Shown here piece after piece: positions 1 to 64,000 of a DNA stretch of 64,000 nucleotides. A program made the position numbers and the translations under genes. Positions within the stretch are counted from its first letter, which is position 1; each line of letters starts with the position of its first letter. This DNA comes from an uncultured Campylobacterales bacterium (GTDB lineage: Bacteria > Campylobacterota > Campylobacteria > Campylobacterales > Arcobacteraceae), in contig CANLWY010000007.1 of the NCBI GenBank assembly GCA_947494995.1, positions 1 to 64,000 of the forward strand, in the 5' to 3' direction. The notes beneath the pieces were generated by a model, which saw nothing but the letters and a program-made list of their open reading frames with translations, was not told the DNA's origin and ran no database searches.

Positions 1-12
1 TGAGTTTTTACT

Positions 13-64
13 AAAGCTTATCTTTATCAACTTCTTTAAGTTGCTAACGGTAAGCTTTTTTTTT
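13..64 (+). terminator. Rho-independent terminator of a gene left of the window
   Basis: An outer inverted repeat, AAAGCTTA (13-20) with TAAGCTTT (51-58), encloses an inner perfect 6-bp stem, CAACTT (28-33) with AAGTTG (38-43). A run of T follows to position 64. This is a good plus-strand intrinsic terminator. No coding sequence can be seen before it, so the gene it ends lies outside the window. Confidence 0.7.
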
Positions 65-94
65 AGCCTAGCTTTTTATTTATCTAGTTTGTTT

Positions 95-382
95 TTATTC
101 TTTCTCTTTTTTATACCCTTGTGTTATATAGTACTCTTTATCTTTTTGATTTAAGCATTTGTAGTCAATGATTATATATTTTTTTTGTACTCTTTTTTTT
201 ATCAATTTTAATTCACTATTTATATCTTCACAAGTTTCACTTGCTTCATCCAAGGCATTTTCTCTTGTGTCTGATGAACTTGAATATGTATTAAAACCAA
301 TTTGATGAGTTGTTTTACCTGAACATAAAGTAAAAGAAATAACAAGTGTTGAAATAGTAAGTATTTGTAAAAGTTTTTGTTT
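95..382 (-). pseudogene. Small lipoprotein-like ORF lacking a start codon
   Basis: The minus strand holds an open frame of about 95 codons. It begins with a hydrophobic signal-like stretch (LLQILTISTLVISFTLCSG), a lipobox-like Cys, and then a polar Lys/Glu-rich domain ending at a TAA (95-97). A stop codon lies at 383-385 immediately upstream, and no ATG, GTG or TTG precedes the signal sequence. The first in-frame TTG falls after it and would leave 51 residues. A TATAAT box (409-414) and an AAGGAG Shine-Dalgarno (392-397) are intact just upstream. Either the start was lost by an indel in the A-rich tract at about 380-390, or a rare codon such as ATA (362-364) is used. I do not recognise the family. 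The -1 residue of the lipobox is Leu, which is atypical. Confidence 0.45.
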
Positions 383-408
383 TTATTTTTTCTCCTTTTG
401 TATAATGG

Positions 409-414
409 ATTATA
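409..414 (-). promoter_or_regulatory. -10 element for the start-less lipoprotein ORF
   Basis: The minus strand reads TATAAT here, about 12 bases before an AAGGAG Shine-Dalgarno (392-397). This matches the sigma70 -10 boxes seen upstream of other genes in the window. The expected transcription start is near 402, which would give a very short leader. Confidence 0.45.
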
Positions 415-552
415 AAGGCAAAAAGTTTCTTTTTGGTGTTAAGATATTAATTTAATAAAAAAATGTTTTTTTGAATACTCTATGGAATTATATAGATAGT
501 TTATTTTAAATACAAGGCTATAGATATTAGATGATTGTAAGTTTTAAGAAAT

Positions 553-587
553 AAAAAAAGGCCAGTTGTAAAACAACTGACCTTTTT
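553..587 (-). terminator. rpsU terminator
   Basis: GGCCAGTTG (560-568) and CAACTGACC (574-582) form a 9-bp stem with a 5-base loop. The one apparent mismatch becomes a G-U pair in the minus-strand transcript. That transcript then runs into seven U residues (553-559). It sits about 20 bases after the rpsU stop codon. Confidence 0.85.
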
Positions 588-606
588 CTTGGTAGAAAAC
601 GAATTA

Positions 607-819
607 TTACAGTCTAGACTCATATCGTCTAAGCATGTATAATCTCTTAAGCATTTTCTTTCTAGCATTGATTTTTTGCTTTTTTCTGATCTCTGTCATT
701 GGCTCAAAAAATCTTCTAGCTCTAGTTTCAGTAACAATAAGATTTCTATCACATTGTTTCTTAAACCTTCTGTACGCTTCGTCGAAAGATTCATTATCTT
801 TTACTTTAATGCCTGGCAT
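607..819 (-). CDS. rpsU: 30S ribosomal protein S21
   Basis: The 70-residue basic protein starts [20 protein letters not shown] and continues with the Arg/Lys-rich helical tail typical of S21 ([16 protein letters not shown]). S21 binds the small ribosomal subunit near the 3' end of 16S rRNA and affects initiation. The length is normal for the family. The gene is monocistronic: it has its own TATAAT box at 858-863, an AGGTG Shine-Dalgarno before the ATG, and an intrinsic terminator just downstream. It is divergent from moaC. Confidence 0.96.
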
Positions 820-857
820 GTAAAGTTCACCTACTTTCTTTTTAAATTTAGACGTGC

Positions 858-863
858 ATTATA
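858..863 (-). promoter_or_regulatory. rpsU -10 box
   Basis: The minus strand reads TATAAT about 39 bases upstream of the rpsU ATG, which predicts a start near 851. No clear -35 is visible, as is usual for Campylobacterota sigma70 promoters. Confidence 0.6.
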
Positions 864-902
864 TTTAAAGTTTACTTAATTTCAATTTAATTAAATAAAA
901 GT

Positions 903-908
903 TATAAT
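903..908 (+). promoter_or_regulatory. moaC -10 box
   Basis: TATAAT lies 29 bases upstream of the moaC TTG start, within an AT-rich divergent spacer shared with rpsU. An AAAAAGG Shine-Dalgarno follows at about 923-929. Confidence 0.6.
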
Positions 909-936
909 TTATGAGATATATAAAAAAGGTTTTATT

Positions 937-1407
937 TTGGATTTAACACATTTAGATGATAACAATAGACCAAAAATGGTTGATGTATCAGAAAAAGATG
1001 ATACTACAAGAGTTGCAGTTGCTTCAGGTCAAATTTCTATGAGTCAAGAAGCTTATGATGCAATTATGGAGAATACAACAAAAAAAGGGCCTGTGATTCA
1101 AACTGCTGTTATTGCTGCAATTATGGGTGTTAAAAAAACTAGTGATTTAATTCCTATGTGCCATCCTCTTTTGTTAAGTGGAATTAACTGTGATATTGAA
1201 GAGTTACCACAACTCCCAGGTTTTAAGTTATATGTTACTGCTAAACTAACAGGACAAACAGGTGTTGAAATGGAAGCCTTAACAGGAGTTTCTGTTGGAC
1301 TTCTTACTATTTATGATATGGTAAAGGCAATTGATAAATCAATGATTATTTCAGATGTTCAACTAGAAAAGAAATCTGGTGGTAAAAGTGGAGATTTTAC
1401 TAGATGA
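937..1407 (+). CDS. moaC: Cyclic pyranopterin monophosphate synthase MoaC
   Basis: MoaC converts the GTP-derived 3',8-cyclo intermediate made by MoaA into cyclic pyranopterin monophosphate, the first stable intermediate of molybdenum cofactor synthesis. The 156-residue protein has the family landmarks: MCHPL in the middle, [20 protein letters not shown], and the C-terminal KSGGKSGDF. Family length is about 155-165 residues. The start is a TTG placed 7 bases after an AAAAGG Shine-Dalgarno, and no better ATG exists upstream. The stop codon overlaps the next gene (ATGA at 1404), so the two are translationally coupled. Confidence 0.96.
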
Positions 1408-1667
1408 TTGATTTAAATAAGCACAAGCTTAAGTTAGATTATCCATGTTCATGGAAATACAAAATTGTTATATTAGAAAATACAAATGCAAAACATGTTT
1501 CAAATGATATCTTTGGAGAAAGAAAATATTCTTTAAAAGAATCAAAGGTAAGTAAAAAAGGTAAGTTTAAAAGCTACACTATAGAGCTTATTGTTCATAA
1601 TGATGATGATAGAGAAGAGTTACATAGACTTCTTGGTGATCATAAAGACATAAAGATGGTATTGTAA
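1404..1667 (+). CDS. DUF493 (YbeD/HP0495-like) domain protein
   Basis: An 87-residue cytoplasmic protein with the YbeD/HP0495 pattern: an N-terminal [10 protein letters not shown] strand, a central basic loop, and a C-terminal [13 protein letters not shown]. The family has a small ferredoxin-like fold and may act in regulation, but no catalytic role is established. It overlaps the moaC stop by 4 bases (ATGA) and is followed 2 bases later by the Tat-signal peptidase gene, so it is the middle gene of an apparent operon. The function remains unknown. Confidence 0.8.
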
Positions 1668-1669
1668 AT

Positions 1670-2653
1670 ATGAAAAGAAGAGAGTTCTTAAAGTCTTCAT
1701 CAGTTTTAACGCTGTATTTTAGTACACAAAATTTAATAGCTAGTGAAGAGAATAAGGGAACTTTTTTATCAAATCTTTTTGGTGATTTATTTGAATCTCC
1801 AAAAGAGAGAGTTGTTTTAAGAGATAGTAATGAAGATGTTTTAAAGGTTTTAAAACCCAAAGATATAATAGTTAAAAAAGTAGAAAATAAAACTTTTCCT
1901 AAAATTGAAGAAACTATTGTAGAAGAAGGTATGATTAAAGAAGATAAAACATTAGTAAATAATGAAAAAGAGATAAAATCTCACAAAGATGTATTTATAG
2001 ACAAAAAAAACATTGAAGAGTTTGTTTCTGTAAGAGAAAAACTAAAACTAGTACAAAATCATGTAGGTTATGGAAACTTTAATATAATCAGTTTTGACGA
2101 GATGTTAAAGGTTGCAAAATATTCAAATAAAATAGAATCATACACAAAAAAAGAGTTAGAGTTTTTAGAATCAATTTTTTACTATGATCCTAAATATCAT
2201 GGCTTTTATGGTAGAAAAGTATCAGATAAGATAACTCAGAAAATCAATAAAAATGAAGTATCAAAAATTCCTTATACTGGGCACTACCTTTTTAAAGGTG
2301 AACCAGAAAAAATATATAATAGAATGGTTGAAGACATTGGAGATTCATTAGTTTTAACTTCAGGGGTTAGAAGTATTGTTAAACAAACAAAACTATTTTT
2401 AGACAAAATTGACTCTGTTGATGGTAATATGTCTGTTGCTTCTAAATCATTGGCTCCTCCTGCATATACATATCATAGTATTGCTGATTTTGATGTTGGT
2501 AAAAAAGGTTTTGGCTATGATAACTTTACTTCTAGATTTGCTCTAACTGAAGAGTTTCAAGCTATGAGAAAATTAAAATATATAGATATGAGATATACAA
2601 TAAACAATAAGGATGGAGTAAGGTATGAACCTTGGCATGTTAAGATTATTTAA
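1670..2653 (+). CDS. Tat-exported VanY-type (M15) D,D/L,D-carboxypeptidase-like protein
   Basis: The N-terminus MKRREFLKSSS is a twin-arginine signal (RRxFLK). Residues about 25-120 are a long Lys/Glu-rich linker. The C-terminal third carries the M15 zinc peptidase pattern: SGVRS at about 231, a His followed by two Asp (YHSIADFD; H269, D273, D275), and ExWH (E320, H323) near the end. M15B enzymes remove the terminal D-Ala from peptidoglycan stem peptides. The gene overlaps the start of csd4, which encodes another stem-peptide carboxypeptidase, so a joint role in wall trimming is a reasonable inference. Tat export suggests the protein folds and binds its metal before export. Exact substrate specificity cannot be read from the sequence. 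Confidence 0.82.
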   Translation: MKRREFLKSSSVLTLYFSTQNLIASEENKGTFLSNLFGDLFESPKERVVLRDSNEDVLKVLKPKDIIVKKVENKTFPKIEETIVEEGMIKEDKTLVNNEKEIKSHKDVFIDKKNIEEFVSVREKLKLVQNHVGYGNFNIISFDEMLKVAKYSNKIESYTKKELEFLESIFYYDPKYHGFYGRKVSDKITQKINKNEVSKIPYTGHYLFKGEPEKIYNRMVEDIGDSLVLTSGVRSIVKQTKLFLDKIDSVDGNMSVASKSLAPPAYTYHSIADFDVGKKGFGYDNFTSRFALTEEFQAMRKLKYIDMRYTINNKDGVRYEPWHVKII

Positions 2654-4007
2654 ATTATTATTGGTTTCACTTTTTATACAAAATCTTTTTGCTTCTACCC
2701 AAAGTTTTGAATTTGATTTTATTAAAAAAGGTGTTCAGGATGATAACACTCTTTTGATAGTTGGTGGTATTCAAGGTGATGAACCTGGAGCTTTTATGGC
2801 TGCTTCACTTATTACTACACATTATGAAATAACAAAAGGTTCAGTTTGGGTTGTTCCTAATTTAAATTTCTATTCGATTATAAAACGTTCTCGTGGTCCT
2901 TTTGGAGATATGAATAGAAAGTTTGCTGATTTAGCAGAAAATGATCCTGATTATAACTCTATTCAGAGAATAAAAAAATATATAAAAGCTGATGAAGTGA
3001 AAGTGGTATTGAATTTACATGATGGTAGTGGTTTTTATAGAGAAAAACATGAAAACTGGTCTTTTTCTCCTGATAGATGGGGACAAAGTACTATTATTGA
3101 CCAAGCAAATTTAGATATTGAATATTATGGAAATCTTGAAGAGATATCAACAAAAGTTTGTGAACATGTAAACAAGTATTTATTAAGAGACAGAGACTAT
3201 TACAGTGTAAAAAATACTCATACAAGAATGGGTGATAAAGAGATGGAAAAGACTCTTACTTATTTTGCAATAAATAGTGGAAAAGCAGCTTTTGGAAACG
3301 AAGCTAGTAAAGTTTTGCCTCTACATGAAAGAACGTATTATCATTTAGTCGCACTTGAAAAGTACATGCAAATTATGGGAATAGAGTTTAAAAGAAAGTT
3401 TGAACTTAATTCTTTAAGTGTTAAAAATGTAATTGACAATGATATTTATATCTCTTTTTATGATGAAAAGATACAGCTTCCTCTTAGTCAGATAAGAAAT
3501 ATTCTGAAATACTTTCCTGTAAAAAAAGATGGGACTTTAGAGTTTACTCCATCAAATCCTTTAATGACTATTATCAAAAAAGATGGAACTTTTATGATTC
3601 ATTATGGAAATAGAAAGTTAGCAAATTTAAAACCAGACTATTTAGATATGGAAGAGACTACAAAAAATATTATAATGAATATTGATGGTAAGCAAAAAAG
3701 CATTAGATTAGGTTCTATTGTTGATGTTGATTCAAGTTTTGAAATAAAGCCATTAGAAGAGTATAGGGTAAATGTTATAGGTTTTGTGCAAAAAGGTAAA
3801 AGAGATGAAGCCGGAATTACAATAAAAAGAGAAGGTATTCAAAAAAGATTCTCTGTTGATAAGAATGGCTTTTTGTTTAGAATAGAGTTTTACAAAGATA
3901 AAAAATTTGCAGGAATGATTTTAGTAAATTTTGATAAAACAAGATCAATTGAAGATAATCTTTCTCTTGCTTCAAAAAAAGCTAAAAGTGTTACAAGCTC
4001 TTTGTAA
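2625..4007 (+). CDS. csd4: Csd4/Pgp1-like peptidoglycan D,L-carboxypeptidase (M14)
   Basis: This is a homologue of H. pylori Csd4 and C. jejuni Pgp1, which trim tripeptide stems to dipeptides and are needed for helical cell shape. A signal peptide (LLLVSLFIQNLFAS) is followed by GGIQGDEPG, supplying the unusual Gln/Glu zinc ligands (Q50, E53). NLHDGSGFYR supplies the His ligand (H133). The length of 460 residues fits the family (about 440). The ATG at 2625 is preceded by GGAG, but an alternative ATG at 2637 would give a tighter signal peptide. It overlaps the upstream VanY-like gene by 29 bases. Its last codons lie in a terminator hairpin. Confidence 0.93.
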   Translation: MNLGMLRLFKLLLVSLFIQNLFASTQSFEFDFIKKGVQDDNTLLIVGGIQGDEPGAFMAASLITTHYEITKGSVWVVPNLNFYSIIKRSRGPFGDMNRKFADLAENDPDYNSIQRIKKYIKADEVKVVLNLHDGSGFYREKHENWSFSPDRWGQSTIIDQANLDIEYYGNLEEISTKVCEHVNKYLLRDRDYYSVKNTHTRMGDKEMEKTLTYFAINSGKAAFGNEASKVLPLHERTYYHLVALEKYMQIMGIEFKRKFELNSLSVKNVIDNDIYISFYDEKIQLPLSQIRNILKYFPVKKDGTLEFTPSNPLMTIIKKDGTFMIHYGNRKLANLKPDYLDMEETTKNIIMNIDGKQKSIRLGSIVDVDSSFEIKPLEEYRVNVIGFVQKGKRDEAGITIKREGIQKRFSVDKNGFLFRIEFYKDKKFAGMILVNFDKTRSIEDNLSLASKKAKSVTSSL

Positions 4008-4014
4008 CACTTTT
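3984..4014. terminator. Bidirectional terminator hairpin embedding stop codons
   Basis: AAAAGTGTTACAA and TTGTAACACTTTT are perfect 13-base arms around a GCTCT loop. The csd4 stop (4005-4007) lies inside the right arm. The stop of the convergent minus-strand gene (4013-4015) touches the end of the same arm. A/T tracts on both sides would let it work in both directions. Confidence 0.8.
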
Positions 4015-4270
4015 AATCAACAAGTTCTTGTTTGATTCTCTCTTGATTTAATTTTTTACAAGCTGATTTATATAATTCTTCAACTCTTTCTTCTTCATCA
4101 TGAATAAGTTCTGCAATTTCTTTAATCTCTTTTTTCTCTTCATATGCGATAAAAACTTTTAACTCTTTTTTTGTAAATTTTCTTTTTAGTACTTCTTTTA
4201 ATTCTTTTTCTTCTTTTAATGTACCAACTAATTTATCAATATGTGAAAGTACTGATTCTCTTAAATCCAT
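4013..4270 (-). CDS. Small charged helical protein of unknown function
   Basis: This 85-residue protein is almost entirely Lys/Glu-rich helix. The central part (KKELKVFIAYEEKKEIKEIA) followed by a second helix resembles the helix-turn-helix spacing of sigma-factor region 4 proteins, which is only a visual impression. There is no signal peptide or membrane segment. It lies 6 bases after surE in the dnaE-surE operon and probably shares that transcript. I do not recognise a named family. Confidence 0.65.
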   Translation of the reverse strand: MDLRESVLSHIDKLVGTLKEEKELKEVLKRKFTKKELKVFIAYEEKKEIKEIAELIHDEEERVEELYKSACKKLNQERIKQELVD

Positions 4271-4276
4271 AATTAA

Positions 4277-5071
4277 TTATTCTCCTTCTTTTATCCAAGT
4301 GTTTAATTTGTCAATATCATCATATGATGTTAAGTCCAACATTATAGGTGTAATTGACACATAGTTTGCTTTAATTGCTTCAAAATCACAATTTTTATCT
4401 TCACTTTCTTGCCAAATTAAAGGATGAAGACCTATCCAATAAAACTCTTCTCCTCTTGGATTGTGATGTCTATGGGTATCATTTCCATACTCTCTGTAAC
4501 CAGCTTTTGTAACTTTTATTCCTTTACACTCTTCAATTTGAATAGGAGGAATATTTACATTTAAAAATTTTCTTTTAGAAAGAGGAAATTCATTATCTAA
4601 AATTTTCTTTGCAAGATCTACAATTGTTTTTTTTGCTAAGGCAAAATCCCAAGCATTTTTTATATCATGGCAGTTGTCTTTGCAAACTTGTGAAATAGCG
4701 ATAGCTGGAATCCCATGTAACACTGCTTCCATAGCACCAGCTGCTGTTCCACTGTAAGTAAGGTCTTCTCCCATATTTGCACCAATATTGATACCACTAA
4801 TAACTAAATCAGGTTTATATCCTTCTTTAAATAGATTATTTAAAGAGATAAAAATACAATCAGTAGGGGTACCATCATCAATCTTATAGTAATCATCATT
4901 TACACTATCAAGTCTTAGTGGCTTATCTAGGGTTAAACTATGTCCACAAGCAGATTTATTTCTAGCAGGAGCAACTACAATTATCTTTGCTATTGGCTTT
5001 AAAGCATCAATTAGAACTTTTAATCCAATTGCATCAAAACCATCATCATTTGTTAGTAAGATTTGTTTCAT
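4277..5071 (-). CDS. surE: 5'/3'-nucleotidase SurE
   Basis: SurE is a metal-dependent nucleoside monophosphate phosphatase linked to stress survival. The N-terminus LLTNDDGFDAIG carries the paired Asp metal ligands, followed by SACGHSLT and GTPTDCIF, then SGINIGANMGEDLTYSGTA, all typical of the family. The 264-residue length is normal. Its ATG overlaps the dnaE stop by 4 bases (ATGA), so it is translationally coupled to the DNA polymerase gene. Confidence 0.96.
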   Translation of the reverse strand: MKQILLTNDDGFDAIGLKVLIDALKPIAKIIVVAPARNKSACGHSLTLDKPLRLDSVNDDYYKIDDGTPTDCIFISLNNLFKEGYKPDLVISGINIGANMGEDLTYSGTAAGAMEAVLHGIPAIAISQVCKDNCHDIKNAWDFALAKKTIVDLAKKILDNEFPLSKRKFLNVNIPPIQIEECKGIKVTKAGYREYGNDTHRHHNPRGEEFYWIGLHPLIWQESEDKNCDFEAIKANYVSITPIMLDLTSYDDIDKLNTWIKEGE

Positions 5072-8000
5072 ACTACTACAAAAGCTCCTTCAATCTGTTT
5101 TATAAGTTGTTCAACATTTGAAGTTACTCTATATCCAGTTTCAAGTTCTATATCAGCTAGTTTTGTTTTTACAATAACTTTTAGTGCACGTTTACCTTGG
5201 TTATTTGCAACTATCTCTTGAAGCTTATAGATTGTTTCATTTGTTTCTACATAGGGAATAGCAATTGTTAAAGGAGGCTCTTCTTTTTCAACATGTTTTG
5301 TTCTAACTTTCTCTTTTTGCGCTTCTTTTAAAGTCTCGATTTTAAGAATATTCATTCTTGTAAAATCACCATCTCTTGTAACTTTTACTTTAAAAGCAAT
5401 AGGTTCATCTAAATCAAAATCAGTTTCAAGCTCTTTTAGTCTATTTTCAAAAAGCATAAGTTCAATATTTCCATGAAGGTCAAGGATATTTGCTATTCCA
5501 AACTTATTACCTTTTTTAGAAATTTTTTCAGTAATTTCTTCAATCTTTCCTACAATAATCGCTTGAGAACCATCGGCAACTTCATCAAGTTCAGAACTTA
5601 GAGTATAGTTGATTTTTTCAAGTTGCTCTCTATATGAATCAAGAGGGTGTCCAGAAACATAAAAACCTAAAGAAGCTTTTTCGAATTCTAAAATCTCTTT
5701 AGCATCAAACTCTGGTAAATCTTCAAGTTCAATTTCTATTCTAGTTAATTCATCACTATCTCCAAATAAAGAACCAGTAGCCATTTTCTTTGCTTTTGCA
5801 GCATTTCCAACGGCTTCACCAATAAGTTCAATTTGTTCTAATATAGCACGTCTACTATATCCAAAAGAAGTAAGGGCTCCAGATTTTGCTAGGGACTCAA
5901 TAACTCTTTTATTTACTTTACTTCCATCAATTCTAGAAATAAAATCAGATAAGTTCTCAAACTCTCCATTTTCATCTCTTTCTGCAATAATAGAATTAAT
6001 AGCAACATCTCCTGCACCTTTAATGGCACCCATACCGAACATTACTGTCTCTTTTCCATCAATCTGCGTTGCAGAGAATACTGAGTATGATTTATTTATA
6101 TCAGGTGGGAAAAGGTCAATATCTAGTCTTTTTACTTCATCCACATATCTTACAACTTTATCAGTATTATCTTTTTCAAGTGTAAGAAGGGCTGCCATAA
6201 ACTCTGTTGGGTAGTAGCATTTTAAGTATGAAGTATAAAATGTAACAAGTGCATAGGCTGCTGAGTGAGATTTGTTAAATCCATATCCTGCGAATTTTAC
6301 AATAAGGTCGAAAAGTTCTTCACAGTGTTCTTTGTTATAACCTTTTTTAACTCCACCTTCAGCAAACTCACCTTTAAGTCTATCCATCTCTTCAACAATT
6401 TTCTTACCCATAGCCCGTCTAACTAAGTCAGCTCCTCCAAGTGAGAAGCCACCAATAGTCTGTACAATCTGCATAACTTGCTCTTGGTAAACAATAACCC
6501 CATAGGTTGTTTCAAGGATTGGTCTTAATGGTGCATCAAATTCATCATAGAAGTAATTGATCTCTGCTCGTCCATGTTTTCTATCAATAAAGTCATCAAG
6601 CATCCCTGACTCCATAGGCCCTGGTCTGTATAGTGCAAGAACGGCTACTGTATCCTCAAAGTTTGATGGTTTTAATCTTTTACATAAATCTTGCATACCT
6701 GCAGATTCTATCTGGAATAGTCCAATTGTATTTCCTGTTTGGATTAGGTCATATACACCTTTGTCATTTACATCAGTTTTAATAAAGTCAATTCTTTTAC
6801 CATGTCTTTTTTCAACAAGTTTATTTGCTTCTTCAATAACTGTTAGGGTTTTAAGTCCAAGGAAGTCAAATTTAATTAAGTCAACATCTTCTACATATTT
6901 TCCATTATACTGGGTTGCTAGTGTATCAAGTCCCGAAGGTTTAAAAAGTGGTGTTTTATTCCATAAAGGTTCATTGGAGATTACAACCCCTGCTGCGTGG
7001 GTACCAGCATTTCTATTTAGACCTTCTAATGCTAAAGCAAATTCCCAAACACGGGCTGCTTGTGGATCAGAATCACAAAGCTCTTTTATTTTTGGTTCTT
7101 TTGCATAAGAGTCAGTTAGATTTATTCCTAATTCATCAGGGATTAGTTTTGCCATAGCGTCTGCTTTTGAGTAAGGCATATCTAATACTCTTGCTACATC
7201 TCTAATAACTCCTTTTGCTAAAAGTTTACCAAAGGTAATAATTTGAGCAACATTGGCACGACCATATTGTTCAACAACATAGTCAATAATTTCACCCCTT
7301 CTTGATTGACAGAAGTCCATATCGATATCGGGCATTGATACCCTCTCTGGATTTAGAAATCTCTCAAAAAGTAAGCCATAAGGCATAGGATCAATATCGG
7401 TAATAAAAAGTGAATATGCAACAAGTGAACCAGCTGCTGAACCCCGTCCTGGACCAACAGGTATTTTCATCTGTTTTGCAACAATTACGAAATCCCAAAC
7501 AATAAGCATATATCCTGGGAATTTCATATTATTAATAATATCAATTTCTACTTGTAGTCTATCTCTATACTCTTGATGCTTCTCTTCTGGAACAATTTCT
7601 AATCTTATTTCCAGACCTTTCCAACACTCGTAAATAAATAGAGCCTTATCATTTTCTAATGAATACTCTTCATCAGGAAAAGGAATAGCTTGATTTTGTT
7701 CTATTAATTTATCTCGTGTAAATTTAAAGTTTGGAGGAGTTGGGTTTCCTAGTTTAATCTCTAAATTACACTTATCTGCAATCTCTTGTGTTGCATGAAT
7801 AGCTTCAGGAATATCTGCATAAAGCTTAGCAATTTGTTCGGGTGTTTTTAAATAAAACTCGTGAACTGAGTGTCTTAATCTATTAGGGTCATCATAAAGT
7901 TTATTCATTGCAATACACATAAAAGCTTCATGTGCATCAGCATCTTTTTGATTTAGATAGTGTGTATCATTTGTTGCAACTAGTTTAATCCCTGTTTCAT

Positions 8001-8613
8001 GAGCAATCCTTAATATTTGGTCATCAACAAAATGTTGGTCACCAATTCCATGTCTCATAATCTCTAGATAGAAATCATCTCCAAAAATTTCTTGATACTC
8101 TAAGGCTATCTCTTTTGCTCTATCATAACCTAAAGCACCATTTTTAACGTTTCTTTGGTTTTGTAAGTTTAGGTGCCAGTTTATTTCACCTTGTAAACAA
8201 GCAGCAGAACATACAAGTCCTTCTGAGTTTTCACGTAAAAGTTTTTTGTTTATTCTTGGGTAGTAATAAAAACCATGCATATAAGCTTGTGAACTTAAGT
8301 ACATAAGGTTTTTATATCCTGTTTGATTTTTTGCATAAAGACATAAGTGAAATCTTTGTCTAGTTGTTTTATCATCTATTTCATCAGAGTTATGAATATA
8401 AGCTTCCATTCCAATGATAGGTTTTATATCTTGTGCTCTCATCGCATTGTAAAAGTCTATGGCACCAAACATATTCCCATGATCTGTCATGGCAACAGAG
8501 GTCATTCCCATCTCTTTAACTTTTTTTGCTAAGGGTTTAATCTTATTAGCACCATCAAGTAACGAATATTCTGTATGTAAATGTAAATGTGTAAATTGTG
8601 GAGTTTCTGACAT
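5068..8613 (-). CDS. dnaE: DNA polymerase III alpha subunit
   Basis: This is the replicative polymerase catalytic subunit, 1181 residues, DnaE1-like. An N-terminal PHP domain begins HLHLHTEYSLLDGANKI (about residues 9-25) with TDHGN at 43-47. The polymerase domain has GPGRGSAAGS (387-396) and the catalytic PDIDMDF (about 428-434). A C-terminal OB-fold region (SQAIIVGKIEEITEKISKKG) follows the tandem HhH region. The gene has its own TATAAT box at 8641-8646 and is followed by overlapping surE. Several plus-strand open frames inside it are shadows. Confidence 0.98.
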   Translation of the reverse strand: MSETPQFTHLHLHTEYSLLDGANKIKPLAKKVKEMGMTSVAMTDHGNMFGAIDFYNAMRAQDIKPIIGMEAYIHNSDEIDDKTTRQRFHLCLYAKNQTGYKNLMYLSSQAYMHGFYYYPRINKKLLRENSEGLVCSAACLQGEINWHLNLQNQRNVKNGALGYDRAKEIALEYQEIFGDDFYLEIMRHGIGDQHFVDDQILRIAHETGIKLVATNDTHYLNQKDADAHEAFMCIAMNKLYDDPNRLRHSVHEFYLKTPEQIAKLYADIPEAIHATQEIADKCNLEIKLGNPTPPNFKFTRDKLIEQNQAIPFPDEEYSLENDKALFIYECWKGLEIRLEIVPEEKHQEYRDRLQVEIDIINNMKFPGYMLIVWDFVIVAKQMKIPVGPGRGSAAGSLVAYSLFITDIDPMPYGLLFERFLNPERVSMPDIDMDFCQSRRGEIIDYVVEQYGRANVAQIITFGKLLAKGVIRDVARVLDMPYSKADAMAKLIPDELGINLTDSYAKEPKIKELCDSDPQAARVWEFALALEGLNRNAGTHAAGVVISNEPLWNKTPLFKPSGLDTLATQYNGKYVEDVDLIKFDFLGLKTLTVIEEANKLVEKRHGKRIDFIKTDVNDKGVYDLIQTGNTIGLFQIESAGMQDLCKRLKPSNFEDTVAVLALYRPGPMESGMLDDFIDRKHGRAEINYFYDEFDAPLRPILETTYGVIVYQEQVMQIVQTIGGFSLGGADLVRRAMGKKIVEEMDRLKGEFAEGGVKKGYNKEHCEELFDLIVKFAGYGFNKSHSAAYALVTFYTSYLKCYYPTEFMAALLTLEKDNTDKVVRYVDEVKRLDIDLFPPDINKSYSVFSATQIDGKETVMFGMGAIKGAGDVAINSIIAERDENGEFENLSDFISRIDGSKVNKRVIESLAKSGALTSFGYSRRAILEQIELIGEAVGNAAKAKKMATGSLFGDSDELTRIEIELEDLPEFDAKEILEFEKASLGFYVSGHPLDSYREQLEKINYTLSSELDEVADGSQAIIVGKIEEITEKISKKGNKFGIANILDLHGNIELMLFENRLKELETDFDLDEPIAFKVKVTRDGDFTRMNILKIETLKEAQKEKVRTKHVEKEEPPLTIAIPYVETNETIYKLQEIVANNQGKRALKVIVKTKLADIELETGYRVTSNVEQLIKQIEGAFVVV

Positions 8614-8640
8614 GATATTTCTTTAATATTTATTATCGCG

Positions 8641-8646
8641 ATTATA
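8641..8646 (-). promoter_or_regulatory. dnaE -10 box
   Basis: TATAAT on the minus strand, 28 bases upstream of the dnaE start. It is flanked by TCGCGA, giving the same 11-base block (TCGCGATTATA on the plus strand) that precedes pyrG. Confidence 0.6.
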
Positions 8647-8696
8647 ACGAATTGGTCTTTAAATTTTAGATGAATTTTTAGATTAATTCTTTAAAT

Positions 8697-9440
8697 TCAA
8701 GAGAAATATTTAGGTGCTTCTTTATATCCTAAATCAAAGCTTTCTTGTAAGCCTTTGAAAGTGTACATATTTATATGTCTAAGTTTTTGGTTTGTAATAT
8801 AAACATCTGAGTGTTTTATAGAGTAAGCTGCATTTTCAAAACGTGTTCTAAAGACTCTTTTTTTTATTGGTTTGAGAGGATTAAAACCTCTTTTATTTGT
8901 ATTTGTTGATTTTGGCATTAGGTCAATACTATAGATAGTATAATTTCTATTTTCCAAAGGTTTTATTGGAATATTATCAAAAAGCCCACCATCTATTAAA
9001 TTGTGACCTTTATAGTGAATGGGTTTAAAAATAGGAATTAGGGCACTAGATGCCATACATATGGTTTGCGTATCACCTTTGTCAAAGTACAGAACTTTTT
9101 TTGTATTTGTATCATAGGCATTTACGATAACTTTTTTTGGTAAGTTTTCAAGCTCTTTTATAGGGAGTATTTTGTCTAAAATATGATGCTCTTTATCTAT
9201 TCTTATTAGACCTTTTTTAAAGTAGTTAAATTTAAGGGTTTTTTTTATTTCATTACTTTTAAAAATCTCTAGCATTTTTCTAGCTTCTATTCCACTTGCA
9301 TGTGAACAGCTTATAATAGCGCCAATAGAACAGCCAGAATAGGCACTAATTGGCATTGCTTTATCTTCAAGGTAGGCTAATACACCCAAGTGAAAAGCAC
9401 CTCTTGCTGCTCCCCCACTTAATACTAATGCTAATTTCAT
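8697..9440 (-). CDS. Patatin-like phospholipase
   Basis: A 247-residue serine hydrolase with all patatin elements: the oxyanion loop GGAARG (9-14), nucleophile elbow GCSIG (Ser38), and DGG (Asp150) completing the Ser-Asp dyad. It has no signal peptide and is probably a cytoplasmic or membrane-associated lipid acyl hydrolase of the RssA/YchK type. Its ATG overlaps the stop of the upstream phosphoesterase gene by 4 bases. The true substrate is unknown. Confidence 0.92.
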   Translation of the reverse strand: MKLALVLSGGAARGAFHLGVLAYLEDKAMPISAYSGCSIGAIISCSHASGIEARKMLEIFKSNEIKKTLKFNYFKKGLIRIDKEHHILDKILPIKELENLPKKVIVNAYDTNTKKVLYFDKGDTQTICMASSALIPIFKPIHYKGHNLIDGGLFDNIPIKPLENRNYTIYSIDLMPKSTNTNKRGFNPLKPIKKRVFRTRFENAAYSIKHSDVYITNQKLRHINMYTFKGLQESFDLGYKEAPKYFS

Positions 9441-10174
9441 TTTTCTAACCAGTTGATTATTTTAAACTCTCCATCATATGTTTCTACAACAGCAGTGCAA
9501 GACTCAACCCAATCACCACAGTTGAGGTATTGGACTTCATCAATATTTTTAATCTCTGCTTTATGGATATGTCCACATATTATGCCATCATATCCTTTAT
9601 GTTTTGCATGTTTTGCTAAGGTGTCTTCAAAATCCGTAATAAAAGAGATGGATTGTTTTACATTATCTTTTATGTACTTTGAGAGTGACCATTTTGATTT
9701 AACACCTAATAGTTTTCTAATGACATTTAGGACTTGATTTACATTTAATAAAAAATCATAACCATAGTCTCCTAAAATAGCAAGCCATTTTTTTGTCATG
9801 GTAATTGAGTCAAAAAAGTCTCCATGGCTTACTAAATACTTCTCTCCCTTTATAGAGATATATTCAATTTCATTTTTAACAGTTAAAGAGTCACCAAGTA
9901 TAAGAGGGACAAATGGTCTTAAAAATTCATCATGGTTACCTGTTATAAAGGTTACATTACAACCTTTTCTAGCTTTTTTTAGAATTTTTTGAATAACGTC
10001 TGAGTGTGTTTGGGGCCAAATAAACTTTCTTTTTATAGCCCAGCCATCAATTATATCACCTACTAAATAGAGATTTTCACTCTCATTGTGCTTTAAAAAG
10101 TCTAGAAGGTTTGTTGTGTTTGAGAACTTTGTTCCTAAATGTATATCTGAGATAAAAATGCTTTTGTATTTCAT
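9437..10174 (-). CDS. UDP-2,3-diacylglucosamine diphosphatase-like metallophosphoesterase (LpxH family)
   Basis: A calcineurin-type phosphoesterase of 245 residues. Metal ligands are visible in SDIHLG (D10, H12), VGDIIDGW (D40), TGNHDE (N80, H81), VSHGD and ICGHIHKA. These proteins cleave UDP-2,3-diacylglucosamine to lipid X in lipid A synthesis, or are LpxH paralogues of unknown substrate. lpxA and lpxB lie in a separate operon of this window (29,270-31,639), so the LpxH role is plausible but not proved. The ATG lies 82 bases from the divergent glycosyltransferase gene. Confidence 0.85.
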   Translation of the reverse strand: MKYKSIFISDIHLGTKFSNTTNLLDFLKHNESENLYLVGDIIDGWAIKRKFIWPQTHSDVIQKILKKARKGCNVTFITGNHDEFLRPFVPLILGDSLTVKNEIEYISIKGEKYLVSHGDFFDSITMTKKWLAILGDYGYDFLLNVNQVLNVIRKLLGVKSKWSLSKYIKDNVKQSISFITDFEDTLAKHAKHKGYDGIICGHIHKAEIKNIDEVQYLNCGDWVESCTAVVETYDGEFKIINWLEK

Positions 10175-10244
10175 AGAAGAATCTTAGTATAGCTTGGTTA
10201 CAAATAGATGACCACTATGAAACGAATTTGTAGTTTTACTTTTG

Positions 10245-10250
10245 TATACT
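10245..10250 (+). promoter_or_regulatory. -10-like box abutting the glycosyltransferase start
   Basis: TATACT ends 6 bases before the preferred ATG at 10257, and no Shine-Dalgarno is visible between. If it is used, transcription would begin at or next to the start codon. Confidence 0.35.
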
Positions 10251-10256
10251 CTATTT

Positions 10257-11402
10257 ATGAAAGATTTAAAAATATGTTTAGTTAGTGATACTGTATTTGA
10301 TATAAATGGAGTTTCAAGGTTTATTCAAGATTTCTCTAAAGAGGCAATAAAACATAAAAAAGATTTTCATGTAATAACATCAACTAAAAAACAACACTAT
10401 GAAGAACTTCAGAATATAACTAATATAAAAGCTATTTTTAGTATGAAAATGCCATTTTATAAATCTTTGGACTTAGTATTTCCAAACTTCTTTAAAATAA
10501 AAAATAGAATAAAAGAGTTAAATCCTGATATTTTACATATCTCAACTCCTGGGACTGTAGGATTATGTGCTTTGATAAGTGCAAAACTTTTAAAGATACC
10601 AGTAGTAGGTATTTATCACACAGATTTTCCTTCATATATGTATAAAAATACAAATAATAGATTTGTTAGGTGGGTAACAATCAAGTTTTTAAAGTTTTTT
10701 TATTCTTTTTTTGAAGCTTTATTTACAAGGTCGCAGGAGTATTTTACTGTTATAGAAAAGCAATTAGGCTTTGAGCATAAAAATATATATTTATTGAAAG
10801 CTGGAATAAACATAGAGAATTTCGATAAGTCTTTTAAAGATGAAACTATTTGGAAAAAGTATGGTGTCTCAGATAGTAGTTTTAAGGTTTTATATACAGG
10901 AAGAGTTTCTGTTGAAAAAAATATTGATAAACTAATAAGAGTTTGGCAAAAAGAGCTTTTTTATAACTGTGAATTGATACTTGTAGGAGATTGTGAAATA
11001 GAAATAGATAAAGAAGAGTTAAAAAAGAGTGGAATTTTTTTACTTGGAAGAAGACAAGAAGAAGAACTTTCTAAAATCTATGCTTCAAGTGATTGTTTTA
11101 TTTTCCCTTCTACAACGGATACTTTAGGACAAGTTGTAATGGAAGCCATGAGCTCAGGAATTCCTGTAATCGTAACAAACAAAGGTGGCCCAAAAACTTT
11201 TGTAAGTGAAGAGTTTGGATATGTGATTGATATAAATTCTATAGAAGATATATCAAAAGCCATCAAGAGTTTAGCAAGAAAAGATGAGATATATTTTCAA
11301 AAAGCTCAAAAAGCATATAGATATATGAGAGATAAGTCTATCTCTCATAGTTTTTTAGGGTTTTGGGAAGATAACCAGGAAATTTTTACTAATATTGATT
11401 GA
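10257..11402 (+). CDS. Family 4 glycosyltransferase
   Basis: A GT-B-fold glycosyltransferase. The N-terminal domain contains SDTVFDINGVSRFIQDFS, and NPDILHISTPGTVGL and VVGIYHTDFPSYMY match the MgtA-type mannosyltransferase/diacylglycerol glycosyltransferase group. The C-terminal domain contains LYTGRVSVEKNIDKLI and the donor-binding E-x7-E region around DTLGQVVMEAMSSGIPVI. I prefer the ATG at 10257; a TTG 15 bases upstream extends the frame but lies inside a -10-like box. The 3' end overlaps the convergent exported-protein gene by 14 bases. It probably acts on a membrane lipid or envelope glycan. Acceptor and sugar are unknown. Confidence 0.88.
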   Translation: MKDLKICLVSDTVFDINGVSRFIQDFSKEAIKHKKDFHVITSTKKQHYEELQNITNIKAIFSMKMPFYKSLDLVFPNFFKIKNRIKELNPDILHISTPGTVGLCALISAKLLKIPVVGIYHTDFPSYMYKNTNNRFVRWVTIKFLKFFYSFFEALFTRSQEYFTVIEKQLGFEHKNIYLLKAGINIENFDKSFKDETIWKKYGVSDSSFKVLYTGRVSVEKNIDKLIRVWQKELFYNCELILVGDCEIEIDKEELKKSGIFLLGRRQEEELSKIYASSDCFIFPSTTDTLGQVVMEAMSSGIPVIVTNKGGPKTFVSEEFGYVIDINSIEDISKAIKSLARKDEIYFQKAQKAYRYMRDKSISHSFLGFWEDNQEIFTNID

Positions 11403-11931
11403 TAAACTGTTCTTTTGAGATATCAAATGTTAAGTTTTTAGTAGAGATTTTTTTGCTAGAACATTGTTGTTCAATAAGATTGATTTTTACAAGATTCTTT
11501 TTTGAATCAAATTCAAGCTTTTTTAAATCAGCACTTTTTTCTAGATTTAGTGATTCTCTTCCACATAATCCTGACTCCATGTCATAGTTGTATTCTAAGA
11601 TAGTTTTATTTTCTGTAAGTGTACAGGTTTCATTTATATTTAGAAGTACTAAAGCAGTATATCCAAGACCTTTTCTTCCGCTATTTGTTTGGATAACAAC
11701 TTTTAAAGAGTTTTTTTCTTTAAATGCTTGCCATTTTGTTATTGTACCTCCATGCATCTTATGAACTTTTTTGGTTGTAACATTTGCACAATAGAGCCCT
11801 GCATTTAGATGATGATTATTTAAAGTAAAAAGATAAGAGTTTTTATATTCTATGCCATTGTTATGATTTTTGCCATAACTTGAAGCGTTAAGAGTAGATA
11901 ATAGTATATATAGGCTTATTATATATTTCAT
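11389..11931 (-). CDS. Exported protein of unknown function
   Basis: A 180-residue protein with an N-terminal signal peptide (MKYIISLYILLSTLNASS) and a predicted beta-rich periplasmic body. It has four Cys after the signal region (GLYCAN, ETCTLT, GLCGRES, EQQCSSK), suggesting disulfides. I do not recognise the family. It is followed by an unrelated exported gene upstream on the same strand. Its last 14 bases overlap the end of the convergent glycosyltransferase gene. Confidence 0.75.
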   Translation of the reverse strand: MKYIISLYILLSTLNASSYGKNHNNGIEYKNSYLFTLNNHHLNAGLYCANVTTKKVHKMHGGTITKWQAFKEKNSLKVVIQTNSGRKGLGYTALVLLNINETCTLTENKTILEYNYDMESGLCGRESLNLEKSADLKKLEFDSKKNLVKINLIEQQCSSKKISTKNLTFDISKEQFINQY

Positions 11932-11995
11932 TTGTCTCCTTTAATTTTATATTGAAGTATGTATTTCTAACGGTGACGTTGGGAAGGAACGAGGG

Positions 11996-12029
11996 AAAAT
12001 GGTTTATATTTTATTTTACAAACCATTTT
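11996..12029 (-). terminator. Inverted repeat around the stop of the 12,011 gene
   Basis: AAAATGGTTT (11996-12005) and AAACCATTTT (12019-12028) flank the TAA stop of the minus-strand gene. It could form a hairpin in the mRNA, but a clear U-run does not follow. Its role as a terminator is uncertain. The adjoining stretch 11970-11995 is unusually G-rich for this window. Confidence 0.4.
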
Positions 12030-12472
12030 ATTTTATTACCCATTTTTTTCGCTCTTACGTAAAATCTACGATAGTTTGTTCCTGAATGTTGATGTTTAAA
12101 ATATGCATATGAGATTGTTAATATACCTTTTCTTTTTTCCCCTCGGCCAAAATATGGTTTTTTAACTTTTAAACTAACTACCATGGGTTCTTTTCCTCTA
12201 TAATCATTTTTTTCAGATTGGACATAACTACCATGATGAGACAGTCTTATTATTGCATCTTGTGTAGGATTTCTTTTTGAATACATATGAGGTGCTAAGG
12301 CGTTGACATGCTCTTTTTTATAACGTCTATATTTATCTTCATATGCATTAGCTTTTACAGCTAGTTTAATGTAAAAATTAAAAGCTTCCATAGGCGTATC
12401 AAATCCTGCTGAAAGAAGTGATGTACTAGAAAGTAACAACATAGTTAAAATTAGTTTTTTTAGTTTGTTCAT
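12011..12472 (-). CDS. Exported basic protein of unknown function
   Basis: A 153-residue protein with a signal peptide (LILTMLLLSSTSLLSAG). The mature part is strongly basic and aromatic, rich in Tyr, Lys, Arg and His, and ends with an RRFYVRAKKMGNKIKWFVK strand. The middle resembles a small periplasmic NTF2-like or DUF4878-type fold, which is only an impression. It stands alone between the 11,389 exported gene and the DJ-1 gene on the minus strand. No function can be assigned. Confidence 0.75.
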   Translation of the reverse strand: MNKLKKLILTMLLLSSTSLLSAGFDTPMEAFNFYIKLAVKANAYEDKYRRYKKEHVNALAPHMYSKRNPTQDAIIRLSHHGSYVQSEKNDYRGKEPMVVSLKVKKPYFGRGEKRKGILTISYAYFKHQHSGTNYRRFYVRAKKMGNKIKWFVK

Positions 12473-12561
12473 TTTTTCCCTTTAAGTTTATAAATAAAGG
12501 AAGAATAATACTGTTTATTATCTTATAACATAATAAATAGTATTATAAAAATGAATAAAAG

Positions 12562-13107
12562 TTATTTTACTAGTAGTCCATCTTTGATTTCTTGGTAGAG
12601 TTCTTGACCTTTTAGAGTTTTTACTAATTCTAGTGCAAACTCTATTGATGTTGCAGGGCCTTGTGAGGTGATTACTTTTTTATCTTTTACTACAATATCA
12701 TCTTTATATGTAGAAGAATCAATCTTTTTATGAACACTTGGATAACAAGTGAAGGTTTCATTTAGAACTTTTGCTTCGTGTAAAACAAGTGGTGCTGCAC
12801 ATATGGCAGAGATATATTTGTCTTTGTCTTTCATCTTTTGCAGAGTTGATTTAACTAAATCTGATAGAACTAGGTTTAGAGTGTTTTGAACTCCTCCTGG
12901 AAGAACTACCATATCAAAAACTGTTGGGTCTTTTATATCTTTTAGGTATTGGTTTGCTTGTATTACTATACCTTGTCCACCAACTGTCAAAATATCATTT
13001 ATAGTTGCAATGACAACTTCAATTTCCGCTCGTCGTAGAATATCTATAGTTGAAATGGCTTCAATCTCTTCAAATCCAGTAGAAATAATAACTAAAACTT
13101 TTGACAT
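12562..13107 (-). CDS. DJ-1/PfpI family protein (YajL/ThiJ-like)
   Basis: The 181-residue protein has the DJ-1 fold signature: GFEEIEA with the conserved Glu (E14), and the nucleophile elbow AICAAP with C103. It ends with TSQGPATSIEFALELV. Bacterial members act as chaperones or have been proposed to repair glycation damage, and the oxidisable Cys is conserved here. Length is normal for YajL (about 195). It has its own spacer on both sides and no operon partner. Confidence 0.92.
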   Translation of the reverse strand: MSKVLVIISTGFEEIEAISTIDILRRAEIEVVIATINDILTVGGQGIVIQANQYLKDIKDPTVFDMVVLPGGVQNTLNLVLSDLVKSTLQKMKDKDKYISAICAAPLVLHEAKVLNETFTCYPSVHKKIDSSTYKDDIVVKDKKVITSQGPATSIEFALELVKTLKGQELYQEIKDGLLVK

Positions 13108-13253
13108 ATAAAACTCCTAATAAGTATTTAGCTTACTATTTTATCATAGAAATATGTAAATTAGGGATTTTCAAAGGCTTAGAATCGTGACTTTTCAAGA
13201 ATTTATAAGTTATTTTTAAATAGAATCTAAGGAATTATAAAAAGGGGATTTTT

Positions 13254-13919
13254 ATGCTTAAAACTTTCGCAAAAGCTTGTCTTGTTACTGCCACTGCATC
13301 TTTTTTTGTAGCTTGTTCTTCATCTCAGTCTGTTTTTACTCCTAGTTATGGAGATAAAAGTGTAGCTGAAGAGAATCATAAAGTACAAGTTACTAAACAA
13401 CATATGCAAATTGCAAATGACCACCAAATGAATATTACTACTCAAACAACACTAGAAGGTACTATAAATTCATTGGCAACTCAGATGATGAGAAATAGAA
13501 AAATGGATACTAGTAAGCCTGTATTAATTACATCATTTGTAAGACTGGATAATTTTAAAAAGACTACTGAATTTGGAAGAATTGTAAGTGAAAGTTTAAT
13601 CAATGAGATGTCAAATAGAGGCTTTAATGTTATTGAATATAGAGGTCAAATGGCTGTATCAATAAACGAAAAAGGTGAATACTTTATTACAAGAAACCCT
13701 TATAAACTAAAAGATGAGGTTCCAAATACTTATGTTGTAGTAGGAACTTATTCAAGACAGTATGGCAAAGTAATGTTAAATGCAAGAGTTATGGATAATA
13801 TTACTGGAAAAATCATCTCAAGTTCTAGAGCAACATATAAGCACAACAAAAGAAATGATTGCTTAATCTTTAAAGATTGTAAACCAGCAAGAACAATAAA
13901 AATCATAAAAGAAAAATAG
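13254..13919 (+). CDS. FlgO-domain outer-membrane lipoprotein (paralogue 1)
   Basis: A signal peptide ends in the lipobox FFVAC, giving a lipid-anchored mature protein. Residues about 95-200 match the FlgO domain: VLITSFVRLDNFKKTTEFGR, a middle VIEYRG, and TYVVVGTYSRQYGKVMLNARV. FlgO proteins stabilise the outer-membrane part of sheathed or high-torque flagella in Vibrio. Outside flagellar loci, as here, the role is less certain. A second FlgO-like gene follows 5 bases later, so this is a two-gene operon. The C-terminus has a short CLIFKDC pair that could form a disulfide. Confidence 0.82.
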   Translation: MLKTFAKACLVTATASFFVACSSSQSVFTPSYGDKSVAEENHKVQVTKQHMQIANDHQMNITTQTTLEGTINSLATQMMRNRKMDTSKPVLITSFVRLDNFKKTTEFGRIVSESLINEMSNRGFNVIEYRGQMAVSINEKGEYFITRNPYKLKDEVPNTYVVVGTYSRQYGKVMLNARVMDNITGKIISSSRATYKHNKRNDCLIFKDCKPARTIKIIKEK

Positions 13920-13924
13920 TATAG

Positions 13925-14539
13925 ATGAATAAATCATATATAAGAGTATTGAAGTTAGCAGTAACTTCAATATTTTTTACTCTTTTTTTCACATCTTGTA
14001 CAGATACGATAAAAAACGTTTCAAAAAGTTCTCCTTTTTATCATAAGAATTTATCTAGTTCAAATGATTTTAATTCTTTAGTAAATGAACTTGTAGATAG
14101 ACAAAGTGCAAAGATAAATGCAAATATCAAACTTGATGATGTTGTATTGGTATCTGATTTTGTAAATATTGATAAACTTAAAAATCGTTCAAAACTAGGA
14201 TTTTTATTATCAGAGCATTTAAAAAATGCTTTGGCTAGTAGAAATATTACAGTAAGAGCTGTGGAACTAGGACGTGAGTTTCAGTATGGAAATTCAGGGT
14301 TTAATCTATTAACTAGAAAACAAGCAGATATAAATAAAAAGTATGTTGATACTCAACTTGCTGTTGTTGGTACATACTCTATAACAACTCAGAGTTTAAT
14401 AGTTTTTGTAAAGGTTATTGATATTTCTACTGGAAATATTTTAAGTTCAGCAAGTAGCTCAACTATAGTTGATGAAGAGATTTTAGAACTTGAAAGAGAT
14501 CCAAGAAGACCTTTTATTCAAGCTCCATTAGTATTATAA
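13925..14539 (+). CDS. FlgO-domain lipoprotein (paralogue 2)
   Basis: A 204-residue protein with a lipobox-type signal (FFTLFFTSC). It has the same domain order as the gene 5 bases upstream: VVLVSDFVNIDKLKNRSKLG, VRAVELGREFQ, and LAVVGTYSITTQSLIVFVKV. The two proteins probably arose by tandem duplication and may form a hetero-oligomer in the outer membrane. Overall similarity is limited to the domain core. The gene ends 2 bases before the convergent recJ stop. Confidence 0.8.
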   Translation: MNKSYIRVLKLAVTSIFFTLFFTSCTDTIKNVSKSSPFYHKNLSSSNDFNSLVNELVDRQSAKINANIKLDDVVLVSDFVNIDKLKNRSKLGFLLSEHLKNALASRNITVRAVELGREFQYGNSGFNLLTRKQADINKKYVDTQLAVVGTYSITTQSLIVFVKVIDISTGNILSSASSSTIVDEEILELERDPRRPFIQAPLVL

Positions 14540-14541
14540 AA

Positions 14542-16110
14542 CTATAAAATATCTTGAATTAAAAATTGAGGGTTTATCTCCCCTCTAAATTCGTTTTTAT
14601 TTACAGAAATTACTAAATCTATATAATCTTCTAAAATCTTTTGGTCTGTATGAAATTTTAGTGCTTCAAATACAAATCCATTGTTGTTTAGTGTTAGTTT
14701 TAGATGGTTTCTATCTCTTCCAAAAAGTTGAGATTTTAAAATTTTAGAGTTAGAAACCTTAAAAATAGGTCTGTGATTTTCTAAACCATAAGGTTCAAAC
14801 TTTTCAATAATATCTAAAAACTCAATATCCACATCAGAAACATCAAGTTCTCCTAATACATCGTGGTCTATATGCAGTTCTTCAGGTTCTACATCTACTA
14901 AAGAACTGTTGATTCTCTTTTTAAACTCTTCTAAATTTTTTGCTTCTAAAGATAAACCTGCTGCATTTTTATGTCCACCAAATCCTAAAAGTAAATCAGA
15001 GGTTTTAGAGATAATTGTATGCAGATTTATATTTGCATTTGCTCTGGCACTTCCTTTTGCTATGCCATCTTTTATTGAAAAGATAAAAGCAGGTTTCTTG
15101 TATGAGTTAGAGAGTTTTGAGGCAACTATTCCAATAACACCCTCATGCCATCCTTCTCCCCACACAACAATTATATTGTCATTGTCATCTGTAGCTTTAT
15201 CAGCTTTTTGTGAAATCTCTTCTTGTAAAGTTTTTCTATAGCAGTTTAACTCTTCAAGCATTTGAAGAGCATCATTTGCCTCATAAGAACTTTGTGAAAG
15301 TAAAAATGAAAGGGCAACCGAAGCATCATCCATTCTTCCTGCACTATTGATTTTTGGAGCAATTGTAAAACCTACATCATCAGAAACATAAATCTCTTTT
15401 GACATCATCTCATTTATTTTAATAAATGCTGGTCTTTGAGAGGTTTTAATCTGTTTTAGACCATATCTAACCATTGTATAGTTTAGGCTGGTCATAGGCA
15501 TAATATCTGCAATAATTGCTACACATAAAAGATCAAAGAATTCTTGTAGATTTACTTGTGATGAAAGCTCTTTTTTTATAGCTGCACAAAGATACCAAGC
15601 AACTTGAGCTCCACAAATATCTTTGAAAGGAAAAGTACAATCTTCTTGTTTTGGATTTACTATTGCAAGTGCATCTGGAAGTTGCTTTCCTACTGTGTGG
15701 TGGTCAGTAATTATTAGGTCTATGTTTTTTTCTTTTAGTTTTGTTGCTGCATCTACTGCTGATATTCCATTGTCAACAGTGATTACAAGACCTTCATTAA
15801 TCATATCAACAATTTTTGGAGATAGACCATAGCCATGTTCAAATCTATTAGGAATTATGTAGTTAACGTCAACGCCAATTTTTCTAAAAAAATCTACAAT
15901 AATAGTAGTTGATACTACCCCATCAACATCATAATCACCTACAATAGTGATCTGTTCGTTGTTGGTGATTGCTTCTTTTATTCTTAAAGTAGCTTTTTTA
16001 ATATCTTTAAAACTATCAGGTTTTGGCATTTGAGCAAGTTTTGAGTACTGGTTATCCTCATGTCTTGCTCTTAATATATCAAAGAGTTTATTTTTAGTAA
16101 TTTTTGACAT
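14542..16110 (-). CDS. recJ: Single-stranded-DNA-specific exonuclease RecJ
   Basis: RecJ degrades single-stranded DNA 5' to 3' in recombination and mismatch repair. DHH-family motifs are clear: GDYDVDG (58-64), TVDNG, and TDHH (DHH at 136-138). The DHHA1 domain has GFGGHKNAAGLSL, and the C-terminal OB region has LFGRDRNHLKLTL. At 522 residues it is shorter than E. coli RecJ (577). The start overlaps the pyrG stop by one base (TAATG), so the two genes are coupled. Confidence 0.96.
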   Translation of the reverse strand: MSKITKNKLFDILRARHEDNQYSKLAQMPKPDSFKDIKKATLRIKEAITNNEQITIVGDYDVDGVVSTTIIVDFFRKIGVDVNYIIPNRFEHGYGLSPKIVDMINEGLVITVDNGISAVDAATKLKEKNIDLIITDHHTVGKQLPDALAIVNPKQEDCTFPFKDICGAQVAWYLCAAIKKELSSQVNLQEFFDLLCVAIIADIMPMTSLNYTMVRYGLKQIKTSQRPAFIKINEMMSKEIYVSDDVGFTIAPKINSAGRMDDASVALSFLLSQSSYEANDALQMLEELNCYRKTLQEEISQKADKATDDNDNIIVVWGEGWHEGVIGIVASKLSNSYKKPAFIFSIKDGIAKGSARANANINLHTIISKTSDLLLGFGGHKNAAGLSLEAKNLEEFKKRINSSLVDVEPEELHIDHDVLGELDVSDVDIEFLDIIEKFEPYGLENHRPIFKVSNSKILKSQLFGRDRNHLKLTLNNNGFVFEALKFHTDQKILEDYIDLVISVNKNEFRGEINPQFLIQDIL

Positions 16111-17726
16111 TAATTACTTGAATTAGCTTGCTTTACAAACTCTAAAATAATTGGGTTTGGTGTTTCTAAGTGTGATGTAAACTCTGGGTGGAATTGAACT
16201 CCTACAAACCAAGGGTGGTCTTTGATTTCAACTGCTTCAATTAGACCATTTGATTGACCAGAAATAATCATACCTGCTTCTTCAAGTCTTTCTTTATATG
16301 CTGGGTTTGCTTCATATCTATGTCTATGTCTTTCATAGTAAATTTCATCTTTACCATATGCTTTTTGAAGGTTTGTTCCTTTTAGAGGTTCAAATGGATA
16401 TTCTCCAAGTCTCATAGTTCCACCCATTGGTGATTCGTGAGTTCTTAGTTGTTTATTTCCACTTTGATCCATAAATTCATCAATTAAGTAGATTAGTGGA
16501 TTTTCTGTATTTTCATCAAACTCTATTGAGTTTGCATCTTCAATACCAAGTACATTTCTAGCATATTCAATAACTGAAAGTTGCATACCAAGACAGATAC
16601 CTAAATATGGAATTTTATTCTCTCTTGCATATTTGATTGCTTCAAGTTTTCCTTCAACACCTCTGTGTCCAAATCCACCTGCAACAAGGATTGCATCAGA
16701 GTTCCCAATAACATCATATGCCCCTGTGTCTTCAATTCTTTGAGAATCACACCAGTGAATATTTACTTTTGTATTTAAGTGCGCTCCTGCATGAACTAGA
16801 GACTCAATAAGTGATTTATATGACTCTTTTAGGTCTAAGTATTTACCAACGAAAGCAATAGTTACTTCATCTTTAGGAACTAAAATATTCTTAACTAAAG
16901 TATCCCATCTTTCCATATTTGGCTTGATTTTTACATTTAAGTGGTCAGATAATGGAGTTAAGATTCCTTCTTTGATAAAGTGTAATGGAACTTGATAAAT
17001 TGATTGTGCGTCACCTGCTTCAATAACTGCATTTCTATCAATATCACATGAAAGTGCTAATTTGTCTTTTAAGTTTTTAGGTAGCTCTTTTTCAGTTCTA
17101 CATACAAGCATATGAGGAGTAATACCAATTCTTCTTAGTTCTTGAACAGAGTGTTGTGTAGGTTTAGTTTTAAGTTCTCCCGCTGCTTTAATATATGGGA
17201 TTAAACTTACGTGAATATTCATTGTATTCATCTTTGGAAGTTCATGTCTAATAGCTCTGATTGCTTCCATAAATGGTAAACCTTCAATATCTCCAACTGT
17301 ACCACCAAGCTCAATGATTAGGAAGTCATTATCTTCTGCTGCTGCGTAGATTCTGTCTTTGATTTCATCTACAACATGAGGAATAACTTGAATAGTTTTA
17401 CCTAAGTAACCACCTTCTCTTTCTCTTTTGATTACACTTTGGTAAACTTGTCCTGTTGTAAAAGAGTTTTTTGCAGTAAGCATTTTATCAATAAATCTTT
17501 CGTAGTTTCCTAAGTCTAAGTCTGTTTCAGCTCCATCGGCTGTAACAAAAACCTCTCCATGCTCTAGTGGACTCATCGTTCCTGGATCGACATTTAAATA
17601 TGGGTCAATCTTTAACATAGAAACATTAAAGCCTGATTGTTTTAAGATTGTTGCGATTGATGCAGAAGTGATACCTTTACCTAGTGAACTTAGAACTCCA
17701 CCTGTTACAAAAATGAATTTAGTCAT
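16110..17726 (-). CDS. pyrG: CTP synthase
   Basis: PyrG converts UTP to CTP using glutamine and ATP. The N-terminal synthetase domain starts [11 protein letters not shown] and contains [15 protein letters not shown] and GGTVGDIE. The C-terminal glutamine amidotransferase has GICLGMQ with the nucleophile C378, and [10 protein letters not shown] supplying the catalytic His/Glu. Length 538 is typical. Transcription probably starts from the TATAAT box at 17780-17785, with recJ coupled downstream. A ccoG terminator hairpin separates it from the upstream gene. Confidence 0.98.
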
Positions 17727-17779
17727 TATAAAAAACTCCGTAAGAAAATTGTTGAAAATTTATTAAAAAATATTTCGCG

Positions 17780-17785
17780 ATTATA
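17780..17785 (-). promoter_or_regulatory. pyrG -10 box
   Basis: TATAAT on the minus strand about 54 bases upstream of the pyrG ATG. The block TCGCGATTATA (17775-17785, plus strand) is identical to the one before dnaE. Confidence 0.6.
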
Positions 17786-17814
17786 GCTTAAATGAAGTAA
17801 ATAAGAGGTTAAGT

Positions 17815-17840
17815 AAAGAGGAGTTATTTTACTCCTCTTT
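17815..17840 (-). terminator. ccoG terminator hairpin
   Basis: AAAGAGGAGT and ACTCCTCTTT are perfect 10-base arms with a 6-base loop, placed 4 bases after the ccoG stop codon. A T-run follows only in the plus direction, so it may work mainly as an mRNA 3' end or act in both directions. Confidence 0.7.
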
Positions 17841-17843
17841 GTT

Positions 17844-19229
17844 TTATTTTTTTAGTTTATCTGCTCTTGGGTAGATAAATACTGCTTTTCTAAATACACT
17901 AATTCTTTCTGGATCATCAATAGCATAAGCTCTGATAGTAACAGTAATAGGTGTATCTTTTGTATTATCATTAACTAAAATTTTGTCTGTTTGTAAAACA
18001 ACTACTTTTTTTGCAAGTTTTTTAGGACTTAATTTAAAAGGTCTAAACTTTTTAATTACAATATCTTTGTTGTCAACAACCTCAAGTGTATACTTGTGTG
18101 GTTTTGAGTCTGTATTTTGGAATAAGAATAAGAAGTTGTTTGCTACAACATTACCTTCTTTTATTTTATATAGTTGAGTAGTTTTATTTACATTTAAAAG
18201 CATATACTCTTTTTTACCACCCATTACAAATAGAAGACCAATAATTAAAATTAATGAAACAGTGTATAAGATTGTAGATTTTCTAATTAGTTTAGTTGGT
18301 TCTCCCTTTTCAATAGTTCTTGTACTAGACCATTGAACAAGTGATTCTTTTCCAAGTTTTCCCATAACTGTAGTACAGGCATCAACACACTCTAAGCAGT
18401 TGATACACTCCAATTGCATACCTTTTCTAATATCAATATGCGTAGGACAAACTGTAACACATGATTCACAGGCTGTACATTCATCTGCTTCATTAGGTAA
18501 GTCTTTTGCTTTAAAGATGATTTTTTCTTTATCATCATTATATATATCACCACCTCTTTTTGTAGAGTAGATTGCTTGATAAGTATCATCATCATAAAGA
18601 ACTGATTGTACTCTTGAATATGGACAAACATATACGCAGAAATCTTCTTTTAGCCAAATTACATCATATACTAAAAAACCAGCAGTTGCAACTACAAAAC
18701 CAATTAAAAACCAATGTTCTGTAGGGTTTTGAATATAAGCAAAGAAATCTTCAGGTGGGACAAAATACCACATCAAGTTTGCAGAAGCAATTAAAGAAAG
18801 AGCAGTCCAGATAATAATAGCAATTAGTCTTTTTGAAGCATTTTCTGCTTTACTCCAATTTGGTTCTTTTTGTTTATTTTTAATTCTTCTAAGACCTAGA
18901 AGCTTTGATTCAATTAAGTCTCTATATACAACTCTAAATATGGTTTGTGGACATGTCCACCCACACCAAGCTCTACCACCTAATGCAGTTACCGCAAAAA
19001 TACCTAAGAATAAAAGCATAAGTAAGAAAGGCATTAAATATAACTCTTGCATATCAAATGCAATACCCATTAGATGTAGTTGTTTTTTATCAAATGATAG
19101 TAGAAAAATATGATTTCCATTGATTGTAATAAATGGCACACTTAAAGAAATAATTGTTGCCAAGACATAAGCGTAATATCTTTGAATTCGATAAGAAGTT
19201 TTTGATTTTGTTGCAGTTTGTGCTTCCAT
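17844..19229 (-). CDS. ccoG: Cytochrome c oxidase accessory protein CcoG (RdxA/FixG)
   Basis: CcoG is a membrane ferredoxin that reduces copper for cbb3 oxidase assembly. The protein has TM segments near residues 20-35, 50-70, 130-150, 170-185 and 310-330. Between them lie CGWTCPQ, CVYVCPY, and a bacterioferredoxin pair (CTACESCVTVCP and CINCLECVDAC). A C-terminal periplasmic Ig-like domain follows. At 461 residues it is normal for FixG/RdxA. It is monocistronic, with a TATAAT box at 19257-19262 and a hairpin after the stop. Confidence 0.95.
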   Translation of the reverse strand: MEAQTATKSKTSYRIQRYYAYVLATIISLSVPFITINGNHIFLLSFDKKQLHLMGIAFDMQELYLMPFLLMLLFLGIFAVTALGGRAWCGWTCPQTIFRVVYRDLIESKLLGLRRIKNKQKEPNWSKAENASKRLIAIIIWTALSLIASANLMWYFVPPEDFFAYIQNPTEHWFLIGFVVATAGFLVYDVIWLKEDFCVYVCPYSRVQSVLYDDDTYQAIYSTKRGGDIYNDDKEKIIFKAKDLPNEADECTACESCVTVCPTHIDIRKGMQLECINCLECVDACTTVMGKLGKESLVQWSSTRTIEKGEPTKLIRKSTILYTVSLILIIGLLFVMGGKKEYMLLNVNKTTQLYKIKEGNVVANNFLFLFQNTDSKPHKYTLEVVDNKDIVIKKFRPFKLSPKKLAKKVVVLQTDKILVNDNTKDTPITVTIRAYAIDDPERISVFRKAVFIYPRADKLKK

Positions 19230-19256
19230 GTCACTTTCCTGTCATTTTTTTTGTAA

Positions 19257-19262
19257 TTATAT
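19257..19262 (-). promoter_or_regulatory. ccoG -10 box
   Basis: TATAAT on the minus strand 28 bases before the ccoG ATG. The rest of the spacer (19263-19416) is very AT-rich and holds another TATAAT on the plus strand at 19307-19312 that could serve the phzF-like gene. A small TTGAAT/ATTCAA dyad near 19325-19340 is also visible. Confidence 0.5.
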
Positions 19263-19416
19263 ATAAACAAAGCTTATAATAAACATAATAATCCATAAGT
19301 AAAACTTATAATATGCCCTAAATTTGAATTATTATTCAATTTTCTAATAGATATATTTTATTTAAAATAAACCTTCTTTTAGTAAAATTAATTAAAAAAT
19401 TATTTAAAGGGAAGTG

Positions 19417-20208
19417 ATGAAACTGAAATTACACCAGATAGATGCATTTACTGATACAACTTTCAAAGGAAATTCTGCTGCTGTTATTGTAATTGATGAG
19501 TGGCTATCTGATAAACTTATGCAAGAGATTGCTATAGAAAATAACTTGTCAGAAACAGCATTTGCTAAGAAGATTGATTTAAATACATATGAGATAAGAT
19601 GGTTTTCTCCTATTACAGAAATAGATTTTTGTGGTCATGCGACACTCGCTACTGCATATGTTTTATTTGAAGAAGATAGTTCATTAAAGGAAGTGACTTT
19701 TATTGCAGAAGCAGTTGGAAGTTTAAAAGTTAGTCAGTTGGATGATGGTTATATAAAAATGGTATTTCCAAATAGAAAACCTCAGAAGGTAGATAAAATT
19801 CCACAAGAGTTAATAGATGGTTTATCTATTGAGCCAAAAGATGTACTAGTAAACCAACAAGCATATTTTGTTGTTTATCCTAAGGAAGAGGATATTTATA
19901 ATATTCAAGTAGATTTGGAAGAGATTAAAAAATTAGGGCCTTTGGATGTAACAATAACTGCTAGGTCAAAAGAGTATGATTTTATATCAAGATATTTTTG
20001 GCCAGCAAATGGAGGAGTAGAAGATCCTGTAACTGGCTCTATGCATACAGGTGCAGCACCTTTATGGGCAGAGAGATTAAACAAAAATGAACTTTTGGCT
20101 TTTCAAGCTTCAAAGCGTGGAGGTTTTTTAAAGTGTAAAGTAGAGGAGAATCACGTTACTATTTTAGGAAAGGGCGTAAAGTATTTAGAAGGTTTTATAA
20201 TAGTTTAA
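19417..20208 (+). CDS. PhzF-family isomerase/epimerase-like protein
   Basis: A 263-residue protein of the PhzF/diaminopimelate-epimerase fold. It has HQIDAFTDTTFKGNSAAV at the N-terminus, catalytic Glu in NNLSETAF (E46), and DFCGHATLAT. The C-terminal mirror domain has RYFWPANGGVEDPVTGS. Most bacterial members outside phenazine clusters are of unknown substrate, and no phenazine genes are nearby. An ATG at 19417 follows an AAAGGGAA Shine-Dalgarno. A GTG 3 bases earlier is also possible. Confidence 0.9.
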   Translation: MKLKLHQIDAFTDTTFKGNSAAVIVIDEWLSDKLMQEIAIENNLSETAFAKKIDLNTYEIRWFSPITEIDFCGHATLATAYVLFEEDSSLKEVTFIAEAVGSLKVSQLDDGYIKMVFPNRKPQKVDKIPQELIDGLSIEPKDVLVNQQAYFVVYPKEEDIYNIQVDLEEIKKLGPLDVTITARSKEYDFISRYFWPANGGVEDPVTGSMHTGAAPLWAERLNKNELLAFQASKRGGFLKCKVEENHVTILGKGVKYLEGFIIV

Positions 20209-20261
20209 ATTGTATTAAGAACAAAGAATTGTAGATAAAAATATAGAAGGAAAAAAGAAAA

Positions 20262-20672
20262 GTGGATAATTCAAAAGATAGATTACATAAAGTATTTTTT
20301 TATGGTTTATATATGGATGAAGAGATACTAAAAAGTAAAGGTGTTGAAGCAAGAGAAAAAATCATTGCTTGTGCAAAAGGGTATAAACTAAGAGTTGGAA
20401 AGATGGCTACACTTTTAAGAGATGAAAGTTCTAAGGCATATGGGATAGTTTACTCTTTGACATACGAAGAGATAGATAAGCTTTACAAAAATGCAGGTTT
20501 AACAGAATATGTAGTTGAATCATTAATAGTTGAAACAGAAGATAAAAAAGAGATTGCTACATTATGTTGTATTTTATTAGAACCTCCTAAAGAGGATGAA
20601 AATAATGAGAAGTATTTTAACTCTCTTGTAGAGTGTATGAAAAAATATAAGTTACCAATACCTAGTTTATAA
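20262..20672 (+). CDS. Gamma-glutamylcyclotransferase-like (AIG2/GGCT) protein
   Basis: A 136-residue cytoplasmic protein beginning at a GTG. The start of the fold, VFFYGLYMDEEIL, matches the substrate-binding loop of the GGCT/AIG2 family, with AKGYKLRVGKMATLL and AYGIVYSLTYEEIDKLY following. The canonical YGSL loop is YGLY here, so enzymatic activity on gamma-glutamyl peptides is not certain. It stands between the PhzF-like gene and a tail-anchored unknown. Confidence 0.75.
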   Translation: MDNSKDRLHKVFFYGLYMDEEILKSKGVEAREKIIACAKGYKLRVGKMATLLRDESSKAYGIVYSLTYEEIDKLYKNAGLTEYVVESLIVETEDKKEIATLCCILLEPPKEDENNEKYFNSLVECMKKYKLPIPSL

Positions 20673-20717
20673 AAAAATGCTATACTCTATTTTTAAATAA
20701 TTATAAGGGTTTATTAA

Positions 20718-21332
20718 ATGGATTCTATAAAAGAGTATTTTGCACAATATACCATTTCTACAAAAGTAGACAATGTAATAATAGTTCATTATCAAATATA
20801 TGCAAACAAAGAGTTATCTTTTTTTGAAATGAAGGCTTCTTTCTTATATTTGTATAATGACTTTACTAGCAAATCTGTAGTTAGTAGATTTCAAGAACTT
20901 AAATCAGTTGCATCAGAAGATAAATATATTTCATCAATAAAAATAGATATTGACCATAAAAAAGAGTCTATAAGTATTGATAAAGAAGAGAATATAAAAG
21001 ATTTAGAAATAGAAAACATAGTATTTAACGAAGCTATCAAACTTATAAAAGAGCATAGCAATGACTCTTATAAAGTAGTAAATCTTGATGCCCTTGAAAA
21101 CGTAGCTTCACTAGAAGAGAAAGTAAATAAAGATTTTAAAATATTAAGCAATAAAGATATTTTAAATAGATTTAAAGAGCTAGGCTTAGAAGCTTATGAG
21201 TTAAGAGAGAAAAATGAATCTCTAGTTGCTATGACAAAAGGCTTATATAATGAAAAGATGTCAATTTATAAATCAATAGTAGTCAGTTTACTTCTTCTAA
21301 TGGCAAGTGGTTTTTTAATAGCTTATATGTAA
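20718..21332 (+). CDS. Tail-anchored protein of unknown function
   Basis: A 204-residue soluble protein with alternating strand/helix segments, rich in Lys/Glu. A single C-terminal membrane helix (SIVVSLLLLMASGFLIAYM) leaves almost nothing beyond the membrane. That topology suggests a cytoplasmic domain anchored by its tail. I recognise no family. It is followed by a strong terminator. Confidence 0.7.
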   Translation: MDSIKEYFAQYTISTKVDNVIIVHYQIYANKELSFFEMKASFLYLYNDFTSKSVVSRFQELKSVASEDKYISSIKIDIDHKKESISIDKEENIKDLEIENIVFNEAIKLIKEHSNDSYKVVNLDALENVASLEEKVNKDFKILSNKDILNRFKELGLEAYELREKNESLVAMTKGLYNEKMSIYKSIVVSLLLLMASGFLIAYM

Positions 21333-21362
21333 TGTACTCCTTTTTTAAGGAGTACATTTTTA
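21332..21362 (+). terminator. Terminator between the 20,718 gene and convergent mnmG
   Basis: ATGTACTCCTT (21332-21342) pairs with AAGGAGTACAT (21347-21357) through a TTTT loop, followed by TTTTT. It is a textbook plus-strand terminator beginning at the stop codon, and its stem could also serve the convergent mnmG transcript. Confidence 0.85.
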
Positions 21363-21366
21363 GATA

Positions 21367-23229
21367 TTATGATTTTTTTACGTTTAAGTACATATGAATA
21401 ATATCAAGAGACGCAGGTGTAATCCCTGATATTTCACTTGCATTGAAAAGTGTTGGTGGTCTGAACTTTTCTAGCTTTTCTACAACTTCGTTTGAAAGTC
21501 CTGGAATATCTTTATAATCAAAGTTTTCAGGTATTTTCATCTGAAGCATTTTTTTCATTTTTTCTATTTGTTTTTGTTGCTTATGAACATATCTATAATA
21601 TTTCGCTTCAATAAGAATTTGCTCTTTTAAATAATCATCAGTATCAGCTAAACTAGGAACTAGTTTATCAAAGCTATTTTTATCTACAGTACTTCTTCCA
21701 ACAATATCAATTAGATATGCTCTATCTTTGATTTTGTCTTGTCCTAATGACTCAAGAAGTTCTAGGTTCTCTTTTTTAGATGTAAACCATTCATTTGCCA
21801 TAAATTCGACAGCATCATTTAATGTTTTTCTTTTAAATTCTACTTTTGATAAAGTTTCATCATCAATTAGACCTAGTTCATTTCCATATTTTGAAAGTCT
21901 TATATCGGCATTTTCTTCTCTTAAAAGAAGTCTATATTCAGCACGTGAGGTAAACATTCTATATGGTTCATTAGTTCCTTTTGTAACTAAATCATCAATT
22001 AAAACACCTATATATGCTTCATCACGTCTAAGTACAAATGGTTCTTTGCCTTCAATTGCTAATGAAGCATTGATCCCTGCCATCATTCCTTGGGCTGCTG
22101 CTTCTTCATAACCTGTTGTTGCATTTATTTGTCCTGCATTATAAAGGTTTTTGATTTTTTTAGTTTCAAGGGTATGTTTTAATTCTGTTGGATCAACATA
22201 ATCATACTCAATAGCATATCCATATCTAATGATTTTTGCATTTTCTAAACCTTGAATTGAGTGAATCATCTCTTTTTGAACATCAATTGGTAAAGATGTA
22301 GAAAGACCATTTATATAATACTCTGTACACATTTCAGTTTGTGGTTCTAAGAATAGTTGATGTCTCTCTCTTTCTGCAAATCTATTTACTTTATCTTCAA
22401 TACTTGGACAATATCTAGGTCCCGAACCTTGAATTTGACCTGTAAATAATGGAGCTCTATCAAAGTTTGAAGTAATAGTATCGTGAGTTCCTAGGTTTGT
22501 ATATGTTATATAACAAGGAAACTGAGTAGGATTAAAGTTTGTTTTATCTGTTCTAAAAGAGAATGGTGTAGGTTTTTCATCTCCACCGTGTGCTTCCATT
22601 ACATCAAAGTTTATAGATTTTGAATCAAGTCTTGCAGGAGTTCCTGTTTTAAGTCTCCCTACATTTAAACCTAATTCTTTTAATTGAACAGATAGTGTTG
22701 AAGATGGTAGTTCCCAAGCACGTCCAGCTTTATATTGGTTCTCTCCAATGTGAACAAGACCTCTCATAAAAGTTCCAGTTGTAAGGATTACTTTTTTTGC
22801 TTCAAATTTTTCACCTAGTCTAGTTTCTACACCATAAACTTCATTATCTTTTTCAAGTAAAAAGCTTACTTCATCTTGATAAACTTCTAGGTTAGGAGTA
22901 TTATGACAAATTTTTCTCATATACTCTCTATATTTATCCATGTCAATTTGAGCTCTACTTCCTTGAACTGCAGCACCTTTACTAGCGTTTAATACTCTAA
23001 ATTGAATACCTGTTGCATCAGTACAAAGTCCCATCTCTCCACCAAGAGCATCAAGCTCACGCACAAGGTGCCCTTTTGCTAAACCTCCAATTGCAGGGTT
23101 ACAAGAGGCTGCTCCAATTTGTTCGACTAACATTGTAATTAGTAGGGTTTTTTGACCCATTCTAGCTGCTGCAAGTGATGCTTCTATTCCAGCATGACCA
23201 CCACCAACTACTATAATATCGTAATTCAT
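21367..23229 (-). CDS. mnmG: tRNA uridine-5-carboxymethylaminomethyl modification enzyme MnmG (GidA)
   Basis: With MnmE, this FAD enzyme modifies the wobble uridine of several tRNAs. The protein starts [18 protein letters not shown], the FAD dinucleotide motif, then [21 protein letters not shown]. The C-terminal tRNA-contacting helices contain the [15 protein letters not shown] region. I set the start at 23229, preceded by AAAGGAAA. An upstream in-frame TTG would add 11 non-conserved residues. The length of 620 fits the family. Its leader is structured (see 23316-23359). Confidence 0.97.
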
Positions 23230-23242
23230 TAATTTCCTTTTT

Positions 23243-23344
23243 TTAAGAAGCCATTTGTTCAAATTCTTTACAATAACTACATTTTGATTTTTTGAACGAC
23301 TTATGTTCTTTGGGGAAATTTCTTAGATAAATGTTTTCTTCCAC
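23243..23344 (-). CDS. Possible 33-residue leader ORF with CxxC
   Basis: A GTG-initiated frame of 33 codons lies between the mnmG promoter and gene, ending 13 bases before mnmG. It contains SKCSYCKEF, a CxxC pair in a Lys-rich context like a truncated zinc ribbon. The GTG sits at the edge of a hairpin loop and has no clear Shine-Dalgarno, so translation is doubtful. It could be a regulatory leader peptide, a fragment of a lost gene, or chance. Confidence 0.25.
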
Positions 23345-23359
23345 TTATCTAAGAAATTT
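23316..23359 (-). promoter_or_regulatory. Perfect inverted repeat in the mnmG leader
   Basis: AAATTTCTTAGATAA (23316-23330) and TTATCTAAGAAATTT (23345-23359) are 15-base perfect arms with a 14-base loop. It lies in the leader downstream of the mnmG -10 box (23389-23394) and upstream of the gene. It has no following U-run in the minus direction, so it looks more like a leader structure or a protein site than a terminator. Confidence 0.6.
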
Positions 23360-23388
23360 AAAAATTAGCTTCTCAATAATTTTTCGGT

Positions 23389-23394
23389 ATTATA
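23389..23394 (-). promoter_or_regulatory. mnmG -10 box
   Basis: TATAAT on the minus strand, with predicted transcription start near 23382. This gives an mnmG leader of about 150 bases that contains the inverted repeat and the small CxxC frame. Confidence 0.6.
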
Positions 23395-23425
23395 GCGAAT
23401 TATTGAAAAAATACAAAGGACTATA

Positions 23426-24040
23426 GTGTTTACAGGTTTAATTCGTGAAATGGCTGAGGTTATTAGTCTTAAAAACAATTTTTTAACTTTAAAAGCAAAG
23501 CATAAAGCAAAACTAGGAGACTCTATTGCTGTTAATGGAGCTTGTCTTACTGTTGTGAGATTTTCTAGTGATACTTTTACAGTCGAGTTATCTCCTGAAT
23601 CTCAAAAAATCCTTGCAATGGAAAACTATAGGGGAAAAGTACATATTGAACCTGCAATGATGATGGGTGATAGATTTGAAGGGCATATTGTTCAAGGACA
23701 TGTGGATTGTCTAGGAACTATAAAAGCTATAAATAACAATGGAAATTCAACAGATTTTATAATCTCACTACCAAATGAATACTCAAAATATATTATTCCA
23801 AAAGGAAGTGTAACAATTGATGGTGTTTCTCTTACCGTAAATGATGTAATGACGGACTCTTTTAGATTAACAATTATTCCTCATACAGTTGAAAATACAC
23901 TATTTAAAGGATATAAAGTTGGCACAAAAGTAAATTTAGAAACAGATATGTTCGCACGTTATATCTATAATATGTTCAAAGGAAAAGATAGTGATACTCT
24001 TACTTGGGACAAAGTAGATAATATAATGGCAAGATACTAA
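23426..24040 (+). CDS. ribE: Riboflavin synthase alpha chain
   Basis: Condenses two lumazine molecules to riboflavin. Two internal repeats are visible: MFTGLIREMAEV with NGACLTV, and EGHIVQGHVD with DGVSLTVND and PHTVENTLF. Length 204 is normal. The start is a GTG, 6 bases after AAAGGA. It is divergent from mnmG. The Tat-linked dehydrogenase genes follow 12 bases later on the same strand. Confidence 0.96.
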   Translation: MFTGLIREMAEVISLKNNFLTLKAKHKAKLGDSIAVNGACLTVVRFSSDTFTVELSPESQKILAMENYRGKVHIEPAMMMGDRFEGHIVQGHVDCLGTIKAINNNGNSTDFIISLPNEYSKYIIPKGSVTIDGVSLTVNDVMTDSFRLTIIPHTVENTLFKGYKVGTKVNLETDMFARYIYNMFKGKDSDTLTWDKVDNIMARY

Positions 24041-24052
24041 GAGTTTACAAAG

Positions 24053-24550
24053 ATGAAAAGACGTCAATTCCTCGCAAGTTCAGCATTTGTTGGATTAAGT
24101 GTAACTTTAAACTCAAAAGAGAATAATAAAACAGAAGATGGTTTATCTTTTGTAGTTTTAGATGAGGTTCTTCAATTACTATTTCCTAAAACAAAAAATA
24201 TGCCAAGTGCAAAAGAGTTTAATGCAATTGGTTTCTTAAAAGAGGTTAGCTCTCATAACTCTTTTGATAAAGATGATAAAGAGCTTCTTTTTCAAGGAGC
24301 TAGGGATTTTAATGATACTTTTCCTGAGTTTCTAAGTTCTAATAAAGATAAAAAACTTAGTTTTATTCAAAGTGCCAATGGAAGTTCATATGGTCAAGAG
24401 TGGTTAAACAAAGTTATATATTATGGAATTGAAGCAATGCTTAGTGACCCAATATATGGTGGTAATGTAAATGAAATAGCTTGGAAAAGTTTAGGACATG
24501 AAACAGGAAAGCCTCAACCAAAACAAAAATATGCGAGAAGAGTAATATGA
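24053..24550 (+). CDS. Tat-signal small subunit of a GMC dehydrogenase (gluconate 2-dehydrogenase subunit 3 family)
   Basis: The N-terminus MKRRQFLASSAFVGLSVTLN is a twin-arginine signal. The rest (residues about 30-165) is helical with FLKEVSS and GNVNEIAWKSLGHETG, resembling the gamma subunit of FAD-dependent sugar dehydrogenases. In those systems the small subunit carries the Tat signal and takes the FAD subunit with it across the membrane. Its stop overlaps the GMC gene start by 4 bases (ATGATG), fitting a complex of the two proteins. Confidence 0.85.
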   Translation: MKRRQFLASSAFVGLSVTLNSKENNKTEDGLSFVVLDEVLQLLFPKTKNMPSAKEFNAIGFLKEVSSHNSFDKDDKELLFQGARDFNDTFPEFLSSNKDKKLSFIQSANGSSYGQEWLNKVIYYGIEAMLSDPIYGGNVNEIAWKSLGHETGKPQPKQKYARRVI

Positions 24551-26187
24551 TGTATGATATTTGTATTATAGGAAGTGGAGCAGGGGCTGGACCAATTGCT
24601 TATGAACTTACAAAAATAGGAAAAAAAGTACTTATTTTAGAAAAAGGACCTGTATATACAGAAAAAGATTTCTCTAAAGATGAACTTGCATATGTACGAC
24701 GAGATATTCTTACTCCTAATTTAAAGGATGAATATCACACTATTGAAGAGGATATTGATGGAGAGTGGACGAAGTTTCCTACTTATGAAACAGGTTGGAG
24801 TTTTTGGAATGGAAATATTTTAGGTGGTTCATCAAACTTCATGAGTGGTTATTTTCATAGACTTAAACCTGATGATTTTAGATTAAAGTCTGTGTATGGT
24901 GAATATGAAGGTGCAAATGTTGTAGATTGGCCTATTTCATATGATGAGTTAGAACCTTATTATACTAAAGTAGAGACTGAAGTAGGTGTCTCTGGAGAGA
25001 TAACTAAATATAAACATCATGAGCCAAGAAGTACAGAAAAATACCCTTATGCTCCTTTGGCAGTTCAGCCAATATCAAAACTTATTGATAAAGCTTGTAA
25101 AGAGTTAGATTTTGTATCTTATAAAGTTCCAAGAGCAATTATCTCTTCTTCAAAAGAGCATAGAGATCCATGTTATTATTCAAATTATTGTGGTTCATAT
25201 GCATGTTCTAGTGGTGCAAAAGGTAGTTCACGAGCTTCTTTATTAGCTGATGCATTAAAAACAGGGAACTTAACTATTATTGCTGATGCTTTTGTTTATA
25301 AATTAGATAGTTCAAAAGATGAGGTTACAAAAGCGCATTATTATACAAAACAGAGGATTTCTAAAGTTGTAGAGGCTAAATATTTTGTTATTGCAGCTCA
25401 AGCTGTTGAAAGTTCTAGGCTTCTATTAAATTCTAAAAATGAACACTTCCCAAATGGTTTGGCAAACTCTTCCGGTGAATTAGGTCGTAATATGATTTTT
25501 ACTGGTGGTGGGATTGGATATGGAGAATTTGATGAATCCAATCTAACAAAAGAAGAACTTTTTACACAAGGACTTTTTGTGAATAGAGCTTTAAAAGATT
25601 GGTATTTTACAAAAGAGTTCAAAGGTGGAACTGTAGATTTTCTTTATGAACATGCAAACCCTATTAGAAAAGCAAACTCTTTGAGGTTTGATGAAGAGGG
25701 AGGCTTACTTTTTGGAGAAGCTTTACAAGATTCAATTTATGAAGGTTTTACAAAAAAAAGAACATTGAATTTTGAAGTATTTACTGACTGGATGCCAAAT
25801 GACAACTGCTTTGTATCTGTAGATGAAAAGTATAAAGATAAGTTTGGAGTTCCTGTAGCAAATATTAGAATTGGAGCCCATGAACAAGATGTAAAAGTAG
25901 GAAGATTTTTAGCTTCTAAAGCTATGGAAGTTTTAAAACAAATGGGTGCAAAAAATATAGATGTAAATATTTCACCTCTACCTTCTCAAAACTTACAAGC
26001 AGGTGGCTGTAGATTTGGAGAGGATCCTAAAACTTCTGTTTTAAATAGATATTGTCAATCTCATGATTTAAAAAATCTTTTTGTAACGGATGGTAGTTTT
26101 ATGCCTACGGGTGGTTCTGTTCCTCATACTTGGACAATATATGCAAACTCATTTAGAGTTGCTGATTATATGAAGACTATTTTATAA
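24547..26187 (+). CDS. GMC-family FAD-dependent oxidoreductase (sugar/alcohol dehydrogenase catalytic subunit)
   Basis: A 546-residue GMC oxidoreductase. The FAD motif is ICIIGSGAGAGPIAYEL, with GGSSNFMSGYFHRL in the FAD-binding loop. C-terminal GMC motifs are AGGCRFGEDP and GGSVPHTWTIYANSFR, with the catalytic His. Residues 209-220 hold three Cys (CYYSNYCGSYAC), in a place comparable to the 3Fe-4S-binding insert of FAD glucose dehydrogenases. It has no signal peptide of its own. The substrate is unknown, and no cytochrome c gene lies beside it. Its 3' end overlaps the convergent mreC by 11 bases. Confidence 0.88.
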   Translation: MMYDICIIGSGAGAGPIAYELTKIGKKVLILEKGPVYTEKDFSKDELAYVRRDILTPNLKDEYHTIEEDIDGEWTKFPTYETGWSFWNGNILGGSSNFMSGYFHRLKPDDFRLKSVYGEYEGANVVDWPISYDELEPYYTKVETEVGVSGEITKYKHHEPRSTEKYPYAPLAVQPISKLIDKACKELDFVSYKVPRAIISSSKEHRDPCYYSNYCGSYACSSGAKGSSRASLLADALKTGNLTIIADAFVYKLDSSKDEVTKAHYYTKQRISKVVEAKYFVIAAQAVESSRLLLNSKNEHFPNGLANSSGELGRNMIFTGGGIGYGEFDESNLTKEELFTQGLFVNRALKDWYFTKEFKGGTVDFLYEHANPIRKANSLRFDEEGGLLFGEALQDSIYEGFTKKRTLNFEVFTDWMPNDNCFVSVDEKYKDKFGVPVANIRIGAHEQDVKVGRFLASKAMEVLKQMGAKNIDVNISPLPSQNLQAGGCRFGEDPKTSVLNRYCQSHDLKNLFVTDGSFMPTGGSVPHTWTIYANSFRVADYMKTIL

Positions 26188-26989
26188 CTTTTCCTGTAAG
26201 TTCTTTTTTTAAGATTTCTTTTTTAGGTTTTTCTTTTTGAATCTTTTTATAAACAAAAAAAGCTTTTTGTTTAAAGACTTTGGCATAAGGCATAATTGTC
26301 GCTTCTTGAATATCTTGCATCTTTTTTATTGAGACTACACGTCCAACTTTTAAACCTTCAAAAAAGATATTATCCATTCCAGAAGTTATAACTTCATCAC
26401 CTTTTTTAATATCAAACCAATTAGGAATAAATTTTGCAACTAAAAGGTGCCCTTTTTTAGAAGCATGGATAATTCCAGGAGCTTTATTTTCTCCAATAAA
26501 TATTGCGTAATTAGACTTTTCATTTCCATTTAGTAAGGCTTTTGCTTTTCCATCTTTATTTACTACAATCCCCGCAGCATATTCATCAGAAATAACACCT
26601 AAAATAGAGTTGTCTTTTTTTTCTAAATCTAGCCATACTTTAGTGTAGTCATCAAAATCAATATATGATAAAACTTTTGTAAATTTAATTTGATTTGTAG
26701 TAGAGTTTGGGCTTTTTACAGTTTCAAGTAGTGTATCTAGCTCTTTTTTTGAAGCTTCATATAGAAGTTTGTAGTTTTTTAACTCTTTATTCTCTTTTTG
26801 TAGAGTTTCAATGTTTATCATTTGATTGAAGTATAGATCTTTTGTCTCTTTTAATGAGGCAGCTGAATCTATATATAGTTTTTTAATAGAGTCAAAAGGG
26901 TTAATATTTCTAGCAACTACCTTGTCTACCTCAAAGATGTAACCAAGGCTGATTGCTAGAAAAAGAATAAAAAATATAAATTTATTCAT
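26177..26989 (-). CDS. mreC: Rod shape-determining protein MreC
   Basis: An inner-membrane protein with one N-terminal helix (FIFFILFLAISLGYIF), a coiled coil (residues about 40-90), and a periplasmic beta domain. It links cytoplasmic MreB to the wall-synthesis machine. The 270-residue length fits the family. It overlaps mreB by 8 bases and forms the last gene of the queH-lpxB-fabZ-lpxA-clpX-mreB-mreC run. The C-terminus is Lys-rich. Confidence 0.92.
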   Translation of the reverse strand: MNKFIFFILFLAISLGYIFEVDKVVARNINPFDSIKKLYIDSAASLKETKDLYFNQMINIETLQKENKELKNYKLLYEASKKELDTLLETVKSPNSTTNQIKFTKVLSYIDFDDYTKVWLDLEKKDNSILGVISDEYAAGIVVNKDGKAKALLNGNEKSNYAIFIGENKAPGIIHASKKGHLLVAKFIPNWFDIKKGDEVITSGMDNIFFEGLKVGRVVSIKKMQDIQEATIMPYAKVFKQKAFFVYKKIQKEKPKKEILKKELTGKVIK

Positions 26990-28013
26990 TAGAAATTAAT
27001 TTTAATAAAGCATCCTGATCTAATACATTGCTTGTTCCATAAGCAACCGCTAATAGTGGTTCATCAGCAACTCTAACTGGAAGTTTGATAATATCTGCTA
27101 AATATTTGTCAAGTCCTCTAATCAATGCTCCTCCACCTGTAAGAATAACACCGTTATCAACAATATCACTTGCTAAATCAGGTGGCATCTCTTCTAATAA
27201 AGAACGTACAGCAGATACAATCTCTCTTAATGGTTCTTTAATGGCAGTTCTAACACCTTCACTTCCTAATTCAATAGTTGAAAGTAATCCAGAGTTATCT
27301 CTACCTTTTACTTTGATTTTTAGTTCTTGGTCTTGCTTTATTGCAGAACCAATTTCTATTTTGATATTTTCAGCAGTTCTTTCACCAATATAAAGATTAT
27401 AGTTTTGTCTTACATACTCCATAATAGCTTTGTCAAATCTATCTCCAGCTACTTTAATTGATTTACATAATACAAGTCCACCAAGTGAAGTTACACCAAT
27501 CTCAGTTGTACCACCACCAATATCAACAACAACATATCCAGATGGATCAGAAACTGGGATTCCAGCTCCAATAGCAGCTGCCATAGGTTCTTCTACTAAG
27601 AATACTTCTCTTGCTCCTGCACTTAAAGCAGACTCTTTTACAGCTTTTCTTTCAACTTGTGTGATACCATAAGGGATACAAATTATGATTCTAGGTCTAA
27701 TAAATGATTTTCTTGCATGTGCTTTTTCAATAAAATATCTAATCATTCTTTCTGTCATCTCAAAATCTGCAATAACACCATCTTTCATAGGTCTAACAGC
27801 AGTAATATTTAGAGGTGTTTTACCAATCATTTGTTTTGCTTCTTGTCCAACTGCTAGAATTTTATCTTTTCCATATCTATCATTTTGAACTGCAACTACT
27901 GAAGGCTCGTTAATTATGATACCTTTTCCTCTAATTGATACAACAGTATTAGCTGTTCCTAGGTCTATTGCCATATCATTTGAAAATACGCCGATTACCT
28001 TGTCTAATAACAT
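26982..28013 (-). CDS. mreB: Rod shape-determining protein MreB
   Basis: Bacterial actin homologue that organises lateral wall synthesis. Actin-fold nucleotide motifs are clear: DMAIDLGTANTVV at the N-terminus, VVDIGGGTTEIGV in the middle, and VILTGGGALIRG near the end. Length 343 is normal. It is 15 bases downstream of clpX and overlaps mreC. Confidence 0.98.
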   Translation of the reverse strand: MLLDKVIGVFSNDMAIDLGTANTVVSIRGKGIIINEPSVVAVQNDRYGKDKILAVGQEAKQMIGKTPLNITAVRPMKDGVIADFEMTERMIRYFIEKAHARKSFIRPRIIICIPYGITQVERKAVKESALSAGAREVFLVEEPMAAAIGAGIPVSDPSGYVVVDIGGGTTEIGVTSLGGLVLCKSIKVAGDRFDKAIMEYVRQNYNLYIGERTAENIKIEIGSAIKQDQELKIKVKGRDNSGLLSTIELGSEGVRTAIKEPLREIVSAVRSLLEEMPPDLASDIVDNGVILTGGGALIRGLDKYLADIIKLPVRVADEPLLAVAYGTSNVLDQDALLKLISNE

Positions 28014-28028
28014 TTATTTCCCTTTTGT

Positions 28029-29255
28029 CTAAGCTATTTTTGGTTCATTTTCTTTTGTTACAACATCTTTTGTGATAATTACTGTTTTATCTTTAAATGT
28101 TGGAAGGTCATACATAATATCTAACATAATATCTTCTAAAATTGATCTTAGTCCTCTTGCTCCTGTTTTTCTTTCAATAGCAAGTCTTGCAATCTCTTTT
28201 AAAGCATCTTCTTCAAACTCTAATGAAACATTATCCATTTCAAATAGTTTTGTATATTGCTTGATTAAAGCATTTTTTGGTTCAGTTAAAATATGAACCA
28301 TATCATCTTCAGAGATTTCATTTAAAGTAGCAATCATATGAAGTCTACCGATTAATTCTGGAATAAGACCATATTTTACTAAATCATGTGCTTCAACTTC
28401 AGAGATGATGCTATCATCATTTTTACTCTTTTTTTCTTGGTTGAAACCTAATACGTTTCCACCTTGTTTTTTCTTGATAATCTCTTCAAGACCATCAAAA
28501 GCTCCACCACAAATAAATAGGATATTTGTAGTATCAACTTGGATAGCATCTTGACCTGGGTGTTTTCTTCCACCTTTTGGTGGAACATTTACAACAGAAC
28601 CTTCAATGATTTTTAAAAGTGCTTGTTGTACACCTTCTCCTGAAACATCTCTTGTAATAGATCTATTTTCACTCATACGTGCTACTTTATCAACTTCATC
28701 AATAAAGATAATTCCTGTTTCAGCTTTTTTTACATCACCATTTGCTGCTTGAATAAGTCTTGTAACAACATTTTCAACGTCATCACCAACATATCCAGCC
28801 TCTGTTAAAGATGTTGCATCTGCTATTGCTAAAGGTACATCTAAATGTTTTGCAATAGTTTGAGCTAATAGAGTTTTACCTGAACCTGTAGGTCCAATTA
28901 AAAGTACATTTGATTTATTAATCTCTATATCATCTTCTTCAATTTCATCTTTTCTAAAAATTCTTTTATAGTGGTTATAAACAGCTACTGATAAAACTTT
29001 TTTAGCTCTATTTTGACCAATAACATAATCATCTAAAATCTCTTTTAGCTCAGCAGGGGTTTTAAGCTCAATAGCTGAAGCTTCTACTTCTTCATTAAAA
29101 TTTTCTGTATCACTAGTTTGAGGAACTTTTCCACTAACCATAATCTCATGTGCAGCATTTACGCAAGATTTGCAGATACAAGCATTGTCTCCTGAGATTA
29201 TTGGATTATCATTAGAATCTTGTGCTCCACAAAAATCGCATTCAAGTTGACTCAT
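28029..29255 (-). CDS. clpX: ATP-dependent Clp protease ATP-binding subunit ClpX
   Basis: The unfoldase partner of ClpP. The N-terminal zinc-binding domain has CDFC and CKSC (C6, C9, C28, C31). The AAA+ core shows Walker A GPTGSGKT, pore loop GYVGDDVE, Walker [10 protein letters not shown], and the GRKHPGQD motif that contacts substrate, then the sensor region around GARGLRS. Length 408 is normal. The gene sits between lpxA and mreB with short spacers. Confidence 0.98.
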
Positions 29256-29269
29256 ATAAAACTTTTCTC

Positions 29270-30052
29270 CTATTTTCTATTAAAAGGTATTCCACGCTTT
29301 GTTGCAATAACAAAGTTTGCAAGTTCGTGAACATATTGGTTATCATTTGTTTCTAGTAGCTCTTTTGCTACATCAGCAATTGGATTTCCTGATTCAAAAA
29401 TAGCTCTATATGCTTTTTTAACTGCATCAATATCTGCTCTATCTTTAAATCTTCTTCTTAGACCATTTACATTTAGTCCTCTAAGTACTGCTCTATTCCC
29501 TTCTGCTAAACAAAAAGGAGGGATGTCTTGAGTAACAACTGAACCACCTGCAATCATTGCATTTGCACCTAGTTTACAAAATTGATGAATAGGTGTAAGT
29601 CCACCAACTACTACATTGTCATCAACTTCTACATGTCCTGCAAGTGTTGCAACATTTGCAAATACACAATTGTTTCCTACAATTACATCATGTGCAACGT
29701 GAGTATATCCCATGAATAGGTTGTTGTCTCCAATCTTTGTGATTGAACCTCCACCTTCTGTACCTGGGTTGAAAAGTGTATATTCTCTAATTTTATTATT
29801 GTTACCAATGATAAGTTCTACATCTTCTCCTGCAAATTTTAAATCTTGTGGGATTGTTCCAATTGCAGCATGCGAAAATATCTGATTGTTTTCTCCAATT
29901 GTTGTTTTGCCTTCAACAACTGTATGAGAACCAATTGTAGTTCCATTGCCAATTTTTACGTTTTTTCCAATAATTGTAAATGCTCCAATAGTGATATTAT
30001 CACCTAATACTGCACCTTCTTCAATTATTGCTGTTTTATGAATATTATTCAT
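29270..30052 (-). CDS. lpxA: UDP-N-acetylglucosamine acyltransferase LpxA
   Basis: First step of lipid A synthesis. The N-terminal half is a left-handed beta helix built of hexapeptide repeats (IGDN, IGNG, VGNN types). [15 protein letters not shown] contains the catalytic His region and [13 protein letters not shown] follows. The C-terminal helical domain has [11 protein letters not shown]. Length 260 is usual. It is followed 14 bases later by clpX, and fabZ precedes it by 37 bases. Confidence 0.97.
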
Positions 30053-30089
30053 TTTTTACCTATTGTTTTTTTTATCTTTAAAATATAAA

Positions 30090-30533
30090 TTATTTGTCTA
30101 CTACCATAGCTTTAAGTTCTGCTTCTGCAACTAGATTATCGTCAACATAAGCTTTACCATCAAGTACAATTAGTGTTCCTCTTAGTTTTTTAATTTCAAT
30201 TCTATATTCAAGTTTATCACCTGGCTTTACAGGAGTTCTAAATTTAGCTTTATCAATACTCATGAAATAGATAACTTTATTTGCAAGTTCTTCTTTTGTA
30301 AGATCATTGCTTTTTAGTGCTAAAACTCCACCTGCTTGCGCCATACCTTCAAGAATCATAACTCCTGGATAAATTGGGTGTCCAGGGAAGTGTCCCATAA
30401 ATGCTGGTTCTGATATTGAGATATTTTTATATCCTACAATTCTTTTACCTTTTTCCATCTCCGTAATTCTGTCTACTAATAAAAGTGGGTATCTATGTGG
30501 TAAAATTTCTTGAATTTCCATTACGTCTAACAT
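30090..30533 (-). CDS. fabZ: 3-hydroxyacyl-[acyl-carrier-protein] dehydratase FabZ
   Basis: Dehydrates 3-hydroxyacyl-ACP in fatty-acid elongation. The hot-dog fold carries [11 protein letters not shown] with catalytic H48 and [11 protein letters not shown] with E62. Length 147 is normal. It uses the same substrates as the adjacent LpxA, explaining the conserved fabZ-lpxA pairing. Confidence 0.97.
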
Positions 30534-30595
30534 TCTTGTATCCTATATGTTTGTATATGTGTTTTAAAAAGTCATATATTTTATCTAAAAAAAAA

Positions 30596-31639
30596 TTAGT
30601 TTTTGATTATATTAGCGACATTTTTAGAAGAGCCATATTTGAGGTATTTTCGTAAGGTTTCTGAATTTTTCAAATAATTATCTCTGTTCATATTTTTATA
30701 TTCATTTAGAAGGTTTTCTACGTTTACATCTTCTTGGAAAAACTCTTTGTGAATAGGCTCTTTACCCATTTTATGGAAAAAGATATTTGCAAGTCCAATA
30801 AATGGGAGTTTCACAAACTGTCTTCCAATAAAATAATCAAGTTTTTTTGCCACATAAGACATAACAAATGGAGTTCCAATTATAGAAGCTTCAAGTGTCG
30901 CAGTTCCTGAACAAATAAATCCAAATTCTGCTTCTTTTAGAGCTGTATGAGCGTCATTTGAGACAGTAAAAGATGATATGTCACCATAAGTTTTTTTTAT
31001 ATATACATCATCAAATTTTGCTGGAATAATTAAGATATGTTCTTTATCTTTTATCTGTTTTGTAAGTTCTCTAAAAACATCCATATGATTTATGATTTCA
31101 GTTTTTCTACTTCCTGGCATGTATATGATTTTATTGCTTTTTTCAAGAGTCATTTTATACTCTGTAATCTCATCAAGAAGAGGGTGTCCCACATAAGTGA
31201 TTTTCTCTTTATTACTATATAATTCACTCTCAAAAGGAATTATGGAGCAAAGTTTTGTGCAATATTTTTCTAACTTTTGTACTCTACCTTTTTTCCACGC
31301 CCAAGCTTGTGGAAGGATATAGTAGATTATCTCTTTATCTGGATATCTCTCTTTAAGTTTTTTTGCTAAAGGTAGATTAAACCCTGAACTATCCATAAGA
31401 AGTACTTTGTCACAATCTTTAGCTAATTCTACAAGTTCATCTCGAAGTTTAAAAAAGAATCTTAATTTTTTTATAGCGTCAATAAAACCCATAATAGCAA
31501 GATGTGTTAAGTCATATAAAGGTTTTCCTAACTCTTTATCAAATACTCCTACAAGCTCAATATCATCACTTAAATGCTTTTTCAATTCTTTTAGATGAAT
31601 ATTTGATGAAGTCTCCATTGCACAAACTAGAAGCTTCAT
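30596..31639 (-). CDS. lpxB: Lipid-A-disaccharide synthase LpxB
   Basis: Joins UDP-diacylglucosamine and lipid X to the lipid A disaccharide. Features include ILPQAWAWKKGR, MPGSRKTEI in the GT-B C-terminal domain, and FGFICSGTATLEASIIGTPFV. Length 347 is slightly below E. coli LpxB (382), as usual in Campylobacterota. It overlaps the queH stop by 4 bases and lies 62 bases upstream of fabZ. Confidence 0.96.
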   Translation of the reverse strand: MKLLVCAMETSSNIHLKELKKHLSDDIELVGVFDKELGKPLYDLTHLAIMGFIDAIKKLRFFFKLRDELVELAKDCDKVLLMDSSGFNLPLAKKLKERYPDKEIIYYILPQAWAWKKGRVQKLEKYCTKLCSIIPFESELYSNKEKITYVGHPLLDEITEYKMTLEKSNKIIYMPGSRKTEIINHMDVFRELTKQIKDKEHILIIPAKFDDVYIKKTYGDISSFTVSNDAHTALKEAEFGFICSGTATLEASIIGTPFVMSYVAKKLDYFIGRQFVKLPFIGLANIFFHKMGKEPIHKEFFQEDVNVENLLNEYKNMNRDNYLKNSETLRKYLKYGSSKNVANIIKN

Positions 31640-32709
31640 ATGATTACCTCTTTTACATCTTCATATGTTACAGCATTTAAATCAATTTCATATTTACCGT
31701 CTATTACTTCATCTATAATTACTATTGCCGATAGTCCATAGGGATTATTTGTGATTTTGTTTCTTATATTTAATTCTGATTCAAAAGTAGGGGGATTGAA
31801 GATTAAATCTTTTACCGTTTTATATGAGCTATTTCCTATTTCATTGAATATTTTTAGACTTAGAACTTTTACTTCGTCTCTATTTAGATATGCTATTTCA
31901 TCTTTTTCATACTCTATTCTTCCATTCATTTTTTTTCTATTTAAAACTGAATAGCAAAGGAAGTATGAAGGAGCTATTTTCTTATCAATTTTCATTGTTC
32001 CACTTAGAAGTCTGTAATTTAGGAATCTTTGTTTTATGATTTTGTATGGAATATTTTGTTCTTCTAAGTCATCTCTTTTTTTGTATAATTCTAGTCTGCT
32101 TTCTATTGATTCAGGAAGTATTTGATTAGAGATAGGAGAGAACATTTCATCCATTAGCTTTTTTTGTTGTTCTCTTTGCTGTGTTAAGCCAAAAAGACAG
32201 CCACAATAGTTTTGTCTATAGAGTGAATGCTCCTTTACAACTTCTCCTTGTGTTTGTGTTCCACTACCACTTCTATAATCTTTGAAAATAAATTCACAGG
32301 CATATTTTTCTGTAAGCTGAGCTCCAATTTTTTCTAATTTATCTTGAGATTTCTTTGGAGATATTAAAAGGGTAGTTGTAAATTTGTCATGTCCTAGTTC
32401 GATCGCTTTTTTTACACTTGTTTCAAGTCTATCATCAAAACAGACTGTACATCTATCCCCTTTTTCTGGTTCATTTTCTAAACCTTTTACTTTTTTTAGC
32501 CATTGTTCTAGGTTGTATGGACCTTCTAGAAGCTCGATACCGAGCTTTTTACATGAGTACTCAACATCTAAGTATCTAAGGCGATATTCATTATATGGAT
32601 GAATATTAGGATCATAAAAAAATCCAACAAGTTTCTCTTCTGGATACTCTTCTTGAATTCTTTGTAAAAAATAGTGCGAATCAACTGAACAACATATATG
32701 AACTAACAA
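31636..32709 (-). CDS. queH: Epoxyqueuosine reductase QueH with C-terminal extension
   Basis: QueH performs the last step of queuosine synthesis in tRNA, in place of the cobalamin enzyme QueG. The N-terminal 190 residues carry the QueH cysteines: HICCS (C6, C7), DRCTVC (C87, C90) and NYCGC (C169, C171), with SGSGTQTQG between. These bind an Fe-S cluster and a second iron. The remaining 165 residues are not part of the minimal QueH domain and include Lys/Glu-rich and beta segments. The gene leads the envelope operon, has a TATAAT box at 32748-32753, and overlaps lpxB by 4 bases. Confidence 0.9.
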   Translation of the reverse strand: MLVHICCSVDSHYFLQRIQEEYPEEKLVGFFYDPNIHPYNEYRLRYLDVEYSCKKLGIELLEGPYNLEQWLKKVKGLENEPEKGDRCTVCFDDRLETSVKKAIELGHDKFTTTLLISPKKSQDKLEKIGAQLTEKYACEFIFKDYRSGSGTQTQGEVVKEHSLYRQNYCGCLFGLTQQREQQKKLMDEMFSPISNQILPESIESRLELYKKRDDLEEQNIPYKIIKQRFLNYRLLSGTMKIDKKIAPSYFLCYSVLNRKKMNGRIEYEKDEIAYLNRDEVKVLSLKIFNEIGNSSYKTVKDLIFNPPTFESELNIRNKITNNPYGLSAIVIIDEVIDGKYEIDLNAVTYEDVKEVII

Positions 32710-32747
32710 ATAATACCTTTGGTTTTTTAATTTATGAAATTTTTTGT

Positions 32748-32753
32748 ATTATA
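32748..32753 (-). promoter_or_regulatory. queH -10 box
   Basis: TATAAT on the minus strand about 39 bases upstream of queH. It overlaps a plus-strand TATTAT at 32747-32752, which could serve the divergent lipoprotein gene, making this a compact back-to-back promoter. Confidence 0.5.
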
Positions 32754-32782
32754 GTGTAAATTTTTAAAACAAAGGATAAGCT

Positions 32783-33163
32783 ATAAAGAAGTTAATATAT
32801 TTTATATGTTTTTTATTATTTACTGGGTGTGCAATAAATCAACCAAAACAAGTGTCAAGTGCAACTATTTTAATAAAAACACCAAAAATGAAATTTTATG
32901 ATAAAGGGTTTATCTCTAAATATGATGATTATACAGAAATACAAGTTTTTTCAGCAGGAAAAACAGTACTAACTCTAAAAGTATATGAAGACCAAGTTTG
33001 TAGAGATACTTTTGAATGTCAAAGTTCAAAAGTTTTTAATAGTGAATATCTATCTTCAAACTATAAAGATGATTTTTTAAAAACTCTTTTTGATAAAGAA
33101 GAGAAAGAGTTAATTCATCGTGATAAAGAAAATGGAATTTTAATAAAAATCAAAAAAGATTAA
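32783..33163 (+). CDS. Small lipoprotein with an apparent ATA start codon
   Basis: The frame open to 33163 can be followed upstream past the nearest GTG (32852) through a perfect lipoprotein signal, KKLIYFICFLLFTGC, whose lipobox is FTGC. The only initiation site that includes this signal is ATA at 32783-32785, placed 7 bases after an AAGGA Shine-Dalgarno. Starting at the GTG would leave a cytoplasmic fragment with no signal. The mature part (about 110 residues) is beta-rich with two Cys (VCRDTFEC) close together. I do not recognise the family. It lies between the divergent queH and nfo. Confidence 0.65.
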   Translation: MKKLIYFICFLLFTGCAINQPKQVSSATILIKTPKMKFYDKGFISKYDDYTEIQVFSAGKTVLTLKVYEDQVCRDTFECQSSKVFNSEYLSSNYKDDFLKTLFDKEEKELIHRDKENGILIKIKKD

Positions 33164-33198
33164 TTGTACAATCGCAAAAAATATTCAAGGAAATATAA

Positions 33199-34044
33199 AT
33201 GAAATATGTTGGAGCACACGTAAGTGCAAGTGGTGGCGTTTTTAATGCCCCAATAAACGCAAGAGAGATAGGATGTAAAGCTTTTGCTCTATTTGTAAAA
33301 AATCAAAGACAATGGGCAGCAAAAGATTTTGATACAAAAACTTTAAATAAATGGTTTGAAGAGATGGAGAAAACAGGTATAGAAGCTAAGCATATCTTAC
33401 CTCATGACTCTTATCTTATTAACTTAGGTCACCCAGAAGAAGAAAAAAGAGAAAAGTCTTTAAATGGATTTATTCATGAGATAGAAAGATGTGAGATATT
33501 AAAGCTTGATAGGTTAAATTTTCACCCAGGTTCTCACTTAAGAAAAATATCTGAAGAAGAGTGTTTAGATAGAATTGCACTATCTTTAAATCAAGCAATT
33601 GATGCTACAAATGACATAAAAATGGTTATTGAAAATACAGCAGGTCAAGGCTCAAATTTAGGATACAAATTTGAACACCTAGCACATATTATAGATAAAG
33701 TAGAAGATAAATCAAGAATAGGTGTATGTATAGATACTTGTCACATGTTTACAGCTGGATATGACATCAGAACAAGAGAAGCATATGATAAAACATGGAA
33801 AGAGTTTGATGATATCGTTGGACGAGAATATTTAATGGGAATGCACCTAAATGATTCAAAACCAGAATTAGGTTCAAGAGTAGATAGACACGACTCTCTA
33901 GGAGTTGGGAAAATCGGATGGGATGCATTTAAATTCATTATGAATGATGATAGAATGGATGATATCCCAATGGTACTAGAAACTATCAACGAAGAAATCT
34001 GGGCAGAAGAAATTCAAGCACTTTATGATTTAGTAGAGAAGTAA
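33199..34044 (+). CDS. nfo: Endonuclease IV (AP endonuclease)
   Basis: Cleaves the phosphodiester bond 5' of abasic sites using three Zn ions. The protein begins [14 protein letters not shown] and has [27 protein letters not shown], and [18 protein letters not shown], which supply most metal ligands. Length 281 is normal. The upstream lipoprotein ends 36 bases before. Confidence 0.97.
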
Positions 34045-34055
34045 TATACTTCTTT
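34037..34055 (+). terminator. Weak hairpin at the nfo stop
   Basis: AGAAGTA and TACTTCT form a 7-bp stem with a 3-base loop, overlapping the nfo stop codon and followed by only two further T residues. The short U tail makes its termination strength doubtful. Confidence 0.4.
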
Positions 34056-34156
34056 GCTAAAACCCTTTCTTTTTACATTTATCCCCTAAAATTAATTGAC
34101 TTTTTATAAAAAGAGACTAAAATTCCATAAAAGTTTTATAGATATGAAGGATTATT

Positions 34157-34666
34157 ATGTCAAAAATAGGAATTTTAGTAGCTAGTTCAAACAATAACTT
34201 GAAGCTAGGAAAAAGGCTTGCTGAACTTGCAAGTGAGTTAAGTGTAGAGACTGAACTTATTGATTTAGTAGATTTAAACTTACCTCTTTATAATACAATT
34301 GAGCAAGAGAAAAATGGTATCCCTGATGCTGCAAAAGCTTTAGCTGAGAAAATTTTATCTTTAAAAGCGTTTATTGTAGTTGCTCCTGAGTACAATGGTG
34401 TTATGCCAGCAGTTTTAAATAACGCAATGGCGTGGACTTCTGTATCAACTGATAATTGGAGAGATGCTTTCAATGAAAAAGTTGTAGGTCTTGCAACTCA
34501 CAGTGGTGGTGGAGGTACAAAAGTACTTCAAGCTATGAGAATTCAGTTCCAACACCTTGGAGCAAATATCTTAGCAAGAGAACTTCTAACATCATATGAA
34601 AAAGCATTAAATGAAGATTCTGCTAAAAATATGATAGTTCAACTAGATAAACTTTCAAGAGCTTAG
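34157..34666 (+). CDS. NADPH-dependent FMN reductase family protein
   Basis: A 169-residue flavodoxin-fold protein. GILVASSNNNLKLGKRLAE forms the FMN phosphate loop. VAPEYNGVMPAVLNNAMAW is the family signature, and ATHSGGGGTKVLQAMR follows. Members reduce FMN, azo dyes, chromate or quinones. The physiological substrate here is unknown. The stop codon lies in a small CAAGAGC/GCTCTTG hairpin (34656-34673). Confidence 0.9.
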   Translation: MSKIGILVASSNNNLKLGKRLAELASELSVETELIDLVDLNLPLYNTIEQEKNGIPDAAKALAEKILSLKAFIVVAPEYNGVMPAVLNNAMAWTSVSTDNWRDAFNEKVVGLATHSGGGGTKVLQAMRIQFQHLGANILARELLTSYEKALNEDSAKNMIVQLDKLSRA

Positions 34667-34674
34667 GCTCTTGG

Positions 34675-34732
34675 AAAACTCTATAATCTAAAAAAGAGTA
34701 TAATACTTTTTATCTTTTTATTATAGAGTTTT
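34675..34732. repeat. Inverted repeat around the AEC transporter promoter
   Basis: AAAACTCTATAAT (34675-34687) and ATTATAGAGTTTT (34720-34732) are perfect 13-base inverted copies separated by 32 bases. The spacer holds a TATAAT box (34699-34704). The right arm ends 1 base before the AEC start codon, in the place of the ribosome binding site. Confidence 0.6.
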
Positions 34733-34733
34733 T

Positions 34734-35654
34734 ATGGAACATATTCTAAGCGCACTTATTCCAATCTTTTTACTTATTTTAATTGGTTACTATTTTAAAA
34801 GAATAAAGTTTCCATCAAATGATTTTTGGGCGAATGCTGATAAATTAACTTACTTTGTTTTAATGCCCTCACTTCTTATATATAAACTCTCAACAGCAGA
34901 TTTACAAGGGTTAGAAGCTTTTGATTTTGTTCTTACAGGAATTTTAGCGATTTTCTTTATTCTGGTTTTTACTGTAGTTATAAATTTTAGAACAAAAACT
35001 GCAGGAGCACCTTTTTCTTCTATAGTACAAGGCTCAGTACGGTTTAATACCTATGTCTTTTTAGCTCTTATTTCAGCTATGTTTGGAGATGAGGGTATAG
35101 CTCTTGCTGCACTTTTGATTACCTTTGCAATACCTTTTATAAATTTTATTTGTATTACTATTTTTGCAATTTATGTAAATGATGAAAAGGCTACTTTAAA
35201 AGGTCTTATAAAATCAATTATCACAAATCCTTTGATTGTAGCTTGTGTGATTGGTGGGAGTATCAATTATATTGATTTAGACTTACCCCTTGTGGCTTTA
35301 AATGTACTAAAAATATTAAGTGCTTCAGCTTTACCTATGGGACTTTTATCTGTTGGATTTGCTCTTGATTTATCTTCTATAAAAGAGGCAAAGTCAGAGT
35401 TAATAGTAGCATCTTTTTTAAAGCTTGTGGCAATGCCTATTATTATGTTTGGTTTTGGAAGAATGTTTGGCTTAGAGACACTTTTATTAAGTATAGTTCT
35501 TATCTTTGCTGCGATGCCAACAGCACCTTCTTCTTTTATTTTGGCAAGACAGCTTGGAGGAGATACTAAATTAATGGCGTCTATTATTACTCTACAGACT
35601 CTTCTATCTTTGGTGTCTGTGTCTTTTCTTCTTGGATTACTTCCTCTTTTATAG
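34734..35654 (+). CDS. AEC-family transporter (auxin efflux carrier/malonate-type)
   Basis: A 306-residue inner-membrane protein with about ten membrane helices in two inverted halves, joined by a short cytoplasmic loop near residues 150-160. The typical FVLMPSLLIYKLS, IANPL-like IITNPLIVACVIG, and LPMGLLSVGFAL segments are present. AEC proteins are secondary carriers of malate, malonate or auxin-like anions. The substrate is unknown. The last 68 bases overlap the convergent lipoprotein gene. Confidence 0.9.
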   Translation: MEHILSALIPIFLLILIGYYFKRIKFPSNDFWANADKLTYFVLMPSLLIYKLSTADLQGLEAFDFVLTGILAIFFILVFTVVINFRTKTAGAPFSSIVQGSVRFNTYVFLALISAMFGDEGIALAALLITFAIPFINFICITIFAIYVNDEKATLKGLIKSIITNPLIVACVIGGSINYIDLDLPLVALNVLKILSASALPMGLLSVGFALDLSSIKEAKSELIVASFLKLVAMPIIMFGFGRMFGLETLLLSIVLIFAAMPTAPSSFILARQLGGDTKLMASIITLQTLLSLVSVSFLLGLLPLL

Positions 35655-36552
35655 GTTCTTTTGAAGATAGTTTCACAAGAAGTTCTTTACTCTCTTCATC
35701 TCCTTTGTTTACTAGGATATTAAGAAGTTTTAATCCTTTTTCTTTATTGTATCTATTCCCTTTGCATTTTTCACATAGATATATTTTTACTAATTTTTTT
35801 TGTGCAGGGGTATAATCTTTTGCAGCTGCTTTTTCAAAATAGTTTAAAGCTTTTACCTTATTAATTGAAACCTCATTTTTAAAGTAACCATGTTCATAAA
35901 TATTTCCTAAATGAACTAATCCCGAAACCTCTCCTAAAGAATCAAGTTTTTCATATAAAGCAATAGCCTTTTTTGTATCTTGAACTACTACAGGGCTTAT
36001 CATATGTAGATTTGCAAAAGCAAACTCTTTGATACTCTTTATATCATTGTTTTGGATTAGTTTTTTGTACCAAAATATTGATTTTAATTTATTTTCATAT
36101 TTATATATTTCTGCAAGTTCTCTTTGTGCAAAAATATTTTCATTATGTGCTAGTTTTTCGTAGATTGATAAAGCTTCTTTTTTAGAAGAACTTAGTGCTT
36201 TTGTAAGTAGTATTTTATGCTCATCTTCTATATTTTCATTTGATATTTGTTTGATTCTTTTTTCTAATAAAGATACTTTTAAAGAAGAGTTTTTAAAATA
36301 AGAGGCATTACTTTTATAAAAAGAGGCAAATTTTTCTAAAAGTTTTTTGTCATCTAGTATTAATACATTTTCAAAATCTTTTTCAAAAAACTCTATTTGT
36401 TCTTTTTTATAAATAAACTCTTCAATATAATAGTGGTTTTTTGAAACTCTTTGCTTCTGTTTTATTTGTTTGATAGAACTTTTTTGAACTTCTTTATTTG
36501 AACAAGCTGTAAACAAAAAGAGTGACACAATTAAAAAAATGGCATTTCTCAT
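35587..36552 (-). CDS. Sel1/TPR-repeat lipoprotein
   Basis: A lipoprotein signal (MRNAIFLIVSLFLFTAC) is followed by a helical mature protein of about 300 residues. Sel1-like repeats are visible from about residue 165 onward (ALYEKLDSLGEVSGLVHLGN, ALNYFEKAAAKDYTPAQKKL). Such proteins are protein-interaction scaffolds at the membrane. The Glu-rich C-terminus is encoded opposite the last codons of the AEC gene. The divergent 36,617 gene starts 64 bases upstream. Confidence 0.82.
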   Translation of the reverse strand: MRNAIFLIVSLFLFTACSNKEVQKSSIKQIKQKQRVSKNHYYIEEFIYKKEQIEFFEKDFENVLILDDKKLLEKFASFYKSNASYFKNSSLKVSLLEKRIKQISNENIEDEHKILLTKALSSSKKEALSIYEKLAHNENIFAQRELAEIYKYENKLKSIFWYKKLIQNNDIKSIKEFAFANLHMISPVVVQDTKKAIALYEKLDSLGEVSGLVHLGNIYEHGYFKNEVSINKVKALNYFEKAAAKDYTPAQKKLVKIYLCEKCKGNRYNKEKGLKLLNILVNKGDEESKELLVKLSSKEPIKEEVIQEEKTQTPKIEESVE

Positions 36553-36616
36553 AGATAACCTTTAATATTTTTGTTGTAATATATTAATATATTCTTAGTT
36601 TTAAGGAGTTGAAAAA

Positions 36617-36970
36617 ATGATTTTTTTAGTTGTTTTTGGATTGATTGCAATTATTGTAATTGCTTTAAATATGAAAGATAGTGCAAACTTAGAAAAGATA
36701 GAGACTTATTTAAAAGCACAAGATTGCAAAAATATAATTTATTCAAAAGGCGCTTACAAGGGAGTGTGTAAAGATTCAGTTATACAAGTAGGTAATAGTT
36801 TCTCCGTAGATATAGAGAAAAATAAAACAATTTTCAAGTTTGATAAAATCAAAAATTTAGATGAAAAAGAGTTTGTAATTATAATAAATAATTCATATAA
36901 TATAGAGTTTAAAGATGAAAAAAATAAAAAGAGCTTTTATAAAAGCTTAAAGGAAAAATTAAATAAATGA
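36617..36970 (+). CDS. Single-pass membrane protein of unknown function
   Basis: The protein has one N-terminal membrane helix (MIFLVVFGLIAIIVIALNM) followed by a 95-residue soluble domain rich in Lys and beta strands, with two Cys (QDCKN, GVCKDS). I do not recognise the family. The stop overlaps the AAA+ ATPase start by 4 bases (ATGA), after a strong GGAG ribosome site for this gene. A joint function with the ATPase is likely by inference. Confidence 0.75.
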   Translation: MIFLVVFGLIAIIVIALNMKDSANLEKIETYLKAQDCKNIIYSKGAYKGVCKDSVIQVGNSFSVDIEKNKTIFKFDKIKNLDEKEFVIIINNSYNIEFKDEKNKKSFYKSLKEKLNK

Positions 36971-38700
36971 ATGAAATAAAAGATTTTATAAATGCAAAAG
37001 ATGTAGAAAAATCTACGTTTTTTAAACAATTAAAATGCTCAAAAGATGAAGCAAAAATTTTACAATATATTACAAAAGAGTATATAACAGGACGGGATAC
37101 TTTAGTCGTAATTGATATCTTAACAGAGTTTTATGATATTAAAACTTTTGAACACTTGGAAAAGATACAGTTAATAAAGTCTCTTTTAGAGTTTGGTTGG
37201 TTAGTTCAAAATAGTTTTGATCATATAAAATTAAGTGAAACATCACAGCTTGAGTTATTGAATTCAGCTGTTTCTTTGTCTCCAGCTTTTCTAAAACTTT
37301 TAGAAAAAGGACAAGTAGAGTTTGTGCTTCCTGAGATTAAAAAGTATGAAGACCATCTAGAATATTTACAAGATCAGTTTTTTAAAATAGATTTAGCACA
37401 GCAATTAAATCTTGTAAAAAGAAATCTTGATGAAAACTCGCCAAATATTAATAGACTAAAATCAAAATTAACTCTACTTGAAAATAGAATTAAAGATAGA
37501 GTTGAAAAAACAGATAATGATATTATGCTTGAAGACTTTTTTAAAAATAATGAATTAAATGAACAAGAACAAATGCTTTTTTTAGCTCTATTAAAAGAGG
37601 AGTATTCAGGAGGAGATGGAACAATTAGAGATATGAACTCTTTGATTGATTTGGTATCTCAAGATGATTATGAAAAGATAAAATATAGATCGCTACTTGA
37701 GGAAGGTTCAAACCTTGTATCAAATGCTCTTGTTGATTATGATGAGGTTTTAACTCCTTTTGGTGGGATCAATAGAAACTTTTATATTCCAGATGATATT
37801 CTTTATAAAATTTCACATCCAACTAAAAAGAAGACAAGAAATAGAAAAATAAAACTTGACACACTGATAAAAGAACAAGATACTTTTGAGTTAATCTCTA
37901 CAAATAAAACACTAGATGATGTTGTTTTAAATGAAAAGACAAGAGAGATTTTAGATGATCTGTTAAAACAAGTGGATAAAGATGTTTTTAACCTTTTAAA
38001 ACAATGGGGTATAAAAGACAAAAAAAGAGGAATTGAAGCAAAAATTATATTTTATGGATTTGCTGGAACTGGTAAAACTTTAACAGCTCTTGCTTTAGCT
38101 AAGTCTTTGAAAAAACAGGTTCTTAGTTTTGATTGTTCTAAGATTTTATCAATGTATGTTGGTGAGAGTGAAAAAAATGTAAGAGCAATTTTTGATAAAT
38201 ATTATGAACTTAGGGATAAGAGTAAATCTGAGCCAATCTTATTATTAAATGAAGCTGACCAGTTTTTAAGTTCACGTACAACTTCAAGTGAAAGTGGAAG
38301 TGAAAAAATGCATAACCAGATGCAAAATATTTTCTTGGAACAAATAGAAAGATTTGATGGTATTTTAATAGCAACTACAAATCTTTTAGAATCTTTAGAT
38401 AAAGCATTTTCAAGAAGATTTAACTATAAAATTGAGTTTAAAAAACCTAATTTAGAACAAAGAGTTGAGTTATGGGAAAAGCTACTTCCTTCAAATCTTC
38501 CACTTGATAAGAATTTTGATTTAAAAGAGTTGTCAAAACATGAATTAACTGGTGGACAAATAGAAATGGTCATAAAAAATACAGCTTTTAAAGTTGCAGT
38601 ACTTGACGAACCAATCTTTACAATAAAAGCTTTTGAAGAACAAATTGAAAAAGAAAAATCAGGACAATTTGATTCAGAAAATAAAGTAGGTTTTTTCTAA
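36967..38700 (+). CDS. AAA+ ATPase of unknown function
   Basis: Residues about 1-320 form a helical N-terminal domain that I do not recognise. The AAA+ core shows Walker A GFAGTGKT (364-371), SMYVGESEKNVRAIF, and an atypical Walker B, ILLLNEADQF (425-433), with Asn in place of the Mg-coordinating Asp. A sensor/arginine finger region (FSRRFNYKIEF) and helical lid follow. NEAD in Walker B recurs in a subgroup of AAA proteins with FtsH/CDC48-like cores, so ATP hydrolysis may be retained. The upstream membrane protein overlaps by 4 bases. Confidence 0.85.
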   Translation: MNEIKDFINAKDVEKSTFFKQLKCSKDEAKILQYITKEYITGRDTLVVIDILTEFYDIKTFEHLEKIQLIKSLLEFGWLVQNSFDHIKLSETSQLELLNSAVSLSPAFLKLLEKGQVEFVLPEIKKYEDHLEYLQDQFFKIDLAQQLNLVKRNLDENSPNINRLKSKLTLLENRIKDRVEKTDNDIMLEDFFKNNELNEQEQMLFLALLKEEYSGGDGTIRDMNSLIDLVSQDDYEKIKYRSLLEEGSNLVSNALVDYDEVLTPFGGINRNFYIPDDILYKISHPTKKKTRNRKIKLDTLIKEQDTFELISTNKTLDDVVLNEKTREILDDLLKQVDKDVFNLLKQWGIKDKKRGIEAKIIFYGFAGTGKTLTALALAKSLKKQVLSFDCSKILSMYVGESEKNVRAIFDKYYELRDKSKSEPILLLNEADQFLSSRTTSSESGSEKMHNQMQNIFLEQIERFDGILIATTNLLESLDKAFSRRFNYKIEFKKPNLEQRVELWEKLLPSNLPLDKNFDLKELSKHELTGGQIEMVIKNTAFKVAVLDEPIFTIKAFEEQIEKEKSGQFDSENKVGFF

Positions 38701-38718
38701 AACCTACGCTTTTTTTGA
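38686..38718 (+). terminator. AAA+ ATPase terminator
   Basis: GTAGGTTTT (38686-38694) pairs with AAAACCTAC (38699-38707), spanning the stop codon in the loop and right arm, and is followed by a T-rich tail (38708-38718). It separates the ATPase from the nuo promoter region. Confidence 0.85.
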
Positions 38719-38888
38719 TTAATGTCATTTGAATGTCATCTTATTTCATTAAAATAATCTTAAATAAAATTTTAATTATTCTATAGGTAAAAGCTGTTAT
38801 TTAGGCTAAATAACTACTTATAAGACGAGCTTTATAAGTTATTAGATATTATCTTTAAGTAATTAATAAATTTAATGAAGGATTAAAG
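38719..38888 (+). promoter_or_regulatory. nuo operon leader with overlapping hairpins
   Basis: A 170-base AT-rich region before nuoA. GTTATTTA-GGC-TAAATAAC (38796-38814) is a perfect 8-bp hairpin. Directly overlapping, AATAACTACTTATAA (38809-38823) can instead pair, with a 3-base bulge, with TTATAAGTTATT (38831-38842). The two structures share the AATAAC segment and cannot form together. No confident -10 is assigned. An AAGGA ribosome site precedes nuoA. Confidence 0.45.
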
Positions 38889-39278
38889 ATGACACACATG
38901 GAGTTTTCTCATCCGTACTTTGGTGCTTTTTTTATGTTTGTATTAACATTTGGTGCTTTTATTGCAGTTGTAGCAATTGCAAGAGTGATTGGTAGAAGGT
39001 TAGCAAGACTTGATACTGAAAAATTAAAGTCCTCTCTTTATGAGTGTGGACCTGAAGTTACAAAGCAACCAAGTAGTGTTTCTGTACAGTTCTATCTTAT
39101 GGCACTTCTATTTATCCTATTTGATATTGAAATCATATTTATGTTTCCATGGGCAGTTGATTTTAAACTTTTAGGCTGGTTTGGTTTTATTGAAATGATT
39201 CTGTTCATAATTTTACTAACTATTGGATTTATTTATGCATGGAAAAAAGGAGCGCTTGAATGGCACAGCATAAAGTAA
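38889..39278 (+). CDS. nuoA: NADH-quinone oxidoreductase subunit A
   Basis: A 129-residue subunit with three membrane helices. Family features are the loop SSLYECGPE and [20 protein letters not shown] (read here as [17 protein letters not shown]). NuoA sits at the quinone-site end of the Complex I membrane arm. This is the first of fourteen nuo genes. Its 3' end overlaps nuoB by 19 bases. Confidence 0.96.
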
Positions 39279-39769
39279 ACTATTTAAAAGATGGTGGGGC
39301 ACCTATTGCTCTTACGACCATTGATAAAGTCGTTAACTGGGGACGGTCAAACTCAGTTTGGCCTATGACATATGGATTAGCCTGTTGTGCAATCGAAATG
39401 ATGGCAACAGGAGCTTCTAGATATGACTTTGATAGGTTTGGAACTATCTTTAGAGCCTCTCCACGACAAGCAGATTGTATTATCGTAGCAGGAACTCTTA
39501 CCAAAAAACATGCAGAGTTTATGAGAAGGTTATATGACCAAATGCCAGACCCTAAATGGGTTATCTCTATGGGATCCTGTGCAAATACGGGTGGAATGTT
39601 TAATACCTATGCAACAGTTCAAGGCGTTGATAGAATTATTCCTGTGGATATTTATCTTCCTGGATGTGCACCTAGACCTGAAACTTTACAGTATGCACTT
39701 ATGATGCTTCAAAAGAAGATTAGAAAAGAGAGTGCCTTTAAAGGGATTAAAAAGAAGAGGTTAGTGTAA
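39260..39769 (+). CDS. nuoB: NADH-quinone oxidoreductase subunit B
   Basis: Carries the terminal 4Fe-4S cluster N2 that reduces quinone. The tandem cysteines appear in [10 protein letters not shown], with the others in MGSCANTGG and LPGCAPRPE. Length 169 is typical. The start overlaps nuoA by 19 bases and the stop overlaps the nuoC start by 1 base (TAATG). Confidence 0.97.
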
Positions 39770-40578
39770 TGAGAAAATATACTCCTAAAAACGATGTTCA
39801 AAAGAAATCATATTTCAATGATAGGTTTTATGTTGCACCTGAAACTCCAAAAAAGAATGTGTCAGAAGATGAAATCTATGCAAAAGATGTAGAGCTTTTA
39901 TCTCAAAGCGTAGAGCTTTTAAATTCTTATATAGAAATTGATGAATTAGTAGTTTTTATAAATGCAGAAGATAATATAAAAGCTCTTACTATTTTAAGAG
40001 ATGAGTTAGAGTATGAATCATGTATGGAAATATCTGCCATTGATTATATATCAACTCGAGGTGGATTTGAAATTTTTTATGAAATGTTATCTTTCACAAA
40101 AAGAAAAAGAATAAGAGTAAAAACTTTTATTAGGCAAAAGCAACCTTTAGAGTCTGTATATTCAGTTTTCAAAATGGCAAACTGGGCGGAGAGAGAAATG
40201 TATGATATGTATGGGGTAAAAATAGTAAATCATCCAAACATGAAAAGAATTATTATGCCTGATGATTGGTATGATTATCCTCTTAGAAAAACATATCCAC
40301 TAACTGGTGATGAGGCAGCCTCTTGGTATGAGATTGATAAGATCTTTGGAAAAGAGTATAGGGATGTAGTTGGTCCTGAGGTTAGAGATTGTGCAAATGT
40401 TGACAGATATGATACAGAGCGTTTCTCAAGACTTGGTCATGAAGTTCCATATGGAACAGATATTACTGATGGTAAAGAACCTGAACATACTCCACTTGCT
40501 TATCAAGAAGAGGGCGGAGTTCCTATTCTTAAAAAACTTCATGAAGATAAATCAGTAACATTAAAAGAGAAGAGGTAA
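39769..40578 (+). CDS. nuoC: NADH-quinone oxidoreductase subunit C
   Basis: Peripheral-arm subunit at the NuoD interface. The 30-kDa signature is [12 protein letters not shown], followed by [13 protein letters not shown] and the YPLRKTYPL tract. At 269 residues it is longer than some NuoC proteins. The N-terminal 40 residues are an extra charged region. Unlike in E. coli, C and D are separate genes here. Confidence 0.96.
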
Positions 40579-40582
40579 AAAA

Positions 40583-41812
40583 ATGAATCAATCAGTAAAT
40601 AGATTAAAACCTTTCTTTGAAAATATTCACTTTGAGAGAGAAGATAACACAATGGTTGTTAACCTTGGTCCTCAGCACCCTTCTTCTCATGGACAGATGA
40701 GACTTATCTTAGAACTTTCAGGAGAAGAGGTTGTAAAAGCAAGACCTGGTGTAGGGTATCTTCATAGAGGTATGGAGAAAATGGGTGAGAATATGATGTA
40801 CAATGAGTTCTTACCTACAACAGATAGAATGGATTATATTGCCTCTACATCAAATAACTATGGTTATGCTTTAGCAGTTGAAAAATTACTTGAAATTGAA
40901 GTTCCTAGACGAGCTGAGATTATTAGAACAATGTTAGTTGAATTAAATAGACTTTGTTCTCATGTCTTTTGGCTTGCTTGTCATGCTCTTGATGTTGGAG
41001 CAATGTCTGTATTTCTTTATACCTTTAGAGATAGAGAATTTGCAATGGACTTGATAGAAGACTATTGTGGAGCAAGACTTACTCATAGTGCCGTTAGAAT
41101 AGGTGGAGTTCCTTTAGACTTACCAGAAGGATGGTGTGAAAAGTTAGAGAAATACTTGAAGAATCAAGAAACAGAAATAGAAAAATATGAAGGTCTTTTA
41201 TCTGAAAATAGAATTTGGAGAATGAGACTTGAAAATGTTGGAATTATTGATGAAAAGTTAGCAAAAACTTGGGCTTGTTCAGGAGTTCCTTTAAGAGGAG
41301 CTGGTGTTAAATGGGATTTAAGAAAAGAGATGCCTTATGGTCTTTATGCTGAGTTAGATTTTGATGTTCCAATTGCTTCAACAGGTGATTCATATGGAAG
41401 ATATAAATGTTATATGCAAGAGATGAAAGAGACTATTAAAATTTTAAGACAGTTAATTCCTATGTATAAAGAGAGTTCATGTGAGCTTATGGCTCATGCC
41501 CCTGAATATATCTCTGCTTCAAAAGAGGATATCATGACTCAAAACTACTCTTTGATGCAACATTTTGTTTTAGTAACTCAAGGAATGAGACCACCAAAAG
41601 GTGAAGTTTATGTTGCCACAGAGTCACCAAAGGGTGAGTTAGGATATATGGTTGTAAGTGACGGAACACCATATGCTTATAAGATGAAGTTAAGAGCACC
41701 ATCTTTTTGGCATACAGGAATTTTTGAAGATTTATTACCAGGTCACCAATTAGCTGATGTTGTAACTATTATTGGTAGTATGAATATCGTTTTCGGTGAA
41801 ATTGATAGGTAA
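40583..41812 (+). CDS. nuoD: NADH-quinone oxidoreductase subunit D
   Basis: Forms the quinone-binding pocket with NuoB. The protein has [15 protein letters not shown] near residue 30, GYLHRGMEK, and the RAPSFWHTG motif in the C-terminal region. Length 409 is normal. It follows nuoC by 4 bases and is translated from an ATG after an AAGAGGT site. Confidence 0.97.
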
Positions 41813-41821
41813 GGAGAAGTT

Positions 41822-42088
41822 ATGAAAAGATATGATTTAAGACCATTAAAAGATAATTTCTATGACAGAATGTTAGAGCTTATAGATAAGGATATAAAGG
41901 AAGGAGAAAATGCTATTTTCCTTTTTGAGATTGGTGATTTTTCACATATTCAAAAAAGTTCTGATGTGATTTATGAAGCTGGATATACCTTGATGAATTC
42001 GTTAAAGTTTAATGAAGTAGATTGGACAATTGTTGTAAAAAAAATAAAACCTGAACAAAAACCAGAGCAGTCTGGTGAAGAAGAGTAG
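41822..42088 (+). CDS. Complex I accessory subunit at the NuoE position (Campylobacterota type)
   Basis: An 88-residue acidic protein at the position where nuoE normally lies. It has none of the four Cys of the canonical NuoE 2Fe-2S domain and no thioredoxin-like fold that I can see. Similar small proteins stand here in Campylobacter and Helicobacter, where Complex I is not an NADH oxidase. The C-terminus is Glu-rich (KPEQKPEQSGEEE). Function: probably part of an alternative electron-input module, by inference from place. Confidence 0.8.
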   Translation: MKRYDLRPLKDNFYDRMLELIDKDIKEGENAIFLFEIGDFSHIQKSSDVIYEAGYTLMNSLKFNEVDWTIVVKKIKPEQKPEQSGEEE

Positions 42089-42091
42089 AAT

Positions 42092-42910
42092 ATGAATATA
42101 AAAGAAATTATTGCAAAGAGTGATTATATTATAACGTTTGGAACTTTCTTAGCAAGTGATAACGTAGAGATCCAAGAATCAATTATTGAAGCGATTGCTA
42201 AAAATACAGCAGAGTTTGTATATATGCATCCAATTGATAATGTTGACCTAAAGGTTTATTACTCTCAATTTATAAAGTACGAGGTGGGAAGTGAAGAAGG
42301 AATTGCTTCATTACTTCTTGATACTTTTGTAAAAGAGGCCGATGAAAAAGTACAAAATTATATAGATGATTTAGATATTGGATATATTTCAGCAGAAAGT
42401 TCAGCTGGTGAAGAAGAGTTTGAAGAAGCATATGAAAGAGGACTTGAAAAGTCTGAAAAAACATTGATTATTGGAAGAGATATTTTCTCTCATGATAGAG
42501 TTGAGAATATTACAAAAATTCTTTCAGTGATTAGAAAATATTCAGATCTAACTATAGTTTCATTAGACCCAGAATTTCAAAACATTTTAAATGATGCTTG
42601 TGATGAGAGCTTTGAAGAAGTAGAAGAATTAGATTCATATAATGGAACAGTTATTTATAGAACTTATGGGGAAGAGAATACTGATATTTTAGTTGGAAGT
42701 GAATCTTTTGCAAGAATTGCAAAAGTTACAAATGAAGATGAAGTATTTATAAAAACTCCAAAAGGAAAAGTTCAAAGAAAGTTTGTAGTTGATAAAGATT
42801 TATATGGAACTATTGCTCTTTGTGCAATGAATAGTGATGATTCAAGTTGTTTATCTGGTGGATACCGATATAAGCAAGTAAAAATTGAAAAGGTTGTTGA
42901 TAATGAGTGA
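42092..42910 (+). CDS. Complex I accessory subunit at the NuoF position (Campylobacterota type)
   Basis: A 272-residue protein in the nuoF position but with no glycine-rich NADH/FMN motifs and no 4Fe-4S Cys motif (its 2 Cys near residue 230-250 are isolated). The repeated FGTFLASDNVEIQESI and TLIIGRDIFSHDRVENI segments resemble the degenerate molybdopterin-like domain of NuoG. It likely packs with NuoG and helps replace the NADH-binding module. It overlaps nuoG by 8 bases. Confidence 0.8.
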   Translation: MNIKEIIAKSDYIITFGTFLASDNVEIQESIIEAIAKNTAEFVYMHPIDNVDLKVYYSQFIKYEVGSEEGIASLLLDTFVKEADEKVQNYIDDLDIGYISAESSAGEEEFEEAYERGLEKSEKTLIIGRDIFSHDRVENITKILSVIRKYSDLTIVSLDPEFQNILNDACDESFEEVEELDSYNGTVIYRTYGEENTDILVGSESFARIAKVTNEDEVFIKTPKGKVQRKFVVDKDLYGTIALCAMNSDDSSCLSGGYRYKQVKIEKVVDNE

Positions 42911-45374
42911 ATTGATTACTTTAACAATTGATGGAAAGAGTTTACAGGCTAAAGATGGAGAAACTATCTTAAATGTAGCAAGGGCAAATGATATTTTTAT
43001 TCCTGCAATTTGTTATATTACTAGATGTTCTCCAACTCTTGCTTGTAGACTATGTTTAGTAGAAGCTGATGGTAAACAGGTTTATTCTTGTAATGCAAAA
43101 GCAAAAGAAGGTATGACAATTACAACTCATACTGAAAACATCAAAAAAGAGAGACGGGCTATTATGGAGGTTTACGATGTAAACCATCCATTGCAGTGTG
43201 GAGTTTGTGACCAAAGTGGAGAGTGCGAATTACAAAACTACTCTTTATATATGAAGGTTGATTCTCAAAGCTATTCTATAAAAGATGTAAATAGACCAAG
43301 CGCTAATTGGGGAGTTATGAAGTATGACCCAGGGCTTTGTATAGTTTGTGAAAAGTGTGTGACTATATGTAAAGATATGGTTGGTTCAAATGCATTAAGT
43401 ACAGTAAAAAGAGGTGCTGAAGGAATATCTGCTGATTATAAAGCAGCTATGCCAAAAGATGCATATGCAATGTGGAATAAGCTTAATAAATCACTTATTG
43501 GATTTGACGAGAGTGCCTGTACAGACTGTGGAGAGTGTATCTCTGTTTGTCCAGTTGGAGCACTTGTAAGTTCAGATTTTCAATATAAATCAAATGCTTG
43601 GGAATTAAATAGAGTTCCTGCTGCTAACCCTCATTCAAGTGATTGTGCCTTTATGTATTATGAAACAAAGCATGAATCAATTGAAAATGAAGAACCAAAA
43701 ATTTATAGAGTTACAAATGAACATCACTACTCAACTTTAAATGGTGCTGCAAGATTTGGATATGATTTTGAAAATAGAGTTGAAAAGAAAGATGAAGTAG
43801 CATTTAATAAAGCAGTAGAGGCTTTTAAAAAAGCAAAAGCTATAAAGTTTAATTCATATATTACAAATGAAGAGGCATTGATTTTACAAAAGATTGCAAG
43901 AAAAACTGGAGCAACACTTGTAAATGAAGATGCTTACAACTATAAAAAGTTTTTAAAAGCTTATTCTGAAACCTCAGGTCAATCTTTATATTCTTCAACG
44001 CTAAAAGAAGTACATGATTCAAATTTTGTTATCTCTGTGGGTTCATATCTAAAATCAGATTTACCAAATGCAAGATATGCATTGAATAACTCAGTACTTA
44101 TGAATAAAGGTGCTGCTTTATATTTTCATCCAGTTAAAGATCCTGTAATGGAAAAAATTGGTAAAAAAGGAAAAACTACAGAGTTTGTTTATCATAAGCC
44201 TTTATGTGAAGAGTCAATTTTATACTTTATTCTTAATAAGTTTGCTAAAGACTTACCAGAAGATATTCAAAAATACTTAGACAGTTTAAAAGAGACTAGA
44301 ACTAAAACTATTACTGAAACAATAAAAGAAACGGTTGTAGAAATAGTTAAAGATGAAGAGACTGGTGAAGAAAAAGAGGTTAAAAAAGTTGTTCCTAAAA
44401 AAGTTAAAAAAGAAGTAGAGTTTGAATATACAAAACTTCTAGATAATATGGGACAAGATGAGACTTTACTTGATACTATTGATACACTATTAGCTAAAAA
44501 AGACACTTATTCATTAATGGTAGGTGAAGACTTAATAACTCATCCAAATAGTGAAAACCTAGCAAAACTTTGTGGTCTGCTTGATAAGTATACAGATTTT
44601 ACAGTTGTAATTATTCCAAGTCAAACGAATACATTAGGTGTTAGTTTAATTTGTGATGTAGAGGCAAGTGCTGAAGGTTATAGTGTTGGATACAATGAAA
44701 AAGCAGATTTCCAATTAAGTGCTTTAGGTGATGGAGATTTAGATATACCAGCACTTAATCAACAAGAAGGGACATTTACAAATATTGATAAAAAAGTTAT
44801 CCCTACAAATGTTGCGATTGCTTATAAAGGTTATGTTTTAAATGACATTGCAAATGAAGTTTTAGAATCAGATGTAGAGTATACAATAGAATATACGCAA
44901 GAACTGCCTGTTGACTCTGGATATAAAGCAGTTGATTTTGATAAATTACCAAACAACTTTGGAAATGATAAGTCTGAAAATAGAGGATATGATATTTTAT
45001 CTTTTGAAATTAATCCTACAAGAGAAGTTGAACAAGCTTCTACGGAAGTCTTAGAAATAGCAGAAGATGAGACAGTTATTTATAGAGCAAATCCAATTAA
45101 TCAATTTAATGAATTTACAGCAAAGGCACATGAGTTTGCACAAAATTTACAATCAGGTGTTTTTACTTCAAAAGCATTGTTTGAAAAGTTAGGTTTAGAA
45201 AAAGGCAATAAGGTAAAAGTTTCTTCAAATGGTGTTGAATTAGAGTTAAATGTATACTGTGATGAACAAATTGCAGGGGAAATTGCTTATGTTTCAACAT
45301 TTCAAAAAGATTTAGATACGCAAAGCTTATTTGATAACTACAGATATAGCAAAGCAATAATAAAAAAGGTGTAA
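42903..45374 (+). CDS. nuoG: NADH-quinone oxidoreductase subunit G
   Basis: The iron-sulfur electron-wire subunit, 823 residues from the ATG at 42903. The N-terminal 2Fe-2S ligands are C37, C48, C51 and C63. HPLQCGVCDQSGEC (H95, C99, C102, C108) binds the His-ligated 4Fe-4S. CIVCEKCVTIC and CTDCGECISVC bind two more. The molybdopterin-like C-terminal part has a long charged insert (plus coordinates about 44,280-44,430). An upstream TTG at 42885 is in frame but is less likely than this ATG after GATA. Confidence 0.95.
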   Translation: MSELITLTIDGKSLQAKDGETILNVARANDIFIPAICYITRCSPTLACRLCLVEADGKQVYSCNAKAKEGMTITTHTENIKKERRAIMEVYDVNHPLQCGVCDQSGECELQNYSLYMKVDSQSYSIKDVNRPSANWGVMKYDPGLCIVCEKCVTICKDMVGSNALSTVKRGAEGISADYKAAMPKDAYAMWNKLNKSLIGFDESACTDCGECISVCPVGALVSSDFQYKSNAWELNRVPAANPHSSDCAFMYYETKHESIENEEPKIYRVTNEHHYSTLNGAARFGYDFENRVEKKDEVAFNKAVEAFKKAKAIKFNSYITNEEALILQKIARKTGATLVNEDAYNYKKFLKAYSETSGQSLYSSTLKEVHDSNFVISVGSYLKSDLPNARYALNNSVLMNKGAALYFHPVKDPVMEKIGKKGKTTEFVYHKPLCEESILYFILNKFAKDLPEDIQKYLDSLKETRTKTITETIKETVVEIVKDEETGEEKEVKKVVPKKVKKEVEFEYTKLLDNMGQDETLLDTIDTLLAKKDTYSLMVGEDLITHPNSENLAKLCGLLDKYTDFTVVIIPSQTNTLGVSLICDVEASAEGYSVGYNEKADFQLSALGDGDLDIPALNQQEGTFTNIDKKVIPTNVAIAYKGYVLNDIANEVLESDVEYTIEYTQELPVDSGYKAVDFDKLPNNFGNDKSENRGYDILSFEINPTREVEQASTEVLEIAEDETVIYRANPINQFNEFTAKAHEFAQNLQSGVFTSKALFEKLGLEKGNKVKVSSNGVELELNVYCDEQIAGEIAYVSTFQKDLDTQSLFDNYRYSKAIIKKV

Positions 45375-45375
45375 C

Positions 45376-46368
45376 ATGGAAACAGCACTTATTATTGAAA
45401 CCATTATAAAGTGTATAGTTGTACTTGCAGTACTCGCATCTCTTGCAGCTTTTACAACATATATTGAAAGAAAAGTTTTAGCTGCAATGCAAAGAAGACT
45501 TGGTCCTATGCATGTGGGGCCCCACGGTATTTTACAACTTGCAGCAGATGGAATTAAACTTTTTACAAAAGAGGATTTTATTCCACAAAATGCAGCTAAA
45601 CCTGTATTTATGATAGCTCCTATTATTACAGCAGCTACAGCATTTATTGCAGCAACAGCTGTTCCCTTTTTCCCAGAATTTGAACTATTTGGGTATACAG
45701 TTAGACCAATTATTTCAGATGTAAATGTTGGGGTACTATTTGTAATGGGAGTAGCTTCTGTAGGACTTTATGGTCCACTTTTAGGAGGTATGAGTTCTGC
45801 AAATAAATGGTCACTTCTTGGAGGTGCAAGAACAGCTATTCAACTTCTTTCTTATGAAGTTGTATCAGGACTTGCACTTTTAGCTCCAATTATGATGGTA
45901 GGAAGTCTTTCTTTAATTGATTTAAATGATTATCAAGCAGGTGGATTATCTAACTGGACTGTATGGTCTCAGCCTTTAGCCTTTATTCTTTTTGTAATGG
46001 CAGGATTTGCTGAAACAAATAGAACACCTTTTGACCTTCTTGAACATGAAGCAGAACTTGTTGCAGGATATGCAACTGAGTATTCTGGACTTAGATGGGG
46101 TATGTTCTTTATTGGAGAATATGCGAATCTGTTTACAGTTTGTTTCTTAATCTCATTAATCTTCCTTGGTGGATATAACGACTTATGGTTTATTCCTGGT
46201 GGATTAGCAATTATTTTAAAAGTAATGTTCTTGATATTCTTCTTCCTATGGACAAGAGCTTCATGGCCACATATTAGACCTGATCAATTAATGTGGTTAT
46301 GTTGGAAAGTCTTAATGCCACTTGCTGTGATTAATGTATTAATCACTGGTTTTGTGATGATGTTTTAG
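45376..46368 (+). CDS. nuoH: NADH-quinone oxidoreductase subunit H
   Basis: Membrane subunit that forms the quinone channel. The family motifs ERKVLAAMQRRLGPMHVGP and the cluster AETNRTPFDLLEHEAELVAG are intact. The C-terminus contains WTRASWPHIRPDQLMWLCWK. Eight or so membrane helices and 330 residues are typical. It starts 1 base after nuoG's stop, with an AAAAAGG ribosome site. Confidence 0.97.
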   Translation: METALIIETIIKCIVVLAVLASLAAFTTYIERKVLAAMQRRLGPMHVGPHGILQLAADGIKLFTKEDFIPQNAAKPVFMIAPIITAATAFIAATAVPFFPEFELFGYTVRPIISDVNVGVLFVMGVASVGLYGPLLGGMSSANKWSLLGGARTAIQLLSYEVVSGLALLAPIMMVGSLSLIDLNDYQAGGLSNWTVWSQPLAFILFVMAGFAETNRTPFDLLEHEAELVAGYATEYSGLRWGMFFIGEYANLFTVCFLISLIFLGGYNDLWFIPGGLAIILKVMFLIFFFLWTRASWPHIRPDQLMWLCWKVLMPLAVINVLITGFVMMF

Positions 46369-46377
46369 GAGTTGATG

Positions 46378-47001
46378 ATGAGTTTAGAAAAATTAAAAGA
46401 TAGAAATATTAGCGTAGGTGATTATGTTAATGTTTTTGAAGACAATTATCCTAAAACAGGTTGGGAAGAGTTTAAACAAATTGCACGAAGATCTACAAAA
46501 CTTGAGCTTTTTGGAGGTCTTAAAATTGTATGGAAAATGATGACAGGAACTCTTTTTAAAGGAGAGTTACATACTGTTCAATATCCAGCAGAGAAAGTTC
46601 CTTTAGGTGCAAGATATAGAGCCGTACATAAGCTACTTGGTCTTTTAGAATCAGGTGAAAATAGATGTATTGGTTGTGGACTTTGTGAAAAGATTTGTAT
46701 TGCTGATTGTATTAGAATGGATACAAAACTTGATGAAAATTCTAGAAAAGAAGTAACAGAATATACAATTAATATGGGTAGATGTATTTTCTGTGGATAT
46801 TGTGCTGAGGTTTGTCCTGAGCTTGCAATTGTCCATGGTGGAAGATATGAAAATGCATCTGAACAAAGGGCGCATTTTGCGTTAAAAGAGGATTTATTAA
46901 CTCCACTTGATAAACTTCATGAACAAAAAGAGTATCCTGGTTTTGGTGCTGTATCTCCTGATGCAGATGAAAAAATCAAGAAGACTCCTTTGTCTTATTA
47001 A
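46378..47001 (+). CDS. nuoI: NADH-quinone oxidoreductase subunit I
   Basis: Ferredoxin-like subunit with two 4Fe-4S clusters (N6a/N6b): [15 protein letters not shown] and [13 protein letters not shown]. The start is set at the second ATG, 6 bases after AGGAG. An in-frame TTG and ATG lie 6 and 3 bases earlier. The 207-residue length is normal, with an N-terminal amphipathic region that docks to the membrane arm. Confidence 0.96.
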
Positions 47002-47010
47002 GGAGGGAAA

Positions 47011-47586
47011 ATGTTTGAAATAGTAGCTTTTTATATGTTTTCAATTTTAACAATTGTTATGTTTAGTATAACAGTTTTCACAAATAATGCCTTGTATGCA
47101 CTAAGTTCTTTAGCTGCAGGGATGATTTTTATTTCAGCTTTCTTCTTCTTGCTTGGTGCTGATTTTCTTGGAGCTGTTCAGATTGTAGTTTATACTGGAG
47201 CTGTTATGGCTCTTTATGCTTTTGGTATGATGTTTTTTGATTCTTTATCAACTGTTAAAGAGAAGCATAATAATCCAAGATTAGTATTTTTATTATCAGG
47301 AGTTTCTGCTCTTATTATAGTATTGATTTTTGTAGCGCCAATAGTTGGCTCAAATATTGAAGCTCAGTATCCAATACATCCAGCGTGGGGTAATACACAA
47401 GATGTAGGTATTGTTTTATTTACTAAATATTTAGTTCCTTTTGAAGTTGCAGCAGTAATGTTACTTGTTGCAATGATTGGCGGAATTATTCTTGCAGGTA
47501 AAAAAATGGATGTTTCATACTCTGATTTAAGTGAAGAAGAGATTGATGCTTTAGAAAATGAAGCTGTTGAAAAGGATGAAAAATGA
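47011..47586 (+). CDS. nuoJ: NADH-quinone oxidoreductase subunit J
   Basis: Five-helix membrane subunit, 191 residues. The third helix carries ADFLGAVQIVVYTGAVMALY, the pi-bulge region that is conserved in NuoJ. An acidic C-terminus (SDLSEEEIDALENEAVEKDEK) faces the cytoplasm. The stop overlaps nuoK by 4 bases (ATGA). Confidence 0.96.
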   Translation: MFEIVAFYMFSILTIVMFSITVFTNNALYALSSLAAGMIFISAFFFLLGADFLGAVQIVVYTGAVMALYAFGMMFFDSLSTVKEKHNNPRLVFLLSGVSALIIVLIFVAPIVGSNIEAQYPIHPAWGNTQDVGIVLFTKYLVPFEVAAVMLLVAMIGGIILAGKKMDVSYSDLSEEEIDALENEAVEKDEK

Positions 47587-47882
47587 GTTTAAATGCATAC
47601 TTAATTTTATCTACTGTACTTTTTATGATAGGTATGATAGGTGTAATTAGAAGAAAAAATCTCTTAATGCTTTTTTTCTCAACAGAAATTATGTTAAACG
47701 CTGTAAATATTGGACTTGCAGCTGTATCTAGATTTCATGGAGACTTAACAGGGCAAATGTTCGCATTTTTTATTGTAGCTATTGCAGCAAGTGAGGTTGC
47801 TATTGGATTAGGTTTATTAATTCTTTGGTATAAAAAGACTGGAACTATTGATTTAGATTCCCTTCAAAGTATGAAGGGGTAG
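47583..47882 (+). CDS. nuoK: NADH-quinone oxidoreductase subunit K
   Basis: Three-helix subunit of 99 residues. The conserved Glu of the proton path appears in FFSTEIMLNAVNI and a second in AASEVAIGLGL. It is homologous to MrpC antiporters. It overlaps nuoJ by 4 bases and lies 3 bases before nuoL. Confidence 0.97.
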   Translation: MSLNAYLILSTVLFMIGMIGVIRRKNLLMLFFSTEIMLNAVNIGLAAVSRFHGDLTGQMFAFFIVAIAASEVAIGLGLLILWYKKTGTIDLDSLQSMKG

Positions 47883-47885
47883 GGC

Positions 47886-49817
47886 ATGGAAAAATATTTA
47901 TATATAGCACTTTTTGCCCCTCTATTAGGTTCTTTAATCGCTGCTTGTTTTGCTACAAAACCAAAAATGCTTTTTACTGGACTTATTACTTCAGCATTAT
48001 TGGCTGTTTCAATGGTTTCATCTTTAACTCTTTTATATTATGTGTATACAACAGAGGCAATTATTCATGTTAGGATGATGGATTGGATTTCTATTGGAAA
48101 TCTAAGTATTCCTTTCGGATTTGTTGTTGATCAAGTAAGTGTTATTATGATGGTTGTTGTAACAATTGTTTCGACAATGGTACATATTCACTCTATTGGT
48201 TATATGGATCATGACAAATCATTTAATAGATTTTTTGCATGGCTATCGGCTTTTGTTTTCTCAATGATGATTTTAGTTATGTCTGATAACTTTGCTGGAT
48301 TGTTTATTGGTTGGGAAGGTGTTGGTCTTTGTTCTTGGGGATTAATTGGTTTTTGGTATCACACAGCAGATAGAGAAAAATCAAATGATATCAATAAATC
48401 ACCATTTTCTACGTTATCACCATTTTCATCTATAAGTCCAAGTTTTGCTGCAAATGAAGCTTTTATTACAAATAGAATTGCCGATTTAGGAATGCTAGTT
48501 GGTATTTTCTTAATTTATTGGAATTTAGGTTCTTTACAATATGATGATGTATTTGCAAATATTGGAACACTAGATACGGGGATTGTTATAGCAATTGCAA
48601 TTTTCCTTTTCATTGGTGCTATGGGTAAATCAGCACAATTTCCATTTAATCAATGGCTTGCAAATGCAATGGAAGGACCTACTCCAGTTTCAGCATTAAT
48701 TCACGCAGCAACAATGGTAACAGCAGGTGTTTATTTAATAATTAGAGCAAATGAGATTTTTACTGTAGTTCCTGAAGTTGGGTATTTTATTGCTTGTTTA
48801 GGGGCTCTTGTAGCAATTGGTGCTGCAGCTATGGCTCTTGTTGCAACTAATATCAAAAAGATTATTGCATTTTCAACACTATCACAACTTGGATATATGT
48901 TTGTTGCTGCTGGTCTTGGTGCTTATTGGGTGGCACTTTTTCATTTGGCAACTCATGCTTTCTTTAAATCAGTTCTGTTCTTAGGTGCGGGTAATGTTAT
49001 GCATGCACTTGATAATGAGATAAATATTAAAAATATGGGTGGCTTACATAAGCATATGAAATCAACTTCTATTATTATGACAGTTGCTTCAGTTGCACTT
49101 GCAGGTATCTTCCCCTTATCTGGCTTCTTCTCAAAAGATTTAATTTTAGAGGTTGCCTTTGGAGCTCATGCATATATTTTATGGGCAATTTTATGGATTA
49201 CTGCTGGTTTAACTGCCTTTTATTCATTTAGACTTGTTATGTATGTATTTCATGGGGAAGAGAACTTTAAAACTAAAGACTATCATCCACATGAAACATA
49301 TCCATTTGTAATTGCAGCAATGACTCCACTAGCTATTTTAGCAGTTGTTTCTGGATTTTTTAAAGGTTCATTTATTGAGATGGCAACCAAAAAATTACCT
49401 GAATTAAATGTTCATGTATCATCAGCAACTTTTTGGGTATTGGTTGTTCTTACACTTGGAATAGCTCTTGGTGGTATTGCTTTTGCAGTTATTAAGCATA
49501 GAAAAGATGGAACATACTTTAGTGAAAAATTTAAAGATAGTACTATTTATAAACTTTTAGCAAATCAATATTATATGCCACATATTATTGATAATGTAAT
49601 TTTAAAACCATATTTAGCTTTATCTAAATTTTCATGGAAAAACATTGATCTTAAAATTGTTGATGCTTTTGTTGATGGTGTGGCAAAAGTTATCTACAAA
49701 AGTGGTGATGCAAGTAGGGTTACGCAAAATGGTAACTTATCAAGCTCTTTAAGGTTGATGATTACAGGTATTACAATACTCTTAGTGCTAAGTGTTGCAC
49801 TTGGAATAGCGAAGTAA
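47886..49817 (+). CDS. nuoL: NADH-quinone oxidoreductase subunit L
   Basis: Antiporter-like proton-pumping subunit at the far end of the membrane arm. The antiporter core has FIGWEGVGLCSWGLIGFWY, LIHAATMVTAGVYLI, and KKIIAFSTLSQLGYM. The C-terminus carries the long lateral helix region (TIYKLLANQYYMPHIID). Length 643 is normal for the family. Confidence 0.97.
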   Translation: MEKYLYIALFAPLLGSLIAACFATKPKMLFTGLITSALLAVSMVSSLTLLYYVYTTEAIIHVRMMDWISIGNLSIPFGFVVDQVSVIMMVVVTIVSTMVHIHSIGYMDHDKSFNRFFAWLSAFVFSMMILVMSDNFAGLFIGWEGVGLCSWGLIGFWYHTADREKSNDINKSPFSTLSPFSSISPSFAANEAFITNRIADLGMLVGIFLIYWNLGSLQYDDVFANIGTLDTGIVIAIAIFLFIGAMGKSAQFPFNQWLANAMEGPTPVSALIHAATMVTAGVYLIIRANEIFTVVPEVGYFIACLGALVAIGAAAMALVATNIKKIIAFSTLSQLGYMFVAAGLGAYWVALFHLATHAFFKSVLFLGAGNVMHALDNEINIKNMGGLHKHMKSTSIIMTVASVALAGIFPLSGFFSKDLILEVAFGAHAYILWAILWITAGLTAFYSFRLVMYVFHGEENFKTKDYHPHETYPFVIAAMTPLAILAVVSGFFKGSFIEMATKKLPELNVHVSSATFWVLVVLTLGIALGGIAFAVIKHRKDGTYFSEKFKDSTIYKLLANQYYMPHIIDNVILKPYLALSKFSWKNIDLKIVDAFVDGVAKVIYKSGDASRVTQNGNLSSSLRLMITGITILLVLSVALGIAK

Positions 49818-49829
49818 GGGGTTAAGCAG

Positions 49830-51359
49830 ATGGAACACATTTTATCGATTTTAATATTTTTTCCAGCATTTGCAGCTTTTGTAGGGTTTTTAGTAAAAAA
49901 TGACTCTATTAGAATGTATGGTATTATTGTAACAGCAATGCAGTTTGTATTAAGTTTAATTGTTTGGGCAAACTTTGATTCAACAGTTGCTGGAATGCAG
50001 TTTACACAACTAATCCCTGTGATTAGCACATATGGAATTAATTATTTTGTAGGAATAGATGGTATATCTTTATTCCTAGTAATTATGACAACGTTTATGA
50101 CAATGATTTCAATCATTGGATTAACAGAAAAGAGAAATTTAAAACATCTAATTATTACAGTTCTATTATTAGAGATGACTATGGTTGGTGTATTTTTAGC
50201 ACTTGATGCTATTATTTTCTATTTATTCTGGGAATTATCACTAGTACCAATGTTATATATTGTTGGTGCTTGGGGTGGAAAGCTTAGAATTTATGCGGCA
50301 GTTAAATTTTTCTTATATACATTTATTGGTTCTCTTATTATGCTTGTAGGTATGTTATATCTTGGATATGTATATTTTCAAACAACAGGAAACTGGAGTT
50401 TCTCTCTTTTAGATTGGAACATGCTTATATTACCATTTGATATGCAATTGTGGTTATTTATTGCATTTTTCTGTGGTTTTGCAATTAAAGTGCCAATGTT
50501 CCCATTTCATACATGGCTTCCTTATGCTCACGGTCAAGCACCAACAATTGGTTCTGTGATCTTAGCAGCAGTACTACTTAAAATGGGTACTTATGGTTTT
50601 GTAAGATTTTCATTACCACTATTTCCTGATGCATCGGTTTATTTTACTTATCCAATGGCTGCCTTAGCACTTATTGCTATTGTTTATACTGCAATGGTCG
50701 CTTATGCACAAGAAGATATGAAACAAGTTATTGCTTATTCTTCAGTATCTCATATGGGTGTGATTATTTTAGGTATTTTTGCATTAAATGTAGAAGGAAT
50801 TGGTGGCTCAATATTTCTAATGATTTCTCATGGTTTAGTATCAGGGGCTCTGTTCATGCTTGTAGGAGTTATATATGATAGACGACATACAAAGATGATA
50901 AAAGATTTTGGTGGTCTTGCTTCTGTTATGCCTAAATATGCAACTATTTTTGGAATCATGTTAATGGCATCAGTAGGACTTCCTTTAACTATTGGTTTTG
51001 TAGGGGAGTTTTTATCTCTACTTGGATTCTTTAAAGTATCACCAGTTCTTACAATCATAGCTGGTCTTACAATTATCCTTGGAGCCGTTTATATGCTTGT
51101 AATGTACAAAAAAGTATTTTTTGGACCGCTTACAAATGATGCAAATAAAAACTTAGAAGATGTAAAAGGACGAGAACTTGCAGCTTTAGTTCCAATTGTA
51201 GCTTTAGTTGTTATTTTAGGTATCTATCCCAAACCTATTTTAAAACCTGTTGATACTTCTGTATCTCAATTGGTTGAAGTTATGCAAATAAAAGCAATTA
51301 ACCCTACAACAAAGGCTCGAATTTTAGAAGCTAATAGCATTGCAGGAGGTGCAAAATGA
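49830..51359 (+). CDS. nuoM: NADH-quinone oxidoreductase subunit M
   Basis: Second antiporter-like pump subunit. It has FYLFWELSLVPMLYIVGAWG, KVPMFPFHTWLPYAHGQAP, and KQVIAYSSVSHMGVIILG, covering the conserved Glu and Lys residues. Length 509 is typical. Its 3' end overlaps nuoN by 4 bases. Confidence 0.97.
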   Translation: MEHILSILIFFPAFAAFVGFLVKNDSIRMYGIIVTAMQFVLSLIVWANFDSTVAGMQFTQLIPVISTYGINYFVGIDGISLFLVIMTTFMTMISIIGLTEKRNLKHLIITVLLLEMTMVGVFLALDAIIFYLFWELSLVPMLYIVGAWGGKLRIYAAVKFFLYTFIGSLIMLVGMLYLGYVYFQTTGNWSFSLLDWNMLILPFDMQLWLFIAFFCGFAIKVPMFPFHTWLPYAHGQAPTIGSVILAAVLLKMGTYGFVRFSLPLFPDASVYFTYPMAALALIAIVYTAMVAYAQEDMKQVIAYSSVSHMGVIILGIFALNVEGIGGSIFLMISHGLVSGALFMLVGVIYDRRHTKMIKDFGGLASVMPKYATIFGIMLMASVGLPLTIGFVGEFLSLLGFFKVSPVLTIIAGLTIILGAVYMLVMYKKVFFGPLTNDANKNLEDVKGRELAALVPIVALVVILGIYPKPILKPVDTSVSQLVEVMQIKAINPTTKARILEANSIAGGAK

Positions 51360-52843
51360 CAGATATAGTTGTAAACTTACCTTCTTTTGCGGAATTAAAC
51401 TTTGGAACAATTGTTCCAATGATTGTAGCAATTGTCGGAGCTCTTGTAATCATATGTATTGATTTAGTAAATAAAAATTTAGATAAATCTTTATATGTTA
51501 TGTTAACAGTACTTTTTTTAATCATTGATTTTGGAGTACTTATTGGTTATTCAGGAAGTGTAAGAGGTTTCTTCGATTTGATGTTAGTTGATGGAATATC
51601 AATTTTAGCTCAAGGGGTTATTGTAATTGCTTCTATACTATTTATTATATCTGCTATGGGTAAACTTAGATTTCAAGAGTATAGATATCCAGAATATTTT
51701 GCTTTATATCTATTTATGATTGCAGGTTTTCAATTTATGGTGAGTTCGGATTCTTTAATTCTTATTTTTGTTGGACTTGAAACAGCTTCAATGTCTTTAT
51801 ATACAATAATTGCAATGCATAATAGAAAAAGTGCCTTAGAAGCAGCTATTAAGTACTTTACAATGGGAGCATTAGCTACAGCATTTTTTGCTTTTGGTTC
51901 GATGATTTTTTATGCTTTAACAGGAACAGTAGAGTTAGGGCAAATATCAGAAGTTTTAGTTGCATCAAACTTTGAAAATTATCCAATTATTTTAGTTGGG
52001 GTAGTATTTATGTTAGGTGCTTTAGCATTTAAATTATCATTAGTTCCTTTTCATACATGGGTTCCTGATGTTTATGAAGGAGCAACAGCAGCTCTAGCAG
52101 GGTTTATGTCAATTGTTCCAAAAATGGCAGGATTTGTAGTTGCTCTTAGATTTTTTGAAATTTTTATTGCTAGTGAAGATAGATTTGTTGAAGTGATTTT
52201 ATATTTAGTGATTGTTTTAACAATGACTATTCCAAATATTATTGCACTATTACAAACAGATTTTAATAGAATGTTAGCTTATTCATCTGTTTCAAATGCA
52301 GGTTTTGCAATGGCTGCAATTTTAATAGGAACTACACAAGCAACAAGTGCTCTATTTTTATACTGGATTATGTTCTTAGTTACAAATTTAGGTGGATTTA
52401 CTATGTTATGGTTAAATAGAGATAAAAACAATAGTTTTAAATCAGATCATGCCCTTGAAAGATATTCAGGACTTGTAAAAACTTCACCTATAGTTGCATG
52501 TATGATGGGACTATTTTTAATGTCTCTTGCAGGGATTCCTCCTTTTGCCCTTTTCTGGGGAAAAATGTATTTAATTGGAGCCTCTGTAAATGCAGGATAT
52601 ATGCTTCTTGCTCTTATAATGGTAATTAATTCAGCAATTGCTGGATACTATTACTTAAAACCTATAGTTTATATGTTCTTAAAAGACCCAATTGAAGGGA
52701 AAACTGTAAAATATATGCAAAATGCTACAACTCCAATAAAAACAGTAATAGGTTTTTGTGCAGTTGCAGTGATATTTTCAATCTTCTTAATAGAACCACT
52801 TTTAGAAGTAATTTCATATTATGTACAAATTTCAGGTTACTAG
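51356..52843 (+). CDS. nuoN: NADH-quinone oxidoreductase subunit N
   Basis: Third antiporter-like pump subunit and last gene of the operon. Features are IFVGLETASMSLYTIIAMHN, LSLVPFHTWVPDVYEGA, and FNRMLAYSSVSNAGFAM. Length 495 is typical. A hairpin with 10-bp arms begins in its last codons (52836-52860). Confidence 0.97.
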   Translation: MTDIVVNLPSFAELNFGTIVPMIVAIVGALVIICIDLVNKNLDKSLYVMLTVLFLIIDFGVLIGYSGSVRGFFDLMLVDGISILAQGVIVIASILFIISAMGKLRFQEYRYPEYFALYLFMIAGFQFMVSSDSLILIFVGLETASMSLYTIIAMHNRKSALEAAIKYFTMGALATAFFAFGSMIFYALTGTVELGQISEVLVASNFENYPIILVGVVFMLGALAFKLSLVPFHTWVPDVYEGATAALAGFMSIVPKMAGFVVALRFFEIFIASEDRFVEVILYLVIVLTMTIPNIIALLQTDFNRMLAYSSVSNAGFAMAAILIGTTQATSALFLYWIMFLVTNLGGFTMLWLNRDKNNSFKSDHALERYSGLVKTSPIVACMMGLFLMSLAGIPPFALFWGKMYLIGASVNAGYMLLALIMVINSAIAGYYYLKPIVYMFLKDPIEGKTVKYMQNATTPIKTVIGFCAVAVIFSIFLIEPLLEVISYYVQISGY

Positions 52844-52860
52844 GATAAAATCCTAGTAAC
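52836..52860 (+). terminator. nuo operon terminator hairpin
   Basis: GTTACTAGGA (52836-52845) pairs perfectly with TCCTAGTAAC (52851-52860) through TAAAA. The downstream tract is AT-rich but not a pure T-run (TTAGAAACTTTAACTTTTT). It lies across the nuoN stop codon and ends the fourteen-gene transcript. Confidence 0.75.
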
Positions 52861-53113
52861 TTAGAAACTTTAACTTTTTACAAAAAAATCAAAGATATAG
52901 CTATTGATATTTAAATTATTTATTATAATAAAGTCTACAATTTAATTATAGTTAATGTTATTTAGCAATAATTAGTAAAAATTAGTTTTTATAATTAATG
53001 AAAGTATTAATATTAGAATAGTAACATGATGTGATAAGCTTTTATATTTTAGGAGATAGTTTTTAAATAGATATTTTTTAATAAAAAAGCATTTTTAGTA
53101 AAAGGGGGATATC
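52861..53113 (+). promoter_or_regulatory. AT-rich promoter region before the sensory cassette
   Basis: A 253-base gene-free stretch. It holds no tRNA-like fold, and I see no open frame longer than a few dozen codons. It holds short dyads (near 52970-53000) and several TATAAT-like boxes. It ends in a strong AAAGGGGGAT ribosome site before the binding-protein gene. The promoter for the 53,114-58,299 operon must lie here. Confidence 0.4.
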
Positions 53114-54862
53114 ATGAAATTTTACTCTTTTATATACTATATTTTAATTATCGTATGTGCTAATTCTTTAATTGCAAATGAAATTAAATATTCTAAAATA
53201 GAAACATCTGTTAAAAATTTACAATCTTCAAGAATTATAGACTCTTCTCCTCAAAGAGTAGATAGTAAATTAAAAAAAGGTTCACATGTTAAACTTTTTT
53301 TACCTTATTTACCATATCTTGCAATAACTCATTCAGTAAATGGAATGTTAGCAAGACCTGCAAATAATGAAAAAGGCTGGGAATATTATTTAGCTACAAA
53401 TATAGAAAAAATTGACAATAAGACTTATGATATTACATTAAAAAAAGATGTGTTTTTTCAAGATGGCACACCTTTTAATGCAGATGCTGTTTTATTAAAT
53501 CTAGAATATTTTAAAAAACAACCAGCCCGTGGAAGTGGAAGTGAAAATCTATATGGTTTAATTGAAAAATTAAATGATTATAAAGTGAGATATCACTTGA
53601 ATTATCCATCTGGAGTTTTTTACCATCAAATTGTGCAAACACCTTTTTATTCTAAAAAATATTTAGATAAGTATGGTTGGAATGGGAAAGATTCTTATGC
53701 TAACTTAGCAGAACCAGGGCCTTATGGTTTGGGTCCATATATTCTTGAAGAAGGATATATAGAAGGGGATAGAAGTACTCCTAAAGCTGTACTTAGAGCA
53801 AATCCTTATTATAAAGGAAAAGATGCGGCAAAAGTTGAAAAGATTACTATCTATACCTCTTTAAATCTCGAAGATGCAAAGAATAGTGTTATAAGTACAG
53901 AAGGGGAATTAGATATTACTCCTATTAGTTTCTCAAGTGAAGTAGAAATTATTCTTTCAAACTATGCAAAACTTATAGTTTCAAAAACAACAAATAGTTA
54001 TGCAGTACATTTTAATTTAATAAATGGAAGTAAAGCCATTAAAGAAAATAAAATAAGATATGCAATTAACCAAGCTATTAATAAAGAGATATTACTTAAT
54101 ATTGCAATGATGGGAGAAGGCTCATTAACTCCTACAACTATTTCTCCTCATTTTTATAAGATGGATAAAATATTAAAAAGATTAGAACCTTTTTTAAAAA
54201 AAGAGAAAGAAAAATTTAAAAATATTAATAAAAATGATTATCTTAAAAAAATTGTAACTGATTACCAAATAGAAAATAATATGGATTCTAAAAAGCCTTT
54301 AGAGATAAAAGTATTAACTTCTGAGAGTTTTTTATTTCTTATGAAAGAGATTAAATATTTTCTTGAACAAATAAATATAAATCTAAAAATTGATGTTGTT
54401 CAAGAAGAGAATAAGATTTTTAAAGAATTACTAACTACATATAATAATAAAAATGAAAAACACTGGGATATACTTATTTGGGCAAACTTTGATTGGTTTA
54501 AACACCCTTATGCAACTTTATTTGTGTACTATACAAATATTGCTTGGTCTCCTATCCCTTTTGAAGATAAACTACATAATATGATAAACAAACTGTTTGT
54601 TGTAGATGTTGAGTCAGATGAATATATATCTTTAATTGCAAATATAATGAAAAAGTCATATTTGAACAACTATATGCTTTTTCTTCCAAGCCCGAATATT
54701 GTATATGCAGTAAATAAAGAAGTAGTTTTTCACCCAAGACCATCGGCATTTATTCCACTTTGGGAGTTAGAAGTTACAGATCTACACTGGTCTCTAAGGA
54801 AAGATAAAGAATATCCTGAAGAGCTTAAAAAGCCTTATGAAATTATAAGAAAAAACTTTTAA
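53114..54862 (+). CDS. Periplasmic family-5 solute-binding protein (peptide/nickel type)
   Basis: A signal peptide (YYILIIVCANSLIAN) precedes a 560-residue extracytoplasmic binding protein of the peptide/NikA family. Features are GTPFNADAVLLNLEYF, GPYGLGPYILEEGYIEGDRS, ANPYYKG, and a C-terminal DILIWANFDWFKHPYATLF. The family normally feeds an ABC importer, but no permease or ATPase gene is nearby. Instead two histidine kinase genes follow on the same strand, 10 bases later. I infer that it delivers a ligand signal to the periplasmic sensor of the first kinase. The ligand cannot be read from the sequence. Confidence 0.88.
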   Translation: MKFYSFIYYILIIVCANSLIANEIKYSKIETSVKNLQSSRIIDSSPQRVDSKLKKGSHVKLFLPYLPYLAITHSVNGMLARPANNEKGWEYYLATNIEKIDNKTYDITLKKDVFFQDGTPFNADAVLLNLEYFKKQPARGSGSENLYGLIEKLNDYKVRYHLNYPSGVFYHQIVQTPFYSKKYLDKYGWNGKDSYANLAEPGPYGLGPYILEEGYIEGDRSTPKAVLRANPYYKGKDAAKVEKITIYTSLNLEDAKNSVISTEGELDITPISFSSEVEIILSNYAKLIVSKTTNSYAVHFNLINGSKAIKENKIRYAINQAINKEILLNIAMMGEGSLTPTTISPHFYKMDKILKRLEPFLKKEKEKFKNINKNDYLKKIVTDYQIENNMDSKKPLEIKVLTSESFLFLMKEIKYFLEQININLKIDVVQEENKIFKELLTTYNNKNEKHWDILIWANFDWFKHPYATLFVYYTNIAWSPIPFEDKLHNMINKLFVVDVESDEYISLIANIMKKSYLNNYMLFLPSPNIVYAVNKEVVFHPRPSAFIPLWELEVTDLHWSLRKDKEYPEELKKPYEIIRKNF

Positions 54863-54872
54863 AGGAGTTATT

Positions 54873-56975
54873 ATGTCTAAAGATATACAAGATGAAGGAA
54901 TAATAAAAAAAATCTTGGTTCTTTTTATTATAATATTTATGATTCTTATAGTTCAAAGTATAAATACTCTATCAAGTCAAAAATCAGTAAATAAATCTAT
55001 TACATCAGCTCATCAAGCAGCAGTTGAATTAGAACGATTAATTAGAGAGATTTCAGCACCAATTTCAAACATTAGAGTCTTATCTATGGAGCTTGTATTA
55101 GCACCTGATAAAAAGACAGTTAATATTTTAAATAAAAAATTAGATGAAAATATTCCTTCTATAGATAAGGAAGTAAGCTCATGGGAGTTTGATGCAAAAG
55201 AGTTTGTAAATATTAAAACAGCATGGTTAGAGTATAAAAAAGCATTAAATCAAACAAGAAACTATGTAAATCAATCTATAAGAGTAGCAGCTTTTATAAG
55301 TGTCACACAACAAGAAAAAGCTTCTTATGAAAATTTATTAATTCAATTAGGAGCATTTAAAGTTCAAAAATTAGATTCAAGCCAAGAGATTTATAAAAAG
55401 GCTAGTGAAGATAATGTATTTACATATTGGGCTCTTTTAATATCAACAGTTATTGTCTTAACTATTCTAGTAATTATTTTAATTGTAGTATTAAGAATGA
55501 TTTTAAATTATATTAAATCTAAAGAAGCTTATGAACAGAAGCTTTCAGATGCAGCAGTTAAGGCTAATGCAGCAAATCAAGCTAAAAGTGATTTTCTTGC
55601 TAATATGAGTCATGAAATAAGAACACCAATGAATGCAATTTTGGGTTTTACAGAAGTATTGATTGAAAAAATAAAAGATCAAAAAACACTTCATTATCTT
55701 AATACAATTCATACTAGCGGAAAATCTCTTTTAAGTTTAATTAATGATATTTTAGATCTTTCAAAAGTTGAATCAGGAAAAATAAATTTACATTATACTT
55801 CGGTATCTGTATATAAACTTTTCGATGAAATGAAGACAATTTTTAGTCAAAAAACTTCTGATAAAAATATAGATTTTATTTTAGAAATTTCAAATGATAT
55901 ACCACAATCACTTTTACTTGACGAAGCAAGATTAAGACAAGTTCTTATAAATATAATTGCAAATGCAGTGAAATTTACAAGAAAAGGTTATATAAAAGTT
56001 ATAGTACAAAGTAAAAATATAGATGAGAGTTCTATAGATTTAACAATACAGATAATAGATACTGGTATCGGTATACCAAAAGATAAATATGAATCAATTT
56101 TTTATGCTTTTGAACAAGTTGAAAATCAAAGAACTTCTAAATATGGGGGAACAGGACTTGGTCTTTCAATTACAAAAAAATTAGTAGAACTAATGAATGG
56201 AAGTATTTCTGTAACAAGTGAACTTGAAAAAGGTTCAACTTTTAAAATAAATCTTAACAATATTGAAAAAGTTTCAGAAGAGAGTTCAAAAATAGCAGAC
56301 TCAGATAATTTTAATTTAGAGACAATTGTTTTTGAACCATCAACAGTTCTTATAGTTGATGATATAGAATATAACAGAGAACTAATACAAGTTTTTTTAG
56401 AAGATTATAATTTTAAAATTTTGAAAGCATGTAATGGTAAAGAAGCGATACAAATAACAAAAGAGAACCATCCAGATTTAATATTACTTGATATGAAAAT
56501 GCCTGTAATGGATGGATATGAAGCTAGTAAAATCATCAAAGAGGATGATGAAATTAAAGACATAAGTATCATTGCTTTAACTGCGTCTGCTATGAAAAGT
56601 GATGAAAAAACAATAAATGAAATTTGTAATGGGTATTTAGTTAAACCAATAAGTAAGAAGAATTTAATTTATGAATTAACTAAATTCTTAGCTCATAATA
56701 TTATAGATAATGAAGAAAATGAAGAAGTAGTACAAGAATCTGAAGAAAATGAAGAATTTTTAGTAATTCCAGAAAAAGAAGATATTGATATTCTTTATGA
56801 TTTAGCTATGAGTGGAAATTTAAATGAAGTTATAAAAAAAGCTGACAATATAAGTAGTTCTAATTCTGATTATAATGAGTTTACTAAAAAAATAAAAGAC
56901 TTAGCTCAATCATTTAAAGATGAAGAACTTTTAACTTTCGTAGAAAAATATTGGAGTCATCATGTTAAACAATAA
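54873..56975 (+). CDS. Hybrid sensor histidine kinase with C-terminal REC domain
   Basis: A 700-residue membrane kinase. TM1 is at about residues 13-31 and TM2 about 185-211, enclosing a 150-residue helical periplasmic domain. HisKA is at about 238-305 with His247 (NMSHEIRTPMNAILGF). The HATPase domain shows N364 (NAVKFT), DTGIGIP and GGTGLGLSI. A receiver domain (about 491-608) has VDD (495-497), the phospho-acceptor D540 (LLDMKMPVMDGYE), and K591. An acidic 90-residue tail follows. It is downstream of the binding protein and overlaps the next kinase by 14 bases. Confidence 0.95.
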   Translation: MSKDIQDEGIIKKILVLFIIIFMILIVQSINTLSSQKSVNKSITSAHQAAVELERLIREISAPISNIRVLSMELVLAPDKKTVNILNKKLDENIPSIDKEVSSWEFDAKEFVNIKTAWLEYKKALNQTRNYVNQSIRVAAFISVTQQEKASYENLLIQLGAFKVQKLDSSQEIYKKASEDNVFTYWALLISTVIVLTILVIILIVVLRMILNYIKSKEAYEQKLSDAAVKANAANQAKSDFLANMSHEIRTPMNAILGFTEVLIEKIKDQKTLHYLNTIHTSGKSLLSLINDILDLSKVESGKINLHYTSVSVYKLFDEMKTIFSQKTSDKNIDFILEISNDIPQSLLLDEARLRQVLINIIANAVKFTRKGYIKVIVQSKNIDESSIDLTIQIIDTGIGIPKDKYESIFYAFEQVENQRTSKYGGTGLGLSITKKLVELMNGSISVTSELEKGSTFKINLNNIEKVSEESSKIADSDNFNLETIVFEPSTVLIVDDIEYNRELIQVFLEDYNFKILKACNGKEAIQITKENHPDLILLDMKMPVMDGYEASKIIKEDDEIKDISIIALTASAMKSDEKTINEICNGYLVKPISKKNLIYELTKFLAHNIIDNEENEEVVQESEENEEFLVIPEKEDIDILYDLAMSGNLNEVIKKADNISSSNSDYNEFTKKIKDLAQSFKDEELLTFVEKYWSHHVKQ

Positions 56976-58299
56976 AATAGATGTAAAAGAAGAAGTTGAA
57001 TATGAAATAAAAGTTTTAATAGTTGATGATAATAGAACTAATCTTGATCTAATTGCAAGTTATTTTGAAGATTATAACTACTCTTTATTATTTGCAACTA
57101 GTGGGGAACTCGCATTAAAACGTGTTGATTATGCAGAGCCTGATATTATTTTGTTAGATATCTTAATGCCCCCTGGAATGAATGGTTTTGAAGTTTGTAA
57201 AAAATTGAAATCATCAGATAAGACGAAAGATATTCCTATTATATTTATGACAGCACAAACAGATACAGAAGATAAAGTAAAAGGGTTTGAATTAGGAGCA
57301 GTTGATTATATTACTAAACCTGTTCAAAAAGAAGAATTACTTGCACGTATGAAAACTCATTTAAAAGTATCTAAATACCAAGAGACTTTGGAATTAGCAG
57401 TTGCTCAAAGAACAGAAGAGTTACTTATTGCCAATAGTGAGTTATTGCAGTTCAAAATAGATCTTGAAAAACTCGTAGAAGAGCGTACTAATAAACTATC
57501 TACAGCTAATCAATGTTTAGAAAAAACAATAAAAGATTTAGAAAAAGCTCAGGCTAGATTAATTGAGAGCGAAAAAATTACTGCATTATCAACGCTTACA
57601 GTAGGTATTGCACATGAAATAAATACTCCCACAGGAATTGGAATTACAGGAGCTAGTCATTTATTAAGTCTTACCGAAGAAATAGAAAAAGAGTATTTGT
57701 CTGATACTTTAGATGAAAATAGTTTTAAAAAATATTTGGAAGAATTAAAAGCGTTAACAAAATTAATATATGAAAATCTTAATAATGTAGCCCATCTAAC
57801 AAAAACTTTTAAAATGATTACTGGATATAAAGAGTCTGAAGAAAAAGAAAAACTTTTGCTATACGAATACCTAAATGCAGCAATTATGAGTTTACAGCAT
57901 AGTATTAAAAATACAAATATAAAAATTAATTTAGAGTGTGATGAAAACATTACATTATACTCTTATGGAAGTAGTTATTGTGAGATAATCAATAATTTAG
58001 TTTTAAATTCTGTAAATCATGCCTATCCTTTTAATGAAGAAGGTGTAATTGATATTAATATTTCACTATCTTCAGATAACTTAATTCTAATATATAAAGA
58101 TTATGGGAAAGGAATATCCCAAGAGAATATTTCAAAAGTTTTTGAACCTTTTTTCACTACAAATAGAGGAGATAGTAGTATGGGGCTTGGCTTAAGTATT
58201 GTATATAATATTGTAACAAATGATCTAAATGGCACAATTACATGCAAAAGTAATGAAGGAGAAGGGGTTGTTTTTGAGATAATAGTACCGGTTAAATAG
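56962..58299 (+). CDS. Soluble REC-histidine kinase (response-regulator-linked kinase)
   Basis: A 445-residue cytoplasmic protein in an unusual order. An N-terminal receiver (about residues 16-135; VDD 21-23, D66, K119) is followed by a coiled coil (about 140-205). A HisKA-like motif with His218 (GIAHEINTPTGIGI) and an HATPase domain (N344, DYGKGIS, FEPFFTT, GLGLSI) come last. It has no membrane segment and no DNA-binding output. It probably takes phosphate from the hybrid kinase upstream, with its own kinase feeding a further target not present in the window. It ends the operon. Confidence 0.93.
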   Translation: MLNNKIDVKEEVEYEIKVLIVDDNRTNLDLIASYFEDYNYSLLFATSGELALKRVDYAEPDIILLDILMPPGMNGFEVCKKLKSSDKTKDIPIIFMTAQTDTEDKVKGFELGAVDYITKPVQKEELLARMKTHLKVSKYQETLELAVAQRTEELLIANSELLQFKIDLEKLVEERTNKLSTANQCLEKTIKDLEKAQARLIESEKITALSTLTVGIAHEINTPTGIGITGASHLLSLTEEIEKEYLSDTLDENSFKKYLEELKALTKLIYENLNNVAHLTKTFKMITGYKESEEKEKLLLYEYLNAAIMSLQHSIKNTNIKINLECDENITLYSYGSSYCEIINNLVLNSVNHAYPFNEEGVIDINISLSSDNLILIYKDYGKGISQENISKVFEPFFTTNRGDSSMGLGLSIVYNIVTNDLNGTITCKSNEGEGVVFEIIVPVK

Positions 58300-58317
58300 T
58301 ACTTAGGTTATTTAATA

Positions 58318-58923
58318 TCACGATGCTTTCTCTTTTTTCCCTGAAGCAATAAGTTTATTTGCCATCTCTATTAATCTCTCTTTATAGTATTCTGTTAAAT
58401 CTTCTTTAGGCGTTATAGCTTGCCAATCTAATACTTTTGCACCAATAGAGGTTGATGCATGTTCCATATATTGTCTTGATGTATAAAAACTATGATTCAT
58501 AAAGTACTTTGTTGTGTTATAGTTTATTAAAATAGAAGTTTTTGGTAAAGTAATTCGTCTTGGAGTTGAGTTTGCTTGACTATATGGCCAGTAATAATAG
58601 GCTACTAACCTTTCAGAAAATTTTTCATGAATTTTATTTTTGGAAAAGAGGTTATTTCTGTCTGCTAAGATAACGAAGGCATCAGCTTTTTCAATCTCTT
58701 CAATTGTGTCATTCATATCATCCTTAACAACACACTTTACAGGATCAGATCCTTTTTTTAAGGTACAACATCTACATTGTGTACATTTAACTATCTTCAT
58801 CTCACCAAGTTTTAATCTATAGTTTTTAATCCCTTGAGAAGTAAAGTATTGACTTAAAAAATTTATAATCTTATCCATATCGTCATAGTAGGTTTCAGTA
58901 CAATCAATAAATTTTATAACCAT
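58318..58923 (-). CDS. Flavodoxin-like NAD(P)H-dependent oxidoreductase with Cys cluster
   Basis: A 201-residue cytoplasmic protein of the flavodoxin/NADPH-FMN reductase fold. The N-terminal strand (FIDCTETYYDDMDKI) replaces the usual phosphate loop in an atypical form. A Cys motif, CTQCRCC, and a further CVVKDDM, like that in iron-sulfur flavoproteins, follow. A C-terminal dimer-type region contains SFYTSRQYMEHASTS. Function unknown. It is convergent with the kinase operon and monocistronic. Confidence 0.75.
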   Translation of the reverse strand: MVIKFIDCTETYYDDMDKIINFLSQYFTSQGIKNYRLKLGEMKIVKCTQCRCCTLKKGSDPVKCVVKDDMNDTIEEIEKADAFVILADRNNLFSKNKIHEKFSERLVAYYYWPYSQANSTPRRITLPKTSILINYNTTKYFMNHSFYTSRQYMEHASTSIGAKVLDWQAITPKEDLTEYYKERLIEMANKLIASGKKEKAS

Positions 58924-59046
58924 AATAACTCTCCATATTATATGAATATCCTTAATCTTAACATCATCATATGAAATAAACGTGACATTTTAACGCATAA
59001 CAGTTGCAAAAAAGTAGCTATAAACAAAAAGTAATAGATAACTTGA

Positions 59047-59052
59047 TACAAT
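59047..59052 (+). promoter_or_regulatory. mqnD -10-like box
   Basis: TACAAT, preceded by TTGA, lies 40 bases upstream of the mqnD TTG start. The spacer 58924-59046 before it holds nothing else that I can identify. Confidence 0.45.
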
Positions 59053-59091
59053 CACGACAATTAAAAACTTTTAAACTTTCAAGGACTTATT

Positions 59092-59955
59092 TTGAAGAAT
59101 ATAAGCGTTGCACATTCACCTGATGCTGATGATATTTTTATGTACTATGCCATTAAATTTGGTTGGGTTACACCCAAAGATACCAAGTTTGAAAATATTG
59201 CAGATGATATTGAGACATTAAATCAAGCTACTTTAAAAGGAGAGTATGATATTTGCGCAATCTCTTTTGCTTTATATCCATTTGTAAAAGATGATTATGC
59301 TCTTTTAAAGACAGCTGTTTCTTTTGGTGAAGGTTATGGCCCAAAGCTTATAAAGAAAAAAGATACGAAGTTAAAAAGAAACTTCAAAGTAGCTTTAAGT
59401 GGTGAGTATACTACAAATGGACTACTTTTTAGAATTGCATATCCAGAAGCACGAATTACATATATGAATTTTTTAGATATTGAAAAAGCAGTTTTAGATG
59501 GAGAAGTTGATGCAGGAGTTTTAATTCATGAATCAATTTTAACATATGATGAGCAACTAGAAGTTGAGCGTGAACTTTGGGATATTTGGGTTGAACTTTC
59601 AGGTGGCGATTTACCGTTGCCTTTAGGTGGTATGTGTCTTAGAAGGTCAATTCCTTTAAATAGTGCTATTGATTATGAAAATACATTAATCAAAGCAGTA
59701 GATGTTGCAAATAAAAATAGAAAAGTATTAGCTCCTATGCTTTTAGAAAAAGGTTTAATAAGAGTTGATGCAGATACTTTGGATAACTATTTAGACCTTT
59801 ATGCCAATGATAACTCAGTACAATTAAGTGAAGTTCAATATAAGGCTTTAGATAAGTTATATGAATTAGGTTATAAACATGGCTTTTATGAAACTTTAGT
59901 GAAATCAGAAGATTATTTAATTCCAACACAGTATGAGGAATTAAGAGCAAAGTGA
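59092..59955 (+). CDS. mqnD: 1,4-dihydroxy-6-naphthoate synthase MqnD
   Basis: An enzyme of the futalosine route to menaquinone. It converts cyclic dehypoxanthine futalosine to the dihydroxynaphthoate. MqnD features are AHSPDADDIFMYYAI at the N-terminus, DICAISFALYPF, SFGEGYGPKL, and GELDAGVLIHE-like GEVDAGVLIHES. Length 287 fits. It starts at TTG after AAGGA, and its stop overlaps murB by 4 bases (GTGA). The menaquinone made here is the likely acceptor of the nuo Complex I. Confidence 0.92.
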   Translation: MKNISVAHSPDADDIFMYYAIKFGWVTPKDTKFENIADDIETLNQATLKGEYDICAISFALYPFVKDDYALLKTAVSFGEGYGPKLIKKKDTKLKRNFKVALSGEYTTNGLLFRIAYPEARITYMNFLDIEKAVLDGEVDAGVLIHESILTYDEQLEVERELWDIWVELSGGDLPLPLGGMCLRRSIPLNSAIDYENTLIKAVDVANKNRKVLAPMLLEKGLIRVDADTLDNYLDLYANDNSVQLSEVQYKALDKLYELGYKHGFYETLVKSEDYLIPTQYEELRAK

Positions 59956-60725
59956 GTTTTAAAAAAGTAGACTTTAAAAAATACTCATCAATAAAAATTG
60001 GTCCAACAGTTGATGTTAAAGTTATAAATGAAATAGGTGATTATAGTGATTACCAAATAATTGGAAGAGCGAATAATCTTTTAGTATCAAATACTCCTCC
60101 TAAGTTTGCAGTTTTAGGTGAAGAGTTTGATTATATTAAAGAAGAAGATGGAAAGCTGTATGTCGGGTGTGCTACAACTTCAGGGAAGCTTTTAACATAT
60201 ACAAGAAAGAATGATATTGCAAACTTAGAGTTTTTAGCAAAACTTCCTGGAAACCTTGGTGGTTTAGTTAAGATGAATGCTGGATTAAAGTCTTGGGAAG
60301 TATTCAATTATATTGATAAAATTAAAACTAAAGATGGATACATAAAAAAAGAGAATGTGGATTATTCTTATAGACATACTGAGCTTAATACAATAGTTTA
60401 TGAAGTGGTTTTTAATATTGAAAAAGGCTTTTGTAAAGAGAAATTAAAAGAGTTTAATAAAATGAGAGATAATCAACCTCAAATGGCAAGTGCAGGATCT
60501 TGTTTTAAAAATCCCAAAGGTGATTTTGCCGGACGACTTATTCAAGAGGTTGGATTAAAAGGCTTTAAAAAAGGAGACATGTCCTTTTCTGAGGTTCATG
60601 CAAACTTTTTAGTTAACCATGGAAATGGAACCTTTGAAGATGCAATATATTTGATTAATGAAGCAAAGAATAGAATAAAAGAGAAGTTTGATATAGAAAT
60701 TCAAGAAGAGATAGTAATTTATTAA
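59952..60725 (+). CDS. murB: UDP-N-acetylenolpyruvoylglucosamine reductase MurB
   Basis: Reduces UDP-GlcNAc-enolpyruvate to UDP-MurNAc. At 257 residues it is the short Campylobacterota form. FAD/substrate landmarks are IIGRANNLLVS, LPGNLGGLVKMNAG, SAGSCFKNPKGDFAGRLI (catalytic Ser/Cys region), and SEVHANFLVNHGNG. The start is a GTG that overlaps the mqnD stop. Confidence 0.94.
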   Translation: MSFKKVDFKKYSSIKIGPTVDVKVINEIGDYSDYQIIGRANNLLVSNTPPKFAVLGEEFDYIKEEDGKLYVGCATTSGKLLTYTRKNDIANLEFLAKLPGNLGGLVKMNAGLKSWEVFNYIDKIKTKDGYIKKENVDYSYRHTELNTIVYEVVFNIEKGFCKEKLKEFNKMRDNQPQMASAGSCFKNPKGDFAGRLIQEVGLKGFKKGDMSFSEVHANFLVNHGNGTFEDAIYLINEAKNRIKEKFDIEIQEEIVIY

Positions 60726-60790
60726 AATAAAATCCTTTTAATCTATTTATGTTAGAATTTCAGATTATAAAAAAATAGGGTAGTAAAAAG

Positions 60791-63154
60791 TTGAAAAATT
60801 TAGTAATAGTAGAGTCACCAGCAAAAGCAAAAACAATATCAAAGTTTTTAGGTAAGGATTATAAGGTAATGGCCTCAATGGGGCATGTTAGAGATTTACC
60901 TAAATCAAAATTAGGGTTTGATCCAGAGAATAACTTTGAACCAAAATATTTAGTTTCAAGCGATAAGAAAAAAGTAATTACAGACTTGAAAAAAGAGATT
61001 AATAAAGATACTACTATTTACCTAGCGGCCGATGAGGATAGAGAGGGAGAAGCTATTGCATGGCACTTGATTCCTGCCCTTAAAATCGAAAAAAACCCTT
61101 TAAAAAGAATTGTTTTTCACGAGATTACTAAAGATGCTATTTTAGAAGCTATAAATAACCCTAGAGAAGTAAATCAACATTTAGTTGATGCTCAACAAGC
61201 AAGAAGAATTTTAGATAGAGCTGTTGGTTATGAACTTTCTCCTCTTTTATGGAAAAAAGTAAGATATGGACTTAGTGCAGGAAGAGTTCAATCTGTTGCA
61301 GTAAGAATCATAGTTGATAGAGAGAATGAAATTAATGCTTTTGTTCCAGAAGAGTTTTGGAAAATAAAATCAGAATTTGTAAATCCTGAATTAAAATCAG
61401 AGTTAGCAAAAATTGATGGAAAAGCAAAGAAAGTAAGGAATGAAGCTGAAGCAAAAGCTATTGAATCTTCAATAAATCAAGGTCAGTTTGAATTATATGA
61501 TATTGAAGAAAAAGATTCTACTAGAAACCCTGCAGCACCATTTACTACTTCAACTTTACAACAAGAAGCAAGTAGAAAGATTGGATTATCAGTTAAACAA
61601 ACAATGGTAATTGCTCAACAGTTATATGAAGGAAATGTAGGAAATATTCCAAATCATACAGGTGGTTTAATCACTTATATGAGAACAGATTCACTAAACC
61701 TTTCAAAAGTTGCAACTAGTGCAGCTAAAGAGGTTATTGAAAAGGAGTATGGGAAAGAGTACTCTTTAAGTAAGCCTAGAACTTATAGAAGTAAAGCAAA
61801 AGGAGCGCAAGAGGCTCACGAAGCAATTAGACCTGTAAATATGGCTTTAAAGCCAAGTGATATTAAACCTTTCGTAGATAATGCGCAGTTTAAATTATAT
61901 TCACTTATTTGGAAAAGAACACTAGCCACTCAAATGGCAGCAGCAAAAATTGCAAATACTACTTATAAAATATCAGCTGGAAAAGATAAAGAGTTTGAGT
62001 TCCAAACAAAGGGACAAAGAATTTTATTTGCAGGGTTTATGAAAGCTTATACAGAAGGAAGTGATAATCCTGAAGCAGCACTTGATAGTACGGAGAAGAT
62101 TTTACCAACTATTAAAGTTGGTACTATTTTAAACCTTGAAAAATTAGATTTAGAACAAAACTTTACTAAACCACCTGCAAGATATACTGAAGCTTCTTTA
62201 GTTAAGAAGTTAGAATCAGAAGGAATAGGAAGACCATCAACTTATGCTCCAACTATTTCAACTATTCAAGCAAGAGAGTATGTTGTAAAAACAGAAGATA
62301 AAAAACTTGCTCCTACTCCAACAGGTGAAATTGTAAATAGTTTTTTAGTTGACCATTTCCCACATATTGTAGATTTAGGATTTACAGCGCGTGTTGAGGA
62401 AGAGTTTGATGAAATTGCAGAAGGAAAGATTGCTTGGCAACAAGTTATGGATGAGTTCTATGGTGATTTTAAGAAAACTATTAATGAAAAAGAAGAGAGT
62501 GTAAATAAAGAAGATTATTTACAAATTAGAGAGATTGGAATTGATCCAAAATCTGGAAAGCCTATAAGTGCAAGAGTTGGACGATATGGTCCTTTTGTAC
62601 AAATTGGAACAAAAGATGATGAAGAAAAACCAGCTTTTGTAGCTATTCCTGATCATTTAAATATGGATACAATTACTCTTGATGAGGCACTTTTCTTATT
62701 TACTCTTCCTAGAGTAGTTGGACAGGATGCTGCTGGAGATGATATTAAGGCAAATATTGGAAGATTTGGTCCATATTTACAAGTTAAATCTACATATTTT
62801 TCTTTAAAAACTGATGATCCTTATACTATTGAACTTCCACGTGCATTAGAAGTAATAAAAGAGATTACTGAAGCAAAAGCTAAAGCTACGATTAAAGTAT
62901 TTGAAAAAGAAAAAATACATATTTTAATAGGACAATATGGTCCTTATATTAAACAGGGTAGAAAAAACTTTAAAATACCAAAAGGTGTAGAAGCAGAAGA
63001 GTTAACTTTAGAAGAGACTTTAGAGATTATTGCTAAAGATCCAAAATCTAAAGGTGCTAAAAAAGCTCCTGCGAAAAAAACAACTGCTAGAAAAAAAACA
63101 ACTACTAAAAAAACTACAACAAAAAAGACAGCAGCTAAAAAAACAGATAAGTAG
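60791..63154 (+). CDS. topA: DNA topoisomerase I
   Basis: Type IA topoisomerase, 787 residues. TOPRIM motifs are VESPAKAKTISKFLG and AADEDREGEAIAWHL. The catalytic Tyr296 is in TYMRTDSLN. The C-terminus lacks zinc-finger CXXC pairs and instead has three repeats of the type GRYGPFVQIG, GRFGPYLQV and GQYGPYIKQG. It ends in a Lys/Ala/Thr-rich histone H1-like tail of about 30 residues. The TTG start lies after AAAAATAGGGTAG. Confidence 0.97.
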   Translation: MKNLVIVESPAKAKTISKFLGKDYKVMASMGHVRDLPKSKLGFDPENNFEPKYLVSSDKKKVITDLKKEINKDTTIYLAADEDREGEAIAWHLIPALKIEKNPLKRIVFHEITKDAILEAINNPREVNQHLVDAQQARRILDRAVGYELSPLLWKKVRYGLSAGRVQSVAVRIIVDRENEINAFVPEEFWKIKSEFVNPELKSELAKIDGKAKKVRNEAEAKAIESSINQGQFELYDIEEKDSTRNPAAPFTTSTLQQEASRKIGLSVKQTMVIAQQLYEGNVGNIPNHTGGLITYMRTDSLNLSKVATSAAKEVIEKEYGKEYSLSKPRTYRSKAKGAQEAHEAIRPVNMALKPSDIKPFVDNAQFKLYSLIWKRTLATQMAAAKIANTTYKISAGKDKEFEFQTKGQRILFAGFMKAYTEGSDNPEAALDSTEKILPTIKVGTILNLEKLDLEQNFTKPPARYTEASLVKKLESEGIGRPSTYAPTISTIQAREYVVKTEDKKLAPTPTGEIVNSFLVDHFPHIVDLGFTARVEEEFDEIAEGKIAWQQVMDEFYGDFKKTINEKEESVNKEDYLQIREIGIDPKSGKPISARVGRYGPFVQIGTKDDEEKPAFVAIPDHLNMDTITLDEALFLFTLPRVVGQDAAGDDIKANIGRFGPYLQVKSTYFSLKTDDPYTIELPRALEVIKEITEAKAKATIKVFEKEKIHILIGQYGPYIKQGRKNFKIPKGVEAEELTLEETLEIIAKDPKSKGAKKAPAKKTTARKKTTTKKTTTKKTAAKKTDK

Positions 63155-63157
63155 CAT

Positions 63158-63673
63158 ATGAAAATAGGTGTTTTATCAGATAGTCACTTTAAAAGTGACT
63201 ATACTAAAGAAGTTATAGATCTTCTTAAAGATAATGAAGCCCAATACTTAGTCCATGCGGGGGATTTATGTATTGAGCAGAATCTAAAATATTTGGAAGA
63301 ATCAGGGCTAATATATATTAGTGTCTTTGGAAATAATGATATGTCGTTGATTCCTTTATCTTCTAAATATAATATAAAACAAGAACCATATGCTTTCAAG
63401 ATCAAGGAAACAACTTTTAAGTTAATGCATCTTCCATATTATATGCAAGGTGATAGTGATGTGGTAATTTTTGGACATACACACATTTTTGAAAGCGAGT
63501 ATAATAATGGTACTCTTTTCCTAAACCCAGGGGAAATATGTGCTAGAGAGAAGCCTAAAATTGAGTGTGTGTTGCTAGAAATTAAAGAAAATGAGTATAT
63601 AATCAATTATTACTCAAGAGATATAAATGAAAAATATTTTGAAAAAAAAGAGATAAAATATGAAAGAAAATAA
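63158..63673 (+). CDS. YfcE/MJ0936-type metallophosphodiesterase
   Basis: A 171-residue calcineurin-like phosphodiesterase. Metal ligands are in GVLSDSHF (D7, H9), HAGDLC, FGNND, and FGHTHIFE, with FLNPGE closing the fold. The family cleaves phosphodiesters in vitro, but the natural substrate is unknown. It starts 3 bases after topA and its 3' end overlaps the bioB start by 14 bases. Confidence 0.92.
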   Translation: MKIGVLSDSHFKSDYTKEVIDLLKDNEAQYLVHAGDLCIEQNLKYLEESGLIYISVFGNNDMSLIPLSSKYNIKQEPYAFKIKETTFKLMHLPYYMQGDSDVVIFGHTHIFESEYNNGTLFLNPGEICAREKPKIECVLLEIKENEYIINYYSRDINEKYFEKKEIKYERK

Positions 63674-64000
63674 AGAAATTTTTTTATGTGCAATCTGTAA
63701 TATTGAGAGTGGTACATGTAATGAAGATTGTAAATTTTGCACTCAAAGTGTGAAGTACAAAGCAGATATCCAAAGATATAAGAAAAAAGAGATAGAACAA
63801 ATTGTTGAAGAAGCAAAAAGAGCAAGAGCAAATGGAGCAAATGGGTTCTGTCTTGTAACAGCAGGAAAAGGTCTTAATGATAAGAGGCTTGAGTTTGTAT
63901 GTGAAGCAGCAAGGGCAGTAAAAAAAGAGAATTTAGGACTTATTTTAATTGCTTGTAATGGTACTGCTTCTGTTGAGCAAATTCAAACTCTTAAAGAAGC
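63660..64000 (+). CDS. bioB: Biotin synthase BioB (5' part, cut by window end)
   Basis: A radical SAM enzyme that inserts sulfur into dethiobiotin. The 113 residues visible begin MKENKEIFLCAICNIESG and contain the cluster-binding CNEDCKFC (CxxxCxxC) and QSVKYKADIQRY, followed by NGFCLVTAG. The frame runs off the window edge. It overlaps the phosphodiesterase gene by 14 bases. Confidence 0.94.
   Translation, partial: MKENKEIFLCAICNIESGTCNEDCKFCTQSVKYKADIQRYKKKEIEQIVEEAKRARANGANGFCLVTAGKGLNDKRLEFVCEAARAVKKENLGLILIACNGTASVEQIQTLKE

Follow-up and report, generated by a model that had tools for sequence, protein, structure and literature searches.

In ordinary bacterial pseudogenes of the start-loss kind, the promoter region and the body are retained and initiation is gone. 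Also described are non-AUG initiation, which the available text of one study documents in bacteria (PMC13009471), and the rescue of an interrupted gene by transcriptional slippage, as reported in the available part of another (PMC4256274). Here we analyzed a 64,000-nucleotide stretch of DNA (hereafter the window), which comprises bases 1-64000 of contig C7 in a 3.17-Mb genome of 31 contigs and starts at the first base of that contig, and which carries close to this edge a lipoprotein-like gene with expression signals and no start codon. Compared to ordinary start-loss pseudogenes there is nothing special about this gene, except that an intact copy in the same genome and a promoter region common to both copies make the lesion unusually clear. 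Among the titles listed by a literature search, none names either the lipoprotein gene or the promoter box described below.

The lipoprotein-like gene and its missing start codon

Reading the minus strand 5' to 3' revealed, in order, a 20-nt box (439-420), a -10-like TATAAT box (414-409), an AAGGAG ribosome-binding site (397-392), an in-frame TAA (385-383) immediately 5' of the gene body, and then the body itself (382-95), which consists of 95 sense codons (382-98) followed by a TAA (97-95). Apart from the box, which it does not mention, all of these elements, including the 95 uninterrupted codons, proved to be correctly placed in the original prediction. Other than the TAA at 385-383 no other stop occurs in the lipoprotein frame. 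The box, ACACCAAAAAGAAACTTTTT, is one of 4 exact copies in the genome and overlaps the expected place of a -35 element. Our call of a putative promoter here rests on this shared box and on the layout, without support from a sigma-70 consensus scan of positions 1-1000 (-35 match required), in which 414-409 was not among the promoters and the 6 promoter matches represented no excess over the 5.2 expected in shuffles.

The body begins with a signal-sequence-like stretch that leads to a lipobox-like TLCS, whose cysteine is codon 20, and continues into a mature part with two more conserved cysteines. Start codon aside, KQKLLQILTISTLVISFTLC possesses the features of a lipoprotein as assessed by eye, namely a basic N-terminus, a hydrophobic stretch and a lipobox cysteine near residue 20. 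Because 95 open codons have a chance of ~6e-5 in one fixed frame at the base composition of the stretch, and because an intact homologue exists (see next section), the frame is not a chance ORF.

A start-codon search from the promoter to the signal sequence confirmed that no ATG, GTG or TTG is present there. The nearest canonical starts upstream, TTG 515-513 and TTG 421-419, run into stops after 4 and 3 codons, respectively, and the first in-frame start within the body is TTG 253-251, which lies past the lipobox. The position at which a start codon would be expected reads ATA (386-384, minus strand); its distance from the box start, 53 nt, lies within the 53-58 nt seen for the other box genes. 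Across five other exact-box genes from three genomes, all of which use ATG, the distance from box start to start codon is 58, 53, 55, 53 and 53 nt. This ATA does not share the reading frame of the lipoprotein body, which fits the small indel that had been proposed, and the start codon and the reading frame are both disturbed at one single place.

Evaluating the surroundings further, we found a terminator-like hairpin 3' of rpsU (553-589, minus strand; hairpin scan), between rpsU and the lipoprotein gene. On the other side, the contig break falls at an rRNA operon convergent with the lipoprotein gene, with window positions 1-70 (plus strand) representing the 3' end of the operon as a terminator-like hairpin plus T run (folding z of -3.3 forward and -2.4 reverse). 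These bases equal the first 70 bases of contig C16, reversed, and C16 continues from them into 5S rRNA (Rfam 5S) and then into what is presumably 23S rRNA. The same bases recur at or near the ends of C4, C13 and C16, with a shared length of 70-81 bases. While rpsU adjoins moaC in 16/16 genus genomes, no counterpart of the window lipoprotein was found behind rpsU in the first 300 bases viewed in each genus genome (111 for G006). The gene content behind rpsU differs among genus members (window 95-600; L010-L024), with longer stretches viewed as ORFs for seven forward-oriented loci, our own included.

An intact paralogue and a distant homologue

Searches within the same genome revealed an intact paralogue on contig C5 (C5:122488-122757, which is L005:4489-4761) that encodes 90 aa with a start codon, a signal-like sequence and a lipobox. 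The window copy matches this paralogue at E 1.4e-17 with 43/86 aligned residues identical, and the two coding sequences show a dN of 0.41 and a dS of 0.90 (NG86), the latter near saturation, with codon-position differences of 35/18/39. DNA similarity spans the promoter region as well as the gene (window 189-450 against C5:122419-122687; 70%, E 7.5e-22), and the copies have in common the box, the AAAAGGA leader, and the EASETCED and YKCL stretches. They differ in that the paralogue possesses a standard start codon at the very position where the window copy has none, and in that the paralogue lies with a two-component system and secreted-looking proteins whereas the window copy lies between the rRNA operon end and rpsU. 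The original prediction had named a homologue that places the true start elsewhere, or a frame not conserved in relatives, as evidence that would count against it; the paralogue does not move the start, and the frame is kept in the paralogue as well as in a single distant homologue.

The latter comes from G315, a genome of another family of the order (L026:1489-1836, 115 aa; E 5e-11 in the profile search), and aligns with the window body such that the cysteine at codon 20 corresponds to a cysteine in both relatives. It shares with the window copy the lipobox cysteine, QIGNNLY, both mature cysteines and the C-terminal EY, and it differs in having a start codon and in having no box within 189 bases upstream. 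Its neighbours are ORFs that we take to be integrase-like and replication-protein-like (L026:1-3267), hinting that this lipoprotein family may travel on mobile elements.

A two-sequence profile (window copy plus paralogue) matched 14 of 398 order genomes when 12 candidates were scored in each of many of these genomes. The matches were the own genome, G315 and a further 12 with weak scores (E 6e-5 to 5e-3), G083 among them. The paralogue as query matched 2 of 104 family genomes, the own genome and G083, and the latter was rejected as a homologue after inspection of the DNA, with the similarity being mostly signal sequence. The window protein (P0001) had no match in 15 other genomes of the genus, and thereby occurred in its own genome only (1/16), where two more weak matches were seen (E 0.077 and 0.28). 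Similarly, tblastn of P0001 against phages and plasmids gave no match at E 1, and the peptide pattern fitted 35 stretches in viral contigs and 43 in genome_contigs, with 0 confirmed as homologues in either set. Without a phage or plasmid match or a confirmed viral-contig match, a phage or plasmid origin of the window gene was dropped. Family searches with P0001 gave a best Pfam E of 0.046 (below cut-off) and nothing in NCBIfam or PHROGs, and the paralogue and G315 homologue had no Pfam or NCBIfam match above cut-off and a best PHROGs E of 0.018. EexN (NF033894) matched the paralogue at E 0.0038, spanning the signal stretch and below cut-off. A PDB profile search gave a best E of 0.11, and a single-sequence structure model of P0001 (mean pLDDT 42) was set aside.

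Probable inactivation of the duplicate and alternative explanations

The explanation that we rank first, and hold with considerable if incomplete confidence, is that the window gene arose by duplication of a regulated lipoprotein gene, was moved to a new place and was inactivated recently. Under this explanation, window 95-439 would descend from a gene for a small secreted lipoprotein within a regulon acting via the box at 439-420, the regulator of which would most likely be the two-component system at the paralogue locus on C5. The duplicate would have retained the box, the -10, the ribosome site and the reading frame, and a small change at the start site, presumably in the cell and not in the assembly alone, would have removed the start codon and put the start triplet in a different frame from the body. 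Transcription from the promoter would probably continue, and lipoprotein would be made hardly or not at all. With an intact paralogue, a common promoter region and leader, and a start lost exactly where one is expected, the earlier suggestion of a freshly broken gene is supported.

To gauge the age of the loss, we simulated how often the frame stays free of stops under a simple substitution model (86 aligned codons, base frequencies chosen by us), which gave probabilities of 0.41, 0.16, 0.03 and 0.002 if 1/10, 1/4, 1/2 or all of the divergence had been neutral on the window copy. Because these probabilities are low under longer neutral divergence, the start loss looks recent relative to the divergence of the two copies, or else is only apparent. 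Several observations weigh against this first-ranked explanation: the lesion is seen in one assembly only, with a contig end 383 bases away, the gene has no match in the 15 other genus genomes, only half of the aligned residues are identical to the paralogue, dS is close to saturation, the consensus scan did not return this promoter, and bacteria are documented to use non-AUG initiation (PMC13009471). By itself the window copy would be one more broken duplicate, and an ordinary one. It would nonetheless offer a clean example of a gene that, shortly after start-codon loss, still has its expression signals, and gene finders would miss it or mis-start it.

Ranked second, and unlikely, is an error of sequencing or assembly in the A-rich stretch where the start should be, with the gene being intact in the cell. 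Such an error would be in keeping with the position of the start site, both near the contig end, where the assembly is broken at an rRNA operon, and within a run of short A tracts, as well as with the absence of stops from the remaining frame. However, the sequence common with the rRNA-end repeat extends over only ~70-81 bases, a one-base miscall of tract length alone would not yield a start codon, and the rest of the window looks clean. The last point comes from a comparison with 94 ORFs of at least 100 aa in 100 kb of the relative G012, of which 48 had a window match at 60% identity or more (E up to 1e-20), and 44 of these 48 were covered over at least 90% of their length in one frame with no stop. 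The four exceptions were an antisense shadow (over a gene we assume to be mreB-like), an upstream-extended start (in a presumably topA-like gene), one ORF cut by the window end and one stop-free at 73% coverage; on inspection, neither of the first two proved to be a broken gene.

We consider it quite improbable that the gene is expressed at a low, throttled level from AUA 386-384, with slippage of the ribosome or of RNA polymerase in the A tracts restoring the lipoprotein frame, and give equally little credence to the corollary that the duplicate is still used, giving very small amounts of lipoprotein, and these only under strong activation of the promoter by the two-component system. The AUA does sit exactly at the expected start position behind a strong ribosome site, and reporter work in S. 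aureus, in the available text, describes non-canonical starts with an extended Shine-Dalgarno reaching ~10% of AUG expression and one AUA start reaching up to 30% (PMC13009471). A non-AUG start is thus possible in principle, but a frame change would still be required at the window copy, such that two unusual events have to coincide, and the tracts are short and the five other exact-box genes use ATG.

Less credible still is that the lipoprotein gene is phase-variable via A-tract slippage, as had also been proposed on the basis of the A-rich start site, where tracts of 6, 5 and 5 are indeed present. This proposal was not borne out, as in none of the frames does an upstream ATG, GTG or TTG read into the A tracts: frames 1 and 2, although open from 441 and 449 onward across the tracts, contain no such codon ahead of them, frame 0 is stopped, and both upstream TTGs are closed by stops. 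With no upstream start within reach, altering the number of A residues cannot by itself put a start codon in place. For a phase switch, tracts of 5-6 are short, and the three other box genes of the genome have no longer tract at that place. Lastly, initiation at the internal TTG 253-251, despite the open frame that follows, is hardly tenable, as the resulting 52-residue cytoplasmic protein would have neither signal sequence nor lipobox and would begin in the middle of the conserved part.

The promoter box and its putative regulon

The 20-nt box, ACACCAAAAAGAAACT-N-TTT, is found in the genome as the 4 exact copies mentioned above, compared to 0 for a reversed-pattern control, with 1 copy in the window and 3 on C5 within one 10-kb locus. 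Two own-genome sites with two mismatches (C6 and C13), which do not precede genes with this layout, were excluded from this count. The C5 boxes lie behind a response regulator (Response_reg + Trans_reg_C) and a 7TMR-DISM histidine kinase and precede the intact lipoprotein, a 114-aa protein and a 42-aa protein, and the AAAAGGA ribosome-site sequence is common to the window copy and the three other box genes. A genome-wide BLAST with window 1-600 as query additionally revealed that the promoter region at 380-461 matches that of a neighbouring C5 gene (76%, E 7.5e-8), which encodes a protein unlike the lipoprotein.

Among 104 family genomes, the exact box occurred in 3 (G000, G091 and G095), and the 150-aa operon protein of the C5 locus occurred in the same 3. 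In G091 and G095 the box is flanked directly by the kinase on one side and, on the other, by the operon that starts with this protein. The locus itself (L005, G000:C5:118000-128000, at 2272-8607; also L073 and L074) is likewise present in 3/104 family genomes and consists of an OmpR-type response regulator, the 7TMR-DISM kinase, the box, four proteins and an RND efflux adaptor, in that order, with the four proteins being secreted-looking, without names and 123-151 aa long, and two of them fitting one profile. Sites with one mismatch were seen in 8/104 family genomes, with a single, apparently coding context common to six of them and two lying elsewhere; they are taken as chance, with the reversed-box control giving 3 one-mismatch matches in the same 104 genomes. 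In genome_contigs the exact box was found in five records, one being Arcobacter sp. UBA7394 and the other four being Clostridia (twice), a member of the Flavobacteriia and an uncultured proteobacterium, and these four copies in unrelated bacteria are presumed to be chance.

From the neighbourhood and the co-occurrence in 3/104 genomes, we infer with good reason that the box genes are controlled by the C5 response regulator. The box, which accompanies the same operon in two genera, is a more useful by-product of this analysis than the window copy itself. It would mark a small regulon whose secreted-looking proteins are without names, and would predict where a specific OmpR-type response regulator binds in the Arcobacter group. 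Within the C5 locus, two 42-aa ORFs (L005:5373-5501 and L005:7208-7336) each have a hydrophobic start and resemble one another by eye, with SEN..W.QI..L at the end, and the second of these (L005:7208-7336) carries its own box.
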